Part shown: positions 1 to 60,949 of the stretch, piece after piece
How the letters are laid out: every line of letters begins with the position of its first letter
Position numbering within the stretch: position 1 is the stretch's first letter
NCBI RefSeq assembly: GCF_026130545.1
Contig: NZ_JAMOIM010000029.1
Coordinates: 1 to 60,949, forward strand
Direction: 5' to 3'
DNA length: 60,949 bases
From: Lichenifustis flavocetrariae
Lineage (GTDB): Bacteria > Pseudomonadota > Alphaproteobacteria > Rhizobiales > Beijerinckiaceae
Notes under the pieces: model-generated
Seen by the model: only the letters and a program-made list of their open reading frames with translations
Told to the model about the DNA's origin: nothing
Databases searched by the model: none
Program-made: the position numbers and the translations under genes

Positions 1-777
1 CGCAAAATCGGACAAACGGCACGGTCCGGTAGAGAAAATCCACCTCAATGCTTATTGGCCTGCATAATCCGGGCTAGCAAGCGATCGAACATCGCCGCAG
101 TCGGCGACTTCACAGTAATTCCAGGGCTCACGCAGGTTTTTCGCCGTGAATTGTTGATCTTTCAGGACATTTGGTTGCTTTCAATTGATCCCCAAAAACC
201 AGCAGAACGGCTTGCACATGACCAATGGTTTTTGTTCGTCGCGCATACATTTTCTTCAACGCATTATTGTAATCGCCGACTGCTTGGCTATAGACAGCAT
301 GATGACAACACATATGGAATAAAGTCAGCCATAAGCCGGACAACTGACATTCTACATTCACCGCCACAACCTACTTCAAGACTACATGCTTTTCAGTCAA
401 AGCTGATCAATAAACGCAATCTCGTCCTCGCCGCGCTTGATGGACGCGAAGCAGCGTCGGCAAATAGAGTTGTGTTGCTTGAAGAGATGAAGCGAATAAG
501 CTGTGTGGCGCAGCAAGCTTCTGTAATTGATAAAAATATCGCAAGGTACAAAGGCCTGTCTTCAAATCTCGGGCGGAGGCGCGAGATCTATCGAGCCGGG
601 AAAACATCACAACGGTTGATGCGCCTTGCCTCCGCGCTGAGATTTAAAGCTTATGGAATTTCACCACGGGGCTGTAAAGACTTTCTCCTAGATTTTGTTC
701 TCAGCAATTTCAATACAGAAGACGATTTTGATCGTTTTCGCCCGATACATAGACACCTCAAAGACAAAGATGCTTGA
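1..777 (+). CDS. Glycosyltransferase family 2, C-terminal part (5' end outside window)
   Basis: The reading frame is open from the first base of the window, so this is the 3' part of a longer gene. The visible part contains an acceptor-side region typical of GT2 enzymes: PGLTQVFRREL, then a HDQWFLFVAHTF stretch and the closing YRQHDDNTYG motif, as in family members that add sugars to cell-surface polysaccharides. The N-terminal nucleotide-binding half (DDGS and DxD motifs) lies upstream of the window. The C-terminal ~150 residues after the YRQH motif are basic and show no domain I recognise. Base composition is clearly more AT-rich than the genes after 1 kb, which suggests acquisition by transfer, as is common for surface-polysaccharide loci. 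The sugar donor and acceptor cannot be told. Confidence 0.72.
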   Translation, partial: RKIGQTARSGRENPPQCLLACIIRASKRSNIAAVGDFTVIPGLTQVFRRELLIFQDIWLLSIDPQKPAERLAHDQWFLFVAHTFSSTHYCNRRLLGYRQHDDNTYGIKSAISRTTDILHSPPQPTSRLHAFQSKLINKRNLVLAALDGREAASANRVVLLEEMKRISCVAQQASVIDKNIARYKGLSSNLGRRREIYRAGKTSQRLMRLASALRFKAYGISPRGCKDFLLDFVLSNFNTEDDFDRFRPIHRHLKDKDA

Positions 778-853
778 TTTGAACCTCCCCTGTGGACTGA
801 TATGCGATTATTTCCGTCTACATATTTTAATTCTGGCATGTTTGGGAGATGCG

Positions 854-897
854 CGGAATAATATGATCAAGCGACATTTAGAATCGATCATATTCCG
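854..897. repeat. Imperfect inverted repeat after the GT2 gene
   Basis: The arms CGGAATAATATGATC and GATCATATTCCG pair with a 3-base bulge around a loop of about 17 bases; a short TTT follows on the + strand. It lies 77 bases beyond the GT2 stop codon in an AT-rich gene-less stretch (778-1013) and may act as its transcription terminator, but the T run is too short to be convincing. Confidence 0.3.
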
Positions 898-1013
898 TTT
901 CACCGCCAGTCTCTCCGAAGTAATTTGGCCCGCAGAGCTTTAAATGTTATTGCGCGCATTATTTTTGTGAATTCGACATAGGTCGACGTGGACACATCCG
1001 CGCAGGACAATAT

Positions 1014-1547
1014 TCAAGCTTGTGTAGTTACTGTCATAGATCGACTTGGGGATTTGGCAACACTTTTCGCCGGCACTCCGATAGCGTTGCACTGGTCTGG
1101 GACATCCGCCAACACCACTGCGTTGGCTCCAATATTCACATCATCTCCGATTTTGACGAATCCGAGAATTTTTGCGCCGGCTCCGATGTTTACTCGAGAT
1201 CCGATGACCGGAGCATCGAGAGGCGCGTCGAGACGGCGATTCCCAAGCGTCACCCCCTGCCGGATGATCACGTCATCCCCGATCACCACATCATTGTGGA
1301 TGATGATGCAGCCGAAGTGCTCGATGGTGAAACGTCGGCCGATCTTGACGTTGATGCCGATCGAGATCCCAAAAGCGAGCTCGGCCCATTTGGCGGCGAG
1401 CTTGTGGATCGCGCCCCAGGGCTTGCGAATCAGCGGGCTTTTGAAGCGAGTCCGGGCGTAGCCCAGGCGATAGATGAGCAGAGCCCAGAACCCCCAGGCA
1501 AAAGGATCGCACCGATGCTGCTTGAAATCCTCTACGATGATATTCAC
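1014..1547 (-). CDS. Serine O-acetyltransferase-like hexapeptide-repeat acyltransferase
   Basis: A 177-residue left-handed beta-helix acyltransferase. The pattern GINVKIGRRFTIEHFGCIII followed by VVIGDDVIIRQGVTLGN and VNIGAGAKILG, VNIGANAVVL, ending in a GVPAK loop, is that of CysE-type serine acetyltransferases, which use acetyl-CoA. It is about 90 residues shorter than housekeeping CysE because the N-terminal helical domain is reduced. Short versions of this kind are common in exopolysaccharide clusters, where they may acetylate a sugar or amino acid instead of feeding cysteine synthesis. It is the last gene of the minus-strand glycosyltransferase run, 16 bases after the GT25 stop. The start is GTG with no strong ribosome-binding site, so the exact N-terminus is uncertain. 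Confidence 0.72.
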   Translation of the reverse strand: MNIIVEDFKQHRCDPFAWGFWALLIYRLGYARTRFKSPLIRKPWGAIHKLAAKWAELAFGISIGINVKIGRRFTIEHFGCIIIHNDVVIGDDVIIRQGVTLGNRRLDAPLDAPVIGSRVNIGAGAKILGFVKIGDDVNIGANAVVLADVPDQCNAIGVPAKSVAKSPSRSMTVTTQA

Positions 1548-1563
1548 CAGACACGCATCTCCG

Positions 1564-2337
1564 TCAGTTCGTCAAAGGCGGCTGAAACCCGTAGCCGGCC
1601 ACCCGCTGTCGGCCTCGACGAAGCTTTTCGGCGAGGCGCATGGTGAAGCGAGGTAGGTTCAGTTTGCGTGGCAGTGAATGGGGTTCATACCGAACGGTGC
1701 CGATCGTCGTTGGACCATGACGCTCGAAAGCCGGAAACGGAAATACCGCTATGTTGGGAATGCCATGCGCCCAAGTCCGGTCGAGCTCGTCGTCGATCGG
1801 CCGGCGTACCTGTCGGCAGAACTCCGCGAAATGCGCCACACCGCTCCGTGTGACCATGTAGGCTTGCATGCCATGCGCGAATCCGCGGCAGTCGATCAGG
1901 GTGCGGCGACAGAAGTGTTCGCTGACAAGCCGATAGGGTGTGATGTTCTTGTTGAAGAGCTTCAAATAGCGGAGACCCATCTGTCCGAGGTCGATCCGGG
2001 TGAGTTCAATGACGAAATCCCAGTCAAGCACGACATCGTCTTCGAGAATCAGCGCCTGATCGGCGCCCTCAGCGAGAAATCGTTTCCAGACCGAATGATG
2101 ACTGGAATAGACGCCGAGTTCGGCTGGATACAACTCGCGCCCTTTCGCGATCAGCGCATCGCGAGGATCGTAATGGAGATCGTCCGAGAGTTCGGTGTGT
2201 GCCCGATGATAGACCCAGGATAGGCTCGTCTGGGAGGCGGCCGCGTGCGCCTCGAACATCGTCCGGCGTTCGATCGACCGTTCGAGGTTGATGACGTAGA
2301 TGCTCGTCCGGAGCAGCTTTGAGGACTCCTGTCCCAC
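1564..2337 (-). CDS. Glycosyltransferase family 25 (LPS-type)
   Basis: The protein begins near the family signature IYVINLERSIERR and contains the acidic metal-binding motif ALILEDDVVLDWDF, both diagnostic of GT25 enzymes, which add galactose or related sugars to lipopolysaccharide or other surface glycans in the cytoplasm. About 250 residues, usual for the family. The frame stays open far upstream, but that part is out of family and overlaps the preceding GT2 gene; the signature places the true start near GTG 2337 or at CTG 2316, the latter preceded by a GGACAGGAG site. It lies 8 bases after the preceding GT2 stop and is probably translated from the same transcript. Acceptor unknown. Confidence 0.75.
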   Translation of the reverse strand: MGQESSKLLRTSIYVINLERSIERRTMFEAHAAASQTSLSWVYHRAHTELSDDLHYDPRDALIAKGRELYPAELGVYSSHHSVWKRFLAEGADQALILEDDVVLDWDFVIELTRIDLGQMGLRYLKLFNKNITPYRLVSEHFCRRTLIDCRGFAHGMQAYMVTRSGVAHFAEFCRQVRRPIDDELDRTWAHGIPNIAVFPFPAFERHGPTTIGTVRYEPHSLPRKLNLPRFTMRLAEKLRRGRQRVAGYGFQPPLTN

Positions 2338-2345
2338 CTGCGGGC

Positions 2346-3326
2346 TCAATGGGTTTGAAAGAATGAGGGCCGCTTGGGCCGCAGGAAGAGCCAGACGTGG
2401 CGGCGGATCTCCGGCCTTTCGATGAACAGGCGAAGAACGGTCGGCCAGTCGCGGGTCAGCCGGGCGTGGCGGAAATGCGAGATCGATGCGATGGCGGCGA
2501 GATAGCCGGTTCGACGCGACAGGGCTTGACGATCGTGGTCGCTGAGCCGCATCCGGTGCCGTTCGGCAAATCGTTCCAGTGCCCTCGCGAGATCGGCGTC
2601 GCGCGGCGCCGTGTTGGTGCTGCGAGAGAGCTTGCGGCTCCCCTCTCCTACGGGTGTTGTGTAGATATAGGTTGCGCGGCTCGAACAAGCCACGCTCCCT
2701 CCTGCTGCCAAAATATCCAGCAGCAGGAGCAGATCCTCTCCAGTCCTGAGGCTCTCGTCGTAGCGAATCTTTCGCTGGTCGAGAAACGCGCGACGCACCA
2801 CGGGCTTCAGATACCCGAGATTGTAGCGTCCCTGATATTCCGCCGCGACCGCGGTGGGGAGATCCAGCCGTGCCGGAAGGCTCTGGAAGAGAGGAACCGT
2901 CTCACGCCCGTGATGATCGTCGAAGCCGATCAGATTGTCGCAGACGGCATCAGCGCCGCTTGGTGCCGCCGTGGTCAGCAGCATGTGGAGGCGGTCTGGC
3001 CGCCACGCATCATCCGCATCAAGCACCGCGACCCAAGTCCCGGTGGCACGCGCAAGGCCGTGATTGCGCGCCCGCGCTGGTCCGCCGTTGCGGTCCAGGC
3101 GTTCGGTCAAGATACGGTTCCCCAGTTGCGGCGCATAGGCGGCGGCGAGCTCGATGGTGCCATCCGTGGAGCCGTCATCCACGCAGATCAATTCCCAGTC
3201 GCCATGAGTCTGCGCGACAACGCTGTCGATGGCGCGCGTCACCGTCCGCGCGGCATTGAACATCGGCATGATGATCGAAACGCACTGGCCAGTAAGCACG
3301 ACGTCTAATGCAACGCGAGAAGGCAT
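2346..3326 (-). CDS. Glycosyltransferase family 2 (GT-A fold)
   Basis: A 326-residue GT-A glycosyltransferase. VSIIMPMFN near residue 16 opens the nucleotide-binding fold, VDDGSTDGT follows near residue 49, the metal-binding VAVLDADDAW motif comes near residue 105, and GEDLLLLLDIL supplies the acidic catalytic-base region. No membrane segment is evident, so it should act at the inner face of the membrane on a lipid-linked glycan. The chosen ATG overlaps the last 22 bases of the preceding GT2 gene, and an upstream extension of the frame shows no family similarity. It belongs to the minus-strand run of four glycosyltransferases. The donor sugar is not predictable from these motifs. Confidence 0.8.
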   Translation of the reverse strand: MPSRVALDVVLTGQCVSIIMPMFNAARTVTRAIDSVVAQTHGDWELICVDDGSTDGTIELAAAYAPQLGNRILTERLDRNGGPARARNHGLARATGTWVAVLDADDAWRPDRLHMLLTTAAPSGADAVCDNLIGFDDHHGRETVPLFQSLPARLDLPTAVAAEYQGRYNLGYLKPVVRRAFLDQRKIRYDESLRTGEDLLLLLDILAAGGSVACSSRATYIYTTPVGEGSRKLSRSTNTAPRDADLARALERFAERHRMRLSDHDRQALSRRTGYLAAIASISHFRHARLTRDWPTVLRLFIERPEIRRHVWLFLRPKRPSFFQTH

Positions 3327-4225
3327 AATTGCAATGCTCCGAGAAAACGCAACGGAGACCCATTGAAAATCACATAGGCGGTTTTCTTGAGATATTGCTT
3401 CAAGCCAAGTTTTGGATGATAGGCCCGGAACAGACATCCGATCGCCTTGCCGCGCTGCCCCGTATTCACGTAGCGGGTCACCATATCGGTCAACATGAAA
3501 CCGCGACGCGCTTCGATCGACCAATCGTGGGAAACGGCGCGGAACCACTCCTCCGAGGCCTGCACGCGCCCTAGGTCGTAGGAGACCCGGTCCGGGCGCG
3601 GATTGTCGTCGAAGAACGAGAGGGGCTGGGCGAGTTGCAGGATCGGGAAGCCGCGGCCCTGCGCTTCAAGGAACAGCATCGTGTCGTTGTGCACGCGGCT
3701 TTCCGCGCTGCTTTCCAGAAGGTTCACCACGGTGTCACGCGCCGCGAAGACCGTACTGGTCTGCAGCATGCCACGGCTGACATAGAGGAAATCCTCCACC
3801 CGCTCGCCAGCCCGCATCGGCCTCCAGGGTGCGTCCTTCCGGAGGGTTCCCCGCGCCGCGACGACACGGCACGCCACGACGGCATCCGGATTCTCGATCG
3901 CGGCTTCCAATTGTGCCGCAAGCTTCGCCGGGTTCCACCAGTCGTCACTGTCGAGGAGCGCCACATAGGCGCCGGTCGCGTGCCGCGCACCGATGAGGCG
4001 TGACCGCTGGGCACCGAGACTTTGCGGGTTGCGAACGACATGAATCGGGAAGCGACAGTCGAGACTGGTCGCACGAATGGGCTCATCCGAGCCGTCGTCG
4101 ACGACCACGATCTCGATATCGCCCATGGTCTGGTTATCGACCGATTGCAGGGCGCGTTTGAGAAGATCGAGGCGGTCTCGGACCGGGATCACAACCGAGA
4201 CGCAGGGGCGTGCAATCTTGGTCAT
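3305..4225 (-). CDS. Glycosyltransferase family 2 (GT-A fold)
   Basis: A 306-residue GT2 enzyme: CVSVVIPVRDRLDLLKRAL near residue 8, VVVDDGSDEP near residue 40, YVALLDSDDWWNP near residue 86 and an HNDTMLFLEA acidic motif near residue 180. It starts with ATG at 4225, overlapping the stop of the GumK-like gene by the four bases ATGA, which indicates translational coupling. It differs from the next GT2 gene enough to be a separate activity and not a recent duplicate. Likely a cytoplasmic sugar transferase of the same polysaccharide pathway; substrate unknown. Confidence 0.8.
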   Translation of the reverse strand: MTKIARPCVSVVIPVRDRLDLLKRALQSVDNQTMGDIEIVVVDDGSDEPIRATSLDCRFPIHVVRNPQSLGAQRSRLIGARHATGAYVALLDSDDWWNPAKLAAQLEAAIENPDAVVACRVVAARGTLRKDAPWRPMRAGERVEDFLYVSRGMLQTSTVFAARDTVVNLLESSAESRVHNDTMLFLEAQGRGFPILQLAQPLSFFDDNPRPDRVSYDLGRVQASEEWFRAVSHDWSIEARRGFMLTDMVTRYVNTGQRGKAIGCLFRAYHPKLGLKQYLKKTAYVIFNGSPLRFLGALQLCLLALH

Positions 4226-5403
4226 GCCAGAATCACCCTGTCCTGCGCGCCGCGCTGCGAAGACCCGACGGGTCGGGCCTCCTGCTTCGGCGCGATGACC
4301 GTATCCGCGAAAGAACCAGGATCGAGCCAGCGGTCCGTCACATCGCTCCAATCGAGTTGTGGCAGCGATTGACCCCGTGGTGCCCGCAGCGCCGCCTCGA
4401 TGGCCATTCGCAAAGAGGATTCGTCGCCGCGTCGGTAGCCGAATCGCCCGCGGTCGCCACCCGCCACGATCTCAGGGCACACGGCCGGCACGCCGAGAAA
4501 GGCATATTGCATCAGCTTCATCGACGTGTGGGTCAGATAAGGCGCGACGCCCTCCCCATAGGGCGCGATGGCGAAATGGGCGTGCTTGATGAAAGGCAAG
4601 GTGTCATTGAAGGGCATTTCGGGGTGATAGATCACATTCCCGACGCTTGGCCCCGCATGGCCGCTGCCGATCACGTGGAATGTCACATGCGGGAACATCG
4701 GCCCCGCCGAGGCAAAGACCTCGGGATCGAACAGCATGGACCCCACCGACACCGCATTGCAGGTGCCGGGGCGATAGGGCGACGGACCGATCGCGGCGAA
4801 CCGTTCCTTTTCGATCCCGTGCGGGACAAAATGGCAAGGGATCGAGGACGGGACGTCGCTACGCAGATATGGGGACGGCAGGCGCGCGCTATCGACGAGA
4901 GGCGCATGGCGCTGGAAGGCGGACTTGATGGTCTCGGCCTGATTGATCGCGCCCAGGGAGTCAGACGCCAAATAGACGATCTGTGCCGCCGGGTTGAGCC
5001 GCCGCAGAAGCGGCAGGTAGATCACCGCGATCCCGCTTTCGATGAAGACGACATCGGCTCGGGACACGGCCTCCTGGGCCGGACCGGGCAAGCCCCGCGC
5101 GAAGAGGGCGAAGAGCGCGCGCTCGGCCAACGCCAGCCGGCGCGGCAACCCAAAGGCGTGGACGGGCGTGCGCCACAAATAGGCGGTCACGCCGTTTACG
5201 GTCTCGACGCGATTGGCCCGGTTCCAGAGATCGTGCCGCGGATCTTCCTTGAACCGTGTCAGGAAACTGAACCGGAGCGACAGGAAGAAGATCGAACCCC
5301 GTCGGGCCAGTTCGTCGGCGATGAAATGCAGGTTGGCTTTCCGCTTCGACCGATAGTCGTGATAGCCGGAGATGATGACGAACCGCGATCCCTTGGCGTG
5401 CAT
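4222..5403 (-). CDS. GumK-like glucuronosyltransferase (GT70 type)
   Basis: The N-terminus carries SGYHDYRSKRKANLHFIADE followed shortly by FLSLRFSFLTRFKEDPRH, the pattern of the GumK family, whose xanthan member moves glucuronic acid from UDP-glucuronate onto a lipid-linked mannose. About 393 residues, matching the family. The middle has a Rossmann-like GSMLFDPE and VIGSG stretch, and the C-terminal half contains the GEGVAPYLTHTSMKLMQY segment that would hold the UDP part. ATG 5403 is the first gene of the minus-strand glycosyltransferase run. If the assignment is right, the polymer made here contains an acidic sugar; the acceptor is inferred only from the family. Confidence 0.72.
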   Translation of the reverse strand: MHAKGSRFVIISGYHDYRSKRKANLHFIADELARRGSIFFLSLRFSFLTRFKEDPRHDLWNRANRVETVNGVTAYLWRTPVHAFGLPRRLALAERALFALFARGLPGPAQEAVSRADVVFIESGIAVIYLPLLRRLNPAAQIVYLASDSLGAINQAETIKSAFQRHAPLVDSARLPSPYLRSDVPSSIPCHFVPHGIEKERFAAIGPSPYRPGTCNAVSVGSMLFDPEVFASAGPMFPHVTFHVIGSGHAGPSVGNVIYHPEMPFNDTLPFIKHAHFAIAPYGEGVAPYLTHTSMKLMQYAFLGVPAVCPEIVAGGDRGRFGYRRGDESSLRMAIEAALRAPRGQSLPQLDWSDVTDRWLDPGSFADTVIAPKQEARPVGSSQRGAQDRVILA

Positions 5404-5749
5404 CCCTTCTCCTGTCGGACGGCCCCGCCTACGCGGCACGCTCAAGTTATCGTCTCGCTATTAATGCCACTTGAGGGTGTATAAAAGATGAAGGAGGGAG
5501 GGTCAACCGGGGTTGTTCTGCCACGGTGAAAGGCTCGCTCTCTGCGGAAGCGGAACCTTCTCTATGTCTTCAATCTAGTCAGGGGTGATCGCACCGACTG
5601 GTGGATCACGCCTGTCTCAGGATCTGGCCGCCCGTGCCAAGCACGAGATCCTCGCGCGCCGGACCTTCAACGATCGACCTCGCGTCCCCTTCCGCTGGCG
5701 TGGCCCATGGCTTAAGGCCCCGGGAACGCTCCCAGGGTCCCCACACCAC
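5404..5749. other. Gene-less divergent region between the glycosyltransferase run and the ABC-F gene
   Basis: These 346 bases separate two divergent transcription units and should hold both promoters. A polypurine stretch lies near 5489-5500 and a small GGGA/TCCC hairpin near 5722-5733. The ABC-F reading frame is open back to a GTG at 5585, but the 55 encoded residues are unlike the family and were not included. No gene, riboswitch or repeat is recognised. Confidence 0.5.
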
Positions 5750-7372
5750 ATGATTCGTCTTGAAAAGATCGGCAAGCAGAACGGCAACCAGATCATCTTC
5801 ATCGAAGCCTCGGCTGCTCTGCAGAAGGGCGAGAAGGTCGGTCTCGTCGGACCCAACGGATCAGGCAAGACGACCCTGTTCCGGATGATCACAGGCCAGG
5901 AGCCGCCGGACGAGGGCCAGGTGGCCAGCGACCGCGGCATCACGATCGGATATTTCAGCCAGGATGTCGGCGAGATGGCGGACCGCAGCGCGGTCTCCGA
6001 GGTGATGGACGGGACGGGTCCGGTGAGCGCGGTGGCGGCTGAACTGAAGGCGCTCGAAGCCGATCTCGCCGATCCAGAGAAGGCCGATGAGATGGAGACG
6101 ATCATCGAGCGCTATGGCGAGGTGCAGGCGCGCTTCGAGGAACTCGACGGCTATTCGCTGGAGGGCCGGGCACGCGAAGTGCTGGCCGGATTGAGCTTTA
6201 GCCAGGAGATGATGGATGGTGACGTGGGCGCGCTGTCAGGCGGCTGGAAGATGCGCGTGGCGCTGGCCCGCATCCTGCTGATGCGGCCGGACGTCATGCT
6301 GCTCGACGAGCCGAGCAACCATCTCGATCTCGAAAGCCTGATTTGGCTCGAAAGCTTCCTCAAGGCCTATGACGGCGCCCTCATGATGACCTCGCACGAC
6401 CGCGAATTCATGAACCGTATCGTCACTAAGGTGGTGGAAATCGACGGTGGCACGCTGACGAGCTATTCGGGCAATTATGAATTCTACGAGGGGCAGCGCG
6501 CGCTGAGCGAAAAGCACCAGCAGGCGCAGTTCGAACGCCAGCAGGCGATGCTGGCCAAGGAGATCAAGTTCATCGAGCGCTTCAAGGCGCGCGCCTCGCA
6601 TGCCGCGCAGGTGCAGAGCCGGGTGAAGAAGCTCGACAAGATCGAGCGGGTCGAGCCGCCCAAGCGTCGTCAGACGGTCGCGTTCGATTTTCTGCCCGCG
6701 CCCCGCTCCGGCGACGACGTGGTCAGTTTGAAGAACGTCCACAAGGGCTATGGCAGCCGCAGCATCTATGCCGGGCTCGACCTCGTCGTGAGCCGCAAGG
6801 AGCGCTGGTGCGTGATGGGCGTCAACGGCGCCGGCAAGTCGACGCTGCTGAAGCTGGTGGCCGGGTCGACGACTCCCGACAGCGGCACGGTGGCGGTGGG
6901 CGGCAGCGTGAAGATGGGCTATTTCGCCCAGCACGCGATGGATCTGCTCGACGGCGAGCACACGGTGTTCCAGTCGCTCGAAGCTTCATTCCCGCAGGCG
7001 AGCCAGGGTTCGCTGCGCTCGCTCGCCGGCTGCTTCGGCTTTTCCGGCGACGATGTGGAGAAAAGATGCCGGGTCTTGTCGGGCGGCGAAAAGGCCCGGC
7101 TCGTCATGGCCACGATGCTCTTCGACCCGCCGAATTTTCTCGTGCTGGACGAGCCCACCAACCATCTGGACATGACCACCAAGGAGATGCTGATCACGGC
7201 GCTGTCGCAATACGAGGGCACCATGCTGTTCGTCTCGCACGACCGACATTTCTTGGCGGCCTTGTCGAACCGGGTGCTGGAGCTCACACCGGACGGCATC
7301 CACAAATACGGCGGCGGTTACACGGAATACGTGGCACGGACGGGCCAGGAGGCACCAGGTCTGCGAAGCTGA
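5750..7372 (+). CDS. ABC-F family ATPase (YbiT/Uup-like)
   Basis: About 540 residues with two ATP-binding domains and no membrane segments, so a soluble ABC-F protein acting at the ribosome. Domain 1 has GPNGSGKTT near residue 34, LSGGWKMRVALA near 161 and LLDEPSNHLD soon after. A charged linker follows (about residues 245-310), the part that reaches the peptidyl-tRNA site in characterised members. Domain 2 has GVNGAGKST near 356, LSGGEKARLVMA near 442 and LDEPTNHLD. The start is set at ATG 5750 because family similarity begins with MIRLEKIGKQNG; its ribosome-binding site is weak. Length and domain layout fit the YbiT-type housekeeping branch better than antibiotic-resistance branches, but this cannot be settled by eye. 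Confidence 0.88.
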   Translation: MIRLEKIGKQNGNQIIFIEASAALQKGEKVGLVGPNGSGKTTLFRMITGQEPPDEGQVASDRGITIGYFSQDVGEMADRSAVSEVMDGTGPVSAVAAELKALEADLADPEKADEMETIIERYGEVQARFEELDGYSLEGRAREVLAGLSFSQEMMDGDVGALSGGWKMRVALARILLMRPDVMLLDEPSNHLDLESLIWLESFLKAYDGALMMTSHDREFMNRIVTKVVEIDGGTLTSYSGNYEFYEGQRALSEKHQQAQFERQQAMLAKEIKFIERFKARASHAAQVQSRVKKLDKIERVEPPKRRQTVAFDFLPAPRSGDDVVSLKNVHKGYGSRSIYAGLDLVVSRKERWCVMGVNGAGKSTLLKLVAGSTTPDSGTVAVGGSVKMGYFAQHAMDLLDGEHTVFQSLEASFPQASQGSLRSLAGCFGFSGDDVEKRCRVLSGGEKARLVMATMLFDPPNFLVLDEPTNHLDMTTKEMLITALSQYEGTMLFVSHDRHFLAALSNRVLELTPDGIHKYGGGYTEYVARTGQEAPGLRS

Positions 7373-7450
7373 TCGGAGGATGAAGGTCAAGGACCTGACG
7401 TCCGGCCGAACGACGCGAGCCGAAGATATTCACGTCTACCGATGAACAAT

Positions 7451-7482
7451 AATTCGAATTTCATATGTCGCTAATTCGAATT
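7451..7482. repeat. Two copies of the palindrome AATTCGAATT in an AT-rich gap
   Basis: The 10-base perfect palindrome AATTCGAATT occurs at 7451-7460 and 7473-7482, 22 bases apart start to start (about two helical turns). Both lie in a 274-base gene-less stretch (7373-7646) that is very AT-rich compared with its surroundings. Spacing on one face of the helix is what a dimeric DNA-binding protein would use, but no regulator for it is known here. A terminator role is also possible. Confidence 0.4.
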
Positions 7483-7646
7483 TTTTAATAAGAACCTTTG
7501 GAATTTTCCGGTACGCTTGGATGAGTATCAATCAACAACGAAATCTCATACTTCGAACATTCTTGTGTCGAAATTTGCGAATTAATCTCTGGCTAGATGT
7601 GAATCCGAAGGTAAATGGCAACAGGCAAAATCAAAGAAGTGCCTCA

Positions 7647-8051
7647 TTACTGCGGGCAGGATAGGTCGCCTCCTGGGCATTTCAGCTCTTTGACGAGGTC
7701 AGTCATTCTTTGGTTTGCAAGATCGAGTTTGCACTCGCCGACCAGAAAAGGAACGATGGTTCCGTTACGATCAAGATGTTCGGCGTCATAGCCCGAGCGC
7801 AGCTCGCATTCACGATCACGGAAAGTGATCCAGGCCCACTCAGCTGACACAAGGTTCCGCTTGCCGTTATCGTCAAGCTTGTTCTTGAGCTGTTCATACA
7901 CACGATTGAGGATGCTATCGGCTTCATTGACCGCACGGCTCATGCAGACGTTCATGTCCTGTTGCGGCATGGGTTCGGAGCACGGCCCTGCCGCCGCGAA
8001 GGCTAGCCTGGGTAGGCTCAGCGCCAGAATGAACATGGCCACATGTCGCAT
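7647..8051 (-). CDS. LprI-like lysozyme-inhibitor-family exported protein (DUF1311)
   Basis: ATG 8051 follows a clear GGAGG ribosome-binding site and encodes 134 residues. A signal peptide (MRHVAMFILALSLPRLAFAA) precedes a mature part with the family pattern: CSEP near the mature N-terminus, NVCMSRAVNEADSILNRVY, a later SAEWAWITFRDRECELRS and a final cysteine pair. In this family the four conserved cysteines form disulfides in the periplasm, and some members inhibit lysozyme. The coding sequence is less GC-rich than average for the window. It lies 109 bases beyond the end of the beta-lactamase gene on the same strand of a neighbourhood concerned with the cell wall. Lysozyme inhibition itself is inferred only from the family name. 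Confidence 0.75.
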   Translation of the reverse strand: MRHVAMFILALSLPRLAFAAAGPCSEPMPQQDMNVCMSRAVNEADSILNRVYEQLKNKLDDNGKRNLVSAEWAWITFRDRECELRSGYDAEHLDRNGTIVPFLVGECKLDLANQRMTDLVKELKCPGGDLSCPQ

Positions 8052-8154
8052 GATAACCTCCATCGTCCTGTCGGGCGTTTCGCACTTTCCGCGATCCCAC
8101 AATCGACGGGTCACCCTTGGTGAAGACGTCCAAATCTCCATCGCGGGTTCAAGA

Positions 8155-9045
8155 TCAGCCCCGCAGGGCATTGGCCACCGCGCGCCCGACGGACGCGATG
8201 GTGGCGTTCCGCTGCTCGACCGATGCGTCCGTCCCGGTGAGGTAGGCGGTGACCAGCACTGGCTTTTGTCCCACCGGCCAGATCACCGCGATGTCGTTGG
8301 TCGAGCCCCGAGATCCTGCGCCGGTCTTGTCGCCGACCACCCAGGTCGTCGGCAAGCCGGCACGAAGCCGCATTCCACCGGTCGTATTGCCTTTCAACCA
8401 TGTGACAAGTTGATCCCGAGAACCGCCTGATAGCGCCGGACCGAGGACAAGCTTGTAGAGGTTGGCCAGCATGGCGCCCGGCGTCGTCGTGTCGCGCAAA
8501 TCGCCGGGCAATGATTCATTCAATGCGGTTTCGACGCGATCGAGGCGGGTAACGGCGTCGTCCAGGGAGCGGGCGAAGCGGGTCAAACCGACGGGACCGC
8601 CGATCTGACGAAGCAGCATGTTGCCAGCCGTGTTGTCACTAAAGTCGATCGCTGCGGCGCAGAGCTCTGCCAGCGTCATGCCCTCTCCACCGACCCTGTC
8701 CTTGGTGATCGGAGAGTTCGCGACCACGTCGTCAGGGGTGAACCGAACCCGGTTTGAGAGCTGCACGACACCGGTGTCGGCTTGGGTCAAAACGGCGCCT
8801 GCGGCCAGGACCTTGAACGTGCTGCACATCGGAAACGGCTCATCCTGGCGCTGCCCCAATTGGATGCCTGTGGTGGTGTCGAGAAATGCGACCCCCAGAC
8901 GTCCGCCGCTGCCGGCTTCGATCTCCGCAAGCGCCTGGACGAAGCCAGCGGAGGCCGGGGCCGCGGCCAATCGCAATCTGGATTCCGACCCGACCGCCAT
9001 GATGGTCAATCCGGTGCGAATTGCGAAAGACCGCCTTGTGAGCAT
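8155..9045 (-). CDS. bla: Class A beta-lactamase with Tat signal
   Basis: All class A active-site motifs are visible: CSTFK with the serine nucleophile (near residue 75), SDN in DFSDNTAGN, ETALN with the general-base glutamate, and KTG in GDKTGAGSRG. The enzyme should hydrolyse beta-lactams through an acyl-enzyme intermediate in the periplasm. The N-terminus LTRRSFAIRTGL is a twin-arginine signal, so export is probably of the folded protein by Tat. ATG 9045 is preferred over the adjoining ATG 9048 because it lies seven bases from GGAGG. About 296 residues, the normal length. No ampR-like regulator is adjacent, so expression may be constitutive. The substrate spectrum cannot be read from the sequence by eye. 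Confidence 0.93.
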   Translation of the reverse strand: MLTRRSFAIRTGLTIMAVGSESRLRLAAAPASAGFVQALAEIEAGSGGRLGVAFLDTTTGIQLGQRQDEPFPMCSTFKVLAAGAVLTQADTGVVQLSNRVRFTPDDVVANSPITKDRVGGEGMTLAELCAAAIDFSDNTAGNMLLRQIGGPVGLTRFARSLDDAVTRLDRVETALNESLPGDLRDTTTPGAMLANLYKLVLGPALSGGSRDQLVTWLKGNTTGGMRLRAGLPTTWVVGDKTGAGSRGSTNDIAVIWPVGQKPVLVTAYLTGTDASVEQRNATIASVGRAVANALRG

Positions 9046-9135
9046 CATGAGTCCTCCATTTGGCCATGGGATTGCATGGTGACGACCGCCTTGCCGAACG
9101 GTCACTCTAAAACGCGATCACTCGAAGGGTTGACG

Positions 9136-9330
9136 TTAGCCCCTGATCAGGGCCGCGAGATGATCGAAGCTGTTACTCCAACCGCCCAGAATCGAAGGAA
9201 TGTTGGAGGCGAAACTGGCGTGCTGGTCCGCTTCGGCGTTGATCGGTGACCAGGTGAAAGTGACGCGGGTGCGCGCCGATCGGCCTTCCACCAGTTCAGA
9301 AACCGAAACTGCACCATCAGGCTTCTTCAT
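9136..9330 (-). pseudogene. Remnant of an SRPBCC (AHSA1-type) domain protein
   Basis: The 64 residues from ATG 9330 match only the C-terminal third of SRPBCC/AHSA1 proteins: RTRVTFTWSPINAEAD, then SFASNIPSILGGWSNSFDHL, which corresponds to the last strand and final helix of the fold. A complete protein would need about 90 more residues upstream, but that DNA is occupied by the end of the acetyltransferase gene and the frame there is unlike the family. The likely history is loss of the 5' part by deletion. A short standalone protein is possible but improbable. Confidence 0.55.
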
Positions 9331-9395
9331 GCTGAAGGGCCTGCGGATCAGATGAAGACGTTTGGAAATGCCGGATCGGAAGGGTCGTCCGATTC

Positions 9396-9986
9396 TCAGC
9401 TCTCCCCCTCGGCCTCACCACCCACCACACGCGGCTCACTCCGCACGTTCGGCTGGGTCGTGTCTCCGTCTCCGAGCGCGCATTGCACCATGATGCTGTC
9501 GCTCCAATGGCCGAATTTGTAGCCCACCGAGGGTAACCGGCCCACCTCGCGGAAACCGCAGGACTCGTGCAGGCGCAGCGAGGCTTCGTTCGCGCCGTCG
9601 ATATAGCCGATCAACTGGCGGTAGCCGCCCGCCGCACAGGCCTCGATGAGAGCCGGGAGAAGACGCCGGCCGATGCCGGCGTTCAGGAAGGAATGGTGCA
9701 CGTAGATCGAGTGTTTCAACGTGTAGCGATAGGCTGGACGTTTGCGGAACGGCACCGCATAGGCATAGCCGGCGACGATGCCCTCGAAATCCGCCACGAG
9801 ATGCGGCAGACGCTTCTTGCGCATCGACTTCCGCCGCCGCTTCAGGTCGTCGACATTCGGGGCCTCGGCCTCGTAGCCGCCGAGATCGCCCACGCCGCGC
9901 CCGATGTGATGCTCGTAGATTGCCAGCATGGCCGTGACATCGGCGTCCGACGAGGGACGGATGACCACATCTCCGTTCAGAACCAA
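9396..9986 (-). CDS. GNAT N-acetyltransferase (phosphinothricin-acetyltransferase-like)
   Basis: A 196-residue GNAT protein. VVIRPSSDADVTAMLAIYEHH opens the fold, SIYVHHSFLNAGIGRRLLP carries the acetyl-CoA pyrophosphate loop (GIGRRL), and NEASLRLHESCGFREVGRL is the usual C-terminal signature. The layout resembles Pat/Bar and methionine-sulfoximine acetyltransferases. The first codon is taken as TTG 9986, one base from the stop of the decarboxylase gene, so the two genes are likely translated together. The last 25 residues are low complexity and out of family. Substrate uncertain; a detoxifying or amino-acid-modifying role is the usual expectation. Confidence 0.8.
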   Translation of the reverse strand: MVLNGDVVIRPSSDADVTAMLAIYEHHIGRGVGDLGGYEAEAPNVDDLKRRRKSMRKKRLPHLVADFEGIVAGYAYAVPFRKRPAYRYTLKHSIYVHHSFLNAGIGRRLLPALIEACAAGGYRQLIGYIDGANEASLRLHESCGFREVGRLPSVGYKFGHWSDSIMVQCALGDGDTTQPNVRSEPRVVGGEAEGES

Positions 9987-9987
9987 G

Positions 9988-12348
9988 TCACTGCCCTTCG
10001 CGCATCACATAGGTGTAGAAGCGGATCGCGTCATCGGCGCCCACCTCCCTGTAGACACCCTGAATCTCGGGGTCAAAGCCTGGGAACAGGTTCGTGCCTC
10101 GCTCAAACATCTTCAGATAGTCCAGCATCGGTTTGGCACGGCCGTCGATCCGTTCGCCTGGAACGATCGTGCCGATCCCGGGCGGATAGACCAGCATGAG
10201 GGTCGTGGCGATGCGGCCCTCGATCTCATGGATCGGCAGATAGTCGACCTTGTTGCGCGTGAGCTGGCGCGTCGCATCATGCGGCAGCATCACCATTTCG
10301 GGCAGATGCTCGGGCTTGAATTGGGCGCGCTGCAAGGTGCTGGTTCCGGCCTCCCGATGAAAGGCATGGAAGTCGGCGCAGAGGTCGCGTAGCCGCAGGC
10401 CGCCATAGCGTTTCGGCCGGCGCCGAACGAACTCGGGCATCACGTCCTCAAGCGGCGCGTTGTCGTCATGCAGCTTCTTGAAGGCGACGAACGCGCTGAT
10501 CAGCGTGCCGGCCTTTGAGGATTCGACGCCGGGCGTCATGAGGAAGAGCAGCGAATTGAGATCGTTCTTCTCCGCCACGATCTGGTTCTCGCGCAGATAT
10601 TGCGCGACGATTGGGGCGGGAACGCCATGCTCGGCATAGGCGCCGGTGGCGCGGTCGAAGCCGGGCGTGAGGATCGTGAGCTTGTTGGGGTCCGTCATGG
10701 CGAACCCTTCGGCCACATGGGTGAAGCCATGCCAAACGGCGCCGGGCGAAAGATCCCAGTAGCGCCGGTCCGAGGCGAGATCGTCGGTCGGCACGCTTTC
10801 CCAGGGCACGAAGGCGGTCGTCCCATCCTTCGAGAAGGAGGCGGGCACTTCGTCGGGGACGAAGGGGTCGAAGAACCAGCGCCGCGCAGGATTGGTTTCC
10901 TTGTTCTCGAATTCCGCCCGGATCGCCCGCAGCTTCTTGCGCAGCTCGATGCCGAGCCGGATCGTGTCATCCCACAGGACGACGCCCGAGCGGCCCTTCA
11001 TCATCTGGGCTCCCACATCGAGCGAAGCGAAGATGGGATAGAAGGGCGATGTCGAGGCGTGCAGCAGGAAGCTCTCGTTGAGCCGCCGGTGCTCGACCCG
11101 TCGCGTCTGCCCCCGGATGTGCTGGTCCTTGGTGTGGATCTGTGAGGCCTGCGAGAAGCTCGCCAACTGCTTGTGGGTCGATTGCGTCGCCATGATGCCG
11201 GGCGAGGTCTCGTCGAGGTCCTTGAGCCCCATGGCGAAGCGGCCCGCATAAAGCGGGTGGAACTTCATGAAGCCGGCCCAGGCTTCGTCGAACAGGATAT
11301 AGTCGCAGAGATGTCCGATCTTCGCGAGGATCATCTCGGCATTATAGATCGTGCCGTCATAGGTGCATTGCTCGATGACGGCCACCCGGAACGGCCGCTC
11401 CCGCCGCCAGGCCTCCTTGTCCTTCACGAGCGGGTTGGTCCGGATCTTCTCGCGGATTCTCTCCTCGTCGAGGGCCTCGTGGAAGATCGGGCCGATCAGG
11501 CCGAAGCAGTTGCGATCCGTTTCCAGGAAGATCGGAACCGCCCCGCCAAGCACCAGCGCGCCATGAACGGCCGCCTTATGGTTGTTGCGGTCGAACAAAA
11601 CGAGGTCATCATCCGCCACCAGCGACGACAGCACGATCTTGTTCGATGCCGAGGTGCCGTTCAGCACGAAATAGGTCTTCTCCGCCCCAAAGATGACGGC
11701 GGCTTCCTTCTGGGCCCGCAAGGCCGGCCCCTCATGGACAAGAAGGTCGCCGAGATCGAGCACGGAATTGTCGATGTCGTCGCGGAAAATGGCTTCGCCC
11801 AGATGCTCGACGAAGATCCTCCCGATCGGGCTGCGGTTGTAGAAGATGCCGCCGTTGTGGCCCGGGCAGGTCCAGAGCTGGTTGCCCTGCTCGGCATAAT
11901 CGACGAGCGCGCCGAAGAAGGGCGTCTTCAGCGTCTCGGCATATTGCTTGAGGCGGCTGACGAGGTTGCGGGCGATGAAGTCAGGCGTCTCCTCGGCCAG
12001 GAAGATATAGCCGTCGATGAAATCGAGCACCTCGACCGGGATGTCTTCGAGCCGCTTGCGGCGCACCATGATGACGATCGGCATTTCCAGGCCACGCCGC
12101 CGCATCAGGTCGATTAGGGCGGCGGCCTTGCCGTCGAGGCCCCGCTTGCCCCAGTCCACCACCATGCAGCCGATCGCGGCATCCGTCTGCACCGCGATGG
12201 CGGCATCGTCCACCCGCCGCGCCCGGATCACCTCGAAACCGAGATTCTGCACCGAGGTGATGATCTGCTGCACCCGCACCCCTTCGAGATCGTCCGGATC
12301 GAAGTTCGGAGCGCACATGAGGACGGTGAAGCGGCGAAAGTAATCCAT
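9988..12348 (-). CDS. Orn/Lys/Arg decarboxylase, probably arginine decarboxylase (AdiA-like)
   Basis: A 786-residue fold-type I PLP decarboxylase. Residues 1-130 form the receiver-like wing domain (VLMCAPNFDPDDLEG). The core contains DYAEQGNQLWTCPGHNGG, FVLNGTSASNK for the cofactor phosphate, and STHKQLASFSQ, whose lysine 393 should form the Schiff base. The C-terminal domain ends in VYPPGIGTIVPGE. Length and motif positions match the biodegradative AdiA/LdcC group, which removes CO2 from arginine, lysine or ornithine to give agmatine, cadaverine or putrescine while consuming a proton. The wing plus PGHxGG arrangement fits arginine or lysine; arginine is the better guess by length. The acetyltransferase gene follows after one base. 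Confidence 0.86.
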   Translation of the reverse strand: MDYFRRFTVLMCAPNFDPDDLEGVRVQQIITSVQNLGFEVIRARRVDDAAIAVQTDAAIGCMVVDWGKRGLDGKAAALIDLMRRRGLEMPIVIMVRRKRLEDIPVEVLDFIDGYIFLAEETPDFIARNLVSRLKQYAETLKTPFFGALVDYAEQGNQLWTCPGHNGGIFYNRSPIGRIFVEHLGEAIFRDDIDNSVLDLGDLLVHEGPALRAQKEAAVIFGAEKTYFVLNGTSASNKIVLSSLVADDDLVLFDRNNHKAAVHGALVLGGAVPIFLETDRNCFGLIGPIFHEALDEERIREKIRTNPLVKDKEAWRRERPFRVAVIEQCTYDGTIYNAEMILAKIGHLCDYILFDEAWAGFMKFHPLYAGRFAMGLKDLDETSPGIMATQSTHKQLASFSQASQIHTKDQHIRGQTRRVEHRRLNESFLLHASTSPFYPIFASLDVGAQMMKGRSGVVLWDDTIRLGIELRKKLRAIRAEFENKETNPARRWFFDPFVPDEVPASFSKDGTTAFVPWESVPTDDLASDRRYWDLSPGAVWHGFTHVAEGFAMTDPNKLTILTPGFDRATGAYAEHGVPAPIVAQYLRENQIVAEKNDLNSLLFLMTPGVESSKAGTLISAFVAFKKLHDDNAPLEDVMPEFVRRRPKRYGGLRLRDLCADFHAFHREAGTSTLQRAQFKPEHLPEMVMLPHDATRQLTRNKVDYLPIHEIEGRIATTLMLVYPPGIGTIVPGERIDGRAKPMLDYLKMFERGTNLFPGFDPEIQGVYREVGADDAIRFYTYVMREGQ

Positions 12349-12440
12349 GACGACTCACATGACGGAAGAGGGGCAACTTCGTGGGGTTCTTTGACGGCGC
12401 GATGACAAGCGACCGCACGGCGGACTCCGTCGCTTGCGCG

Positions 12441-13373
12441 TCACCGCTCCCCGCGTCTGTACGGGACACCCAGGGCGGCCGGAAGGCTCGCCCGGCGGCC
12501 GAAAGCGACCAACACCGCCATGACGGCCGCGAAGGGGATCATCTGGATCACATCGCTCGGTATGTCGACGCCCACGACCTGCAAGGCCGTGGCGAGCGAC
12601 AGACACATGCCGAACAGGAGGGCGCCCCAGAGCACCCACAGCGGGCGGCCCCGCGCCAGCATGGCGAGCACGATCCCGATGAAGCCGGCCCCATTGGTCA
12701 TGAAAGGCACGAAGAGACCGGCCCCGATCTCCGCCATAAAGGCCCCGCCCGTTCCCGCCAGGACCCCGGTCGCCAGCACCGCGGCCATCCGGGTCCGCAG
12801 CACGTCGACCCCGGCCGCATCGAGCGCGGCGGGCGCGTCGCCGGCAGCCTGCAGCGCCAGACCGAAATGGGTTTCGCGGTAGAGACGCGAGAGCGCCGGC
12901 ACGCATGCGAGCGCCAGATAGACGATGAGAGGCCGATCGAACAAGGCAGGGCCCACAACCGGCATGGCGGAGAGCAATGGAATCGGGAGAGTGGCGGCGG
13001 CCGGCAGCCGAGGATAAGTCTGGCTGAACTGCACGTGATGCAGCAGCGCCGTGAGCCCCTCCGCCGCGAGCGTCAGAGCAATGCCGACGACGATCTGGCT
13101 GAGGGCGAGCCGCACACAGAACAGCGCCATCAGGGCCGCGACCAGCCCGCCGCAGGTCGCGCCGCCGAACAAACCGAGCGGGATCGAGCCCGACCGGTAA
13201 GCCACCAGGAACCCTCCATAGGCGCCCGCCAGCATCATGCCCTCGATGCCGACGTTGAGCACACCCGCCCTTTCCGACATCTGCTCGCCGAGACCGGCCA
13301 GGAGCAACGGCAGTCCCGCCGTGACGGCGCCGAGGACCAAGGCCGTGAGAAAGGGTTCGGTGAACAAGCTCAC
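12441..13373 (-). CDS. BMP-family ABC transporter permease (second permease)
   Basis: A 310-residue inner-membrane protein of about eight hydrophobic segments, of the BPD_transp_2 type. AGVLNVGIEGMMLAGAYGGF near residue 36 and the later GIVLAMLARGRPLW are typical of the permease partners of BMP-type binding proteins (PnrE/YufQ-like). It begins with GTG 13373, overlapping the stop of the first permease by GTGA. It should pair with the product of the preceding gene to form the channel. In characterised relatives the cargo is a purine or pyrimidine nucleoside; no nucleosidase lies nearby to confirm this. Confidence 0.87.
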   Translation of the reverse strand: MSLFTEPFLTALVLGAVTAGLPLLLAGLGEQMSERAGVLNVGIEGMMLAGAYGGFLVAYRSGSIPLGLFGGATCGGLVAALMALFCVRLALSQIVVGIALTLAAEGLTALLHHVQFSQTYPRLPAAATLPIPLLSAMPVVGPALFDRPLIVYLALACVPALSRLYRETHFGLALQAAGDAPAALDAAGVDVLRTRMAAVLATGVLAGTGGAFMAEIGAGLFVPFMTNGAGFIGIVLAMLARGRPLWVLWGALLFGMCLSLATALQVVGVDIPSDVIQMIPFAAVMAVLVAFGRRASLPAALGVPYRRGER

Positions 13374-14449
13374 GCGACGGGCCCGCTCAAGCGCCGGCCA
13401 CCGAGATATTCAGCCAATGCCAGCAAGACGAGAACGAGGGCCACGATCACCAGGTTGAAGAAACTCGGCACGCCCATACGGTGGGCCGCGCTCTCGCCGC
13501 CGATCGAAAGGACGGAGAACAGAAACACGAAAAAGATCGCGGCAAAGCCATTGAAGCGGGCCAGAAACACGAGAGGCACGACGGTGAGACTGAAGGCCGG
13601 GTTCCAATCCGCCCGCACATTGCCCTCGACGCCCAGGATCTCGACCGCTCCCGCGAGCCCGGCGAGCCCGGCCGAAATCACGAAGGCCGCAACGACCAGG
13701 CGCGGCACCGGCAGCCCGGCATGGACAGCAGCACGCGCATTCGCCCCGACGACGCGAAGGCGCAGGCCAAACGCCGTGCGGGTGATGACGAGTTGCACCA
13801 CGACGATCGCCACAAGGCCGATCAGGACGCCGCTCGTCACGGTGGTGTCGAAGAGGCGCGGAAGACGGTCTGCGACCGGCAAGGTGCGGGTCTGCGGCAC
13901 CGTCGTGGTCGTGTCACGAAAGACGAGCTTGACCAGAACGTTCGCGAACGACACGCCAAGGAAGCTCATCATCAGCGTGGTGATGATCTCGTTGACGCCC
14001 TGATAGGCACGCAGCAGCGCCGGCAGCAGCGCCCAGACGGCGCCGACACCGGCCCCGACGATAAGACAGAGCAGCAGAGCGGCCGAAACCGGAAGATGTG
14101 CGGCGAGCGGTGGTCCAGCCGCCGCGGCCGTCAAGGCGCCGAGCAGGAACTGGCCATCGCCCCCAAGGTTCCAGATTCCGGCCTGGAAGGCGACGATGAG
14201 GCTCGCGGCGAGCAGCAGCAATGGCGCCATCCGGGTAATCGTGCCCTCAAACCCGAGTGGCGAGAGCAGCCCGCGCTGCAGGACGTAGCCATAATAGGTG
14301 AGCGGATCGACGCCAAGCGCGAGCAGCAGGGCACCCGCGAGAGTAAGCGCCACGAGAATGGGAGCCAGCGCCAGCAGGATCGTTCGCGACGACGTGGCGT
14401 ACAGGTCGGCCTCCCTTCTGGTTGGAGCTTCAACCCGTCCGGTCGTCAT
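13370..14449 (-). CDS. BMP-family ABC transporter permease (first permease)
   Basis: A 359-residue integral membrane protein of the PnrD/YufP type. Hydrophobic segments begin near residue 25, FQAGIWNLGGDGQFLLGAL is the conserved loop after the second segment, and GVNEIITTLMMSFLGV is the cytoplasmic coupling region that contacts the ATPase. ATG 14449 overlaps the stop of the ATPase gene by ATGA. Paired with the next gene it forms the channel of a nucleoside-type importer. The chosen start removes nine poorly conserved upstream residues. Confidence 0.87.
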   Translation of the reverse strand: MTTGRVEAPTRREADLYATSSRTILLALAPILVALTLAGALLLALGVDPLTYYGYVLQRGLLSPLGFEGTITRMAPLLLLAASLIVAFQAGIWNLGGDGQFLLGALTAAAAGPPLAAHLPVSAALLLCLIVGAGVGAVWALLPALLRAYQGVNEIITTLMMSFLGVSFANVLVKLVFRDTTTTVPQTRTLPVADRLPRLFDTTVTSGVLIGLVAIVVVQLVITRTAFGLRLRVVGANARAAVHAGLPVPRLVVAAFVISAGLAGLAGAVEILGVEGNVRADWNPAFSLTVVPLVFLARFNGFAAIFFVFLFSVLSIGGESAAHRMGVPSFFNLVIVALVLVLLALAEYLGGRRLSGPVA

Positions 14450-16194
14450 GCGCCGCTCATCATCTCGCCCACGCACTGGCGCGCCATGCCGTCGTTGAGG
14501 ACCACGCCAACGATGCGTCCTTGCCGCATCACGGCGATGCGGTCACAGACCGCAAGGAGTTCTTCCAGATCGGTCGAGATCAGAAGCGCGGCAACGCCGC
14601 TCGCGGCCGCGTCGCGGATGCGGCGACGGGTTGCCTGGGCATTCTGCGCATCAAGCCCCGACGTCGGCTTGGCGAAGATCACGACACGGGCCGGACCCTC
14701 GAGTTCACGGGCCAGGAGCGCCCGTTGAATGTTGCCGCCCGAGAGCTTGCCGATGGGGGTCTGGATGTCCGGTGTGCGGATGTCGAAGTCGGCCACGAGT
14801 TTGCGGGCGTGAGTGTCAATCGTCGCGGATCGCTGCCATCCGCCGACCCAGAACGGCCGCGCGCCGATCTCCTTCAGCACGAGGTTGATGGCAAGGGGAA
14901 AAGCCGCGACGGTTCCCTCGCCCAGGCGGTCGTCCGTCACATAGCGAAGGCCGAGCGCGTGCCGGGCGGCGACGTCGAGTTGCCCGACCTGGTGCCCATC
15001 GAGCCGGATTGTGCCGGCGCGCACCGGGCGTTGTCCCGCCAGAGCCTCGGCAAATTGCTTCTGCCCATTGCCGTCGATTCCGGCGATCCCGAGGATTTCG
15101 CCGGGCGCCACGCGCAGACTGATGTCGGCGAGCGGCATCAAAGGATCGTCGACCGACAGGTGCTCCACGGAGAGCGCCGCGCTGCAGGCGGCACATATCT
15201 CGGAAGCATGGAAGGAATTCCCCTCTCCCTTGTGGAGAGGGGTGAGGGGTGAGGGTTGGAACACTTGGGTGGGTGGGCAAAGAAAAGCATCTGTAAGGGC
15301 GTCGCGACCCTCACCTCTCACCCCTCTCCACAAGGGAGAGGGGGATTCCGGCTGTTCTTCCGAGACAGGTGGAGGGTTGGATGTGTTGATTGCGTGAGCG
15401 TCCCGCCGATCGGACGCCTCTTCGGTCGTCGACCTCGAATCCACCCCGAACATCAGCCGCACGATCTCGTCCGTCGCGCTCTTGCGATCGAGCGACGCCA
15501 GGGCAGTTGGTCCGATCTCGCCGACGTTGCGGCCGAGCCGGAGGACAGAGATACGGTCTCCATACGTCACGGCCTCATTGAGCTTATGGGTGATCAACAC
15601 CACGCCAAGGCCGCGCGCGACGAGGCGGCGCATGAGCACGCCGAGGTCCTCGGCGCCCTTCGGGGTCAGCATGGCCGTCGCCTCGTCGAGGATCAGCACC
15701 TGGCTGCCACGCAGAAGAGCCCGCAAGATCTCGACCTGCTGACGCTCTCCGAGCGACAACGACCCCACGACGACGTCCGGATCGACCTCGATCCCGATGT
15801 CGCGGCACATCTCCCGAAGGCGGGCCACGAGGCCGGCCCGGTCGGGCTTCCGCCACCACGAGCCCCCCAAGGCCAGATTGTCAAGGACGCTGAGCGACGG
15901 CACCAGCATCGAATGCTGGAATACCGTCCCGATCCCGAACGCCAGGGCACGGCCGGGAGAGTCGATCCGTTCGCTCCGGCCTCCGATGGAAATTGTGCCA
16001 GCGTCGGGCTGTTGCAATCCCGCCAGCATGCCGACGAGGGTCGACTTGCCGGCGCCGTTTTCGCCCAGGAGCACATGAACCTCGCCCGGACGAAGCACGA
16101 GATCGACATTCTCATTGGCGGTCACGCCGGGAAATCGCTTGGTGATACCCCGCATTGAGACAAGGGGATCACGCCGAGGCTGCGCGGCCGTCAT
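14446..16194 (-). CDS. BMP-family ABC transporter ATPase with an in-frame palindromic insert
   Basis: A fused two-domain ATPase (582 residues) like YufO/PnrC. Domain 1 has GENGAGKST, LSLGERQQVEI and LILDEATAML. Domain 2 has the usual degenerate P-loop GIDGNGQKQFAEAL and LSGGNIQRALLAREL. Its Walker B reads VVIFAKPTSGLD, with lysine where relatives usually show glutamine or glutamate, so this site is probably inactive. Between the domains (about residues 283-326) lies a low-complexity stretch with SPLWRGVRGEG and SPLTPLHKGEG, encoded by a large inverted repeat of exactly 44 codons; it probably enlarges a surface loop. ATG 16194 is chosen over GTG 16227. The gene sits between the binding-protein gene and the two permeases. 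Confidence 0.87.
   Translation of the reverse strand: MTAAQPRRDPLVSMRGITKRFPGVTANENVDLVLRPGEVHVLLGENGAGKSTLVGMLAGLQQPDAGTISIGGRSERIDSPGRALAFGIGTVFQHSMLVPSLSVLDNLALGGSWWRKPDRAGLVARLREMCRDIGIEVDPDVVVGSLSLGERQQVEILRALLRGSQVLILDEATAMLTPKGAEDLGVLMRRLVARGLGVVLITHKLNEAVTYGDRISVLRLGRNVGEIGPTALASLDRKSATDEIVRLMFGVDSRSTTEEASDRRDAHAINTSNPPPVSEEQPESPSPLWRGVRGEGRDALTDAFLCPPTQVFQPSPLTPLHKGEGNSFHASEICAACSAALSVEHLSVDDPLMPLADISLRVAPGEILGIAGIDGNGQKQFAEALAGQRPVRAGTIRLDGHQVGQLDVAARHALGLRYVTDDRLGEGTVAAFPLAINLVLKEIGARPFWVGGWQRSATIDTHARKLVADFDIRTPDIQTPIGKLSGGNIQRALLARELEGPARVVIFAKPTSGLDAQNAQATRRRIRDAAASGVAALLISTDLEELLAVCDRIAVMRQGRIVGVVLNDGMARQCVGEMMSGA
15216..15347. repeat. REP-like palindromic element inserted in frame in the ABC ATPase gene
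   Basis: Two 41-base arms, 15216-15256 and 15307-15347, are inverted copies of each other with only two mismatches, separated by a 50-base loop. Each arm contains its own perfect hairpin: CCCCTCTCC, loop CTTGT, GGAGAGGGG (left copy 15220-15242). The whole element is 132 bases, a multiple of three, with no stop codon in the host gene's frame. Sequences of this look are familiar as dispersed extragenic palindromes in alphaproteobacteria; being inside a gene is unusual. Confidence 0.85.
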
Positions 16195-16242
16195 GGGTTT
16201 CCGCTTTAGAGACTGGGTCAGACCCACTCGGTCCGGACGTCG

Positions 16243-17289
16243 TTACTTCGCCGCAACTGCCGTGACCAGAGCATGAACCGCGCTTGCGTCGAACTGCGGT
16301 TCGACCTTGATCTTGCCGCTGATGACCTCCTCGCGCAACGCCTGCAATTCGGCCCAGACCTTGTCGGGGATATGGCTCGTCTTCAACAGTCCTACGGAAT
16401 TGTCGGCTAGCTTGATGGCATAGCCATGTGTGCCGAACGTGTTCGCCTTGAGGTCATCGATCATGGCGGTGAAGACCGGCGTGAGGTTCCAGAGCACGGA
16501 GCTCAGGAGATTGCCCTTATCGAGGCTCGACTTGTCGCCGATCACGTCGATGAACCAGACCTTGCCGCCATCGGCGGCCTTGGTGGTCTCGACGGCCTCA
16601 AGCATGCCGAAGCTCGATCCGTTGCCCTGGCCGAAGATCACATCGGCGCCAGCCGCGATGACCGCCTCGGTCACGCGCTTGCCGCCGGCCGCATCGCTAT
16701 AGGCCGCCGGCCCGATCACCGCATAGCGGATCGTGATCCCCGGTTTCTCCGCCTTGGCACCCTGGGCGAAGGCGGCGGATTGCGAGTTCCACCCCGGCGG
16801 CTCGCCCGACACCACGATCCCGACGGTACCGGTTCGTGTCATCTTGGCCGCGAGGCGCCCCGCCAGATAGGCGCCCTGATGACCGCTCATCGTATAGTCG
16901 GCCACGAGGCCGGGCTTCATGGCCTCCGGCTTGTCCGTGACGGCCACGGGCACTTTGGTTTCTTCGGCGATCTCGGGCGCTGCTGTGTTGTAGCCACTCG
17001 CATGGGCGATGATCAGGCTGGCACCGTCCTCGGCCATTTCGCGCAAGGTGGGACGCACATCGCCATAGCCGAGATTTTCGGCCACGAGGGCTTTCACGCC
17101 CTCCTTCGCGGCCGCCTCCTTCAGGGCTGTGACGCCCTGCTGGTTCCAGCCGAAGTCGGTCCCCTGCTCCGGCGTCAGGATCGCCACGGCCTTGACGTCG
17201 GCGGCGTGAACAGAACCACAAAGAGCGATGGAGACGGCGAAGACAGAACCTAGGATACTACGGGTTAGCAGGCGCATTCTCGTCCTCAT
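16243..17289 (-). CDS. BMP-family (PnrA-like) ABC transporter substrate-binding protein
   Basis: A periplasmic binding protein of about 348 residues. A signal peptide (RLLTRSILGSVFAVSIALCG ending SVHA|AD) precedes the BMP-family pattern: AILTPEQGTDFGWNQQGVTA, then SLIIAHASGYN, GHQGAYLAGRLAAKMT, GVIF-type strand DVIFGQGNGSSFGM and the late VWNLT-like VLWNLTPVF. Members bind nucleosides such as inosine, guanosine or adenosine, though other ligands are known. It is the first gene of a four-gene importer operon with the ATPase starting 48 bases downstream. ATG 17289 is used; ATG 17277 has a somewhat better ribosome-binding site and is an equal alternative. Confidence 0.88.
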   Translation of the reverse strand: MRTRMRLLTRSILGSVFAVSIALCGSVHAADVKAVAILTPEQGTDFGWNQQGVTALKEAAAKEGVKALVAENLGYGDVRPTLREMAEDGASLIIAHASGYNTAAPEIAEETKVPVAVTDKPEAMKPGLVADYTMSGHQGAYLAGRLAAKMTRTGTVGIVVSGEPPGWNSQSAAFAQGAKAEKPGITIRYAVIGPAAYSDAAGGKRVTEAVIAAGADVIFGQGNGSSFGMLEAVETTKAADGGKVWFIDVIGDKSSLDKGNLLSSVLWNLTPVFTAMIDDLKANTFGTHGYAIKLADNSVGLLKTSHIPDKVWAELQALREEVISGKIKVEPQFDASAVHALVTAVAAK

Positions 17290-17360
17290 TGGTTCCACAC
17301 ATGTTCATCACAATACTGGTGCATTTGAGGTCGCGGTAGAGAGAGGGTGGATCGACATCC

Positions 17361-17810
17361 GTGCTGAATATCACCCGCTGTCGGTCCATTCTCACGGCGT
17401 TCGGGATCGCGCTCGGCTCGACCGGGGCTCTGTCGGCCAATGCGGCCGAGTTGGTCATCGATCCGCTTGGCACGAACGGGTTGAGCCCCATTCCGTTCAA
17501 CGCCCGGAACAGCGGGACGGAGCCCATCGACTGCCAGATCGCGGCCGCCCACTTCTATTCCGTCGATCTCGGCACGGCCGCGCCGGGCGGTGAGGTGAAG
17601 GCCGAACTTTGGGCATCGGTGGCCACCGGCGAAGTCTACGTTCTCAACCGCACGCGGGTCCGCATTCCCGTCCAAAGCCTCTGGTGCGGCTTCGCTGGTC
17701 GGGCCTGGGAGACTCGCGATCCGGTCGAACTTGCCCGAAAAGCCGGACACACGCCGGGTCCGATCACCCTCATGTGTCAGGGCGAGACCGACAGATTGCG
17801 GTGCCGATAA
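17361..17810 (+). CDS. Hypothetical exported protein
   Basis: A 149-residue protein I do not recognise. It starts with GTG 17361 about ten bases after a GAGAGGGTGG ribosome-binding site. The first 28 residues form a signal peptide (ILTAFGIALGSTGALSANA), so the mature part should be periplasmic. The mature part opens with ELVIDPLGTNGLSPIPFNAR and contains four cysteines, in DCQIA, LWCGF and a C-terminal MCQGETDRLRC segment, enough for two disulfides. It is transcribed away from the BMP importer operon from a 71-base shared upstream region. No function is proposed. Confidence 0.62.
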   Translation: MLNITRCRSILTAFGIALGSTGALSANAAELVIDPLGTNGLSPIPFNARNSGTEPIDCQIAAAHFYSVDLGTAAPGGEVKAELWASVATGEVYVLNRTRVRIPVQSLWCGFAGRAWETRDPVELARKAGHTPGPITLMCQGETDRLRCR

Positions 17811-18042
17811 CGAACGGTTTGATCTGGACAACGTTGGAAAGTACCTGATGCCGATGTCTGCCGAGCACTTCCATAAAGCAGTTTGCTGCGGCGGTCAGGT
17901 TTGAAGGACTAGGTGGGTCGCGCCATTGTACCGATCTGGAGCGGCTTACAGCGGGAGTTCGCCCTCGGCCAGGAGCGTCCGCCGGTGCAAAAGGTGGTTG
18001 CGGCGCTTGACGGCCTCTCGCGCTTGCCCGCATGAGAACAGC

Positions 18043-18300
18043 ATGTCGGCCACAGACCCTGCCAACGAGCTCGCGGCGCTACCTTTCGAAAAAGCCATGG
18101 CGGAGCTCGAAGAGATCGTGACGCGCCTGGAAAAAGGCAGTGTGACGCTGGAAGACTCGATCCTCATCTACGAGCGTGGGGAAGCGCTTCGCAAACATTG
18201 CGAGAGGCTTCTACAGAGCGCCGAAATGCGGATCGAGAAGATCACCTTAGGTGCAGACGGGGCGCCGACAGGTGTCACGCCGCTCGACGCGGACGATTGA
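18043..18300 (+). CDS. xseB: Exodeoxyribonuclease VII small subunit
   Basis: An 85-residue protein with the compact family pattern [40 protein letters not shown] and [13 protein letters not shown], two helices that bind the large subunit XseA. Exonuclease VII degrades single-stranded DNA from both ends into short oligonucleotides. ATG 18043 is chosen because the conserved part begins a few residues later and the upstream frame is unrelated. The xseA gene is not in this window, as is usual in alphaproteobacteria. DUF1330 follows 51 bases downstream on the same strand. Confidence 0.92.
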
Positions 18301-18351
18301 ACGCGCGAGGCCGAGCGAACCCATCCGAGTCAATCCAAAGGGAGGATGCCC

Positions 18352-18648
18352 ATGCCCAAAGCCTATCTGGTGACGCAATACCGTGCGGTTTCCAACCCCG
18401 ACAAGGTGGCCGCCTACGCCAAACTCGCCGCGCCCGCGGTCCAGGCCGTCGGTGGACGCTTTCTGGCGCGGGCTCCCGCACGCGCGGCCTACGAGGCCGG
18501 CCTGACGCAACGAACCGTCGTGGTCGAGTTCCCAGATCTGGCGACCGCCCTTTCGCTTTATGAAAGCCCAGCTTATCAGGAGGCTTTGGCGGCCCTCGGC
18601 GACGGGGCCGAGCGCGACATGCGGATCGTCGAGGGCGTGGACGACTGA
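18352..18648 (+). CDS. DUF1330 family protein
   Basis: A 98-residue dimeric alpha-beta-barrel protein. The sequence KAYLVTQYRAVSNPDKVAAY, GGRFLAR and VVVEFPDLATALSLYESPAY matches DUF1330, a ferredoxin-like fold related to the EthD and antibiotic-biosynthesis-monooxygenase groups. The biochemical role of the family is not established. Two ATGs are close together; ATG 18352 lies six bases after GGAGG, whereas ATG 18346 abuts it, so 18352 is the start. Confidence 0.85.
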   Translation: MPKAYLVTQYRAVSNPDKVAAYAKLAAPAVQAVGGRFLARAPARAAYEAGLTQRTVVVEFPDLATALSLYESPAYQEALAALGDGAERDMRIVEGVDD

Positions 18649-18700
18649 GCGGCCGAAGCCGCGCTGACGACCGAGGCGATTTTCCGAGGCGTCGCGCCTC
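18649..18700. terminator. Pair of short hairpins between convergent genes
   Basis: Two stems lie between the convergent DUF1330 and dehydrogenase genes: GCGGC-CGAA-GCCGC at 18649-18662 and GAGGCG-TCG-CGCCTC at 18686-18700. Neither has a run of T residues, so a terminator role is inferred from position only. Confidence 0.4.
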
Positions 18701-19733
18701 AGACGAAACTTAATTGCACCTTGACGGCGCGCGACCGGTCGCCGGCGAGCCCGAAGGCGGCCTCGGCGTCGGAAAACGGCATCGTGGCACTGAGCAGCGG
18801 CCTGACGTCGAGACGCTTGGCGTTCATCAGGGCGACGGCGAGATCGAATTCCGTGTCGAACCGGAAGGTCCCGCGAAGATCTATTTCGCGCGTCACCACG
18901 CTGTTGATCGGTAGCGGGATGTCGCCACCGAGGCCGAGCTGCACCAGGATACCGCGCGGACGCAGATGCAGGAGCGCGGTCCGCAGTGCGCCGGCATTGC
19001 CCGACGCCTCGAACGCGACATCGAACGGTCCGGCTTTCGCCACCTCGCGGTCGAGTGCGTCCGGATCGGCCGCCGTGTTGATCGCGACATCGGCGGCCGA
19101 CGCGCGCGCGGTCGAGAGGGCGAAATCCTGCACGTCCGTGGCCACCACGACTCCTGCGCCGGCGAAGCGCGCCGCCATGATGACAAGGGCGCCGATCGGT
19201 CCGCAGCCGGTGACCAGAACCCGGCGGCCGTTCAACGCGCCTGCCCGTTCGACGGCATGCAGGCAGACCGCCAGGGGTTCGGCCATGGCGGCCTCGCCCA
19301 TCGTCACATGCGCCGCGATGGCAACGGCTTGCACCTCGTGAACCACCAGATCTTCCCGGAAGCCTCCCTGGACGTGGGGAAACCGCATGGCGCTGCCCAG
19401 AAATCGCATGTCGAGGCAGTGATTGTGCAGGCCTTCCTGACACCGGACGCACCGCCCGCAGGCGCGGCTGGGGTTGACGGCTACGCGAGTGCCGATGGCG
19501 ACGCGCGAGACGTCAGGGCCGATCTCGACAACCGTGCCGGCCACCTCATGGCCGAGCACCATCGGCTCACGCAGGCGGATCGCGCCCGTGCCACCATGGT
19601 TGTAGTAGTGCAGGTCCGATCCGCAGATGCCGCCCGCCGCGATGGCGACCCGAACCTCGTTCGGCCCAAGCGCCTGCTCAGGCACCTCTTCGACGCGAAG
19701 GTCCTTGGGGGCATGGACGACGACAGCACGCAT
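18699..19733 (-). CDS. L-idonate 5-dehydrogenase-like zinc alcohol dehydrogenase
   Basis: A 344-residue medium-chain dehydrogenase. Catalytic zinc ligands are in GGICGSDLHYYNHGG and GHEVAGTV; the structural zinc site is CGRCVRCQEGLHNHC. The nucleotide-binding loop is VTGCGPIGALVI. The N-terminal motif with DLHYYNHGG and GAIRLREPMVLGHE is that of L-idonate 5-dehydrogenases, which convert L-idonate to 5-keto-D-gluconate with NAD(P)+. ATG 19733 follows an AGGGAG site with six bases spacing; longer in-frame starts lie inside the cyclase gene end and are rejected. The usual partner 5-ketogluconate reductase is absent here, so the true polyol or sugar acid is uncertain. Confidence 0.78.
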   Translation of the reverse strand: MRAVVVHAPKDLRVEEVPEQALGPNEVRVAIAAGGICGSDLHYYNHGGTGAIRLREPMVLGHEVAGTVVEIGPDVSRVAIGTRVAVNPSRACGRCVRCQEGLHNHCLDMRFLGSAMRFPHVQGGFREDLVVHEVQAVAIAAHVTMGEAAMAEPLAVCLHAVERAGALNGRRVLVTGCGPIGALVIMAARFAGAGVVVATDVQDFALSTARASAADVAINTAADPDALDREVAKAGPFDVAFEASGNAGALRTALLHLRPRGILVQLGLGGDIPLPINSVVTREIDLRGTFRFDTEFDLAVALMNAKRLDVRPLLSATMPFSDAEAAFGLAGDRSRAVKVQLSFV

Positions 19734-19861
19734 AAGAGACTCCCTGACGATCTTCATTGGGACCGGCGCCCCGATCCATCGGCATGAACGCACGGCGACG
19801 AGGCCGTCGTCGTCCATAACATGCCGTGGTGGCCGACGTCCTCGTAGGGACACGCGCTCCT

Positions 19862-21127
19862 TTAGGCTCCGCACTCCGCGTAAATGCCGACAGGCTCCCG
19901 ACGTCCCCGCAAGGCGTCACAGCCAAGCTTGCGCCATTGCTCCAGCGGCTCCTCGGCTTCGCGCAGGACGGCTTCGGAGACCAGCAGGTCGACGCCGTGG
20001 GTCTTGGTCTCATTTTCGAGCCGGGCCGCCACATTGACGGCATCGCCCAGAACCGTGAATTCGAGTCGATCCTGCGCTCCGACGATGCCGCAGAAAACCA
20101 TGCCATAATGGATGCCGATGCCGATGTCGTAGCCAGGCAGGTTCCCGGTGCCGCGCGCGGCGGCATGGTCGAGCCGCAGTTCCCGCGCGAAGGCAAGCGC
20201 CTGGGCGGCGGCCCGCGGCTCGGCATCATGAACGCCGAAGACCACGAGCGCGCCATCGCCGATGAATTTATCGACCAGTCCGTTGTGGGCCAGGGCTGCG
20301 GTCGATACATGACCGCGAAACCGCGACAGCAGACGCGACAGTTGAGCGACGGGCAATTGCTCAGCCAGTTCCGTCGAGCCGCGAATATCGACGAAGACGA
20401 TGGCGGTTGGCACTTCGCGCCCATCGGTGAGAGAGCGGTCGCCTTCGGCAAGGCGGGGCGCGATCTCGGCCGGCAAGAAGCGGGACAACTCGCCACGCCG
20501 GCGGACCTCACGCATCGCCGCGAGCGCCACGCCGCCGAGCAGTAGAACCGCGATCGTGGTGCTGATGGCAGTAAGAAGCCCGATGCGCCGCAGCGTGGCC
20601 TGCCGCTGCTCGACGATCCCGTCTTCGCGCAGATCCATCGCCGCGATGCGGTCGCGAATCTCGTCCATGAGCCGCTTCCCGCCGCCAGCCCGGACGAAGG
20701 CGAGCGCCTCGTCCTGCCGCCCGGCCTGGTGCAAGGCCAATGTGTGCGCCATTTCGGTCTGCTTCTCGGCCGCGAGCGCCTTCAGCGCCAGGTACGGCGC
20801 GTGGAGTTGCTCGATACCCGCGACCGCGTTTCCAAGGGCCTCGAGCCGGGCATCGATCAGCGCGCTTGCCGAACGATAGGGCTGGAGAAACGCATCATCT
20901 CCCGTCAACAAAAGCCCGCGTTGACCGATCTCCGCGTCTTGCAGAGCGGAAAACACTCCGGCGAGGTCGATTTCGATGCCCAAGGCGCGGCGAACCACCG
21001 CATCGCTGCTTTGCTGCTGCACCGAGAAGATGACCGCGCTCGCGATGAAGAAACTCAAGGTGAGAAAGCCCGCTCCAAGCGCGTAGCCGATCCGGGACGG
21101 GCGGAGTCGGTTGCGGGATTTGTTCAA
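19862..21127 (-). CDS. Membrane-bound class III adenylate cyclase with CHASE3 sensor
   Basis: An N-terminal membrane segment (YALGAGFLTLSFFIASAVIF) leads into a CHASE3-type extracytoplasmic helical domain (ALQDAEIGQRGLLLTGDDAF, then YRSASALIDARLEAL), a second membrane segment (AISTTIAVLLLGGVALAAM) and a class III cyclase domain. Metal-binding residues are in VFVDIRGSTELAEQL and GDGALVVFG; the IGIHYGMVFCGIVGAQDRLE and VLGDAVNVAARLE motifs complete the active site. Product should be cAMP made in response to an outside signal. No HAMP linker is evident. TTG 21127 is preferred because GGAG precedes it by five bases; a GTG at 21196 has no such site. It follows the anti-sigma gene on the same strand. 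Confidence 0.85.
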   Translation of the reverse strand: MNKSRNRLRPSRIGYALGAGFLTLSFFIASAVIFSVQQQSSDAVVRRALGIEIDLAGVFSALQDAEIGQRGLLLTGDDAFLQPYRSASALIDARLEALGNAVAGIEQLHAPYLALKALAAEKQTEMAHTLALHQAGRQDEALAFVRAGGGKRLMDEIRDRIAAMDLREDGIVEQRQATLRRIGLLTAISTTIAVLLLGGVALAAMREVRRRGELSRFLPAEIAPRLAEGDRSLTDGREVPTAIVFVDIRGSTELAEQLPVAQLSRLLSRFRGHVSTAALAHNGLVDKFIGDGALVVFGVHDAEPRAAAQALAFARELRLDHAAARGTGNLPGYDIGIGIHYGMVFCGIVGAQDRLEFTVLGDAVNVAARLENETKTHGVDLLVSEAVLREAEEPLEQWRKLGCDALRGRREPVGIYAECGA

Positions 21128-21325
21128 ACGCCACTCCAAGGTGCGAGCGCCGACACGCGCTTCGGATCGGCATCGATCCGCTGCGCGCCGGTTCACGTCA
21201 ACGCGCGACTTGGGTCCGCGACCGATATGTGCCCGTTCGGCTTCAATGGAGGCGGATCTCTGACGTTCCGGAGATGGAGGAGAACTTTACTTACCCTGAA
21301 CCCGGTCACACGCAGGTCAGTTCGG

Positions 21326-22174
21326 TCAGCCTCGGTCTTCGCCCTGTCGGAGAGGGGCGGCGGCGGCGAACCGATCGGCGACCGTCGCCGCAAGCGCTTG
21401 CAGCCGCGCGTCTCCCGCGTGACCAATCAACATGAAGCCGCGATTGTGTTGAGACCAATAAACCACGCCCAACCCGCGGCGGTGCTCCACCCGGGGCATC
21501 GTGTCGCCAGCGACCCCAGTCATGATGCAGAGCGCCAAAGGGCCGGCCACGGGATCGAGATAGGCCATAAAACCCAACGGTCTGCCATCATAGTCGAGCA
21601 TCTCCGAGCGTTTCAGTGTCAGGTCAGGCAGGCTGACGAGTGTATCGGTCATGTCGAGGCCGAGCTTTTGTCCGAGGCTCGCCAACTCCCGTCGCTGAGC
21701 CGTCCCAGCAGGGATGATGGACAAAGTTTCGGTGGTGTAGAGCGAGAGGTATTGCGCCACCGCGCGACGCCAGTCGGCCTGCGCGTCGACAGGGGAAACC
21801 GTCGCGAGAAGCGGTGACACGACGAGCCGGTCCAGACTCGACCCTGCCACCATCAGCGCAAAGCTCGCCGCGACCGCGGCCAACCTGTGTTGACGAACGA
21901 GGGACATGACCCGCCCGGCAGGTTGAGCGGGACGCTGCAGTACGGCATCCAGCATCGAGTCCAGCCGGTCGGCGGGCGCCTGCGCCAAAAGGGGCTCGAA
22001 GGCTTGGCGGAAGGGCCGCGCCCCCTTCATCATCAAATCGAGGCGAGCGCCGAGCTTTGGGTCGGCCGCGACGCTCTGCGCGATCCGTACACTGTCGGCG
22101 GGGGAGAGTTCACCGTCGAGATAGGCCACAAGTTCGGCATCGCTCGGCATGGCGGGCTTGGTGGTCATGGTCAT
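21326..22174 (-). CDS. Anti-sigma factor (membrane-anchored, no zinc motif)
   Basis: A 282-residue protein. The N-terminal part (SDAELVAYLDGELSPADSVR) is the anti-sigma domain that clamps the ECF sigma factor. The usual HxxxCxxC zinc motif is missing. A moderately hydrophobic segment near residues 97-118 (LAAVAASFALMVAGSSLD) would anchor it, leaving about 160 residues outside the cytoplasm, including DYDGRPLGFMAYLDP and GVVYWSQHNRGFMLIG, a pattern repeatedly found in anti-sigma factors of this type. Its ATG overlaps the sigma-factor stop by ATGA, fixing it as the sigma factor's partner. The trigger is unknown. Confidence 0.86.
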   Translation of the reverse strand: MTMTTKPAMPSDAELVAYLDGELSPADSVRIAQSVAADPKLGARLDLMMKGARPFRQAFEPLLAQAPADRLDSMLDAVLQRPAQPAGRVMSLVRQHRLAAVAASFALMVAGSSLDRLVVSPLLATVSPVDAQADWRRAVAQYLSLYTTETLSIIPAGTAQRRELASLGQKLGLDMTDTLVSLPDLTLKRSEMLDYDGRPLGFMAYLDPVAGPLALCIMTGVAGDTMPRVEHRRGLGVVYWSQHNRGFMLIGHAGDARLQALAATVADRFAAAAPLRQGEDRG

Positions 22175-22701
22175 CGGCGGTTGATCTCAACGGTCGAAGG
22201 GCCGCTGGTGCCAGTACGGCGGCCCAGCGTTTCGCGCGCGGCCGCAAGCCGGCTCATGATGGTTCCGATCGGCACGCCCAGAACGTCCGCAGCCTCGCGA
22301 TAGGCCAGCCCTTCGACGTAAACCAGGAACACGGTGCTTCGCTGTGCCTCCGGCAGGTTCTGCACTTCGCGCATCACTTGCGCGGCCATGATCCCGGTCT
22401 CGATCTGTCCCGCACCGTCAAAACTCAAGACCTCGGCGGCGTCCACGAAACCTGCACCCTGGCGGATCTGGCGGGCCCTCACTTCGTTCAGCCAGATGGA
22501 ATGCAGGATTGCGAAGAGCCACCGGTCGAGCCGCGTCTCCGGCTGGAATTGCGCCGCCCTTTCGATCGCCCGCACGCAGGTGGCCTGAACCAGGTCGTCC
22601 GCCACGTCGCGCCGATGACTGAGAACGAGGCCATAGCGCCAGAGCCGCTTGAGATGGTCCCGGAGGCCGGCCCTCACGACATCTGTGGGCATGGATGGCA
22701 T
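22171..22701 (-). CDS. ECF-type RNA polymerase sigma factor
   Basis: A 176-residue sigma-70 family factor with only regions 2 and 4. Region 2 includes VADDLVQATCVRAIERAAQF and RLDRWLFAILHSIWLNEVR; region 4 includes LPEAQRSTVFLVYVEGLAYR and the helix-turn-helix AADVLGVPIGTIMSRLAAAR. It directs polymerase to a small regulon when released by the anti-sigma factor encoded next to it. The preceding TPR gene stops 30 bases upstream on the same strand, so the three are likely one operon. The stress sensed is unknown. Confidence 0.92.
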   Translation of the reverse strand: MPSMPTDVVRAGLRDHLKRLWRYGLVLSHRRDVADDLVQATCVRAIERAAQFQPETRLDRWLFAILHSIWLNEVRARQIRQGAGFVDAAEVLSFDGAGQIETGIMAAQVMREVQNLPEAQRSTVFLVYVEGLAYREAADVLGVPIGTIMSRLAAARETLGRRTGTSGPSTVEINRR

Positions 22702-22731
22702 GAGGGTCGACCGGGCGTGTTCCAGGCGGGG

Positions 22732-23346
22732 TCAGAGCGTTGGCGCATGCTCGATCGCTTCCGACAAGTCGCGGTAGGGCTCGCAATCGCGACCGCAGAT
22801 GGTCGCGATGGTCGAGAGCTGATCCTTGGCGAGGTCGATCCGGCCCTTGATCACGTAAGCCTCACCAAGATATTCGCGCACCTGCGCATAGTGCGGCGCG
22901 AGGTTCAGGGATTTCAAGTAATATCCGATGCCCTCATCGGTGCGGCCAAGCTTGCGCGTGGCATAGCCGCGATAGTTCAATGCCTCGGGCGTGTTGGGAT
23001 CGGCGAGGAGATCGAGTTCGACCAGAGCCTCGTCGTAGCGTTCCGCCTTGGCCAGGGCATAAGCATAGTGTGTCATCTCGTCGGCCGGGAGCGCCTCGCT
23101 GCGCATCTTGACGCATTTCTTCTGTCTCGTGCTCCAGATTTCACCTTTGCGACACGTGGTCAGGTCCTGGTCGACGGGGTCGCTTGCGGCCGCGTTACCT
23201 TGAGGCGCCGCACCCTTGGGCTCACTGCTGCTCGATGTGTCCGAAGCGCCGCCCATAGCCATGGCGCCGGTCGAACACATCAGGCTGATCGCGAAACAAA
23301 CACTCACTTGTCGCCGCGCCACCGGAGTGAAAATGGGAAGAAGCAT
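22732..23346 (-). CDS. Exported tetratricopeptide-repeat protein
   Basis: A 204-residue protein with an N-terminal signal region (VSVCFAISLMCSTGAMA) and a small cysteine motif near residue 65 (TTCRKGEIWSTRQKKCVKM). At least two TPR units follow: AYALAKAERYDEALVELDLL and NYRGYATRKLGRTDEGIGYY, with a third likely in HYAQVREYLGEAYVIKGRID. A final CGRDC pair may form a disulfide. It is the first gene of the TPR-sigma-anti-sigma set, which suggests a periplasmic role in the same stress response. ATG 23346 follows AGGAGA. Confidence 0.78.
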   Translation of the reverse strand: MLLPIFTPVARRQVSVCFAISLMCSTGAMAMGGASDTSSSSEPKGAAPQGNAAASDPVDQDLTTCRKGEIWSTRQKKCVKMRSEALPADEMTHYAYALAKAERYDEALVELDLLADPNTPEALNYRGYATRKLGRTDEGIGYYLKSLNLAPHYAQVREYLGEAYVIKGRIDLAKDQLSTIATICGRDCEPYRDLSEAIEHAPTL

Positions 23347-23578
23347 GCGTCAGGTCTCCTGCTGGTGATGATCGGAGAACACGGCAGCCTTCCGGTTTAT
23401 TCGGTCGATGTCGGAAAAAGATCTGCTCCCGTCCATGCAGAGTCGCATCATCGCCTTTTGGTCCTTCGACCTTCGGCGGCCATCCGATGAAAAAGTTGCT
23501 ATCGGGGCGCTCCAGCCCTGGTTAGCTTGCGCAGGAAACCCAAAGCCATTCGGCGTGAAGCAGTGAGGAGCGAACAGG

Positions 23579-24976
23579 GTGAAGCCGATTGAGGATGCCG
23601 ATCCGCTTTGCCGGATGAGTGCAGCGGACCTTTGCACCGATTACCGGACGGGCCGGTTTTCTCCTGTCGAGGTGGCCCGGGCCGCGCTCGCCCGGGCGGA
23701 GGCGATCCAGCCGCTCTACAATGCCTTTCGTTGTATCGAACACAACGATGCGCTCGCGCAGGCCCGTGCATCGGAAGCCCGCTGGCGCAGCGGCACGCCG
23801 CTGTCGCAGGTCGACGGGGTGCCGACGACAATCAAGGACATTGTTTGGGTCGAGGGCTGGCCGGTGCGCTATGGCAGCCCGAGCAGTTCTGACACGCCGT
23901 GCAGCCGCGACGCCCCCGCCGTGGCCAGGATGCGGGCCGCCGGCCTGACATTCCTGGGCCTGACCACGACGCCCGAATTCGGCTGGAAGGCGCTGACCGA
24001 CGGGCCGCTCACCGGCGTCACCCGCAATCCCTGGAACCCGGATGTCACGCCCGGCGGCTCGTCGGGCGGGGCCGCCGTCGCGGCGATCACGGGCGCCGGC
24101 GTCTTCCATCTCGGGACAGACGGCGGCGGGTCGATCCGCGTGCCATCCGCCTTCACGGGCCTCGTCGGATTGAAGCCGACCTATGGGCGGGTGCCGGCCT
24201 TTCCGGCGAGCGCCTTCGGAACGGTCGCCCATCTCGGACCGATGACGCGGCGCGTCGCCGATTGCCGCGCTATGCTGGGCGTCATGTCGGGAACCGATCC
24301 GCAGGACTGGCTGCAGGGGCCGGCCCAATGGCCGCCACTCGATACCGCGCCTCGCGACTTCAAGGGTGCCAGAATCGGTTATTGGGCGACGCCTCCCTGC
24401 GGCGCGGTCGAGCCTGAGATCGCGAGGGTGGTACAGGCGGCCGTTGCCAGCCTGACGCGTCTCGGGGCTGAAATCGTGCCGATCGAACTGCCAGCAGGTG
24501 ACGTCACCGAAACCTTCAACGTGCTCTGGTATTCAGGCGCCGCCACCCGTGCCGCCGCGTTACCGGTTGAGGCACGGTCCAAACTCGACCCAGGCCTGCG
24601 CGAGGTGATTGCGGCCGGCGAGCGCTTCGATGCGGTGCGCTACGTCCAGGCCATGGGGGCGCGGGCCGACTTCGGCCGCGAGATGGAGTCGCTCGCGGCG
24701 CGCTTCGACATCATCATCTCCCCGGCGACCGCCGTGCTCCCATTCGCGGTCGGCCATGAAGTGCCCCCGGGCGGCGGCCTGTCGCGATGGGTCGAGTGGG
24801 CCGGCTTCAGCTTCCCGATCAATCTGTCGCAGCAGCCGGCCGCGGTCGTCCCATGCGGACGATCCGCCTCGGGTTTGCCGGTCGGTCTCCAGATCATCGC
24901 GCCACGTGGTGAGGACGCGCGCGTCCTCGACTATGCGCAGGCCTTCGAGACCGCCCATCCAGAGGCCTTCAACTGA
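23579..24976 (+). CDS. Amidase-signature family hydrolase
   Basis: A 465-residue amidase of the Ser-cisSer-Lys type. The lysine is in VPTTIKDIVWV, the two serines are in the GGSSGGAAVAAITG loop and in GTDGGGSIRVPSAFTGLVG, followed by GLKPTYGRVP. These enzymes hydrolyse carboxamides to acid and ammonia. It is not part of a gatCAB set, so it is probably a catabolic amidase and not the Glu-tRNA amidotransferase subunit. The start is GTG 23579 with GAGGAG eight bases upstream. The deacetylase-like gene follows after 34 bases on the same strand, so both are likely in one transcript. Substrate unknown. Confidence 0.86.
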   Translation: MKPIEDADPLCRMSAADLCTDYRTGRFSPVEVARAALARAEAIQPLYNAFRCIEHNDALAQARASEARWRSGTPLSQVDGVPTTIKDIVWVEGWPVRYGSPSSSDTPCSRDAPAVARMRAAGLTFLGLTTTPEFGWKALTDGPLTGVTRNPWNPDVTPGGSSGGAAVAAITGAGVFHLGTDGGGSIRVPSAFTGLVGLKPTYGRVPAFPASAFGTVAHLGPMTRRVADCRAMLGVMSGTDPQDWLQGPAQWPPLDTAPRDFKGARIGYWATPPCGAVEPEIARVVQAAVASLTRLGAEIVPIELPAGDVTETFNVLWYSGAATRAAALPVEARSKLDPGLREVIAAGERFDAVRYVQAMGARADFGREMESLAARFDIIISPATAVLPFAVGHEVPPGGGLSRWVEWAGFSFPINLSQQPAAVVPCGRSASGLPVGLQIIAPRGEDARVLDYAQAFETAHPEAFN

Positions 24977-25010
24977 CGCCCACGATATTCAGACTGCAGG
25001 AGAAGCCGGC

Positions 25011-26108
25011 ATGGCGACGGGCTGGAATTTTCATGAACTCTACCTCTGGCACGACACCGGCAATGCCGCGTCGATTCATCCGGCCGGTCTGACGATCGAG
25101 CCCGGCGAACATGCCGAAAACGCCGCCACCAAGAGGCGCTTCCGCAATCTCCTCGAGGTTTCGGGTCTATTGGACCAACTGGCGGTGCTTCCCTCAGTGC
25201 CGATCGACGAGGGCGATCTCGCCCTCTTCCACACAGGCGACTATATCGCGCGGATCAAGGAGGCGAGCGCTGGGCGAGGTGGAGACGCCAGCCATCTCAC
25301 GCCGTTCGGTCCAGGCAGTTACGAGATCGCCCGTCTCGCGGTCGGCGGCACGACGGCGGTAATCGAGGCGGTGGTCACCGGACGGGTGCGTAACGGCTAT
25401 GCGCTTGTTCGGCCGCCCGGCCACCATGCCGAACGCGAACGCGGGCTTGGCTTCTGCCTCTTTGGCAATGTTCCGATCGCCATCATGAAGGCGCGGGCGG
25501 CGCACAAGCTCGGCCGTGTCGCCGTGGTCGACTGGGACGTGCATCACGGCAACGGAACCCAGCAGGCTTTTTATGAGGACCCCGAGACACTGACGATCTC
25601 GCTGCATCAGGACGGCCTCTTCCCGCTGGAATCAGGGTCGCTTGCCGAGCGGGGTGCGGGAGCCGGACAGGGCTTCAACATCAACCTCCCGTTGCCGGCT
25701 GGGTCGGGGGTCGGCGCCTATGAGGCCGCTTTCGAGCGCCTTGTGGTTCCGGCGCTCAGGCGCTTCCGGCCCGACCTGATCGTCGTGTGTTCGGGCTTCG
25801 ACGCATCGGCGCTCGACCCGCTCGGCCGCATGATGTTGCACAGCGACGGCTATCGGAGCCTGACCCGGCTTCTCATGGAGGCGGCCGACGACCTCTGCGG
25901 CGGACGGATCGCGATGTCGCATGAGGGCGGCTATTCCGCCTCCTATGTGCCCTATTGCGGTCTCGCCGTCATGGAACAGCTCAGCGGGATCAGGACTTCG
26001 GTCGTCGACCCGTTTCTCGGCAGTTTCAGCCGATATCCTGGTCAGGACCTGCAGCCGCATCAGGACGACGTGATCCGGGCGGCTCTGCCGATGCTTTCGG
26101 GGCTGTAA
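25011..26108 (+). CDS. Class II histone deacetylase-like metal hydrolase
   Basis: A 365-residue zinc-dependent deacylase of the arginase/HDAC fold. The motifs are complete: RPPGHHAERERGLGFCLFGN with the catalytic histidine pair, VVDWDVHHGNGTQ with zinc ligands, SGFDAS with the second aspartate, and HEGGYS, which in class II takes the place of the catalytic tyrosine region. Bacterial members deacetylate polyamines or other small acetylated amines. The ATG 25011 follows AGGAGA. Its tie to the upstream amidase suggests a shared catabolic route for an acylated amine, which is inference. Confidence 0.87.
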   Translation: MATGWNFHELYLWHDTGNAASIHPAGLTIEPGEHAENAATKRRFRNLLEVSGLLDQLAVLPSVPIDEGDLALFHTGDYIARIKEASAGRGGDASHLTPFGPGSYEIARLAVGGTTAVIEAVVTGRVRNGYALVRPPGHHAERERGLGFCLFGNVPIAIMKARAAHKLGRVAVVDWDVHHGNGTQQAFYEDPETLTISLHQDGLFPLESGSLAERGAGAGQGFNINLPLPAGSGVGAYEAAFERLVVPALRRFRPDLIVVCSGFDASALDPLGRMMLHSDGYRSLTRLLMEAADDLCGGRIAMSHEGGYSASYVPYCGLAVMEQLSGIRTSVVDPFLGSFSRYPGQDLQPHQDDVIRAALPMLSGL

Positions 26109-26234
26109 GGCGGCTCGGCGTCATGACGGGCGCTTCAAGACGTCGCCGTACTGCCGGGCCGAGACGCAATGATCTTGCGTCGCACGAGATCGGCGTTAGC
26201 CTGGACCGGCGAGGGGATCGCAGGAGTGTCGAAG

Positions 26235-26393
26235 ATGCGCTCGAAAATTGCCACCATCGTCCTTGGCTTGGGTCTTGTCGCCGCCACGGCGGCTCCGACC
26301 CTGGCCTGTGCGTTCCACGACCAGCAGGCCGCGGCCGAGACCCAGCAACAAACCGCCCAGGCGCAACAGCAATCCACGACGGCAACTCAGTAA
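26235..26393 (+). CDS. Tiny exported glutamine-rich protein
   Basis: A 52-residue protein starting at ATG 26235, about seven bases after GGAG. The first 24 residues form a clear signal peptide (KIATIVLGLGLVAATAAPTLA), leaving a mature peptide of about 28 residues that is almost entirely Gln, Ala, Thr and Ser with one Cys near the cleavage site (ACAFHDQQ). It may be a small periplasmic or cell-surface peptide. A lipoprotein is unlikely because the box before the cysteine (TLAC) is only partly canonical, yet not excluded. I do not recognise a family. Confidence 0.5.
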   Translation: MRSKIATIVLGLGLVAATAAPTLACAFHDQQAAAETQQQTAQAQQQSTTATQ

Positions 26394-26412
26394 GCAGCTG
26401 ACTGCGCGGATG

Positions 26413-26447
26413 AAAAAATCCCCGCCATCCTTCCGGGTGGCGGGGAT
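26413..26447 (-). terminator. Intrinsic terminator of the fdsGBAD operon
   Basis: A perfect 10-base stem, ATCCCCGCCA and TGGCGGGGAT, with a 10-base loop (26418-26447) is followed on the minus strand by six T residues. It lies 165 bases past the stop of fdsD and faces that operon. On the + strand there is no T run, so it serves the minus strand. Confidence 0.87.
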
Positions 26448-26609
26448 CCGGGTGATGAAATGAGCATCTGAAACAAGACGGAACGTCGCATAGACGGCGC
26501 AGGCTGGCATGGTGCAAACAGACTACAGGGCAAGATTCATTTCCCGTTAAGGAACGCGGATCCGCGAACTTGCACCGTATTGTCGTGCGCAAACTTGAAA
26601 GCCCGGCGA

Positions 26610-26894
26610 CTAACCCGCGTCGCTCGCGCCGATCTCGCCCACTTCGCTTGGTCCTGCAGCCTCTCTTTGAGCCGGGCTTTTTCGAGTCGATAACGTGTGA
26701 AGAGCCGCAACCACCAGCGGGTCGAGGTTCCCGACACGTGTCTCGGCCCGCGCCATGAGGTCGCGGCGCATCACCGGCGACCAGAACGACACGATGTGAT
26801 CGTGCACGCCCGCCACCGCCTCGGCCTCCGGGTAGGAGCGGAAGAAGGTGGCGATCTGGTTCGCCATATGGTCGAGCTTGGCTCCGGCGTCCAT
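26610..26894 (-). CDS. fdsD: NAD-dependent formate dehydrogenase delta subunit
   Basis: A 94-residue protein with the family core KLDHMANQIATFFRSYPEAE, HIVSFWSPVMRRDLMA and LDPLVVAALHTL. FdsD is needed for assembly or cofactor insertion of the molybdenum formate dehydrogenase. ATG 26894 lies four bases after the fdsA stop. The last 25 residues are poorly conserved. In several relatives a sulfurtransferase gene, fdsC, stands between fdsA and fdsD; here there is no room for one. Confidence 0.86.
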   Translation of the reverse strand: MDAGAKLDHMANQIATFFRSYPEAEAVAGVHDHIVSFWSPVMRRDLMARAETRVGNLDPLVVAALHTLSTRKSPAQREAAGPSEVGEIGASDAG

Positions 26895-26898
26895 GGCT

Positions 26899-29745
26899 CT
26901 ACTCGGCCGCATCGAGGCGGGCCGCCGCGATCCGGGTCAGGCTGAAATCCTCCTCATAGAACTTCGCCTGCCAGTCGGAAGGGCGGTTGGTCCGCCGCAC
27001 CTGCACGGCCGTCACCTTGTATTCCGGGCAGTTGGTGGCCCAGTCGGAATAGTCGGTGGTGATCACGTTGGCGCCGGTCTTGGCATGGTGGAAGGTCGTA
27101 TAGACGACCCCCGGCTGCATGCGTTCGCTGATCCGGGCCTTGATGGAGATATCGCCCGACCGGCTCTCCAGCGACACGAGATCGCCCTCCACGATGCCGC
27201 GCACCTCGGCGTCGAAGGGATGGATCTCCAGCACATCCTCCTCATGCCAGCGCGAGTTCTCCGTGCGCCGGGTCTGCGCCCCGACATTGTATTGCGACAG
27301 GATGCGGCCGGTGGTCAGGATCAACGGGAACCGCGCGCCGGTGCGTTCTTCCGTCGGGACGAATTCGGTGATCATGAACTTGCCGAGGCCGCGGACGAAA
27401 CGGTCGACATGCATCATCGGCGTGCCGTTCGGCGCCGCTTCATTGCAGGGCCATTGGATGGAGCCGAGCTCATCAAGCTTGGCGTAGGACACGCCCGCGA
27501 AGGTCGGCGTCAGGCGCGCAACCTCATCCATGATGTCGGCCGGATGAGCGTAGCGCATGGGATAGCCGAGCGCTTCCGACAACAGGCAGGTGACCTCCCA
27601 ATCGGCATAGCCTGCGAGCGGCGGCATGACCTTGCGGACGCGGCTGATGCGGCGCTCGGCATTGGTGAAGGTGCCGTCCTTCTCCAGGAACGATGCGCCC
27701 GGCAGGAAGACGTGGGCGTATTTGGCCGTCTCGTTGAGGAAGAGATCCTGCACCACCACGCATTCCATGGCGCGCAGGCCCGCCGTCACATGCTGGGTGT
27801 CGGGATCGGATTGCGCCGGATCCTCGCCCTGGATGTAGATGCCCTTGAAGCGGCCCTGCACGGCTTCGTCGAGCATGTTGGGAATGCGCAGGCCCGGCTC
27901 GTTCTGCAGAGGCACGCCCCATAGGCTTTCGAACATCTCGCGCGTCGCGTCGTCCGACACGTGGCGATAGCCCGGCAGTTCATGTGGGAACGAACCCATG
28001 TCGCAGGCGCCCTGCACATTGTTCTGGCCACGCAATGGATTCACGCCGACGCCGGGCCGCCCGATATTGCCGGTCGCCATGGCAAGGTTCGCCATGCCCA
28101 TCACCATGGTCGAGCCCTGGCTATGCTCCGTGACACCCAGGCCGTAATAGATCGCCGCTTTGCCGCCCGTCGCGTAGAGGCGCGCCGCGGCGCGCATGTC
28201 GGCGGCCGGCACACCGGTGAGATCCTCGCTCGCCTCGGGCGAATTGCGGGCCTCGGCCACGAATCGCGCCCAGACCTCGAAGTCGCGCAGGTCGCAGCGG
28301 GCGCGGACATAGTCCTCGTCGATCAGTCCTTCGGTGACCACGACATGGGCCAGCGCGTTGATCAGCGCCACATTGGTGCCCGGCATCAACTGAAGGTGGT
28401 AATCGGCCTCGACATGAGGCGAACGCACGATATCGGTCCGGCGCGGGTCGGCCACAATGAGCTTCGCCCCGGCACGCAGCCGCTTCTTCATGCGCGAGCC
28501 GAACACCGGATGACCATCGGTGGGGTTAGCCCCGATCACCAGGATGACATCGGACTCGGCGACGGACGCAAAATCCTGCGTGCCGGCCGAGGTCCCGACC
28601 GTGACTTTCAGCCCGTAGCCGGTCGGCGAGTGGCAGACGCGGGCGCAGGTGTCGACGTTGTTGTTGCCGAACCCGGCCCGGATCAGCTTCTGGACGAGAT
28701 AGCTTTCCTCGTTGGTGCAGCGCGACGAGGTGATGCCCCCGACGGCCTCGCGCCCATAGCTCGCCTGGATGCGTTTGAACTCGGAGGCCGCACGCTCGAT
28801 GGCCTCCGGCCAGGTCACCTCGCGCCAGGGATCGGTGATCTTCTCGCGGATCATCGGCTTGGTGATGCGATCCTTGTGGGTCGCATAGCCATAGGCGAAG
28901 CGGCCCTTGACGCAGGAATGGCCATCGTTCGCCTTGCCGTGCTTGAAGGGCACCATGCGGACGACCTTGTCGCCCTGCATCTCGGCCTTGAACGAACAGC
29001 CCACGCCGCAATAGGCGCAGGTCGTCACCGCCGAATGCTCCGGCTTGCCCATGACGATGACGGACTTCTCATTGAGGGTCGCGGTCGGGCAGGCCTGCAC
29101 GCAGGCCCCGCAGGACACGCATTCGGAGCCGAAGAAATCCGTGCCGCCGGGCGAGACTTTCGATGCGAAGCCGCGCCCGTCGATGGTCAGCGCGAACGTG
29201 CCCTGCACTTCCTCGCAGGCCCGCACGCAGCGGTTGCAGACGATGCATTTCGAGGATTCGAAGGTGAAATAGGGGTTGGACGCGTCGGTCGGCGCATCGA
29301 GGTGGTTCTCGCCGGCGTAGCCGTAGCGCACCTCGCGCAGGCCGACCGCGCCCGCCATGTCCTGCAACTCGCAATCCCCGTTCGCCGAACAGGTGAGACA
29401 GGTCAGCGGGTGATCGGAAATATAGAGTTCCATCACGCCGCGCCGCAGCTTGGCGAGTTTTGGGGTCTGGGTCCGCACCGCCATGCCGGGTTCGGCGACC
29501 GTGGTGCAGGAGGCGGGTGTGCCGCGTCGCCCCTCGATCTCGACGAGGCACAGCCGGCAGGAGCCGAAGGGTTCGAGCGAGTCCGTCGCGCAGAGCTTGG
29601 GGATCTTCGTGCCCATCAGCGACGCCGCCGCCATGACGGAGGTGCCGGCCGGCACGCTCACGGCCTCGCCGTCGATGGTCAGCGTCACCATGCTGTCGGC
29701 GACGCGGATCGGGGTTCCGGTGTCGAGTTCCTGGATCAAAGCCAT
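26899..29745 (-). CDS. fdsA: NAD-dependent formate dehydrogenase alpha subunit (molybdopterin, Fe-S)
   Basis: The 948-residue catalytic subunit, oxidising formate to CO2. From the N-terminus: a [2Fe-2S] ferredoxin domain (FGSCRLCLVEIEG, with CTTV), a His-Cys [4Fe-4S] site (HPLTCLTCSANGDCEL), two further clusters (CIVCNRCVRAC and CVSCGACVQACPT), a [4Fe-4S] motif at the start of the molybdopterin part (CAYCGVGCSF), and the bis-MGD domain. Cysteine 371 in RVCHSPTG should ligate molybdenum. Electrons leave through FdsG and FdsB to NAD+. It is cytoplasmic with no Tat signal, as expected for the soluble type. ATG 29745 is nine bases from the fdsB stop. Confidence 0.96.
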   Translation of the reverse strand: MALIQELDTGTPIRVADSMVTLTIDGEAVSVPAGTSVMAAASLMGTKIPKLCATDSLEPFGSCRLCLVEIEGRRGTPASCTTVAEPGMAVRTQTPKLAKLRRGVMELYISDHPLTCLTCSANGDCELQDMAGAVGLREVRYGYAGENHLDAPTDASNPYFTFESSKCIVCNRCVRACEEVQGTFALTIDGRGFASKVSPGGTDFFGSECVSCGACVQACPTATLNEKSVIVMGKPEHSAVTTCAYCGVGCSFKAEMQGDKVVRMVPFKHGKANDGHSCVKGRFAYGYATHKDRITKPMIREKITDPWREVTWPEAIERAASEFKRIQASYGREAVGGITSSRCTNEESYLVQKLIRAGFGNNNVDTCARVCHSPTGYGLKVTVGTSAGTQDFASVAESDVILVIGANPTDGHPVFGSRMKKRLRAGAKLIVADPRRTDIVRSPHVEADYHLQLMPGTNVALINALAHVVVTEGLIDEDYVRARCDLRDFEVWARFVAEARNSPEASEDLTGVPAADMRAAARLYATGGKAAIYYGLGVTEHSQGSTMVMGMANLAMATGNIGRPGVGVNPLRGQNNVQGACDMGSFPHELPGYRHVSDDATREMFESLWGVPLQNEPGLRIPNMLDEAVQGRFKGIYIQGEDPAQSDPDTQHVTAGLRAMECVVVQDLFLNETAKYAHVFLPGASFLEKDGTFTNAERRISRVRKVMPPLAGYADWEVTCLLSEALGYPMRYAHPADIMDEVARLTPTFAGVSYAKLDELGSIQWPCNEAAPNGTPMMHVDRFVRGLGKFMITEFVPTEERTGARFPLILTTGRILSQYNVGAQTRRTENSRWHEEDVLEIHPFDAEVRGIVEGDLVSLESRSGDISIKARISERMQPGVVYTTFHHAKTGANVITTDYSDWATNCPEYKVTAVQVRRTNRPSDWQAKFYEEDFSLTRIAAARLDAAE

Positions 29746-29753
29746 AATGGGCC

Positions 29754-31301
29754 CTACTCTGCCGCGGCGCGCGCGGGCGACCGCCGGAAATCTTCAGGAA
29801 AATGCGTCAAGGCGCTCAGCACCGGCACGGGCGTCAGCCCCCCCATCGCGCAGAGCGAGCCATCGGTCATGACCTCGCAGAGGTCCACCAAAACGTCGAG
29901 ATTCTTTTCTCGCTCGATCCCCGCCAGGATGCGGTCGACCGTTTCGACGCCGCGCGTTGAGCCGATGCGGCACGGCGTGCACTTTCCGCAGCTTTCCTTG
30001 GCACAGAACTCGAATGCGAAACGGGCCTGTTCGGCGAGATCGACCGTGTCGTCGAATACGACGATGCCACCATGGCCCAGCAGCCCCTTCTGGGCCGCGA
30101 AGGCCTCGTAATCGAGCGGCGTATCAAGAAGGTTTTGCGGAAAATAGGCGCCGAGCGGCCCACCCACCTGCACGGCCCGCACGGGGCGGCCGGAGCGGGT
30201 GCCGCCACCGAACTCTTCGACGACCTCACGCAACGTCGTCCCGAAGGCGAGCTCGATCAGCCCACCCCGTTTGACGTTACCGGCGAGTTGGAACGGCAGT
30301 GTGCCGCGCGATCGGCCCATGCCGAAGTCGGCATAGGCCTGCGCCCCGTGATCGAGGATCCATGGCACGGTCGCGAGCGACAGGACGTTGTTCACGACGG
30401 TCGGCTTGCCGAACAGGCCCTTCATGGCGGGCAACGGCGGCTTAGCCCGTACCATGCCGCGCTTGCCTTCCAGGCTGTCGAGCAGCGCCGTTTCCTCACC
30501 GCAGATGTAGGCGCCTGCTCCCGTGCGGGTCTCGATCGTGAAAGCCCGACCCGATTGCGCCACGGATGGCCCGAGATACCCGGCCGCAGTGGCAGTTGCG
30601 ATGGCACGATCCATCGTCCGGATGGCATGCGGATATTCCGAACGGATATAGATGAAACCCTTCGTGGCCCCGACCGCGAGACCCGCGATGGTCATGCCTT
30701 CGATCAGCGCGAAAGGATCGCCTTCCATCAGCATGCGATCGGCAAAGGTGCCGCTGTCACCTTCGTCCGCGTTGCAGACGATGTATTTCTGATCGGCCTC
30801 CGCGAGCTGCACGGTGGACCATTTGATCCCGGTTGGAAACCCCGCTCCGCCCCGGCCTCGCAGGCCAGAGGCCTTGACGATGTCGACGATCTCGACCGGC
30901 TCGATGGACAGCGCCTGGCTAAGACCCCGATAGCCGACCTGCGCGACATAATCCTCGACCGACACTGGATCGACGATGCCGCACCGCGCGAAGGTGAGCC
31001 GCGTCTGCCGCGCCAGATAGGGGATCGCTGCCGGATCGCCCAGACGGAGGCGGTGCGGACCGCCTTCGAGCACACCGGCTTCCAGCAGGCCACCGACATC
31101 GCCCGGCTTCACAGGCCCATAGGCCACGCGCCCGTCCTTCGTTTCCACCTCGACCATCGGTTCGAGCCAGAACAGGCCGCGCGAGCCCGTGCGGACGATC
31201 GTCACATCGCGACCTTGCGCCCGCTGCTCGAATGCGGCCGCAACCCGATCGGCTGCAAGCGCGACGGCCTGCGCGTCGGCCGGGATGTAGATCCGGGTCA
31301 C
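29754..31301 (-). CDS. fdsB: NAD-dependent formate dehydrogenase beta subunit (FMN, NAD+)
   Basis: A 515-residue NuoF-like subunit. An N-terminal thioredoxin-like [2Fe-2S]-type domain of about 100 residues has lost the usual cysteines; then come the FMN/NAD site GLRGRGGAGFPTGIKW, NADEGDSGTFADR, GAYICGEETALLDSLEG and the [4Fe-4S] motif ESCGKCTPCRIG. It passes electrons from the Fe-S chain to NAD+. The gene begins with GTG 31301, overlapping the fdsG stop by GTGA; a longer open frame upstream is out of family. Confidence 0.95.
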   Translation of the reverse strand: MTRIYIPADAQAVALAADRVAAAFEQRAQGRDVTIVRTGSRGLFWLEPMVEVETKDGRVAYGPVKPGDVGGLLEAGVLEGGPHRLRLGDPAAIPYLARQTRLTFARCGIVDPVSVEDYVAQVGYRGLSQALSIEPVEIVDIVKASGLRGRGGAGFPTGIKWSTVQLAEADQKYIVCNADEGDSGTFADRMLMEGDPFALIEGMTIAGLAVGATKGFIYIRSEYPHAIRTMDRAIATATAAGYLGPSVAQSGRAFTIETRTGAGAYICGEETALLDSLEGKRGMVRAKPPLPAMKGLFGKPTVVNNVLSLATVPWILDHGAQAYADFGMGRSRGTLPFQLAGNVKRGGLIELAFGTTLREVVEEFGGGTRSGRPVRAVQVGGPLGAYFPQNLLDTPLDYEAFAAQKGLLGHGGIVVFDDTVDLAEQARFAFEFCAKESCGKCTPCRIGSTRGVETVDRILAGIEREKNLDVLVDLCEVMTDGSLCAMGGLTPVPVLSALTHFPEDFRRSPARAAAE

Positions 31302-31765
31302 GCGCAGGCCTCCAGACAGAGGTCGAGCGCGGCCGGATCGAGCCCGGCCACCGGCTCGCCGTCGATCAGCGCCGCCGGCCCACAGGCGCAAAGGCCAAGG
31401 CAGAATACGGGTTCGAGCGTGAAGCGTCCGTCGTCCGTCGTCCCATGCCAGTCGATGCCGAGCCGTGCCTTGGCGTGGTTGGCGACCGCAACCGCGCCCA
31501 CTGCCTGGCAGGCCTCCGCCCGGCATAGTCGCACCACGTGGCGTCCGGCCGGCTCGCGCCGGAAATCATGGTAGAAGGTGAGGACCCCGTGAACTTCGGC
31601 ACGGGACAGGTTCAGGGCTTCGGCAATCATCGGGACAGCGTCCGTCGGCACATATCCGAATGTGTGCTGAAGCGCATGCAGGATCGGAAGCGTTGCACCG
31701 TCGAGGGAGACATGCGCGGCTATGACCTCGGCGGCGCGTTCAGGCGCCCAGCTTTCGTGCGACAT
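31298..31765 (-). CDS. fdsG: NAD-dependent formate dehydrogenase gamma subunit ([2Fe-2S])
   Basis: A 155-residue NuoE-like protein. The helical N-terminus (LPILHALQHTFGYVPTDAVP, then LNLSRAEVHGVLTFYHDF) precedes the thioredoxin-like [2Fe-2S] domain with cysteines in CRAEACQAVG and CLGLCACGPA. It carries electrons between FdsA and FdsB. It is the first gene of fdsGBAD, 92 bases downstream of lysR with a T-N11-A palindrome in between. Confidence 0.95.
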   Translation of the reverse strand: MSHESWAPERAAEVIAAHVSLDGATLPILHALQHTFGYVPTDAVPMIAEALNLSRAEVHGVLTFYHDFRREPAGRHVVRLCRAEACQAVGAVAVANHAKARLGIDWHGTTDDGRFTLEPVFCLGLCACGPAALIDGEPVAGLDPAALDLCLEACA

Positions 31766-31843
31766 AAGCCGTCCAGATGAGAGCAGGTCTAAGGAAGAGG
31801 CACGGATCGCGTCGCGACATCAAGAGGATGCTCGCGTGTTGCG

Positions 31844-31858
31844 ATAGAGAAATTCTAT
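31844..31858. promoter_or_regulatory. Candidate LysR-type operator upstream of fdsG
   Basis: The palindrome ATAGAGAAATTCTAT contains T-N11-A (31845-31857) with 5-base arms, the consensus form for LysR-family binding. It lies about 80 bases before the fdsG start, at the position expected for an activator site, and abuts the lysR stop codon. Confidence 0.6.
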
Positions 31859-32760
31859 TAAGTGTAGGTTTTCATCAGAGCCGGTGCAGCTGCCCGACTT
31901 TCGGCCACAAGCGCCGTGACCAGCGGCGTGGCCGGCTCCCGCCGCAAGACCACGAGCCCCACCGCATGGGCGATGTCCGGGTCCGTGATCGGGATGGCAC
32001 GGATCGGTTCGGCATGGCCGAGGCTCTCGGCAAGGATGGGCGGCAGGATCGTCGACCAACGTCCTGTCTTGACATGTGAAACGAGGACGATGGTCGAGTT
32101 CGAGACAAGGGTTGGCACGGGCTCGCGTCCGCAGGCCCGCAACGTGTCGTCGATGATCCGGCGGTTCTGCATGTCCGGGGTGAGGAGGCAGAGCGGAACC
32201 TGCCCGGCCTCCGCCCAGGTCACGGAAACGCGGCCCGCGAACGGACCGTCGAGGGACGTGACAAGACGGTAGCGTTCCGCATAGAGCGGGACGGTCCGCA
32301 TCGGGCCCAGCGCCTCGTTGTCGAGATAGGTGATCCCGGCATCGATCTCCAAATCTTGCAAGAGCTGGCGGATCCGGTCCGATGTCGTGGAAAGGATCGA
32401 AAACTGCACGTCCGGGTGCTTGGCCTGGAAAGGAACCGTCAAGCGCGCCACCACCGGCAGGGCTGTCGGAATTACTGCGAGGCGCAGATGCCCGGTCAGC
32501 CCGCGTTTGAGCGAGCCGATGTCCTGACGCATTGCCTGCGTGTCGGCGACGATCCGCCGAGCCCAGGCGAGCACGCGCTCGCCTTCCGGCGTGAAGCCTT
32601 GGAACCGTGACGCCCGGTTCACGATCAGCACGCCGAGAGCTTCCTCTAGCGACTTCAGCCCCGCCGACAGCGTCGGCTGCGTGACCCCGCAGGACTCTGC
32701 CGCACGCCCGAAGTGCCTCTCGCGGGACAGCGCCAGCAAATATTCGAATTTGTCGATCAT
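31858..32760 (-). CDS. LysR-family regulator, probable activator of fds genes
   Basis: A 300-residue LysR protein. The N-terminal winged helix has FEYLLALSRERHFGRAAESC and GVTQPTLSAGLKSLEEALGV; the effector domain starts near residue 90 (GHLRLAVIPTALPVVARL). It precedes fdsG on the same strand, not divergent as usual for LysR regulators, and sits 31 bases after glmS. Regulators with this sequence next to fds genes are commonly formate-dehydrogenase activators; formate or a related metabolite may be the effector. A T-N11-A palindrome lies at the end of its gene, in front of fdsG. Confidence 0.85.
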   Translation of the reverse strand: MIDKFEYLLALSRERHFGRAAESCGVTQPTLSAGLKSLEEALGVLIVNRASRFQGFTPEGERVLAWARRIVADTQAMRQDIGSLKRGLTGHLRLAVIPTALPVVARLTVPFQAKHPDVQFSILSTTSDRIRQLLQDLEIDAGITYLDNEALGPMRTVPLYAERYRLVTSLDGPFAGRVSVTWAEAGQVPLCLLTPDMQNRRIIDDTLRACGREPVPTLVSNSTIVLVSHVKTGRWSTILPPILAESLGHAEPIRAIPITDPDIAHAVGLVVLRREPATPLVTALVAESRAAAPALMKTYT

Positions 32761-32765
32761 CGCCG

Positions 32766-32782
32766 GCGCCTCGTCGAGGCGC
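32766..32782. repeat. Tight palindrome between glmS and lysR
   Basis: GCGCCTCG-T-CGAGGCGC is a perfect 17-base hairpin, six bases upstream of the lysR start codon. It may act as a factor-dependent terminator of glmS, or hide the lysR ribosome-binding site. No T run follows. Confidence 0.45.
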
Positions 32783-32791
32783 GCGGCTCGC

Positions 32792-34618
32792 CTATTCGAC
32801 CGTCACGGACTTCGCGAGGTTGCGAGGCTGGTCGGCGTCTTTCCCCAGGACGACCGCCACATGATAGGCGAGGAGTTGCACCGGCACCGCATAGACGATC
32901 GGCGTGAAGGTCGGGGCCATGGGCGGCATGGCGACGGCCGCCTCGACATGAACCGAGGCCGCTTCGGCCGCACCCGCATCGCCGATCAGGATGATGCGCC
33001 CGCCCCGGGCCGACACCTCCTGGAGATTGGACACGGTCTTCTCGAACACGGCATCGGGGGGCGCGATGACGACGACCGGCATGTCCTCGTCGATCAGCGC
33101 GATGGGCCCATGCTTCAACTCACCGGCCGCATAGCCCTCGGCATGGATGTAGCTCAATTCCTTGAGCTTCAAGGCGCCTTCGAGGGCGAGCGGAAAGCTG
33201 GTGCCGCGGCCGAGATATAACACATCTCGGGCATGCGACAGGGTGCGGGCGAGGTGCTCGATCTCGTGCTCCCGCTTGGTCGCTTCGACGATGAGGCCCG
33301 GCAGCGCCATGAGTTCGCCCACGAGGCTGCGCTCACGCTCCCGATCGAGCGTGCCCATCGCCCGGCCGAGGCCCACGGCGATGCAGGCCAGCACCGCGAG
33401 CTGGCACGTGAAGGCCTTGGTCGAAGCCACGCCGATCTCGGGGCCCGCAAGCGTCGGCGCCAGGATGTCGCTTTCGCGTGCCATGGTCGAGGTTGGCACA
33501 TTGACGACGCCCACGATGCACTGCCGGTTCTGCCGCGCGTAACGCAAGGATGCCAGCGTGTCGGCCGTCTCACCCGATTGCGAAACGACGATCGTCAGCC
33601 CGCCCGCCCGCATGGGTGCTTCGCGATAGCGGAATTCGGATGCCACATCGATCTCGACCGGGATGCGGCAGAAGCTTTCGAACCAATATTTGGCAGTGAG
33701 GCCCGCCACATAGGCAGTGCCGCAGGCCAGGATCGTGATCCGGTCGAGTTTGACCGGGTCGAACGGAAACACGAAAGGCAGTTGCACGCTGAGGGCCGCC
33801 GGATCGACGTAATGGGCGAGCGTGCGGCCGACCACTTCGGCCTGCTCGTGGATCTCCTTGGCCATGAAATGACGGTAGTTGCCCTTGTCGATCAGCAGCG
33901 CGCTCGCCGCCGTCTTCTGCTTCTGCCGCGCGACGATCTGGCCTGCTTCGTTGCGGAAGCTCGCGCCGTTGTGCCGGAGCACGACCCAATCGCCGTCTTC
34001 GAGGTAGGTGATCTCGTCGGTAAAAGGCGCGAGCGCGAGGGCGTCCGAGCCAAGGAACATCTCGCCATCGCCATGCCCCACGGCCAGGGGCGCCCCACGA
34101 CGCGCACCGATCAGGAGGTCGTCGTCGCCGGCAAACAGGAACGCCAGCGCAAAGGCGCCTTTGAGGCGCGGGAGAGCCGCCGCGACCGCGTCGATCGGGG
34201 CCTTCCCCTCATCCATCAGGTCGGTGACCAGATGGGCCACGACCTCGCTGTCGGTTTCCGTGGCGAAGACGCGCCCCTTGGCGGTGAGCTCTTCACGGAG
34301 CTCCCGGAAATTCTCGATGATCCCGTTATGGACCACGGCGAGGCGCTCAGTGGCGTGCGGGTGGGCGTTGGTCTCGTTCGGCCGCCCATGCGTCGCCCAA
34401 CGGGTGTGGCCGATGCCGATGGCGCCCCTCAGCGGCGCTTCGGAGAGAAGAACTTCGAGATTGCGGAGCTTGCCTTCGGCGCGCCGGCGGGTCAGCCGGC
34501 CCGACTCCAGCGTTGCCACGCCGGCCGAATCATAGCCCCGGTACTCGAGCCGCTTGAGGGCGTCGACGATCTGTGCCGCGACCGGTCTGGTCCCGAGAAT
34601 GCCAACGATGCCGCACAT
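32792..34618 (-). CDS. glmS: Glutamine--fructose-6-phosphate aminotransferase
   Basis: A 608-residue enzyme making glucosamine-6-phosphate from fructose-6-phosphate and glutamine, the first step to UDP-GlcNAc. The N-terminal nucleophile is Cys2 in MCGIVGILG, with the glutaminase residues in GIGHTRWATHGRP and NGIIEN. Two SIS sugar-isomerase domains follow: CGTAYVAGLTAKYWFE, VSQSGETADTLASL and later YLGRGTSFPLALEGALKLKE. The C-terminus ends in the conserved LAKSVTVE. It lies 22 bases after glmU, giving a glmU-glmS operon. No glmS ribozyme is seen, which is normal outside Gram-positive bacteria. Confidence 0.97.
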   Translation of the reverse strand: MCGIVGILGTRPVAAQIVDALKRLEYRGYDSAGVATLESGRLTRRRAEGKLRNLEVLLSEAPLRGAIGIGHTRWATHGRPNETNAHPHATERLAVVHNGIIENFRELREELTAKGRVFATETDSEVVAHLVTDLMDEGKAPIDAVAAALPRLKGAFALAFLFAGDDDLLIGARRGAPLAVGHGDGEMFLGSDALALAPFTDEITYLEDGDWVVLRHNGASFRNEAGQIVARQKQKTAASALLIDKGNYRHFMAKEIHEQAEVVGRTLAHYVDPAALSVQLPFVFPFDPVKLDRITILACGTAYVAGLTAKYWFESFCRIPVEIDVASEFRYREAPMRAGGLTIVVSQSGETADTLASLRYARQNRQCIVGVVNVPTSTMARESDILAPTLAGPEIGVASTKAFTCQLAVLACIAVGLGRAMGTLDRERERSLVGELMALPGLIVEATKREHEIEHLARTLSHARDVLYLGRGTSFPLALEGALKLKELSYIHAEGYAAGELKHGPIALIDEDMPVVVIAPPDAVFEKTVSNLQEVSARGGRIILIGDAGAAEAASVHVEAAVAMPPMAPTFTPIVYAVPVQLLAYHVAVVLGKDADQPRNLAKSVTVE

Positions 34619-34640
34619 CTTCTTCTCCCGACCCGAAGGC

Positions 34641-35993
34641 TCACTTCGGTTTGGCGCGCGCCGCCCGAAAATCCTTGGCCCAGCCTTCCTTAACGAATTG
34701 CCGTCCGCGTGCCAAAGCCAACGCGTCTGCCGGCACGTCGTCGGTGATCACTGAGCCAGACCCCACGAAAGCCCCTGCCCCGATCGTGACGGGGGCCACA
34801 AGGGCGGAGTTCGATCCAATGAAAGCTCCCGCGCCGATGGCCGTGTGAGCCTTGTTGAAGCCGTCGTAATTGCACGTGATGGTGCCGGCACCGATATTCG
34901 CCCCTGCCCCGACCGAAGCATCGCCGATGTAGCTGAGGTGACTGATTTTGGCTCCCTCGCCCACATCGGCATTCTTGATCTCGACGAAATTGCCGACTTT
35001 GGCGCCGGCGGCGAGTTTCGCGCCGGGACGCAGCCGCGCATAAGGGCCGACATTCGCCCCTGCGGCGACGGTCGCGCCTTCGAGATGCGAGAAGCTGTGC
35101 AGCACGGCACCATCCGCCACCGCCACTCCTGGACCGATCACAACATGCGGCTCGATCACGATATCGCGGCCGAGCCGCGTGTCGAAGGAGAGGTGTACGG
35201 TGTCAGGGGCCTGCATGGTGACGCCGGCCCGCATGGCGGCCTCACGCAGTCGGATCTGCGCCACGGCTTCGGCGGCGGCCAATTGCACCCGGTCATTGAC
35301 CCCCATCACCTCGGCCTCGCTCGCGATCGGAGCCGCGCAGCGCTCGCCGTCCGCACATGCGATCTCCACCGCATCGGTGAGATAGAACTCGCCCTGCGCG
35401 TTATGGGGACGAACCCGGCCGAGCAGATCGAGGGCCTTGCGACCGTCGATGGCCATCAGACCGGAATTGCAAAGCGTCACAGCCCGTTCGGCCGCATTTG
35501 CATCCTTGTGCTCCCGGATGGCCGTGAGGGCTCCCTCCTGGGTGATGAGACGGCCATAGCCAGTCGGGTCCGCAGCTTCGAACCCCAAAGCCACGACAGC
35601 GGCCCCCTCGGCCAAAGCCGACCGCATGCGCCGCAGTGTGTCGGCCTCGATCAGGGGAACGTCGGCATAGAGCACCAAAACGTCATCGTACCCTTCGTCG
35701 AGGGCATCCCGGGCGGCCAGCACGGCATGGGCGGTCCCACGACGCTCGGCTTGGACGAAGATCCGCGCGGTAGGGCACGCTTTCACGGCCGCCTGCGCCA
35801 CATCGTGCCGACCCGGCCCGATCACGACCGCGACCCCATCGACACCCACGTCCGCAACCGCGGCCAGGACGTGGCCCAACATCGACCGACCCGCGACGGC
35901 ATGCAGCACTTTGGGGATCGCGGAGCGCATCCGCGTGCCCTCGCCGGCCGCCAGGACGACGGCAAGGCAGCGGCGCGACGGCAGATCGGTCAT
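34641..35993 (-). CDS. glmU: Bifunctional GlmU: GlcN-1-P acetyltransferase / GlcNAc-1-P uridyltransferase
   Basis: A 450-residue enzyme. The N-terminal pyrophosphorylase has [20 protein letters not shown] near residue 11, and YADVPLI near 100. The C-terminal left-handed beta-helix begins near residue 255 with repeated [12 protein letters not shown]-type hexapeptides and ends with the acetyl-CoA loop [20 protein letters not shown]. It produces UDP-GlcNAc for peptidoglycan and LPS. ATG 35993 is used; the frame remains open beyond it but is not conserved. It diverges from opgG. Confidence 0.97.
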
Positions 35994-36172
35994 GATCAGA
36001 AAACCCCTGAAGCGGCCGGCGGCCAGGTCGATTGTTGCAACCGCACCATGAGTCATCGGCCAATCTTGTGCAACCGCACGCGGCACGGCGAAAGGCCTCG
36101 CTGATGCAGCAATTTCCGTATAGAAGCGAGTTAACCCTGCGGCCCCGCGTTCTCTGGCGTTCCACCCGGTTC

Positions 36173-37714
36173 ATGATCCCTCGTCGCGACTTTTTGGTAT
36201 GGGCCGCAACCGGCGTCAGTGCCCTGGCGATCCTCGACGATCCCGCATCGGCGCAACAGCCGGCGCCATCTCCGGCTTCCGCGCCACCGGCGCCTTTCAG
36301 CGCCGCCGCCGTGGTCGAGGAAGCACGTCTGCTGGCCAAGCAGCCGCACAAGGCACCCTCGACCGACGTGCCGGCTCCCTTCGCCAACCTGACCTATGAC
36401 CAATATATCGGGCTGACGCTGCACAGGGATGCGGCCATCTGGGCGAAGGACAATGTGGGCTTCGCGATCGAGCCCTTGGCGCGTGGGTTCATCTTCACAA
36501 CGCCGGTCGCCCTGAACGTCGTCGAGGATGGCGTAGCGAAGCCGGTCGTGCTGACGGCAAGCGCCTTCGATTTCGGCAAGCTCCAGGCGCCCGCCCCCAC
36601 GACCCCGATCAGCCTCTCGGGCTTTCGCGTGCTCCAAACCCACGACAATGATCCTCCGTTCGAGGTGGCGCTGTTCCAGGGCGCCACGTTCATGCGGGCT
36701 GTCGCGCGAGGCCAGCGCTTCGGCCTCGTCTCACGTGCCCTTTCGATCCGGACGGCAGATCCCAAGGGCGAGGACTTTCCGTTTATCCGGACCGTCTGGA
36801 TCGAGCGGCCGTCGATGGCGACGCCGGCGCTCGTGGTGCATGCTTTGATCGATTCCGAGACGATGACCGGTGCCTACCGGTTCACGCTGCGGCCAGGCGA
36901 CGTCACGATCGTAGACACCGAATGCACGCTCTTCGCCCGAGCCGCCGTGGACAATTACGGCCTTGGCGGAACGACCGCCATGTTCCTGTTCAATGCGATC
37001 GACCGGCGCAATATCGACGACGTCCGGTCCGCCGTCTGTGACTCCTCCGGCCTGCAGATGCTGAACGGCAAGGGCGAGTGGATCTGGCGTCCGGCATCGA
37101 ACCGCGAAACCCTTCAGGTCTCCGCCTTCGTCGACACAAATCCGGGTGGATTCGGGCTCCTGCAGCGCGAGCGCGGCTTTGCACACTACCAGGATGATGA
37201 CCAGCATTGGGAACTTCGTCCCTCGCTGTGGATCGAGCCGATCGGCGATTGGGGTGAGGGCAGCGTTCAGCTGGTCGAGATCCCAACCGATTCAGAGGTG
37301 AACGACAATATCATTTGCTTCTGGCGGCCAAAGGCCCCCGTGCAACCCGGCGCCCAGACTGTCTTCGCGTACCGGCAATTCTGGTGCTGGTCGCCGCCGA
37401 CGCGACCGCCTCTTGCCATCGTCACGACGACTCGCGGCGGGAAGGGCGCGACAGGCAAGCGACGTCGGTTCATTGTCGAGTTCACCGGCGATATTTTTGC
37501 GAACGATCAATCCTGGGCCAATCTGAAGCAGATGCTTTCAGCCAGTGTCGGAACGATTACCTCCACCCAGACTTTTTATTCCAAGGAACGAAAAACCTGT
37601 CGCGTCCTGTTCGAGCTTGATCCCGGGAGTGAGGGCTTGGCGGAAATGCGTCTTGTGCTCGAGCAAAACGGCAAACCTGTCAGCGAAACATGGCTCTACC
37701 GATGGACAGCATGA
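36173..37714 (+). CDS. opgG: Periplasmic glucan biosynthesis protein OpgG/OpgD
   Basis: A protein of the MdoG family, which branches or shapes osmoregulated periplasmic glucans. A Tat signal (MIPRRDFLVWAATGVSALA) ends near ASAQQ; the mature part has NLTYDQYIGLTLHRDAAIW, the beta-sandwich FDFGK and FEVALFQGATFMRAVARGQRFG, VVHALIDSETMTGAYRFTLRPG, and the family motif ALFARAAVDNYGLGGTTAMFLFN-type segment split here over residues 255-280, then RDWELRP-like HWELRPSLWIEPIGDW. ATG 36173 puts the twin arginines at the very N-terminus; ATG 36104 has a somewhat better ribosome-binding site and would add 23 residues. Translated together with opgH (ATGA overlap). Confidence 0.9.
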   Translation: MIPRRDFLVWAATGVSALAILDDPASAQQPAPSPASAPPAPFSAAAVVEEARLLAKQPHKAPSTDVPAPFANLTYDQYIGLTLHRDAAIWAKDNVGFAIEPLARGFIFTTPVALNVVEDGVAKPVVLTASAFDFGKLQAPAPTTPISLSGFRVLQTHDNDPPFEVALFQGATFMRAVARGQRFGLVSRALSIRTADPKGEDFPFIRTVWIERPSMATPALVVHALIDSETMTGAYRFTLRPGDVTIVDTECTLFARAAVDNYGLGGTTAMFLFNAIDRRNIDDVRSAVCDSSGLQMLNGKGEWIWRPASNRETLQVSAFVDTNPGGFGLLQRERGFAHYQDDDQHWELRPSLWIEPIGDWGEGSVQLVEIPTDSEVNDNIICFWRPKAPVQPGAQTVFAYRQFWCWSPPTRPPLAIVTTTRGGKGATGKRRRFIVEFTGDIFANDQSWANLKQMLSASVGTITSTQTFYSKERKTCRVLFELDPGSEGLAEMRLVLEQNGKPVSETWLYRWTA

Positions 37715-39900
37715 GTGTCGAACGGTCAGCCGAAGCCACGCCGTTCGGCGCGTCGTACACGATCCGACCCGCGATGCCGCCTGAATCCACCCTCGCAATG
37801 CCGGTGCAATCGCTGCGGCGTTACGACACGGCACAACGGAGGGTTCCAGCCCGATCCTCATCGACCACCGTTTTGCCACGATTGTGGGTGTTCGGCGGCG
37901 CCCTGCTGCTGACGCTTTATGGCATCGAAGAAATGTACCGCGTGGTCAACGTTGGCGGCGTGACCCTGCTGAAATGGATCCTGCTGATCCTGTTCACAGC
38001 GAATTTCTCTTGGATCGCCCTGGCCTTCACGAGCGCCATCGCGGGTTTCGTGTGGCTCATGGTGCGCGCCCCGAAGGCACCGGAACTGCCTGCGCGATTG
38101 TCTGCCCGGACGGCCGTCGTCATGCCGATCTACAACGAAGACACGGCACGGGTTTTCGGCGCCCTGCAAGCCATGATCGAAGACGTGCAGGCGACAGGGC
38201 TCGGGGACGCCTTCGATTATTTCTTCCTGTCGGACACGACGGATCCGGATGCCTGGGTGGCCGAGGAACGCGCTTTTCTGGCCATGCGCGACCGCGTGGG
38301 TGACGGCGTCAATGTCTTTTACCGGCATCGTTCCAAGAATTCGAGCCGCAAGGCCGGCAATATCGCGGACTTCGTGACCCGGTGGGGTGGCGCCTACGAC
38401 CATATGCTGGTTCTCGACGCCGACAGCCTGATGACCGCGCATTCGATGGTGAGCCTTGCGGCCGCGATGGAAGCGGACCCCGATGCCGGCATTATCCAGA
38501 CGCTTCCACTGATCATCAACCGCAATACGCTGTTCGCGCGATTGCAGCAGTTCGCCGCGCGGATCTACGGTCCCGTCATTGCCTCGGGCCTTTCGCTCTG
38601 GATGGGACGGGACGGCAATTACTGGGGCCATAACGCGATCATCCGCACGGCTGCCTTCGCGGCCCATTGCGGCTTGCCCGATCTTAAAGGGAAACCGCCA
38701 TTCGGTGGTCACATCCTCAGTCATGATTTCGTCGAGGCCGCCATGATCCGCAGGGCCGGATACGCGGTTTACATGCTGCCGACCCTCGGCGGCAGTTTTG
38801 AGGAAAGCCCACCCTCGCTCATCGACGTCGGCACCCGCGATCGGCGGTGGTGCCAGGGGAACCTTCAGCACATTCGGGTGATGTTCGCCTCGGGGTTCCA
38901 TCTCGCGTCGCGACAGCATTTTGCCACCGGCATCATGGGTTACGTATCGTCGCCACTTTGGATGATGCAATTGTTGGTCGGCATCGTGCTTGTGCTGCAG
39001 GCCGCCTATATCCGGCCGGAATATTTCACGCAGGAATTCACCTTGTTCCCGGCTTGGCCGCGCTTCGACGCACAGCGGGCCCTGAACCTCTTCGGCGTAA
39101 CCATGGCGGTTCTCCTCGCCCCGAAACTTTTCGGCCTGCTGCTCGCACTCTTCGATGGCGTCACGCGGCGTGCCTGTGGCGGCGCGATCCGGCTCGTGAT
39201 CTCCGCGCTGGTGGAAGTCGTGATGTCGGCTCTCTTTGCGCCCATCATGATGCTGATCCAATCAGGCTCGGTCATGCAGATCGTCTTCGGCCGCGACACG
39301 GGATGGAATCCGCAACGCCGCGACGATGGGTCGATCCCTTTTGCCGATATCGTGCGCCGGCACCGGTCGCATGTGGTGCTCGGTCTAGTGTCGCTGGTGG
39401 CCGGTCTGGCGATTTCGCCGTCCCTCGTGGCCTGGATGTCGCCAACTATCGCCGGGCTTCTGCTGGCTATCCTGTTGTCCTGGGCAAGCGGTCAACTCTT
39501 CATCGGTCTGGGACTGCGTCGCCTCGGCCTTCTGCAGACCCCGGAAGAGAAGCTGCCGCCGCCGATCGCAGTGCGGGCCAACACGCTCGCACGCGAATTG
39601 AGTCGCAGTGGGTTCGATGGCGCCGACGGCCTTGCGGCTCTGCACGCGGACCCACGCCTACGGGAAGCGCATGATGCCTACCTGCCCGACGGCAAGCCGC
39701 GCCCAAGAGGACAGATCGAGGTCGACCACGCTCTGGCGGCCGTCAAACTCGGCGAAGCCCGGACCGCCGAGGAAGCCGCACAATGGCTGAAACGCAAAGA
39801 GCGCATGGCCCTCATAGCCGACCGCGCCTTGCTGGATGTCTTTGCGCGGCTGCCTCAGAAGGTCGAAGAAGCGCCCGAAGCTCAAACGCGCGCCGCCTGA
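37711..39900 (+). CDS. opgH: Glucans biosynthesis glucosyltransferase H
   Basis: A large inner-membrane GT2 enzyme that polymerises UDP-glucose and passes the glucan to the periplasm. Two membrane segments near residues 55-115 are followed by the catalytic domain: AVVMPIYNEDTARVFGALQA, DYFFLSDTTDPDAW, VLDADSLMTAHSMVSL, and SHDFVEAAMIRRAGYAVYML with the RRWCQGNLQH (QxxRW-like) motif. Several membrane segments follow, then a cytoplasmic tail. About 729 residues, slightly shorter than in enterobacteria. ATG 37711 overlaps the opgG stop by ATGA. Osmoregulation would be expected of the operon, but no operator is seen. Confidence 0.95.
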   Translation: MSVERSAEATPFGASYTIRPAMPPESTLAMPVQSLRRYDTAQRRVPARSSSTTVLPRLWVFGGALLLTLYGIEEMYRVVNVGGVTLLKWILLILFTANFSWIALAFTSAIAGFVWLMVRAPKAPELPARLSARTAVVMPIYNEDTARVFGALQAMIEDVQATGLGDAFDYFFLSDTTDPDAWVAEERAFLAMRDRVGDGVNVFYRHRSKNSSRKAGNIADFVTRWGGAYDHMLVLDADSLMTAHSMVSLAAAMEADPDAGIIQTLPLIINRNTLFARLQQFAARIYGPVIASGLSLWMGRDGNYWGHNAIIRTAAFAAHCGLPDLKGKPPFGGHILSHDFVEAAMIRRAGYAVYMLPTLGGSFEESPPSLIDVGTRDRRWCQGNLQHIRVMFASGFHLASRQHFATGIMGYVSSPLWMMQLLVGIVLVLQAAYIRPEYFTQEFTLFPAWPRFDAQRALNLFGVTMAVLLAPKLFGLLLALFDGVTRRACGGAIRLVISALVEVVMSALFAPIMMLIQSGSVMQIVFGRDTGWNPQRRDDGSIPFADIVRRHRSHVVLGLVSLVAGLAISPSLVAWMSPTIAGLLLAILLSWASGQLFIGLGLRRLGLLQTPEEKLPPPIAVRANTLARELSRSGFDGADGLAALHADPRLREAHDAYLPDGKPRPRGQIEVDHALAAVKLGEARTAEEAAQWLKRKERMALIADRALLDVFARLPQKVEEAPEAQTRAA

Positions 39901-39931
39901 TCCCGCGGCGCTGCTGATCAGAAGCGCGCTC
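39889..39931. terminator. Inverted repeat between convergent opgH and lipA
   Basis: CTGATC (39897-39902) and GATCAG (39916-39921) pair around a 13-base loop and are flanked by matching GCGCG/CGCGC segments; the structure overlaps the stop codons of both genes. Position suggests a bidirectional terminator, but it lacks a T run. Confidence 0.4.
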
Positions 39932-40892
39932 TTTCGAGCCGCGCGGCTTTCAGTCGGGCGAAATCCTCTCCGGCATGATGCGATGACCGTGTCAGGGGCG
40001 ACGCCGAAACGAGCAAAAATCCCTTCGCGGTCGCGATCGATGCATAGCTGCCGAATTCCTCCGGCGTCACGAACCTGATCACCGGATGATGTTTTTTGGT
40101 CGGCTGCAGATATTGGCCAATTGTCAGGAAATCGACCTCGGCAGTCCGAAGGTCGTCCATCAATTGCAGCACGTCGTTTCGCTCTTCGCCAAGTCCGACC
40201 ATGATCCCGGATTTGGTGAAGATCGTCGCGTCGAGCTCCTTGACTCGCTGCAGCAGGCGGATCGAATGGAAATAGCGGGCGCCGGGCCGAACCGTGAGAT
40301 AGAGCGACGGCACGGTTTCCAGATTGTGATTGAACACATCGGGCTTGGCTTCAACCACCTTTTCCAGCGCACCCGGCTTGCGAAGAAAGTCCGGCGTCAG
40401 CACCTCGATGGTGGTCGTGGGCGCCGCGTCGCGAATGGCTCGGATCGTCCGAGCGAAATGCTCGGCTCCGCCATCCGCCAAGTCGTCACGGTCGACCGAT
40501 GTGACCACCACATGGCCGAGCCCGAGCTTCGCGACCGCATCGCCGACCCTGGCGGGCTCGTCCGCATCGAGCGCGCCAGGCATTCCGGTGCGCACATTGC
40601 AGAACGCGCAGGCGCGCGTGCAGGTATCCCCCATGATCATGAAGGTGGCGTGCTTCTTGTCCCAGCACTCACCGATATTGGGGCAGCCCGCCTCCTCGCA
40701 GACGGTCACAAGCCCGTGCTGACGGACAATCGCCTGCGTCTCGGCATAGCCGGGCTTCCCCGGCGCCTTGACCCGGATCCAGTCCGGCTTTTTCAACACA
40801 GGCTGATCGGGCCGGTGCGCCTTCTCGGGATGGCGCGGCCCATCGAGCTTCGCGCGGGTGTCTCGTTGCAACAGATCAAAAACGACGGGCAT
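39918..40892 (-). CDS. lipA: Lipoyl synthase
   Basis: A 324-residue radical-SAM enzyme that inserts two sulfurs into octanoyl groups on 2-oxoacid dehydrogenases and GcvH. The auxiliary cluster cysteines are in [13 protein letters not shown], the SAM cluster in [10 protein letters not shown], and the C-terminal serine ligand in [32 protein letters not shown] is another signature. The start is ATG 40892, preceded by GAGGTGGG; an upstream ATG at 40916 has no such site. Convergent with opgH. Confidence 0.96.
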
Positions 40893-41219
40893 ACCCACCT
40901 CGGGATCGACAGCCATTTGGTATGCGCGATGCCAAAGGCCACCTGCCTATGTAACAACCAATTTCACATGAAAGAAGCGTCAGCTTCGCGCAGCAGGTCT
41001 TCACAGGCGAGGCGTCAAGACAATGCCCAATCGCCGATCGCAGTCTCCTTCCTTCGATGAAACGGGAGCAATCGCCCGGGACATGCGCAACCTCGGTGCG
41101 GCCGTGCTTGCGATTGTTTCATCGACACTCGGTAACTTCGGGGACGCCCGGAACGTAGAAGAACGGACACCGGAGCGGGGGGACTCACGTCGCGAAACCG
41201 GGGAGTCACCGGGTTTGCC
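40893..41219. other. Gene-less divergent region between lipA and the TPR-methyltransferase gene
   Basis: These 327 bases separate divergent genes and should contain both promoters. A small open frame at 41023-41223 on + (66 codons) has no ribosome-binding site and no protein-like pattern. A GCGGGGGGACT purine-rich stretch lies just before the downstream gene. No RNA motif or repeat is recognised. Confidence 0.45.
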
Positions 41220-42713
41220 ATGACGAACGTTGAACTTCCCACCGCCGAAGCCAGCCTCGCTCTCGTGGGTCACTTGCGCGAGAGGTCGCCCGAATTCGGT
41301 GCGCTCGTCGACGAGCTTGCGGATGCGGCCGTGGCGTTGCGCCATGTCGGTTTGACGCAATGGCAGATGGGCCGACTTGGCTCGTCGATCGAGGCTCTTC
41401 TCGCGGCATTGTCGCTCCAGCCGCAAAGCTCCGACATGTGGCGTGACCTCGCAAGCGTCTACAACGCGTCCGCGAACATCGACGCGGCGGATTCGGCGAT
41501 CAGAAGGTCGCTCCTGCTCGATCCCCAAAGTGCCCAATCCTGGCTCATCCTGGCTGGGATCTGCGACCGACGCCATGATCCCGCCGCGGCCGAAGCCGCT
41601 TATCGTCGCACCATCGCCCTCGATGCGACGATTGCCGCCGCGCACTTCGGTCTCGGGCTTCTGCACTTCAAGCAGAAAGCTTTTGAAAAGGCCCAGCACG
41701 CGCTCTCGATCGCCGCCGATCGCGACCCGGAGAACGGGCTTGTCCAGGCCTGCCTCGGCCACGTGCTCTTCATCCGGTCAGACTTCGAGGGAAGCGCCCA
41801 AGCCTTCGATGCGGCGGCACGTTTGGGGCCGCTCGACCCGGAAAGCAAACGCAAGCGAGCCCGGGCGCTCACCTTCCAGGCCATGATCGAAGGGAGTGTT
41901 GCGCAAGCGCTCTTGAACTATCCGACGCTGGCAGACGGTGACCCAGAAGACATGACACTGATCATTCGTGATGCCTTTTCGGTCCTTAGCGCCAGCGGCC
42001 ACCTTGAAGCCGCGGCGGAGCTTGGCCGGATTCGACTCGCAGAACAACCTGACGACCCCGTCCGCCGCTATTTGCTCGATGCCGTGAGCGGGACCGCGGT
42101 CACGGCGGCACCTGCAGACTATATCGAGAGCTACTTCGACCGCTTCGCCCCGCAATTCGATGAGAGGTTGGTGAAGGCACTTCACTACATCGGGCCGACC
42201 GTGCTGTTCGACCGCGTCCGCCAGCATCGGACCCGCTTCTCGTGCATCTTGGACCTTGGATGCGGCACCGGCCTCGCCGCCGAGGCTCTCTCCTCAGGTG
42301 GCCCCGTGCTGATCGGGGTCGACCTCTCTTCCGGCATGTTGGCGGAGGCCGAAAAGAAGGGGCGCTACACCCAACTCGTCAAATCGGAAATCGTTGAATT
42401 CCTGACCCGAAGCGAAGCCCGGTTCGATCTGATTTTTGCCGCTGATGTTTTGATCTATTTCGGCGATCTCTCGCCACTGCTCGCCGCCGCGGCTCGCAGT
42501 TTGGTGTCCGGAGGGCTCCTCGCGCTAACCCTCGAAATTGGAAAAGACGCAGACTTCACCTTGCTGCCATCCGGACGCTTCGCACACACGCCAGATTACC
42601 TCGCGAGGCTCGCGGCCTCGGACTTCATGGTGCTGGATTTGATCAAGGACGATATCCGGCTGGAAGCCGGCGTGCCGACCCGCGGACTCTACGCGGTGCT
42701 GCAGCGCCACTGA
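41220..42713 (+). CDS. TPR-domain methyltransferase
   Basis: A 497-residue fusion. Residues 35-205 carry at least four tetratricopeptide units (MGRLGSSIEALLAALSLQPQ, ANIDAADSAIRRSLLLDPQS, HDPAAAEAAYRRTIALDATI, KAFEKAQHALSIAADRDPEN). After a linker, DYIESYFDRFAPQFDERLVK introduces a SAM-dependent methyltransferase with ILDLGCGTGLAAEALSS as the SAM loop, IGVDLSSGMLAEAEKKG and FDLIFAADVLIYFGDL. The DYIESYFDRFAPQFDE lead-in is recurrent in TPR-methyltransferases of alphaproteobacteria; their substrate is not known. Cytoplasmic, no signal. Downstream mtgA is 225 bases away. Confidence 0.82.
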   Translation: MTNVELPTAEASLALVGHLRERSPEFGALVDELADAAVALRHVGLTQWQMGRLGSSIEALLAALSLQPQSSDMWRDLASVYNASANIDAADSAIRRSLLLDPQSAQSWLILAGICDRRHDPAAAEAAYRRTIALDATIAAAHFGLGLLHFKQKAFEKAQHALSIAADRDPENGLVQACLGHVLFIRSDFEGSAQAFDAAARLGPLDPESKRKRARALTFQAMIEGSVAQALLNYPTLADGDPEDMTLIIRDAFSVLSASGHLEAAAELGRIRLAEQPDDPVRRYLLDAVSGTAVTAAPADYIESYFDRFAPQFDERLVKALHYIGPTVLFDRVRQHRTRFSCILDLGCGTGLAAEALSSGGPVLIGVDLSSGMLAEAEKKGRYTQLVKSEIVEFLTRSEARFDLIFAADVLIYFGDLSPLLAAAARSLVSGGLLALTLEIGKDADFTLLPSGRFAHTPDYLARLAASDFMVLDLIKDDIRLEAGVPTRGLYAVLQRH

Positions 42714-42938
42714 AGCAAGCTTCGATCAGGGGCGTCCGCAGTTCATTGAACGAGGCCGGCCGGCCTTTGCGCGCGGCTCGGAAGACGGAGGCCCACGTGC
42801 AAGTGCGGGTTTGTCGTGGACCGCGTTGGAGCGAAGTCCAGTCGCGGCCCGGCTCGAACGCAACCTCGACTTCCTGCGCGGAACCGGCAATGGTCGGGAG
42901 CAAGACCGGTATGACCGGCAGCTCGAAACGGGATTGGC

Positions 42939-43610
42939 GTGTTCCGGCGATTGCGGTTGCTTCTGCGGCTTTGTCTGGCCCTCGTGATCCTCCTGGCCTG
43001 TTTGATCGCGGCGACGGTGATCTACGACAGCGACCGCCCACCGATTTCTAATTTGATGGCCGTCCGGTTTCTCCGTGGAGAGCCGGTGGACCGCCGGTGG
43101 GTGCCGTTGTCCGGTATTTCGGAGAACCTCATCGCCGCGGTCGTCATGTCGGAGGATGGACAGTTCTGCGCCCACCACGGTGTAGACTGGGACAGTATCG
43201 ACAGCGTTCTGCACGACCCGGATGGCCCCTCGCGCGGAGCCTCGACCATTACGATGCAAACCGCCAAAAACCTCTTCCTTTGGCCGGGGCGGTCCTACAT
43301 CCGCAAGGGATTGGAAATCCCGACCGCGCTGGGGCTCGAAAAAATCTGGAGCAAGCGCGAGATCCTGCAGGCCTATCTGAATATCGCCGAGTGGGGCGAC
43401 GGCATCTTTGGCGCGGAGGCGGCCGCCCGCGCTCATTTCAAGAAAGCCGCGAGCCAATTGACCCCGCGTGAAGCCGCGCTGCTCGCGACCGCGCTGCCCA
43501 ACCCATTGTTGCGCAACCCGGCTCATCCGAATCGCCTGCAGCGCAATCTGACCGCGACCGTCATGGCCCGGGCCGCTTCGGCCGACCAATGGCTGGCCTG
43601 CCTGCACTAG
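42939..43610 (+). CDS. mtgA: Monofunctional peptidoglycan glycosyltransferase
   Basis: A 223-residue GT51 enzyme with a single N-terminal membrane anchor (LLLRLCLALVILLACLIAATV). The catalytic glutamate is in SEDGQFCAHHGVDW, followed by GASTITMQTAKNLFLW, RKGLEIPTALGLEKIWSKR, and LQAYLNIAEWGDGIFGAEAAA. It polymerises lipid II into glycan strands at the periplasmic face without a transpeptidase domain. GTG 42939 is the start. Shorter family members of this length are usual. Confidence 0.94.
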   Translation: MFRRLRLLLRLCLALVILLACLIAATVIYDSDRPPISNLMAVRFLRGEPVDRRWVPLSGISENLIAAVVMSEDGQFCAHHGVDWDSIDSVLHDPDGPSRGASTITMQTAKNLFLWPGRSYIRKGLEIPTALGLEKIWSKREILQAYLNIAEWGDGIFGAEAAARAHFKKAASQLTPREAALLATALPNPLLRNPAHPNRLQRNLTATVMARAASADQWLACLH

Positions 43611-43683
43611 TGCCTGCGGGGATCTCTCGGCCTGCGATCTCCTTAAACTCTCACCCCTGTCGACCGGCCGGGTGAACTTGTTA

Positions 43684-43698
43684 GGCGAGATTCTCGCC
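43684..43698. repeat. Short hairpin between mtgA and the protease gene
   Basis: GGCGAG-ATT-CTCGCC is a perfect 15-base stem-loop, 15 bases upstream of the protease start codon. With no T run it may be a weak terminator of mtgA or lie in the protease mRNA leader. Confidence 0.35.
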
Positions 43699-43712
43699 CA
43701 ATAATCAGAAGC

Positions 43713-45107
43713 ATGACGTTCGACGCTATGGTGCGCCAGATGCCCTATACCTCCGAATATCCCTATTCGACCGTCGCCCTGGTGCAGGACGAGATCGGCG
43801 GCCAAACCTACGAAGCCTCGGGCGTTCTCATTTCTCCGGATGAATTGCTGACGGCCTCGCACGTTGTCTATGAGGCTGGGGTTGGCACGGCGAGCTCGGT
43901 CCTGGTCGCTCCCGGCTACAATCAGGGTAGCGAGCCTTACGGCGTCCTGGAAGGCACGAATTTTCATTACAATGCCGTCAACGACGCCAACGATCTCATC
44001 GGCCTCGCCGACTCGCAGTCGGACTATGCCGTCATCCACCTCAGCCGCCCGGTCGCGGCCGGCACCATGCAACTCGGCGTCAACGTGCCGGGCGGCTATG
44101 TCAACGTCAGCGGCTATCCGGCAAGCGCGGCAGGTGCGCAGACGACCATCAACGAAATCGTCAGCAAGGATCCGACCTACAGCCTTTTCGACGGGGTAGA
44201 CACCGGGTCGGGATCGAGCGGCAGTCCACTTTGGTACGACCAGAACGGCGCGGCCACGGTCATCGGCGTGGTCTCCTCGGGCGACGGCACGAACGGATAT
44301 GATTCCCAAATCACGTCCGCGGCGGCGAGCCTGATCCGGGGTTGGGTCAATGCGGATGACTTTCCATCACCTTTGATCGATGTCCCCTATTATCTCCTGA
44401 ACAATCCGGATGTCGAAAACGCGGGCGTTTCGGCCGTGGCTCATTACAATGGCTCCGGGTGGCACGAAGGCCGAGACCCAGATCCGCTATTCTCGACGAA
44501 CGGATATCTCGACACCAATACGGATGTCGCAAGAGCCGGCGTCAATCCGGTCCAGCATTATGACCAGTCAGGCTGGAAGGAAGGGCGCGATCCTTCCGCA
44601 GAGTTTTCCACGATCCTCTACGAGCAACGAAACCCCGATGTGGCCGCGGCAGGCATCGATCCCCTCAGCCATTATCTCTCGTTCGGCGAAGCGGAAGGGC
44701 GCACGGCTTTGCCTGCCATAGGGCATGGCGACGAGATCGGCGACTTCGATCCGCACTATTATCTGCTCGCGAATCCCGACGTGGCACGCGCCGCCATGGC
44801 ATCCGGAAACCCGGATGCTTTCGCGTACCAGCACTACAGTACCTTAGGCTGGCATGAAGGCCGGAACCCGGACGCCTATTTCAACACGGACTACTACCTC
44901 GCCCAAAATCCTGATGTGGCTGCGGCTGGCGTCGATCCCTTGACCCATTACGAAGCATCGGGGTGGCACGAGGGGCGAAACCCATCCGCGGCTTTCAGCA
45001 CGCACGGCTACGAGACCGCCAATCCCGACGTTGCGGCGGCTGGCGTGGATCCGCTGCAGCATTTCCTGGCTTTCGGCGCTTGGGAGGGGCGCAACCCGGT
45101 GGCTTGA
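43713..45107 (+). CDS. Trypsin-like serine protease with six NPDVAAAG-type repeats
   Basis: A 464-residue two-part protein. Residues 15-212 resemble a trypsin-fold protease: ISPDELLTASHVVYEA (His50), SQSDYAVIHL (Asp104) and DTGSGSSGSPLWYD with Ser169 complete a catalytic triad. Residues 217-464 hold six repeats of about 40 residues built on YYLLNNPDV, AAAGVDPLTHY and GWHEGRNP. The repeats end exactly at the C-terminus. No N-terminal signal peptide is visible, so export by a type I or other C-terminal route is likely; such repeats are frequent in large type I-secreted proteins of alphaproteobacteria. No secretion genes are adjacent. Target unknown. Confidence 0.75.
   Translation: MTFDAMVRQMPYTSEYPYSTVALVQDEIGGQTYEASGVLISPDELLTASHVVYEAGVGTASSVLVAPGYNQGSEPYGVLEGTNFHYNAVNDANDLIGLADSQSDYAVIHLSRPVAAGTMQLGVNVPGGYVNVSGYPASAAGAQTTINEIVSKDPTYSLFDGVDTGSGSSGSPLWYDQNGAATVIGVVSSGDGTNGYDSQITSAAASLIRGWVNADDFPSPLIDVPYYLLNNPDVENAGVSAVAHYNGSGWHEGRDPDPLFSTNGYLDTNTDVARAGVNPVQHYDQSGWKEGRDPSAEFSTILYEQRNPDVAAAGIDPLSHYLSFGEAEGRTALPAIGHGDEIGDFDPHYYLLANPDVARAAMASGNPDAFAYQHYSTLGWHEGRNPDAYFNTDYYLAQNPDVAAAGVDPLTHYEASGWHEGRNPSAAFSTHGYETANPDVAAAGVDPLQHFLAFGAWEGRNPVA
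44361..45104 (+). repeat. Six tandem protein repeats of the YL-NPDVAAAG-GWHEGRNP type
   Basis: Repeat units start near residues 217, 259, 297, 345, 389 and 427 of the protease protein. Units 5 and 6 are the most alike, sharing NPDVAAAGVDPL and EGRNP; units 1 and 2 are more degenerate; unit 3 is followed by a linker of about 13 residues. Unit 4 carries a six-residue expansion (MASGNPDAFAYQ). Confidence 0.8.
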
Positions 45108-45383
45108 TATGACGGGCGACAGATGCGGATTGCCCCAAGGTCCCAAAACGACGCTTCCGTCGATCTCACCAATCTTAAGGTTTAGGTAACCAAAACCGCC
45201 GCGAGCGATTGCAATCCGCTCGCCATTGTGCCGGCATCTAGGTTGAAGCGGCATGGTGAACACAGTTTAACGCCATTTGCATCGATCGCATCAACCAGCC
45301 CTTGAGCCTGTTTTCCGAACCCGTTTGCAACCCGCCCGTCTTGGAGCTTTGCTGTCCTTTCGGCAATCTCCGGACCCCGCGCC
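45108..45383. other. Gene-less stretch before the FAD oxidoreductase gene
   Basis: These 276 bases contain no convincing open frame on either strand. A short AT-rich patch near 45175-45195 could belong to the promoter of the oxidoreductase gene. Nothing else is recognised. Confidence 0.35.
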
Positions 45384-46631
45384 ATGCGATCATCCACCCC
45401 CGTCGCGATTGTAGGTGCAGGCCCCTATGGGCTGTCGGTCGCAGCGCATCTTGCGGGCGCCGGTTTGAGGCCGCGGATCTTTGGAGATGCCATGCAGACA
45501 TGGCGATCCTTCATGCCGAACGGGATGGTGCTTAAATCGGAGGGGTTCGCCATGAACCTTTCCGACCCGAGTGGAAGCTACACGCTCGAAGCGCATTGCC
45601 GCGACCAATCGATTCCCTACCAGGCCACGGGATGGCCGGTCCCGGTCGAGGTCTTCGCGGGCTATGGCGAAACGTTCCAGAAGCGGTTCGTGCCGCAACT
45701 GGAAGAGACCGAGGTCCGCCACATCGCCCGCGGGGATCATGGCTTGGCCCTTACGCTGGCGACGGGAGAAACCGTCGAGGCACGCCACGTGGTGCTGGCC
45801 ACGGGCATTCGCCCCTACGCAAGGACCTCGCCCCAGCTGTTGTCCGATCTGCCGTCCGACCGCGTCACACATAGCGGCGATCAAGGCGACATGGAGCGCT
45901 TTCGCGGATGCAAGGTCGCGGTGATCGGCGGCGGGGCCTCGGCGATGGACGCCGCCGCCGCGCTGCACCGCTCAGGCGCGACGGCGGTTGCCATCACGCA
46001 TCGCCCGGAGGTCCGCTTCTACGCACCGAACGGCTTCCGAGACCGCTTCCTGGCACCGTTGACCCCGCTGGGACCGGGCTGGAAGAAGCAGCTCTGCTGC
46101 AAATGGCCCGATCTGTTCCACGCGCTGCCACAGCGCGTCCGGCTCGATATCGTGGCCCGCTATCTCGGTCCCTCCCCTGCCTGGTCGGTCCGCGACATCG
46201 TCCGCGACCATGTGGACCTGCGCCTCAGCACGCATTTGACGCGGGCCGAAGTCACGGGCGACCAAGTTACGCTCACGATGAACGCAGCCTCCGGTGGCAC
46301 AACGACACTCGCGGTCGATCACGTGATCGCGGCGACGGGCTACGATGTGGATATCGACCGGCTGACGCTCCTCGACGCGTCGCTGCGTGCCGACCTGCAG
46401 CAGGATGGCAAATCGTTGCGGCTCAACTCTGCCTTTGAGACGCGCGTCAAGGGTCTCCACGTTGTGGGCACGCCTGCCGCTGCGAGCTTCGGCCCCATGC
46501 TCCGGTTCGTCTGCGGCAGCGCCTTCGCGGCCCGCAGAACGGCCGGCGAGATTTGCCGTCGGGAGGGTGCCCAGCGCATGCCCGCCACTCAGGCCCTCAC
46601 CCGCGGCGCCATGCCGCTAAGCGAGGCCTGA
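45384..46631 (+). CDS. FAD-dependent oxidoreductase (flavin monooxygenase-like)
   Basis: A 415-residue protein with an FAD-binding GxGxxG at the N-terminus (VAIVGAGPYGLSVAAHLAGA), a second dinucleotide site at VAVIGGGASAMDAAAALH near residue 175, and LATGIRPYA and AATGYDVDIDRL motifs typical of the flavin-monooxygenase/lysine hydroxylase superfamily. An FxGxH-like WRSFMPNGMVLKSEGFAMNL segment follows the first site. Its C-terminal half closes with GLHVVGTPAAASFGPMLRFV. It would use NAD(P)H and probably hydroxylates an amine or oxidises a small molecule. The ATP-grasp gene starts five bases after its stop, so the two work together. Confidence 0.78.
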   Translation: MRSSTPVAIVGAGPYGLSVAAHLAGAGLRPRIFGDAMQTWRSFMPNGMVLKSEGFAMNLSDPSGSYTLEAHCRDQSIPYQATGWPVPVEVFAGYGETFQKRFVPQLEETEVRHIARGDHGLALTLATGETVEARHVVLATGIRPYARTSPQLLSDLPSDRVTHSGDQGDMERFRGCKVAVIGGGASAMDAAAALHRSGATAVAITHRPEVRFYAPNGFRDRFLAPLTPLGPGWKKQLCCKWPDLFHALPQRVRLDIVARYLGPSPAWSVRDIVRDHVDLRLSTHLTRAEVTGDQVTLTMNAASGGTTTLAVDHVIAATGYDVDIDRLTLLDASLRADLQQDGKSLRLNSAFETRVKGLHVVGTPAAASFGPMLRFVCGSAFAARRTAGEICRREGAQRMPATQALTRGAMPLSEA

Positions 46632-46636
46632 CCAAC

Positions 46637-47869
46637 ATGCGCCGCCTTCGCGTCCTATTCGTCTCGATGACGAACGACGTCGGCTCAGACCGCCTCATCG
46701 GCGACATGAGGCGGGCGGGCGGGCGCTGTGCGGTTCTGGCTCCACCGGGTGCCTTCGCGACGCTCGTCCGAAGCGTCATGGCGCATTTTCCACTGCAGAG
46801 AGGATTGGGTGGCATCGCCGCCGCATTCGACCTGTCGAGATCGCTTCAATCCGCGGTCGATGTCTGGTGTCCGGATCGGGTGATCCCCCTCGACGATCTC
46901 GCAGCGACTCTGCTGCGAACGATCGGCGGCGACCACCAGACGCCAGCTCCTCTTCGCAACCTGCTCATCGAGTCGTTCGGCGCGCCTGCAGGCTATCCCG
47001 CGGCCTGCCAGCGTGTCGCCCTGATGCGAGTTGCTGAAAAAGTAGGCGTTCGAATACCCGCTTTCAGTTCGAGTCGTGACATCGGACGCCCCCCATTTCC
47101 CTTGATGGTCAAGCGCGACCAATCCTCAGGGTCAGGAGGTGTTCTCCGCGTGGAAAACGAGGCAGACCTCAAAAAGGCTCTCAGGTCTGCGCGTTTCAAG
47201 ACCGCCGCCAAAGTAGGGTTGATGCGCGTTGCCGGGTTCCGGCAGGCCCTCACGCCGGTCCTGTTGCAGCACGTCGTCGCGGGACGCCTGGCGATGCAGA
47301 CCGTTGCGTGCCGGGACGGGCACGTGATCGACTGCATCGGCTTCGAGGCCGTGGAGATCCATCCGCAGAAACGGGCGAGCACCATCCTTCGCGCCACGAT
47401 CCACGCCGAGATGGCCGAGTCGGCACGGCGAATGGTCGCGGCCCTGGGCTGCTCGGGCTTTGTCAGCTTCGACTTCATCGTGGATGCGGAGAACCGTGCG
47501 TTTCTCATCGAGATGAACCCCCGTCCTATCGGCAGCACGCATTTGGGGCGGCTGTTCGGGCATGATCTCGTGAGGGCATTTGTGAGGGGCCAGGCCCAGG
47601 ACGGGCACACGGCCTTGCTGCCGCCTGAAACAGCCGTCGCGCTGTTTCCCAAGGAACTCGAGCGGGATCCCGCAAGCGCCTACCTGGCCGGAAGCAATCC
47701 GGTCGTACACGACGTACCGGAAACCGAGCCTGCGGTTTTGGCTGCCTATCTGGCGCATTTGAAAGCCGTCCATCCCACGAGGCATGCCGAGATCGAACGT
47801 CACGTGCCGGCATCGAGAAGTGTGCCGGCACGCGGTCTAGGGTTTGCCGGTACGACCGAGCTCTGCTGA
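46637..47869 (+). CDS. ATP-grasp domain protein of unknown substrate
   Basis: A 410-residue protein. The N-terminus (RRLRVLFVSMTNDVGSDRLI) is a Rossmann-like domain; the central part has PFPLMVKRDQSSGSGGVLRV, an ATP-grasp lysine and glycine-rich loop, and LRATIHAEMAESARRMVAAL leading to FVSFDFIVDAENRAFLIEMN with the metal-binding Glu and Asn, then PRPIGSTHLGRLFGHD. These enzymes join a carboxylate to an amine, thiol or another nucleophile through an acyl-phosphate. It starts five bases after the flavin enzyme gene, an operon arrangement. Product unknown; a small peptide- or siderophore-like molecule is one possibility. Confidence 0.75.
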   Translation: MRRLRVLFVSMTNDVGSDRLIGDMRRAGGRCAVLAPPGAFATLVRSVMAHFPLQRGLGGIAAAFDLSRSLQSAVDVWCPDRVIPLDDLAATLLRTIGGDHQTPAPLRNLLIESFGAPAGYPAACQRVALMRVAEKVGVRIPAFSSSRDIGRPPFPLMVKRDQSSGSGGVLRVENEADLKKALRSARFKTAAKVGLMRVAGFRQALTPVLLQHVVAGRLAMQTVACRDGHVIDCIGFEAVEIHPQKRASTILRATIHAEMAESARRMVAALGCSGFVSFDFIVDAENRAFLIEMNPRPIGSTHLGRLFGHDLVRAFVRGQAQDGHTALLPPETAVALFPKELERDPASAYLAGSNPVVHDVPETEPAVLAAYLAHLKAVHPTRHAEIERHVPASRSVPARGLGFAGTTELC

Positions 47870-47967
47870 ACGAGCCTTCATTCAGTTCCACAAGGCATGC
47901 ACCTTGCTTGACCGCACCTCATCGACGCGCCATGTCGGAGCGTGCGCGTGCGAGGAGGCAAGATCAC

Positions 47968-48975
47968 GTGAGACAGCTGACGAACATCGTGCTTGGCGCA
48001 GCGATGCTGGCGGGCCTTCTGCCGACCGGCGCCGCATTGGCGCTCGACAAGGTGACCTTCGGGACGAATTGGCTGGCCGAGGCCGAACATGGCGGCTTCT
48101 ACCAGGCCGTTGTCGACGGCACCTACGCGAAATACGGCCTCGACGTCACAATCCTTCCAGGCGGCCCGCAAGCCAACAACGGGCTCCTTTTGCCCACGGG
48201 CAAGATCGATTTCTATATGGGCGGCAACATGATCCAGGCCTTTTCGGCCGTGGAGCAGAACGTGCCGACACTGGTCGTCGCGGCCTTCTTCCAGAAGGAT
48301 CCGCAGTGCCTCATGGCCCATCCGGGCGTCGGGCACGACACGTTCACGTCCTTGAAGGGCGCGCCGATCTTCCTTGGTAAGGAAAGCCTTGCATCGTTCT
48401 ATCTCTGGATGCAGTCCGCCTTCGGCTTCTCCGAGAACGACGTCAAGCCCTATACGTTCAACACGGCACCCTTCATCGCCGACAAATCCTCCGTGCAGCA
48501 GGGCTACGTGACGTCAGAGCCTTATGAGGTGGAGCAACAGGGTGGATTCAAGCCCAACATCTTCCTGCTGGCCGACCAGGGTTTCTCGACCTACGCGACC
48601 ACCATCGAGGCGCGGCTCGACACCGTCACCAAGAACCCGGATATCGTGCAGCGCTTCGTCGATGCCTCGGCAATTGGCTGGTACAATTATCTCTACCACG
48701 ACAATGCCAAGGCCAATGCGGCGATCAAAAAGGACAATCCGGACATCACCGACGCACAACTGGCTTTCGCGATCGCCAAGATGAAAGATTACGGGATCGT
48801 CGATTCGGGAGACACGAAGACGCTCGGCATCGGCGCGATGACGGACGACCGCCAAAAGGCCTTCTACGACGAGATGTCCAAGGCCGGCGCCCTGCCGGCC
48901 GGCATCGACTACAGGAAAGCCTACACGCTGCAGTTCGTGAACAAGAAGGTTGGCCTGGATCTGCTGCCGAAGTGA
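47968..48975 (+). CDS. ABC transporter substrate-binding protein, NMT1/THI5 type
   Basis: A 335-residue periplasmic protein. A signal peptide (LTNIVLGAAMLAGLLPTGAA) precedes the NMT1/THI5-like fold: VTFGTNWLAEAEHGGFYQAV near residue 30, YAKYGLDVTILPGGPQANNG, LPTGKIDFYMGGN, and LKGAPIFLGKESL. Family members bind pyrimidines, taurine-type sulfonates or thiamine precursors (ThiY). The GFYQA segment with later GGP and EPYEVEQ is most like ThiY-type pyrimidine binders, but this is a visual judgement. GTG 47968 follows GAGGAGG. First gene of a six-gene overlapping operon. Confidence 0.84.
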   Translation: MRQLTNIVLGAAMLAGLLPTGAALALDKVTFGTNWLAEAEHGGFYQAVVDGTYAKYGLDVTILPGGPQANNGLLLPTGKIDFYMGGNMIQAFSAVEQNVPTLVVAAFFQKDPQCLMAHPGVGHDTFTSLKGAPIFLGKESLASFYLWMQSAFGFSENDVKPYTFNTAPFIADKSSVQQGYVTSEPYEVEQQGGFKPNIFLLADQGFSTYATTIEARLDTVTKNPDIVQRFVDASAIGWYNYLYHDNAKANAAIKKDNPDITDAQLAFAIAKMKDYGIVDSGDTKTLGIGAMTDDRQKAFYDEMSKAGALPAGIDYRKAYTLQFVNKKVGLDLLPK

Positions 48976-49823
48976 TTGAACCGGTCCCGCCTCCCGCTGA
49001 CCCGGTGGGATTTTCGACGATGACCACCGTCTTGGAACGTTCACCGACGGGCGACGCGTCGGACGTCGGTCGACGTCTTGTCAGCCTGCGCAGCGTGTCC
49101 AAAACCTTTCCGAACGGGACTGTCGCGCTCAGCCGTCTCGATCTCGACGTGCGAGCCGGGGAATTCCTGTCGCTGATCGGCCCCTCGGGATGCGGAAAAT
49201 CCACGGCTCTGCGCATGCTGGCCGGGCTGACCGAGCCGTCGTCTGGCGAGATCGCGTGGCACGGAACGCGGCCTGAGATCGGCTTCGTGTTCCAGGAGCC
49301 GACACTGATGCCTTGGGCGAGCGTGTTCAACAATGTCTGGCTTCCGCTACGGCTCCGCGGCGTCGGCAAGGTGGAGGCGCGCACGCGCATCGACGAGGCG
49401 CTGGCCATGGTCGGCCTCAGTGCCTTTGCGAAGAGCTACCCGCGCGAACTCTCGGGCGGCATGAAGATGCGGGTTTCGATCGCCCGCGCCCTCGTGCTCC
49501 GCCCGCCCCTTCTCCTGATGGACGAGCCTTTCGCCGCCCTCGACGAGATCACTCGGTTCAAGCTCAACAACGACCTGATCCGCTTGGCGGCCGAACTCGG
49601 CACCACAGTCGTGTTCGTGACCCATTCGGTCTACGAGAGCGTTTACCTCTCGACCCGGATCGTCGTGATGGCGGCGCGCCCTGGCCGCGCCGTTGCCGAA
49701 ATCGGGGTGGACGCCCCGCTGGAGCGCACCGAGGATTTCCGGTCGACGCCTGTCTATACCGAGACCTGCCGGCGCGCCTCCCGGGCCCTGCATGAAGCGA
49801 TGACCGACGAGGATCAGCTGTGA
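48972..49823 (+). CDS. ABC transporter ATPase (nitrate/sulfonate/pyrimidine type)
   Basis: A 283-residue single-domain ATPase. Walker A is GPSGCGKST, the Q loop is VFQEPTLMPWASVFNNVW, the signature LSGGMKMRVSIARAL, Walker B LLLMDEPFAALDE and the switch VTHS. The CGKST and MPW features are those of the SsuB/TauB/ThiZ group. GTG 48972 overlaps the binding-protein stop by GTGA; an ATG at 49020 is an alternative that drops sixteen unconserved residues. Partner of the flanking binding protein and permease. Confidence 0.9.
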   Translation: MIEPVPPPADPVGFSTMTTVLERSPTGDASDVGRRLVSLRSVSKTFPNGTVALSRLDLDVRAGEFLSLIGPSGCGKSTALRMLAGLTEPSSGEIAWHGTRPEIGFVFQEPTLMPWASVFNNVWLPLRLRGVGKVEARTRIDEALAMVGLSAFAKSYPRELSGGMKMRVSIARALVLRPPLLLMDEPFAALDEITRFKLNNDLIRLAAELGTTVVFVTHSVYESVYLSTRIVVMAARPGRAVAEIGVDAPLERTEDFRSTPVYTETCRRASRALHEAMTDEDQL

Positions 49824-50686
49824 GTGCGCTCGATCCCGCCGATCCGGCAATCGAGCCGCCTGCAGGCTTCGCGGTTCAACCGTCGCGTGGCATGCGTCGG
49901 TTATGGCCGCAGAAAGTGGTCGAGATCCTGCTGCCGGCCCTCATTTTCATCCTGGCTCTGGTGGCATGGGAGGTGGTCGTCCGGCTTCGTGGCATCCCGC
50001 CCTATATCCTGCCCGCCCCGAGCCTGATTGGCGCCACCCTGGTCAAGGACTGGCCGATCCTGTCCGGCTCCCTCATCGTGACGCTGTGGACCACCGTGGA
50101 AGCCTTGCTGATCGCGGTGGCGGGAAGCCTGGGCCTGGCCCTCGTTTTCGCGCAATCGAAATGGATCGAGCGGTCTTTCTTCCCCTTCGCGGTCGTCATG
50201 CAGGTGACGCCGGTGGTCGCCATCGCGCCGCTTCTGTTGATCTATCTCGATTCCAGAACCGCCGTGCTGGTCTGCGCCTTTCTGGTCGCCTTCTTCCCGA
50301 TCCTGTCGAATACCGCCCTCGGCCTCGCCTCGGCCGACCACAACCTGATCGAACTGATGGAGCTCTACAGGGCGCCGAAGTGGCGGCAGATCCTCCTGTT
50401 GCGATTACCGGCCGCCCTGCCGTTCTTCCTCGGGGGCCTTCGAATCGGGGGCGGACTTGCGCTGATCGGAGCCATCGTGGCCGAGATCGCGGCCGGCTCG
50501 GCCGGCCAAGGGTCGGGATTGGCGTTCCGGATCGTCGAGGCTGGGTTCAGGCTCAACATCCCGCGGATGTTCGCGGCCCTCACTCTGATTTCACTGACCG
50601 GCATCCTGATTTATGTGGCCTTCGCGATGCTGAGCTATGCGCTCTTGTATCGATGGCACGACAGCGCCCGCTCACGCGGCGTCTGA
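49820..50686 (+). CDS. ABC transporter permease (nitrate/sulfonate/pyrimidine type)
   Basis: A 288-residue inner-membrane protein of about six hydrophobic segments. LLPALIFILALVAWEVVVRL opens it, PPYILPAPSLIGATL is the usual loop, and the coupling helix is ELYRAPKWRQILLLRLPAAL (EAA motif), with GLRIGGGLALIGAIVAEI after it. SsuC/ThiX-like. Its GTG overlaps the ATPase stop by GTGA. Together the three genes form an importer whose ligand should be acted on by the downstream enzymes. Confidence 0.9.
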   Translation: MSALDPADPAIEPPAGFAVQPSRGMRRLWPQKVVEILLPALIFILALVAWEVVVRLRGIPPYILPAPSLIGATLVKDWPILSGSLIVTLWTTVEALLIAVAGSLGLALVFAQSKWIERSFFPFAVVMQVTPVVAIAPLLLIYLDSRTAVLVCAFLVAFFPILSNTALGLASADHNLIELMELYRAPKWRQILLLRLPAALPFFLGGLRIGGGLALIGAIVAEIAAGSAGQGSGLAFRIVEAGFRLNIPRMFAALTLISLTGILIYVAFAMLSYALLYRWHDSARSRGV

Positions 50687-50699
50687 TGGAGCAGATTGA

Positions 50700-52016
50700 A
50701 TGACGGACGCGCTCCGGGTTCCCCCACACCTTCGCCGCTGGAGCCTGAAGGGCGCTCGCGTGCCCGGTTGCCTTCTTGAAAAACCGGTGGCCGCGCCGAA
50801 CCCGGAAGGGCTCGTCGACGTGGACATGATCATCGCCAATGGCACGATCGAATCGATCAGCCCGGCTTCAACTGAGCCCGCCGCAATCCCGGCCTTCATC
50901 CAGCCGGGCCTCGTGGTGCCGGCCTTCGTCGATGCGCATACCCATCTCGACAAAGGCCATATCGCACCCCGCGCACCGACGTCCGGCACTTTCGCGGGTG
51001 CCCTCGAGGCCGTCCCACGAGACCGTGAGGCGCACTGGTCGGCACCTGATGTCGAGACCCGCATGCGCTTCGCGATCGAGGCCGCTTACGCTTACGGCAC
51101 TCGCGCGATCCGCACCCATCTCGATTGCAAGGACCGGCAGACGCGGATCTCCTGGCCGGTCTTCGCCGCACTCCGGGAGGAGTGGCGCGACCGGGTCGAT
51201 CTCCAGGCGAGCCCGCTGTTTCCGATCGACCTCGCGCTCGACGCGGCACATCTGCGCGACGTGACCGAAATGGTCTATGAGTTCGGCCACTGCCTCGGCG
51301 CCGCGACCTTTCCGGGTCCCGGTTTGCAGGCCGGCCTCGACACTCTGTTCCAGCTGGCCGGCGACAAGGGCTGGGAGCTCGACTTCCATGTCGACGAAAC
51401 CGACGATCCCTCCGTCAACACGCTCGCAGTGATCGCCCAGACGGCCCTCGACCACAAGTTCAACGGCCGCATCTTGACCGGCCATTGCTGCACGCTCTCG
51501 CTGCTGCCGGAGGAGGAAAGGAAACGCACCATCGATCTCGTGGCCCGGGCCGGCATCGGCATCGTGTCGCTCCCGATGTGCAACATGTACCTGCAGGATC
51601 GCTACCCCGGCCGCACCCCGCGCTGGCGCGGTATCACGGCGCTCCACGAGCTGAAGGCCGCCGGCGTGCCTGTGACCATTGCGAGCGACAACACGCGCGA
51701 CCCTTTTTACGCCTATGGGGATCTCGACATGGCGGAAGTCTGGCGCGTCGGCACCCGCATCACGCAGTTCGATCACCCGTTCGGGGATTGGGCCGCCGCC
51801 GTGTTCAGCACGCCAGCCGAAGCCCTCGGGCTCGATGGCGCGGGCCTCCTGCGGGTCGGGGCATCCGCGGACTTCGTCGTGTTCCCGGCGCGTTCCCTGT
51901 CCGAGTTCATGGCCCGGCCCGGCATGCCGCGCTCCGTCATCCGGCAGGGCCAAACGCTGACGGCGCGCGTGCCGGACTACAGCGCACTCGACCACCTCGT
52001 AGGTCTGCGCCCATGA
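50700..52016 (+). CDS. Cytosine-deaminase-like amidohydrolase
   Basis: A 438-residue metal-dependent amidohydrolase of the CodA branch. Metal ligands are in FVDAHTHLDKGH, the DFHVDETDDPS motif provides the conserved histidine and glutamate that in CodA move the proton, GHCCTLSLL gives a third histidine and IASDNTRDPF the final aspartate. CodA deaminates cytosine to uracil; relatives act on other amino-pyrimidines, creatinine or isoguanine. Thirteen bases after the permease, four-base overlap (ATGA) with the next gene. The substrate is probably whatever the preceding importer brings in. Confidence 0.85.
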   Translation: MTDALRVPPHLRRWSLKGARVPGCLLEKPVAAPNPEGLVDVDMIIANGTIESISPASTEPAAIPAFIQPGLVVPAFVDAHTHLDKGHIAPRAPTSGTFAGALEAVPRDREAHWSAPDVETRMRFAIEAAYAYGTRAIRTHLDCKDRQTRISWPVFAALREEWRDRVDLQASPLFPIDLALDAAHLRDVTEMVYEFGHCLGAATFPGPGLQAGLDTLFQLAGDKGWELDFHVDETDDPSVNTLAVIAQTALDHKFNGRILTGHCCTLSLLPEEERKRTIDLVARAGIGIVSLPMCNMYLQDRYPGRTPRWRGITALHELKAAGVPVTIASDNTRDPFYAYGDLDMAEVWRVGTRITQFDHPFGDWAAAVFSTPAEALGLDGAGLLRVGASADFVVFPARSLSEFMARPGMPRSVIRQGQTLTARVPDYSALDHLVGLRP

Positions 52017-53434
52017 CCGCACGGTACGATATCGCCGCCCTCAAGACCGCCCTCGACGGGATCAAGACGGAAGACAATGCTGCGCTCGTGAAGCAGAAGA
52101 GTCGCGACTTCTTCTGGTATTCACCCGTCCTCAAGCGACAGCTGGAGCATGTGGTCGGCGACCTCGTCGTCACGCCGCGCACGCGGGACGAGGTGGTGCG
52201 GACGCTTGCGGAAGCCCACAGGCTTGGCGTCCCGGTCACGCCGCGCGGCTCGGGCACCGGCAATTACGGTCAGGCGATGCCGCTTTCGGGCGGCGTCATC
52301 CTGAACCTTGCAGAGATGCGCAACATCACCCGCATCGCTCCCGGCCGGGTCACCTGTGAGCCGGGCGCCATCCTGTCCGACATCGATGCCGCGACGCGGG
52401 CTCATTCGGGCCAGGAGCTGCGCATGCATCCCTCGACCTACGCGACCGCCTCGATCGGCGGCTTCATCGCAGGAGGCTCAGGGGGGATCGGCTCGATCAA
52501 CTGGGGCGGCCTGCGCGATCTCGGCAACATCCTCAGCGTCGAAGTCGTCACGATGGAAGCCGCGCCGCGGGTCCTGCGCCTCACCGGCGCCGACTTGGCC
52601 AAGGTCACCCATGCCTATGGCACGAACGGTATCATCACCGAAGTCGAGATGCCCCTGACCGCCGCCTATCCTTGGGTCGACGTCATCGTCGGTTTCGACG
52701 ACTTCGCCGAGGCGGCGCGGTTCGGCAACGCGCTGGGCGAGCAGGACGGCCTTCTCACCAAGCTGATCACACCGATCGCCGCACCCATTCCGCAGCGATA
52801 CTTTTTGCGCCACAAGCGTTTTCTGCCCGACGGCAAATCGATTGTCCTGGTCATGGTGGCCGATCACGCCAAGGACGCTTTCAACCTTTTTCTGCGGCGC
52901 TTCTCCAAAGCCGAAGTGCTGTTCGATGCGAGCCAGATCCCGGAGCAGGATCGTGAAGGGCTGCCGGTCAACAACGAGCTCTCGTGGAACCACACGACAT
53001 TGCGGGCGCTCCGCGTCGATCCGGCCATCACCTATCTGCAGGTGCTCTACCCGTTCCCGCATCAGCTCGACCTCGTGACGAAGATCCACGCGCGGTTCGG
53101 TGACGAGGTGATGGGCCACCTCGAATTCGTGCGTTTCGACGGCAAGATCACCTGTTTCGGCCTGCCGCTCGTCCGCTTCACCACCGAGCCGCGCCTCGAC
53201 GAAATCATTCGTATCCATGAGGACATGGGCGCACCGATCTTCAACCCGCACCGCTACACCCTGGAAGAGGGCGGCATGAAGCAGACGGATGCGCTGCAGC
53301 TCGCCTTCAAACGCGAGGCCGACCCCCAGGGACTGCTCAACCCCGGCAAGATGGTGGCCTGGGACGATCCGGCCTTCGATTTCGCGACCGGCAAGACCTA
53401 TCTTTATCCAAGCCTCGCAGCCACGCTGGCATGA
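52013..53434 (+). CDS. FAD-linked oxidase/dehydrogenase (GlcD/PCMH type)
   Basis: A 473-residue flavoprotein. The PCMH-type FAD domain has VVTPRTRDEVVRTLAEAHRL, PVTPRGSGTGNYGQAMPLSGG, and ASIGGFIAGGSGGIGSINWG, followed by LRLTGADLAKVTHAYGTNGI. The C-terminal cap ends in RLLNPGK-like DPQGLLNPGKMVAWDD. Relatives oxidise 2-hydroxy acids, aryl alcohols or sugar lactones. ATG 52013 overlaps the deaminase-like gene by ATGA; an upstream extension of the open frame lies inside that gene and is not used. The likely role is oxidation of the deaminated product; electron acceptor unknown, possibly the next gene's product. Confidence 0.85.
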   Translation: MTARYDIAALKTALDGIKTEDNAALVKQKSRDFFWYSPVLKRQLEHVVGDLVVTPRTRDEVVRTLAEAHRLGVPVTPRGSGTGNYGQAMPLSGGVILNLAEMRNITRIAPGRVTCEPGAILSDIDAATRAHSGQELRMHPSTYATASIGGFIAGGSGGIGSINWGGLRDLGNILSVEVVTMEAAPRVLRLTGADLAKVTHAYGTNGIITEVEMPLTAAYPWVDVIVGFDDFAEAARFGNALGEQDGLLTKLITPIAAPIPQRYFLRHKRFLPDGKSIVLVMVADHAKDAFNLFLRRFSKAEVLFDASQIPEQDREGLPVNNELSWNHTTLRALRVDPAITYLQVLYPFPHQLDLVTKIHARFGDEVMGHLEFVRFDGKITCFGLPLVRFTTEPRLDEIIRIHEDMGAPIFNPHRYTLEEGGMKQTDALQLAFKREADPQGLLNPGKMVAWDDPAFDFATGKTYLYPSLAATLA

Positions 53435-54027
53435 GGGTCCTGGTCGTCGCGGCACACCCGGTCGAAACGAGCTTCGTGTCGGCCCTGCATGGCCGCGCGG
53501 TGCAGATCTTGCGGGCCGGCGGGCACGTGGTCGACGATTGCAACCTTTACGCCGAAGCCTTTGATCCGATCCTGTCGCGACAGGATCGGATCGACTACCA
53601 CGACACGGCCGTGAACGTCCGGAACGTTGCACCCTATGTCCGACGGCTGCAGGACGCGGAGGCTCTGCTGTTCATCCATCCGGTGTGGAATTTCGGGTTC
53701 CCGGCGATCCTCAAGGGTTTTGTCGATCGGGTCTTCGTTCCGGGTATCGGGTTCGGGCTCGACCAGGATGGGAAGCTGTCCCCACAATTGACCCATGTGA
53801 AGCGCTACGGCGCGATCTGCACCTACGGGGCCTCGCGCTGGACGGCCTTCCTGATGGGGGACCCGCCGCGCAAATTCATGACGCGGGGCATGCGGGGATA
53901 TATTCCCCTCAACAAGCCTTGCACCTATCTGGCCTGCTACGACATGAACCACACCACGCCAGAACGACGCGCCACTTTCCTGAATAAAATGGAACGCGGG
54001 CTCCAAAGCTGGTCAAGCCCGAATTAG
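53431..54027 (+). CDS. Flavodoxin-fold NAD(P)H:quinone oxidoreductase
   Basis: A 198-residue protein of the NQO1/MdaB/KefF group. VLVVAAHPVETSFVSALHGR is the FMN phosphate loop, EALLFIHPVWNFGFPAILKG the conserved HPVWNFG-type motif, and KGFVDRVFVPGIGFGL plus ICTYGASRW complete the site. It transfers two electrons from NAD(P)H to quinones. ATGA overlap with the FAD oxidase gene; last gene of the overlapping set. A 30-base perfect palindrome falls within its coding sequence, at 53563-53592. Confidence 0.87.
   Translation: MRVLVVAAHPVETSFVSALHGRAVQILRAGGHVVDDCNLYAEAFDPILSRQDRIDYHDTAVNVRNVAPYVRRLQDAEALLFIHPVWNFGFPAILKGFVDRVFVPGIGFGLDQDGKLSPQLTHVKRYGAICTYGASRWTAFLMGDPPRKFMTRGMRGYIPLNKPCTYLACYDMNHTTPERRATFLNKMERGLQSWSSPN
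53563..53592. repeat. 30-base perfect palindrome inside the quinone-reductase gene
   Basis: GATCCGATCCTGTCG is followed immediately by its exact reverse complement, without any loop. It encodes DPILSRQDRID, in a region where the family has FxPxLs-like residues. Confidence 0.9.
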
Positions 54028-54085
54028 GGGCGTAAACCACGCGGACCGCGCGGCTCTCTGACGCGCTTCGTGCCCCGACAGGTCG

Positions 54086-54994
54086 ATGTCCACTCAAGCC
54101 GTTCCGCTCGCCTCGCTCGATGCCCGGAGCGGGGAAGAGCGGCGCTCGCGCCGGATCGCCATCCTGCTCATGTGCGTCACCATGGCGTGCTACACCGCGA
54201 CCGATTCTTCGGCGAAATTCCTGGCACCTCACCTGCCGCTTTGGCAGATCGTTTGGGCGCGCTATCTCGGGGCCACGCTTTTCGCACTCTGCCTCGCCAA
54301 TCCGATCAAGCACCCCAACATGCTGCGCCCCGAGCGGCTCGGCCTGCAATTGGTGCGCTCCCTGTTCCTGCTGACCTCGACGATTCTGAGCTTCATCGCC
54401 GTGCGCTATCTGCAACTCGCGGAAACGACGGCCATCTTTTTTGCACTGCCGCTCGCCATCGCGCTCGCGGCGGGTCCTATCCTGGGTGAATGGGTGGGCC
54501 CGCGGCGGTTCGCCGCGATCCTTGTGGGCTTCACGGGCGTGCTCGTCGTGGTGCGCCCCTGGACCGGAACATTCCATCCCGCGATGGGCCTCTGCGTCGC
54601 CAACGTGATCGTGTCGGCAGGCTACAATATGCTGACGCGCGTCGTGGCACAGCGCGACCGCGCGCTGACGACGCTCATCTATTCGACGCTGGTCGGGGCT
54701 ATCCTGCTGACGCCGATCGTTCTCACGCACTGGGTCGCACCGGACAGCCTGCAGGTGACGGCCGTCATGGTCTTCATCGGCGTCGTGGGTGCCTTCGCGC
54801 ACTGGCTGCTGATCCTCGCTCATGCACGGGCACCGGCCTCGATCCTGGCACCCTTCACCTACACCCAACTGATCTGGGCGTCTCTTTCCGGCCTTGTCGT
54901 GTTCGGCGACGTGCCAAAACCATCGACGCTTGCGGGTGCCGGCATCGTGGTGCTGGCCGGCCTGTATCTATGGTGGCGCGAGCGCGGGACATGA
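54086..54994 (+). CDS. EamA-family (DMT) transporter
   Basis: A 302-residue protein with about ten membrane segments in two EamA halves. The first half runs from RIAILLMCVTMACYTATDSS to VRYLQLAETTAIFFALPLAI; the second from LCVANVIVSAGYNMLTRVVA to IVVLAGLYLWWRER. DMT members export amino acids, nucleobases or metabolites; riboflavin and S-adenosylmethionine members also exist. It lies 58 bases after the operon of the deaminase-like enzyme on the same strand, and 47 bases before the thiD leader, so it may export or import a related compound. Confidence 0.85.
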   Translation: MSTQAVPLASLDARSGEERRSRRIAILLMCVTMACYTATDSSAKFLAPHLPLWQIVWARYLGATLFALCLANPIKHPNMLRPERLGLQLVRSLFLLTSTILSFIAVRYLQLAETTAIFFALPLAIALAAGPILGEWVGPRRFAAILVGFTGVLVVVRPWTGTFHPAMGLCVANVIVSAGYNMLTRVVAQRDRALTTLIYSTLVGAILLTPIVLTHWVAPDSLQVTAVMVFIGVVGAFAHWLLILAHARAPASILAPFTYTQLIWASLSGLVVFGDVPKPSTLAGAGIVVLAGLYLWWRERGT

Positions 54995-55041
54995 AGCGCT
55001 CGGCCCTGGGCGGCCACGGCGAGGGATGCTAGGAGGGCCAA

Positions 55042-55074
55042 ATGGCAGAAAGATCTCACACAGGCTCGCGATGA
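55042..55074 (+). CDS. Possible 10-residue leader peptide coupled to thiD
   Basis: An ATG at 55042 lies five bases after a strong AGGAGG site (55031-55036) and opens a ten-codon frame (MAERSHTGSR) whose TGA overlaps the thiD ATG as ATGA. The thiD start has only a weak site of its own. This suggests that ribosomes entering at the leader deliver translation to thiD. The peptide itself has no regulatory codon run. Confidence 0.45.
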   Translation: MAERSHTGSR

Positions 55075-55895
55075 CCCCCAACCTTCTCTCGATCGCGGGA
55101 TCGGACCCGAGCGGCGGCGCCGGGATCCAGGCGGACCTCAAGACCTTTTCGGCCTTCCGGTGTTACGGCATGGCGGCGCTCACGGCGCTCACGGCGCAAA
55201 ACACCCGCGGCGTCACCGCCGTGCATGTTCCCCCGCCGCAATTCCTCAAGGCACAGATCGACGCGATCTATGCGGATATCCGGGTCGATGCTGTGAAGAT
55301 CGGCATGCTGGCCACCGGCGCCATCGTCTCCGTCGTGGCCGATCGATTGAAGACGTATGGGCAGAACCTGATCGTCATCGATCCCGTACTCGTCGCGACG
55401 AGCGGAGACAGTCTTGGCGCCCCCGATGTCGTCGAGGCCCTGCGGCGCGACCTTCTGCCGCTCGCGACCCTGGTGACGCCCAACCTGCCGGAAGCGGCGC
55501 GCCTTGCCGAGCGGCCCATTCCTCATGACGTAGCCGGCATGAGGAATTTAGCCGAGATCATCCATGAAAACAGTGGCGCTGCCGTGCTGATCAAGGGCGG
55601 CCATCTCAATGGCCCTGAATCGACCGACATCCTGTTCGACGGACACGAGCACACGGTGTTTTCGGCCGAGCGGGTCGAAACCCCCAACACGCATGGGACT
55701 GGTTGCACCCTGTCGGCCGCCATCGCGGCGTGCCTGGCCCAGGGCGCGAACCTGATCGAAGCCATCGAAGCCGCCAAAGACTATCTCACCGAGGCTCTTC
55801 TGCGCAGCGGCAGTCTCAAGGTCGGTGGCGGCCATGGCCCCGTGCAGCATTTTCACGCGCTGTGGCCCGAAACCGACCACGAACGACTACAGTGA
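55071..55895 (+). CDS. thiD: Hydroxymethylpyrimidine/phosphomethylpyrimidine kinase
   Basis: A 274-residue ribokinase-fold kinase. LLSIAGSDPSGGAGIQADLK is the pyrimidine-binding loop, KIGMLATGAIVSVVADRL and IDPVLVATSGDSLG follow, and the ATP/anion-hole motif is TPNTHGTGCTLSAAIAA with the catalytic aspartate region replaced as usual by GTGC. It phosphorylates HMP and HMP-P for thiamine synthesis or salvage. ATG 55071 is the only start that fits the family; the strong AGGAGG upstream serves a ten-codon frame that overlaps it. No TPP riboswitch is recognised. No other thiamine gene is in the window. Confidence 0.93.
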   Translation: MTPNLLSIAGSDPSGGAGIQADLKTFSAFRCYGMAALTALTAQNTRGVTAVHVPPPQFLKAQIDAIYADIRVDAVKIGMLATGAIVSVVADRLKTYGQNLIVIDPVLVATSGDSLGAPDVVEALRRDLLPLATLVTPNLPEAARLAERPIPHDVAGMRNLAEIIHENSGAAVLIKGGHLNGPESTDILFDGHEHTVFSAERVETPNTHGTGCTLSAAIAACLAQGANLIEAIEAAKDYLTEALLRSGSLKVGGGHGPVQHFHALWPETDHERLQ

Positions 55896-56118
55896 CGCGC
55901 CCGGCGATTGCTGATCAGTCCCAAGATGACGCGAGAGCCGAACGGCCCCATATTGCGGCTACGGCAGCCCGCCACCCGCCACGCCATCATCGAGATGAAG
56001 CGCGCCATATGATCGAGTGTCTCTCAGTGTTTCCTGCTGCCCCCAGGGCTGACTGGCAGGACGAAGTGGCGGGTCGGCCTGATCTGGCCGAAATCCGGCG
56101 GATAGGCGCCGGCTTGCG

Positions 56119-57213
56119 GTGTCCGACGTGAACGTTCAGGTCGATCTGCGCCGCACGGCCGCCATGGCGACGGGCCCTCTCCCGAGCGGCCACCCGATCG
56201 TCAAGCCCCGAAAAATCGGCGTTCTCCTCAGCAATCTCGGCACACCCGACGCGACCGATTATTGGTCGATGCGGCGCTATCTCGCCGAGTTTCTCTCCGA
56301 CAAGCGCGTGATCGAGGCCCCGCGGGCGCTCTGGTGGGTGATCCTCAACGGCATCATCCTCACCACCCGGCCCGGCCGCAAGGGCAAGGATTACGAAACG
56401 ATCTGGAACCGCGAGCTCAACGAGAGCCCGCTGAAGACCATCACTCGCTCGCAATCGGACAAGCTTGGGTCCGCCGTCCGATCCGGGCTCCTCGGCCCCG
56501 AGGCGGCGGACGCCGTCGCGGTCGATTGGGGCATGCGCTACGGCAATCCCTCCGTCCGGTCGGCGTTGGAGCGACTTCAGGCGCAAGGATGCGACCGCAT
56601 CCTGCTCGTGCCGCTCTACCCGCAATATGCCGCCGCCACAACCGCGACCGCCTGCGACAAGGTCTTCGAAGCCCTGATGGCCATGCGCTGGCAGCCGGCC
56701 TTGCGGGTGGCGCCGCCTTATCATGACGACCCCGCCTATATCGACGCGCTGGCGGTGTCGCTGCGCGAAGGCCTCGCTGCGCTCGATTTCGAACCGGAGG
56801 TCGTCATCGCATCGTTCCATGGGGTGCCGAAGGACTATCTCCTCAAGGGCGACCCATATCACTGCCAATGTGCCAAGACGGCGCGGCTGTTGCGCGAGGC
56901 CATGGGCATGACCACCGACACCTTCCGGCTGACCTTCCAGTCCCGTTTCGGACGTGCCGAATGGCTTCAACCCTATACGGATGAGACCATCAAGGCCCTG
57001 GCCAAGCGGGGCGTGAAGCGGCTCGCCGTCATCACGCCGGGTTTTTCAGCCGATTGTCTCGAAACCATCGAAGAGATCGGCGGCGAGAATGCCGAATATT
57101 TCCATCATGGCGGCGGCGAGAAGTTCGCTCGCATTCCCTGCCTCAACGACTCGGCGGGCGGCATGGCGGTGATCGAGGCGATCGTCAAACGCGAACTGAT
57201 GGGCTGGGTTTAA
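56119..57213 (+). CDS. hemH: Ferrochelatase
   Basis: A 364-residue protein that inserts Fe2+ into protoporphyrin IX, the last step of haem synthesis. GVLLSNLGTPDATDYWSMRR, FLSDKRVIE, the catalytic-histidine region VIASFHGVPKDYLLKGDPYH and LTFQSRFGRAEWLQPYTDE are all diagnostic. Cysteines in YHCQCAKT may bind a [2Fe-2S] cluster as in other alphaproteobacteria. The start is GTG 56119 with a weak ribosome-binding site; ATG 56164 is an alternative that removes 15 poorly conserved residues. A 20-base hairpin follows the stop. Confidence 0.95.
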   Translation: MSDVNVQVDLRRTAAMATGPLPSGHPIVKPRKIGVLLSNLGTPDATDYWSMRRYLAEFLSDKRVIEAPRALWWVILNGIILTTRPGRKGKDYETIWNRELNESPLKTITRSQSDKLGSAVRSGLLGPEAADAVAVDWGMRYGNPSVRSALERLQAQGCDRILLVPLYPQYAAATTATACDKVFEALMAMRWQPALRVAPPYHDDPAYIDALAVSLREGLAALDFEPEVVIASFHGVPKDYLLKGDPYHCQCAKTARLLREAMGMTTDTFRLTFQSRFGRAEWLQPYTDETIKALAKRGVKRLAVITPGFSADCLETIEEIGGENAEYFHHGGGEKFARIPCLNDSAGGMAVIEAIVKRELMGWV

Positions 57214-57216
57214 AGG

Positions 57217-57263
57217 CCGCCATCCCAGGCCACGGGCACATGTCCCGTGGCCTGGGATGGCGG
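57217..57263. terminator. Long perfect hairpin after hemH
   Basis: Arms 57217-57236 and 57244-57263 are exact reverse complements (20 bases, starting CCGCCATCCC), with a 7-base loop CACATGT. It begins three bases after the hemH stop codon and lies before the convergent prfB end. The position is that of a bidirectional terminator, though no T run follows. Confidence 0.65.
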
Positions 57264-57321
57264 ATCTGCGAGACAGAGATGTCGGGCCGCCCCCTTACGG
57301 TTTCGTCCCCGACACCTGCCC

Positions 57322-58450
57322 CTAGTCGACATCCTCCACATCGTCCTTTCGCCCCGTCAACCGGTGCGCCAGCGACGCCTGGATAAAAGAATCGATGTCG
57401 CCGTCGAGCACTTCGGCCGGCGTGCCGGATGTCATGCCGGTGCGAAGATCCTTCACGAGCTGATACGGCTGCAGCACATAGGAGCGGATCTGGTGGCCCC
57501 AGCCGATATCCGTCTTGGAGGCGGCATCGGCATTGGCGGCCGCCTCGCGCTTTTCAAGTTCCATCTCGTAGAGGCGCGCCCGCAGCATGTTCCAGGCCGT
57601 CGCCCGGTTCTTGTGCTGCGAACGTTCGCTCTGGCAGGCCACCACGATTCCGGAGGGATGATGCGTGATGCGCACGGCTGAATCGGTCGTGTTGATGTGC
57701 TGACCACCCGCACCCGACGACCGGAACGTGTCGATGCGGCAGTCGGATTCCTTCACGTCCACTTCGATCTTGTCGTCGACCACAGGAAACACCCAGGCCG
57801 AAGCGAAGCTCGTGTGACGACGCGCATTGGAATCGAAGGGCGAGATACGCACCAGCCGATGAACGCCGGACTCGGTCTTCAAAAGCCCATAGGCGTTGTG
57901 CCCCTTGACCAGCAGCGTGGCGGACTTGATGCCGGCTTCGTCACCCGGCGTCTCGTCGATGATCTCGACCTTGAAGTCCTTGCGTTCGGCCCAGCGGTTG
58001 TACATGCGGAACAGCATGCGGGCCCAATCCTGGCTCTCGGTTCCTCCGGCGCCGGAATGGACTTCGAGATAGGTATCATTGCCGTCCGCCTCTCCCGACA
58101 GGAGCGCGCTGACCTGCATACGCTCCGCTTCGGCCTTGACGGCCTTGAGCAAAGCGATGCCCTCCTCCTCGACGCCTGCGTCGCCCTCGGCTTCCGCGAG
58201 TTCGATCAGCCCCGTCGCGTCTTCGAGATCGCGTTCGATGCGGCTGACGGCGCCGAGGCTTTCCTCAAGCTCCGTGCGCTCGCGCATCACCTTCTGGGCA
58301 AGCTCGGGATTGTTCCACAGCGTCGGGTCTTCCGACTTGGCATTCAGTTCGGCAAGGCGGCGTGTCGCGACATCGACGTCAAAGATGCCTCCTCAGCAGT
58401 CCCGCGGACTGCTTGATGTCTTCAACCAATTGCAACGCTTCGGCGCGCAT
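57322..58450 (-). CDS. prfB: Peptide chain release factor 2, with programmed +1 frameshift
   Basis: Release factor 2 recognises UAA and UGA stop codons. The reading frame begins at ATG 58450 (MRAEALQLVEDIKQSAGLLR), stops at TGA 58381-58379 after 23 codons and continues in the +1 frame to 57322, giving about 375 residues. Read through the shift, the sequence joins as HL then DVDVATRRLAELN. The stop-codon recognition motif is SPFDSNARRHTS, and the catalytic GGQ is in SGAGGQHINTT. The frame can also be read as a shorter protein from 58290, but that lacks the conserved N-terminal domain. It diverges from the MscS gene. Confidence 0.95.
58378..58393 (-). promoter_or_regulatory. prfB programmed frameshift signal
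   Basis: On the minus strand the bases AGGAGG CAT CTT TGA C stand in the exact arrangement known from prfB: an internal ribosome-binding-like hexamer, three bases, then the CTT slip codon and an in-frame TGA followed by C. When release factor 2 is scarce, ribosomes pause at TGA and slip forward. Confidence 0.95.
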
Positions 58451-58581
58451 GAAAGAAATCTCGAAGGGTTGGAGTTTTGGGGACGGCACAAAGCACCGAC
58501 GCAATCCAATGGTAAGGGCTTGCGACGGCGATGTCGAGAAAGTCCACGCGGTCGAGCTGCTGGTCAATGGCTCGGAGGGGA

Positions 58582-60825
58582 ATGGCGGCGGCGACAGAGA
58601 TGAGACATCGAAACTGGACCGAGCGCCGACCGGCGCCTTCTGCAACGTCACGGCCGGCTTCGCACGAGGGTGCGCTTCGCAGCCTCGCGAAGCTTGTGGC
58701 GGCAGTCGTGCTTTTTGCCGTTTTCGGCATCGGAGGGGCAGCCTTAGCCAGCGAGCCTTCCAACGTGTCTGCCGTCGCCGATCCGAAGGTCAAGCAATGG
58801 CTCGAACTTCTCAATGATCCGGCCGTCCGCAGCTTTCTCGATCAAACACGAGATCACGGCGGGTCGCATGCCACGGTCGCGTCCGAGCCTCCGACCATGA
58901 CGGTGAGTCTCGCCCAGCGGTTGGAAGCTCTTCGCGCCCATCTGTCCGATCTGCTCCGATCGTCGCAGGAATTCTCGTCGCAAACCCGAATGGCGCATGC
59001 CATGGCGCTCGACGCCCTGGAGCAACGTGGCCTTTGGTCGACCGGCTTCGCGCTTTTAGCTTTCGTGGTTCTGGGGTTTGGCACCCAATCTTTGTTTCAC
59101 CTCGTCGGCCGGCCGTTCCGGACCTGGCTTCTGGCGCTCCGGCTCGACACGGTCGACGATCGCGTACGGGCCGTCTTCGCACGGTCTCTCTATGGGCTGG
59201 GACTCCTGGTGTCCTACGCCATCGGCAGCATCGGGGCCTTTCTGCTGTTCGAATGGCCCGAACTCATCAAGCAGCTGCTGCTCGGCTATCTGGTTGCGTT
59301 CCTGATCGTGCGGTTGACGACAGTCGCCGGGCGCTTTCTTCTCGCCCCTGGGGCAGAGCGCTTCAGGGTGGTGCCGGTCTCCACGAAGACGGCCTGGTTC
59401 CTCTATCTCCGCTTCCTCGTTTTCATGGTCGTGCTCGCCTTCGGCGCACAATCGATCGGTCTGCTGGCGCATTTTGGCTTGTCGCCTCTCGCCGAAGAGC
59501 TCAGCCAGGACGCGTTGGGTCTCGTCCTCCTCGCGATCTTTTGGGAAACCGTCTGGCGCGTGCCGTCAGCCGAGCCGGCGGCCACAGGCGTCGCGGGCAT
59601 TGCGAAACATCGGCATCGCTTGCGGGCCCTCGTTCTCTCGCTGGTCGGTGTTCTCCTGTGGCTGTGCTGGGTCATCCAGGCGCAAACGTCATTCTGGCTG
59701 ATCGCCTTTGCGACCGGATTGCCGATCGTGATTTCCAGCGGCAAGGCCGCGGTTGCCCACATCCTGCGGCCCGCAGGAACCGAGGTGGCACCGGAGGAAG
59801 CCCGCTCGCTCCAGGCCCTCCTGTTCGCGCGCGGCATGCGGAGCATGATCCTGATCACAGCCGCCCTTCTGCTTGCCTGGATCTTCGGCGTCGACATCTC
59901 GTCGCTGACCATGCAGGACACGCTTGCGACGCGCCTCGTCCGCAGTGCCGTCAGCGTGGCCGTCATCGGCCTCCTGGCGGAATTCCTTTGGACGGTGGTT
60001 CATGCGGGCATCGACCGGAAGATGAAGCAACCTCTGCCCCATGCCGCGGCCGGTCCGGATGCCGGTCACGCGGCCCGACTGCAGACGTTGCTGCCGATCG
60101 TCTCGAACATCCTCCTGGCCACCATCGTGATCGTCGCCGCCATGATGATGCTGGGCGCTCTTGGGGTGCAGATCGGGCCCCTCATCGCCAGCGCCGGCGT
60201 GGTCGGCGTGGCGATCGGCTTCGGGGCGCAGACGCTCGTGAAGGACATCATCAGCGGCATCTTCTACCTCGTCGACGATGCGTTCCGGATCGGCGAGTAC
60301 ATCCAGAGCGGCAATTACAAAGGCACGGTCGAATCGTTCAGCCTGCGCTCGGTCAAGCTTCGCCACCAGCGCGGCGCGCTCTACACCATCCCGTTCGGGA
60401 GCCTCGGCGCGGTCCAGAACCAGAGCCGGGACTGGGTGGTCGACAAGATCGTCATGAACGTGCCTTACGGGACGGATCTCGACAAGGTCCGCAAGATCAT
60501 CAAGAAGATCGGCACCGAGCTGACCCAGGATCCCGAGTTCGGGCATGACATCATTTCACCGTTGAAGATGCAGGGTGTGACGCAGTTCGGCGATTACGCC
60601 ATCCAGATCCAGACCAAGATGATGACACGACCGGGTGACGCGCAATTCATGGGCCGACGCCGCGCGTTGCTGCTGATCAAGCTGGCGTTCGAGGAGAATG
60701 GCATCGGATTTGCTGTTCCGACCGTGCAGGTGTCGGGCGACCAGACCCCCGCCATCGCGGCCCAGGCCTATGCCATTACGGCGGCCCGAAATGGCCCGGG
60801 GGGCTCGGCCGGCATGCCGGCCTGA
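58582..60825 (+). CDS. Large MscS-type mechanosensitive channel
   Basis: About 747 residues. A signal-like hydrophobic segment (LAKLVAAVVLFAVFGIGGAA) precedes a periplasmic part (residues 55-135) and about ten membrane helices. The conserved pore helix is VVGVAIGFGAQTLVKDIISG, followed by the MscS beta domain: DDAFRIGEYIQSGNYKGTVE, LRHQRGALYTIPFGSLGAVQN and DKIVMNVPYGTDLDK. It should open on membrane stretch to release solutes after osmotic downshock. ATG 58582 follows GGAGG closely; ATG 58600 is an alternative. Divergent from prfB. The N-terminal extension resembles the YnaI/YbdG/MscM group more than small MscS. Confidence 0.9.
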   Translation: MAAATEMRHRNWTERRPAPSATSRPASHEGALRSLAKLVAAVVLFAVFGIGGAALASEPSNVSAVADPKVKQWLELLNDPAVRSFLDQTRDHGGSHATVASEPPTMTVSLAQRLEALRAHLSDLLRSSQEFSSQTRMAHAMALDALEQRGLWSTGFALLAFVVLGFGTQSLFHLVGRPFRTWLLALRLDTVDDRVRAVFARSLYGLGLLVSYAIGSIGAFLLFEWPELIKQLLLGYLVAFLIVRLTTVAGRFLLAPGAERFRVVPVSTKTAWFLYLRFLVFMVVLAFGAQSIGLLAHFGLSPLAEELSQDALGLVLLAIFWETVWRVPSAEPAATGVAGIAKHRHRLRALVLSLVGVLLWLCWVIQAQTSFWLIAFATGLPIVISSGKAAVAHILRPAGTEVAPEEARSLQALLFARGMRSMILITAALLLAWIFGVDISSLTMQDTLATRLVRSAVSVAVIGLLAEFLWTVVHAGIDRKMKQPLPHAAAGPDAGHAARLQTLLPIVSNILLATIVIVAAMMMLGALGVQIGPLIASAGVVGVAIGFGAQTLVKDIISGIFYLVDDAFRIGEYIQSGNYKGTVESFSLRSVKLRHQRGALYTIPFGSLGAVQNQSRDWVVDKIVMNVPYGTDLDKVRKIIKKIGTELTQDPEFGHDIISPLKMQGVTQFGDYAIQIQTKMMTRPGDAQFMGRRRALLLIKLAFEENGIGFAVPTVQVSGDQTPAIAAQAYAITAARNGPGGSAGMPA

Positions 60826-60949
60826 AGTGGATGCACCGTCTGGCGCTTGTGTCGCTGTGTGAGGGATGTTGCCTACGGGAACCAGCCTGCGCACGCCGGT
60901 AGGTTTCCGCTAGGGTAAACTTGCGTTATGGCTGGGCCGGAGGGCTCGC

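Follow-up and report, generated by a model that had tools for sequence, protein, structure and literature searches.

A conserved operon in the stretch of DNA analysed here (60,949 nucleotides; the window) probably encodes the import, deamination and oxidation part of a catabolic route for a pterin-type N-heterocycle, a reading to which, on the evidence of sequence, we give a probability of about 0.55. Six genes lie on the + strand between 47.9 and 54.03 kb, with four 4-base start/stop overlaps between neighbours in the ORF and profile calls. The initial annotation had described a six-gene set joined mostly by ATGA/GTGA overlaps, and this is borne out by the ORF coordinates and the Pfam and NCBIfam calls. 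The operon and its two downstream neighbours are as follows:

47908..48975, + strand: substrate-binding protein of the NMT1/THI5 (ThiY-like) class (ORF; Pfam NMT1, PF09084)
48972..49823, + strand: ABC transporter ATPase (ABC_tran), GTGA overlap with the binding-protein gene
49820..50686, + strand: ABC transporter permease (BPD_transp_1), GTGA overlap with the ATPase gene
50700..52016, + strand: amidohydrolase of 438 aa, probably of pterin-deaminase type (Amidohydro_3, PF07969; PRK07583), 13-base gap after the permease gene
52013..53434, + strand: FAD oxidase/dehydrogenase (FAD_binding_4), ATGA overlap with the amidohydrolase gene
53431..54027, + strand: flavodoxin-fold NAD(P)H:quinone reductase-like protein (Flavodoxin_2), ATGA overlap with the oxidase gene
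54086..54994, + strand: EamA permease, accessory (EamA), 58-base gap after the reductase gene
55071..55895, + strand: thiD (HMP/HMP-P kinase), a neighbour outside the conserved module, 76-base gap after the EamA gene

The start of the binding-protein gene is uncertain, the in-frame ORF beginning at a TTG at 47908, the initial annotation at 47968 and our search query at 47989. In the proposed route, the ThiY/THI5-type binding protein and its ABC transporter would import the compound, the protein family coming directly from the searches and the ligand being the predicted part. The PF07969 amidohydrolase would then hydrolyse the exocyclic amino group, converting pterin to lumazine, a reaction reported for Arad3529 and for F1 PDA in the portions of the literature available and predicted here. 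The FAD enzyme may dehydrogenate the ring or its side chain, the flavodoxin-fold reductase could take up the electrons or a quinonoid intermediate, and a creatininase-fold hydrolase with a Rid protein, encoded on another contig (C169) in this genome, would cleave the ring and act on what results.

The six-gene set is a conserved module, found together more often than chance would give. The same gene order was sought in other genomes and recovered: among the best 80 of 554 loci (78 extending at least 5 kb to the left and 75 at least 3 kb to the right), the amidohydrolase gene lies directly upstream of the oxidase gene in all 80, a reductase gene follows within 700 bases in 77, ABC genes precede the amidohydrolase–oxidase pair in 53, and 50 carry the complete six-gene set. 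A creatininase-family gene and a Rid gene accompany the module in 57 and 56 of these same 80 loci, respectively, and an EamA gene in 18, mostly of Bosea. Across 199 genomes of the order, that of the window included, the amidohydrolase (E<=1e-70) and the oxidase (E<=1e-60) each occur in 67 and both occur in 62 (Fisher p=3e-39, uncorrected for the relatedness of the genomes); the oxidase gene is directly downstream on the same strand for 58 of 69 amidohydrolase matches and not for the other 11. The module ranges over alpha-, beta- and gammaproteobacteria, and all its parts form a single gene run in Alloyangia and on a Comamonadaceae plasmid. Rhizobium johnstonii 3841 carries the operon as well, on pRL12 (L163). 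This distribution supports the earlier proposal of a coherent unit of import, deamination and flavin oxidation that would act on an N-heterocycle. A variant on a plasmid of A. tumefaciens F2 has the creatininase, oxidase and transporter and is without the amidohydrolase in the stretch shown. In the annotated stretches examined, no folate or pterin genes were recognised beside the module except FolD in Bosea-type loci, and a literature search on the gene set yielded nothing useful.

The family assignments of the flanking steps are consistent with this proposal. When a profile of the binding protein was run against solved structures (E<=0.01), it returned six distinct sequences, each of them 4nmy, THI5/THI13 or 3ix1, which binds FAMP; together with the Pfam call, this places the protein in the ThiY/THI5-type class. 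A nitrate or sulfonate binder, which had been named in advance as a finding that would speak against the proposal, was not seen in these structure matches, and the NCBIfam SsuA score is 18.5 bits against a cut-off of 163.5. The oxidase falls in the family of PDB 6v42, with a match of 713.8 bits across 463 residues, and to this structure the nearest of the module loci compared is 76.5% identical. The operon oxidase scores far below the NCBIfam GlcD cut-off (74.9 bits against 567.9). A literature search on PDB 6v42/6v43 found neither a paper nor a substrate.

The link to pterins comes from the amidohydrolase, which is a probable pterin-deaminase-type enzyme. Fan et al. in 2013 are said to have identified Arad3529 of Agrobacterium K84 as a pterin deaminase, and we take CodAch2 to be the same enzyme through the shared source, Fan 2013. 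A figure legend, the part of a preprint on which we draw, lists CodAch2 as a pterin deaminase citing Fan 2013 and places it in PF07969 with CodA and AtzC (PMC13081902); by that placement, the window amidohydrolase shares its Pfam family with CodAch2. A further pterin deaminase, F1 PDA of Variovorax sp. F1, has 399 aa and 37% identity to Arad3529, and in the available parts of its description a gene named 'endoribonuclease' lies downstream and the 5' primer translates as MKLEAVR (You et al. 2022, PMC9513972). Comparable homologues occur inside the module in a family of genomes (f86) that we take as Burkholderiaceae because one of its members (G642) encodes an amidohydrolase, a creatininase and a binding protein 71–94% identical to those of the Comamonadaceae plasmid. 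In that genome (locus L196), the PDA-like gene and a Rid gene lie beside genes for the quinone reductase, binding protein, FAD oxidase, permease, ATPase and creatininase. Homologues from G642, G774 and G996 (L200–L202) have aligned spans of 396–400 residues and begin with MTTLEALR, MKLQALR and MKLESLR, respectively, and at the 19 f86 loci the gene directly downstream of the PDA-like gene encodes Rid in 5 and the FAD oxidase in 9. In length, N-terminus and neighbouring gene, F1 PDA resembles the module homologues, and Arad3529 is linked by family.

The primers themselves gave a mixed picture. The published 5' primer matches the starts of L200–L202 at 15–17 of 21 bases, and with one mismatch allowed it has three matches in 399 f86 genomes, each in another gene. 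The reverse primer, reported in the accessible text to sit in the downstream gene (PMC9513972), matches the Rid genes tested at 11 of 21 bases, no better than shuffles, and reaches at most 13 of 21 in the downstream part of the 19 f86 loci. The window enzyme itself is 33–39% (about 36%) identical to the 19 PDA-like f86 homologues, a distance large enough to allow a changed substrate; it has 438 aa against the 399 aa of F1 PDA, and the Rid gene of its genome is on another contig.

The creatininase-fold hydrolase and the Rid protein belong to the module in other genomes, and in the window genome they are encoded as a pair at C169:32817-33968, separate from the operon; this Rid has 69% identity to the one encoded with the operon in a relative of the same genus. 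In creatininase, we take Glu122 to be a metal ligand and Trp174 to bind the substrate, and neither is found in the C169 copy: on alignment, HGG takes the place of the HYE of the solved creatininase, and the second substrate-binding Trp is missing. Two family members encoded by relatives reach 81.9 and 86.2 bits, where the creatininase cut-off is 235, and the partner gene was accordingly rejected as a true creatininase on both residues and scores. The C169 Rid has PAS where other Rids have PAR, i.e. it is without the Arg that the available part of PMC4433059 gives as a feature of imine-hydrolysing Rid proteins. About 7 kb from the pair, at C169:40991, lies a weaker PRK12393 homologue (366.7 bits; cut-off 543). 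PRK12393 was set aside as a required partner, matches at E<=1e-120 being found in none of the window genome's sequences and in 8 of the 199 genomes of the order.

Cytosine or 5-methylcytosine salvage, i.e. import, deamination to uracil or thymine and oxidation, is suggested by the best solved relatives of the amidohydrolase, which are cytosine deaminases, and by its score of 562.6 bits against the PRK07583 'cytosine deaminase' equivalog of NCBIfam (cut-off 403). The 'CodA-like' description in the initial annotation holds for the fold family, the metal ligands and the catalytic residues, with CodA His61, His63, His214, Glu217, His246 and Asp313 kept in all 105 homologues aligned (some genomes represented twice). 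It does not extend to cytosine deamination: the pocket residues Gln156, Asp314 and Trp319 are kept in 0, 0 and 0 of the 105, with Asn314 in 105 and Phe319 in 104, and when 10 module members were aligned with the window amidohydrolase, every one had both replacements. The register at position 156 shifts between two alignments, and Gln stands at that place in neither. Gln156 is retained even in AtzC (PMC4577212), and position 314, which PMC6186785 numbers 315, is described in that paper as critical for specificity, both according to the available parts of these papers. The residue pattern, without Gln156 and with Asn314, thus excludes a CodA-type substrate site at the level of sequence, the name 'cytosine deaminase' is unsuitable, and the creatininase-fold and Rid partners would be needless in such a salvage; we regard this reading as very unlikely. 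Salvage or breakdown of the thiamine pyrimidine (HMP), with thiD as partner, ranks slightly lower still. The binding-protein class agrees with it, as does the position of thiD, 76 bases past EamA. The thiD product exceeds the HMP-P kinase cut-off (326.8 bits against 204.95). The neighbours and the riboswitch scans speak against it: thiD accompanies the module in none of the best 80 of 554 loci and is beside the operon in only one other of 32 stretches, L039, of the same genus, where hemH comes next, just as it does in the window, an order shared within the genus that points to an old chromosomal arrangement. Scans with Rfam families including the THI riboswitch gave no match in the window or its 47.0–56.2 kb region, and in the modules of six relatives they gave no THI riboswitch, the matches being tRNAs plus ar45 and speF leader far from the module. 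The thiamine link drawn earlier was therefore dropped, and thiD is not part of the conserved module.

Least probable among the readings is creatinine degradation. CodA-like creatinine deaminases are known, and the frequent creatininase-family gene would suit this reading, but the altered HYE motif, the missing Trp and the low creatininase scores given above contradict it. A much better candidate, possible though still doubtful in our view, is another small N-heterocycle handled on the same principle (a substituted pyrimidine, a 2-aminoimidazolone or creatinine analogue, or a modified purine) with a deaminase diverged from the pterin deaminases. The identity of about 36% to the PDA-like group would allow this, and the pocket differences from CodA do not name a ligand. 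In Klebsiella, the module is adjoined by a second amidohydrolase, of the PRK12393 type, which has 2paj and 8-oxoguanine deaminase among its relatives. A related cluster (L065) encodes an amidase of the AtzE family, a hydrolase that resembles RutB but scores under the RutB cut-off, and a Rieske-oxygenase-like protein. Against it, the two reported pterin deaminases, as far as their available descriptions go, point to the same amidohydrolase family, and in a non-systematic look through partial sources AtzC, which has a different residue at Glu217, was the only characterised Asn314-group member that came up with a substrate other than a pterin.

Extending the pterin-type reading, we suggest more tentatively, at somewhat less than even odds, that the eight-gene module (the three-gene ABC importer, PF07969 deaminase, FAD oxidase, quinone-reductase-like protein, creatininase-fold hydrolase and Rid) could be a complete, biochemically undescribed route for breaking down the pteridine ring, which would make it a common sink, in soil and rhizosphere, for pterins that derive from folate. 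If right, a gene set that in many Proteobacteria now goes under the labels 'cytosine deaminase, FAD-binding oxidoreductase, creatininase' could be tested as a pathway that bears on what becomes of folate and pterins in the environment. The curated equivalog name PRK07583 would be corrected, the partners acting after deamination would be named, and the oxidase family of PDB 6v42 would gain a concrete substrate list.

Among known systems, E. coli CodA shares with the operon amidohydrolase its fold family, metal ligands, Glu217, His246 and Asp313, and differs at Gln156, Asp314 and Trp319, replaced throughout the 105 homologues (by Phe at 319 in 104). AtzC (N-isopropylammelide isopropylaminohydrolase), a PF07969 relative, shares with the operon enzymes the Asn at the 314 position (PMC13081902; PMC4577212), but it keeps both the Gln and the Trp, and His replaces the Glu217 that the operon enzymes retain, as far as the accessible parts of these sources show (PMC4577212). 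Arad3529/CodAch2 falls in the Pfam family of the window enzyme by the same partial sources, and Variovorax F1 PDA has the length and the N-terminal pattern of homologues inside the module, with a Rid-type gene downstream as they have; the pterin deaminases differ in scope, the available text of PMC9513972 covering deamination and not the oxidase, creatininase-fold or transporter steps. For the oxidase, the counterpart is the FAD/FMN-containing dehydrogenase of PDB 6v42/6v43, a member of the same family. The Rut pyrimidine pathway likewise brings together a flavoenzyme, a reductase, an amidohydrolase and a Rid protein for catabolism; its protein families differ from those of the module, one module Rid scoring 28.4 bits where the RutC cut-off is 169.1, and the likeness, by analogy only, lies in a similar set of roles.

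The six genes of the operon and the two downstream of them are ordered as follows, and open reading frames together with domain matches confirm the gene list and order of the initial annotation:

end at 48975, + strand, NMT1/THI5-class binding protein (ORF call and family match)
48972-49823, + strand, ATPase
49820-50686, + strand, permease
50700-52016, + strand, PF07969 amidohydrolase (438 aa)
52013-53434, + strand, FAD_binding_4 enzyme (the oxidase)
53431-54027, + strand, flavodoxin-fold reductase
54086-54994, + strand, EamA, downstream of the six-gene set
55071-55895, + strand, thiD, downstream of EamA

Four of the five junctions within the six-gene set are 4-base overlaps, and the remaining one is a 13-base gap between permease and amidohydrolase. 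On the 5' side, a flavin-monooxygenase-like and an ATP-grasp-like ORF (45384-47869, + strand; by eye) stop 38 bases ahead of the earliest start codon available to the binding-protein gene, and a single ORF at 43713-45107 appears by eye to join a trypsin-like N-terminal region to imperfect HYxxxGWHEGRNP-type repeats.

The module is real and widespread. Among 99 genomes of the family searched for the oxidase, the amidohydrolase gene stood beside it in 20/20 stretches holding the closest oxidase homologues (65-78% identical), with transporter genes directly upstream in fewer than 20. A scan of named genomes gave at least 554 confirmed relatives, and in the best 80 of these, which are mostly from Mesorhizobium and Bosea and therefore not independent, the amidohydrolase gene lies directly upstream of the oxidase gene in 80/80 loci. 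Of these loci, 77 have the reductase gene no more than 700 bases 3' of the oxidase gene, 53 have the transporter trio upstream (60 have it at any position in the locus) and 50 have all six genes together. The same best 80 loci also carry creatininase-family (57), Rid (56), MarR (19) and EamA (18) genes. An order-wide survey of 199 genomes found the amidohydrolase in 67, the oxidase in 67 and both in 62; the oxidase was directly 3' for 58 of 69 amidohydrolase matches, the other 11 including weaker homologues and one at a contig end. On these adjacency and co-occurrence counts (80 loci; 199 genomes), the two enzymes travel as a pair.

The proposal of a heterocycle operon holds, while its suggested tie to thiamine does not, because, outside the window, thiD adjoins the operon only in L039, a stretch from a relative of the same genus, out of 32 stretches and the best 80 of at least 554 loci; it is present in 0 of those 80. 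Both there and in the window hemH follows thiD, and this common order suggests ancestral chromosomal arrangement rather than function.

Cytosine deaminases are the top matches among solved structures for the window amidohydrolase, which also scores above the cut-off of the NCBIfam PRK07583 'cytosine deaminase' model. Judged by aligned residues, its pocket is not that of a cytosine deaminase, and this identity was rejected because Gln156, Asp314 and Trp319 (E. coli CodA numbering) are replaced. Across 105 homologues, some genomes being counted twice, every sequence keeps His61, His63, His214, Glu217, His246 and Asp313 and none keeps Gln156; Asn replaces Asp at 314 in 105/105 and Phe replaces Trp at 319 in 104/105. 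Even AtzC keeps Gln156 and Trp319 (excerpt of PMC4577212), and residue 314 (numbered 315) is called critical for specificity (excerpt of PMC6186785).

In Mesorhizobium loci and in L039, creatininase-family and Rid genes (the latter PF01042, endoribonuclease L-PSP by name) sit 5' of the operon in divergent orientation; the own genome holds this pair at C169:32817-33968, separate from the window contig. In an alignment, two functional residues of creatininase are missing from the creatininase-family protein. The own-genome Rid protein lacks the Arg kept in imine-hydrolysing Rid proteins (PMC4433059, in part). The genes of Rhizobium johnstonii plasmid pRL12 run from paoABC-xdhC side genes through creatininase, LysR, binding protein, ATPase, permease, 'cytosine deaminase', oxidase and reductase to RidA. 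Alloyangia and a Comamonadaceae plasmid carry the complete set as one gene run with a TetR gene, variant forms occur in Mameliella, Roseateles, Nitratireductor and Paroceanicella, and in Klebsiella, Pantoea and Rahnella a PDR/VanB-type reductase accompanies the set and no NAD(P)H-dependent oxidoreductase is annotated. The stretch shown of an Agrobacterium tumefaciens F2 plasmid includes transporter, oxidase and creatininase genes and no amidohydrolase.

Several neighbouring or related clusters were also observed. In Bosea-type loci such as L097, L105 and L134 a divergent FolD gene lies beside the amidohydrolase, some 1.5-2.5 kb 5' of the oxidase; it was identified by Pfam and NCBIfam in one representative (L134), is clade-specific and was not counted as evidence, and in other loci the ORF cluster also includes likely shadow ORFs. 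In Klebsiella, L172:4913-7339 adjoins the module with a 2-oxoglutarate/Fe oxygenase, a second binding protein and an amidohydrolase of the PRK12393 type, which is related to both 2paj and 8-oxoguanine deaminase. A second FAD oxidase (49% identical) lies with its quinone-reductase-like partner at G000:C115:12114-19914. Beside them are a phosphonoacetaldehyde hydrolase, an FAD oxidoreductase of the TIGR03364 family, a transporter that resembles NarK (292.7 bits; cut-off 311.7) and two genes that by eye look like NasT/NasS. Another related cluster (L065, G028:C86) combines two FAD oxidases with an amidase of the AtzE family and a RutB-like hydrolase that scores below the RutB cut-off; by eye it also includes a Rieske-type protein and a creatininase-like one.

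Arad3529, the pterin deaminase of Agrobacterium radiobacter K84, was reportedly suggested by Fan et al. as the start of an undescribed pterin degradation pathway. A pterin deaminase under the name CodAch2 is assigned to PF07969 alongside CodA and AtzC (figure legend of preprint PMC13081902, citing Fan et al. 2013). The 399-aa pterin deaminase cloned from Variovorax sp. F1 by You et al. (2022) is described, in excerpts of PMC9513972, as 37% identical to Arad3529 and similar to proteins predicted as 'cytosine and creatine amidases'; an endoribonuclease gene follows its own. Because of these two accounts we searched a family-level genome set, taken as Burkholderiaceae since G642, a genome in it, has proteins 71-94% identical to three in the Comamonadaceae plasmid's module, namely the amidohydrolase, the creatininase and the binding protein. 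Close homologues of G642's second amidohydrolase (E<=1e-90) occur in 19/399 genomes. In the short stretch examined per locus, Rid is directly downstream in 5/19, the FAD oxidase in 9/19, a creatininase-family gene is present in 3/19, and neither Rid nor oxidase was seen in 5/19. In G642 itself the neighbours of this 400-aa protein and of Rid are the reductase, the oxidase, the creatininase and the three transporter components (binding protein, permease, ATPase). The protein, which resembles the F1 enzyme, thus belongs to the module.

We put the probability of a pterin-type substrate at roughly 0.55, which gives the operon a specific and testable substrate class; another N-heterocycle takes most of the remainder. 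Several results count against the pterin reading: the published reverse primer matched the Rid genes tested at 11/21, no better than shuffles, the 5' primer with one mismatch allowed had 3 matches in the 399 genomes, all in unrelated genes, and the own-genome Rid and creatininase-family proteins lack the residues described above. If the substrate is pterin-type, a ThiY/THI5-type ABC system would import it (among solved structures the binding-protein profile matches only 4nmy, THI5/THI13 and 3ix1, E<=0.01), the amidohydrolase would hydrolytically deaminate pterin to lumazine, the 6v42-family enzyme would carry out flavin oxidation with the flavodoxin-fold protein, whose nearest relatives are quinone reductases, as reductase partner, and creatininase-fold and Rid proteins may serve ring opening and clean-up. 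Only families, linkage and a residue pattern are observed here, and from them we infer each reaction in this organism.

The deaminase family is already known; the literature covered, which takes in few subscription journals, gave no account of the pathway's other steps. The F1 enzyme, compared like Arad3529 by description only, resembles the presumed Burkholderiaceae homologues in length, neighbour gene and N-terminus, its 5' primer encoding MKLEAVR (PMC9513972, in part) and three of the five Rid-linked loci (L200-L202) starting MTTLEALR, MKLQALR and MKLESLR. The window enzyme is 33-39% identical to these 19 homologues, similar to the published identity between the F1 enzyme and Arad3529.
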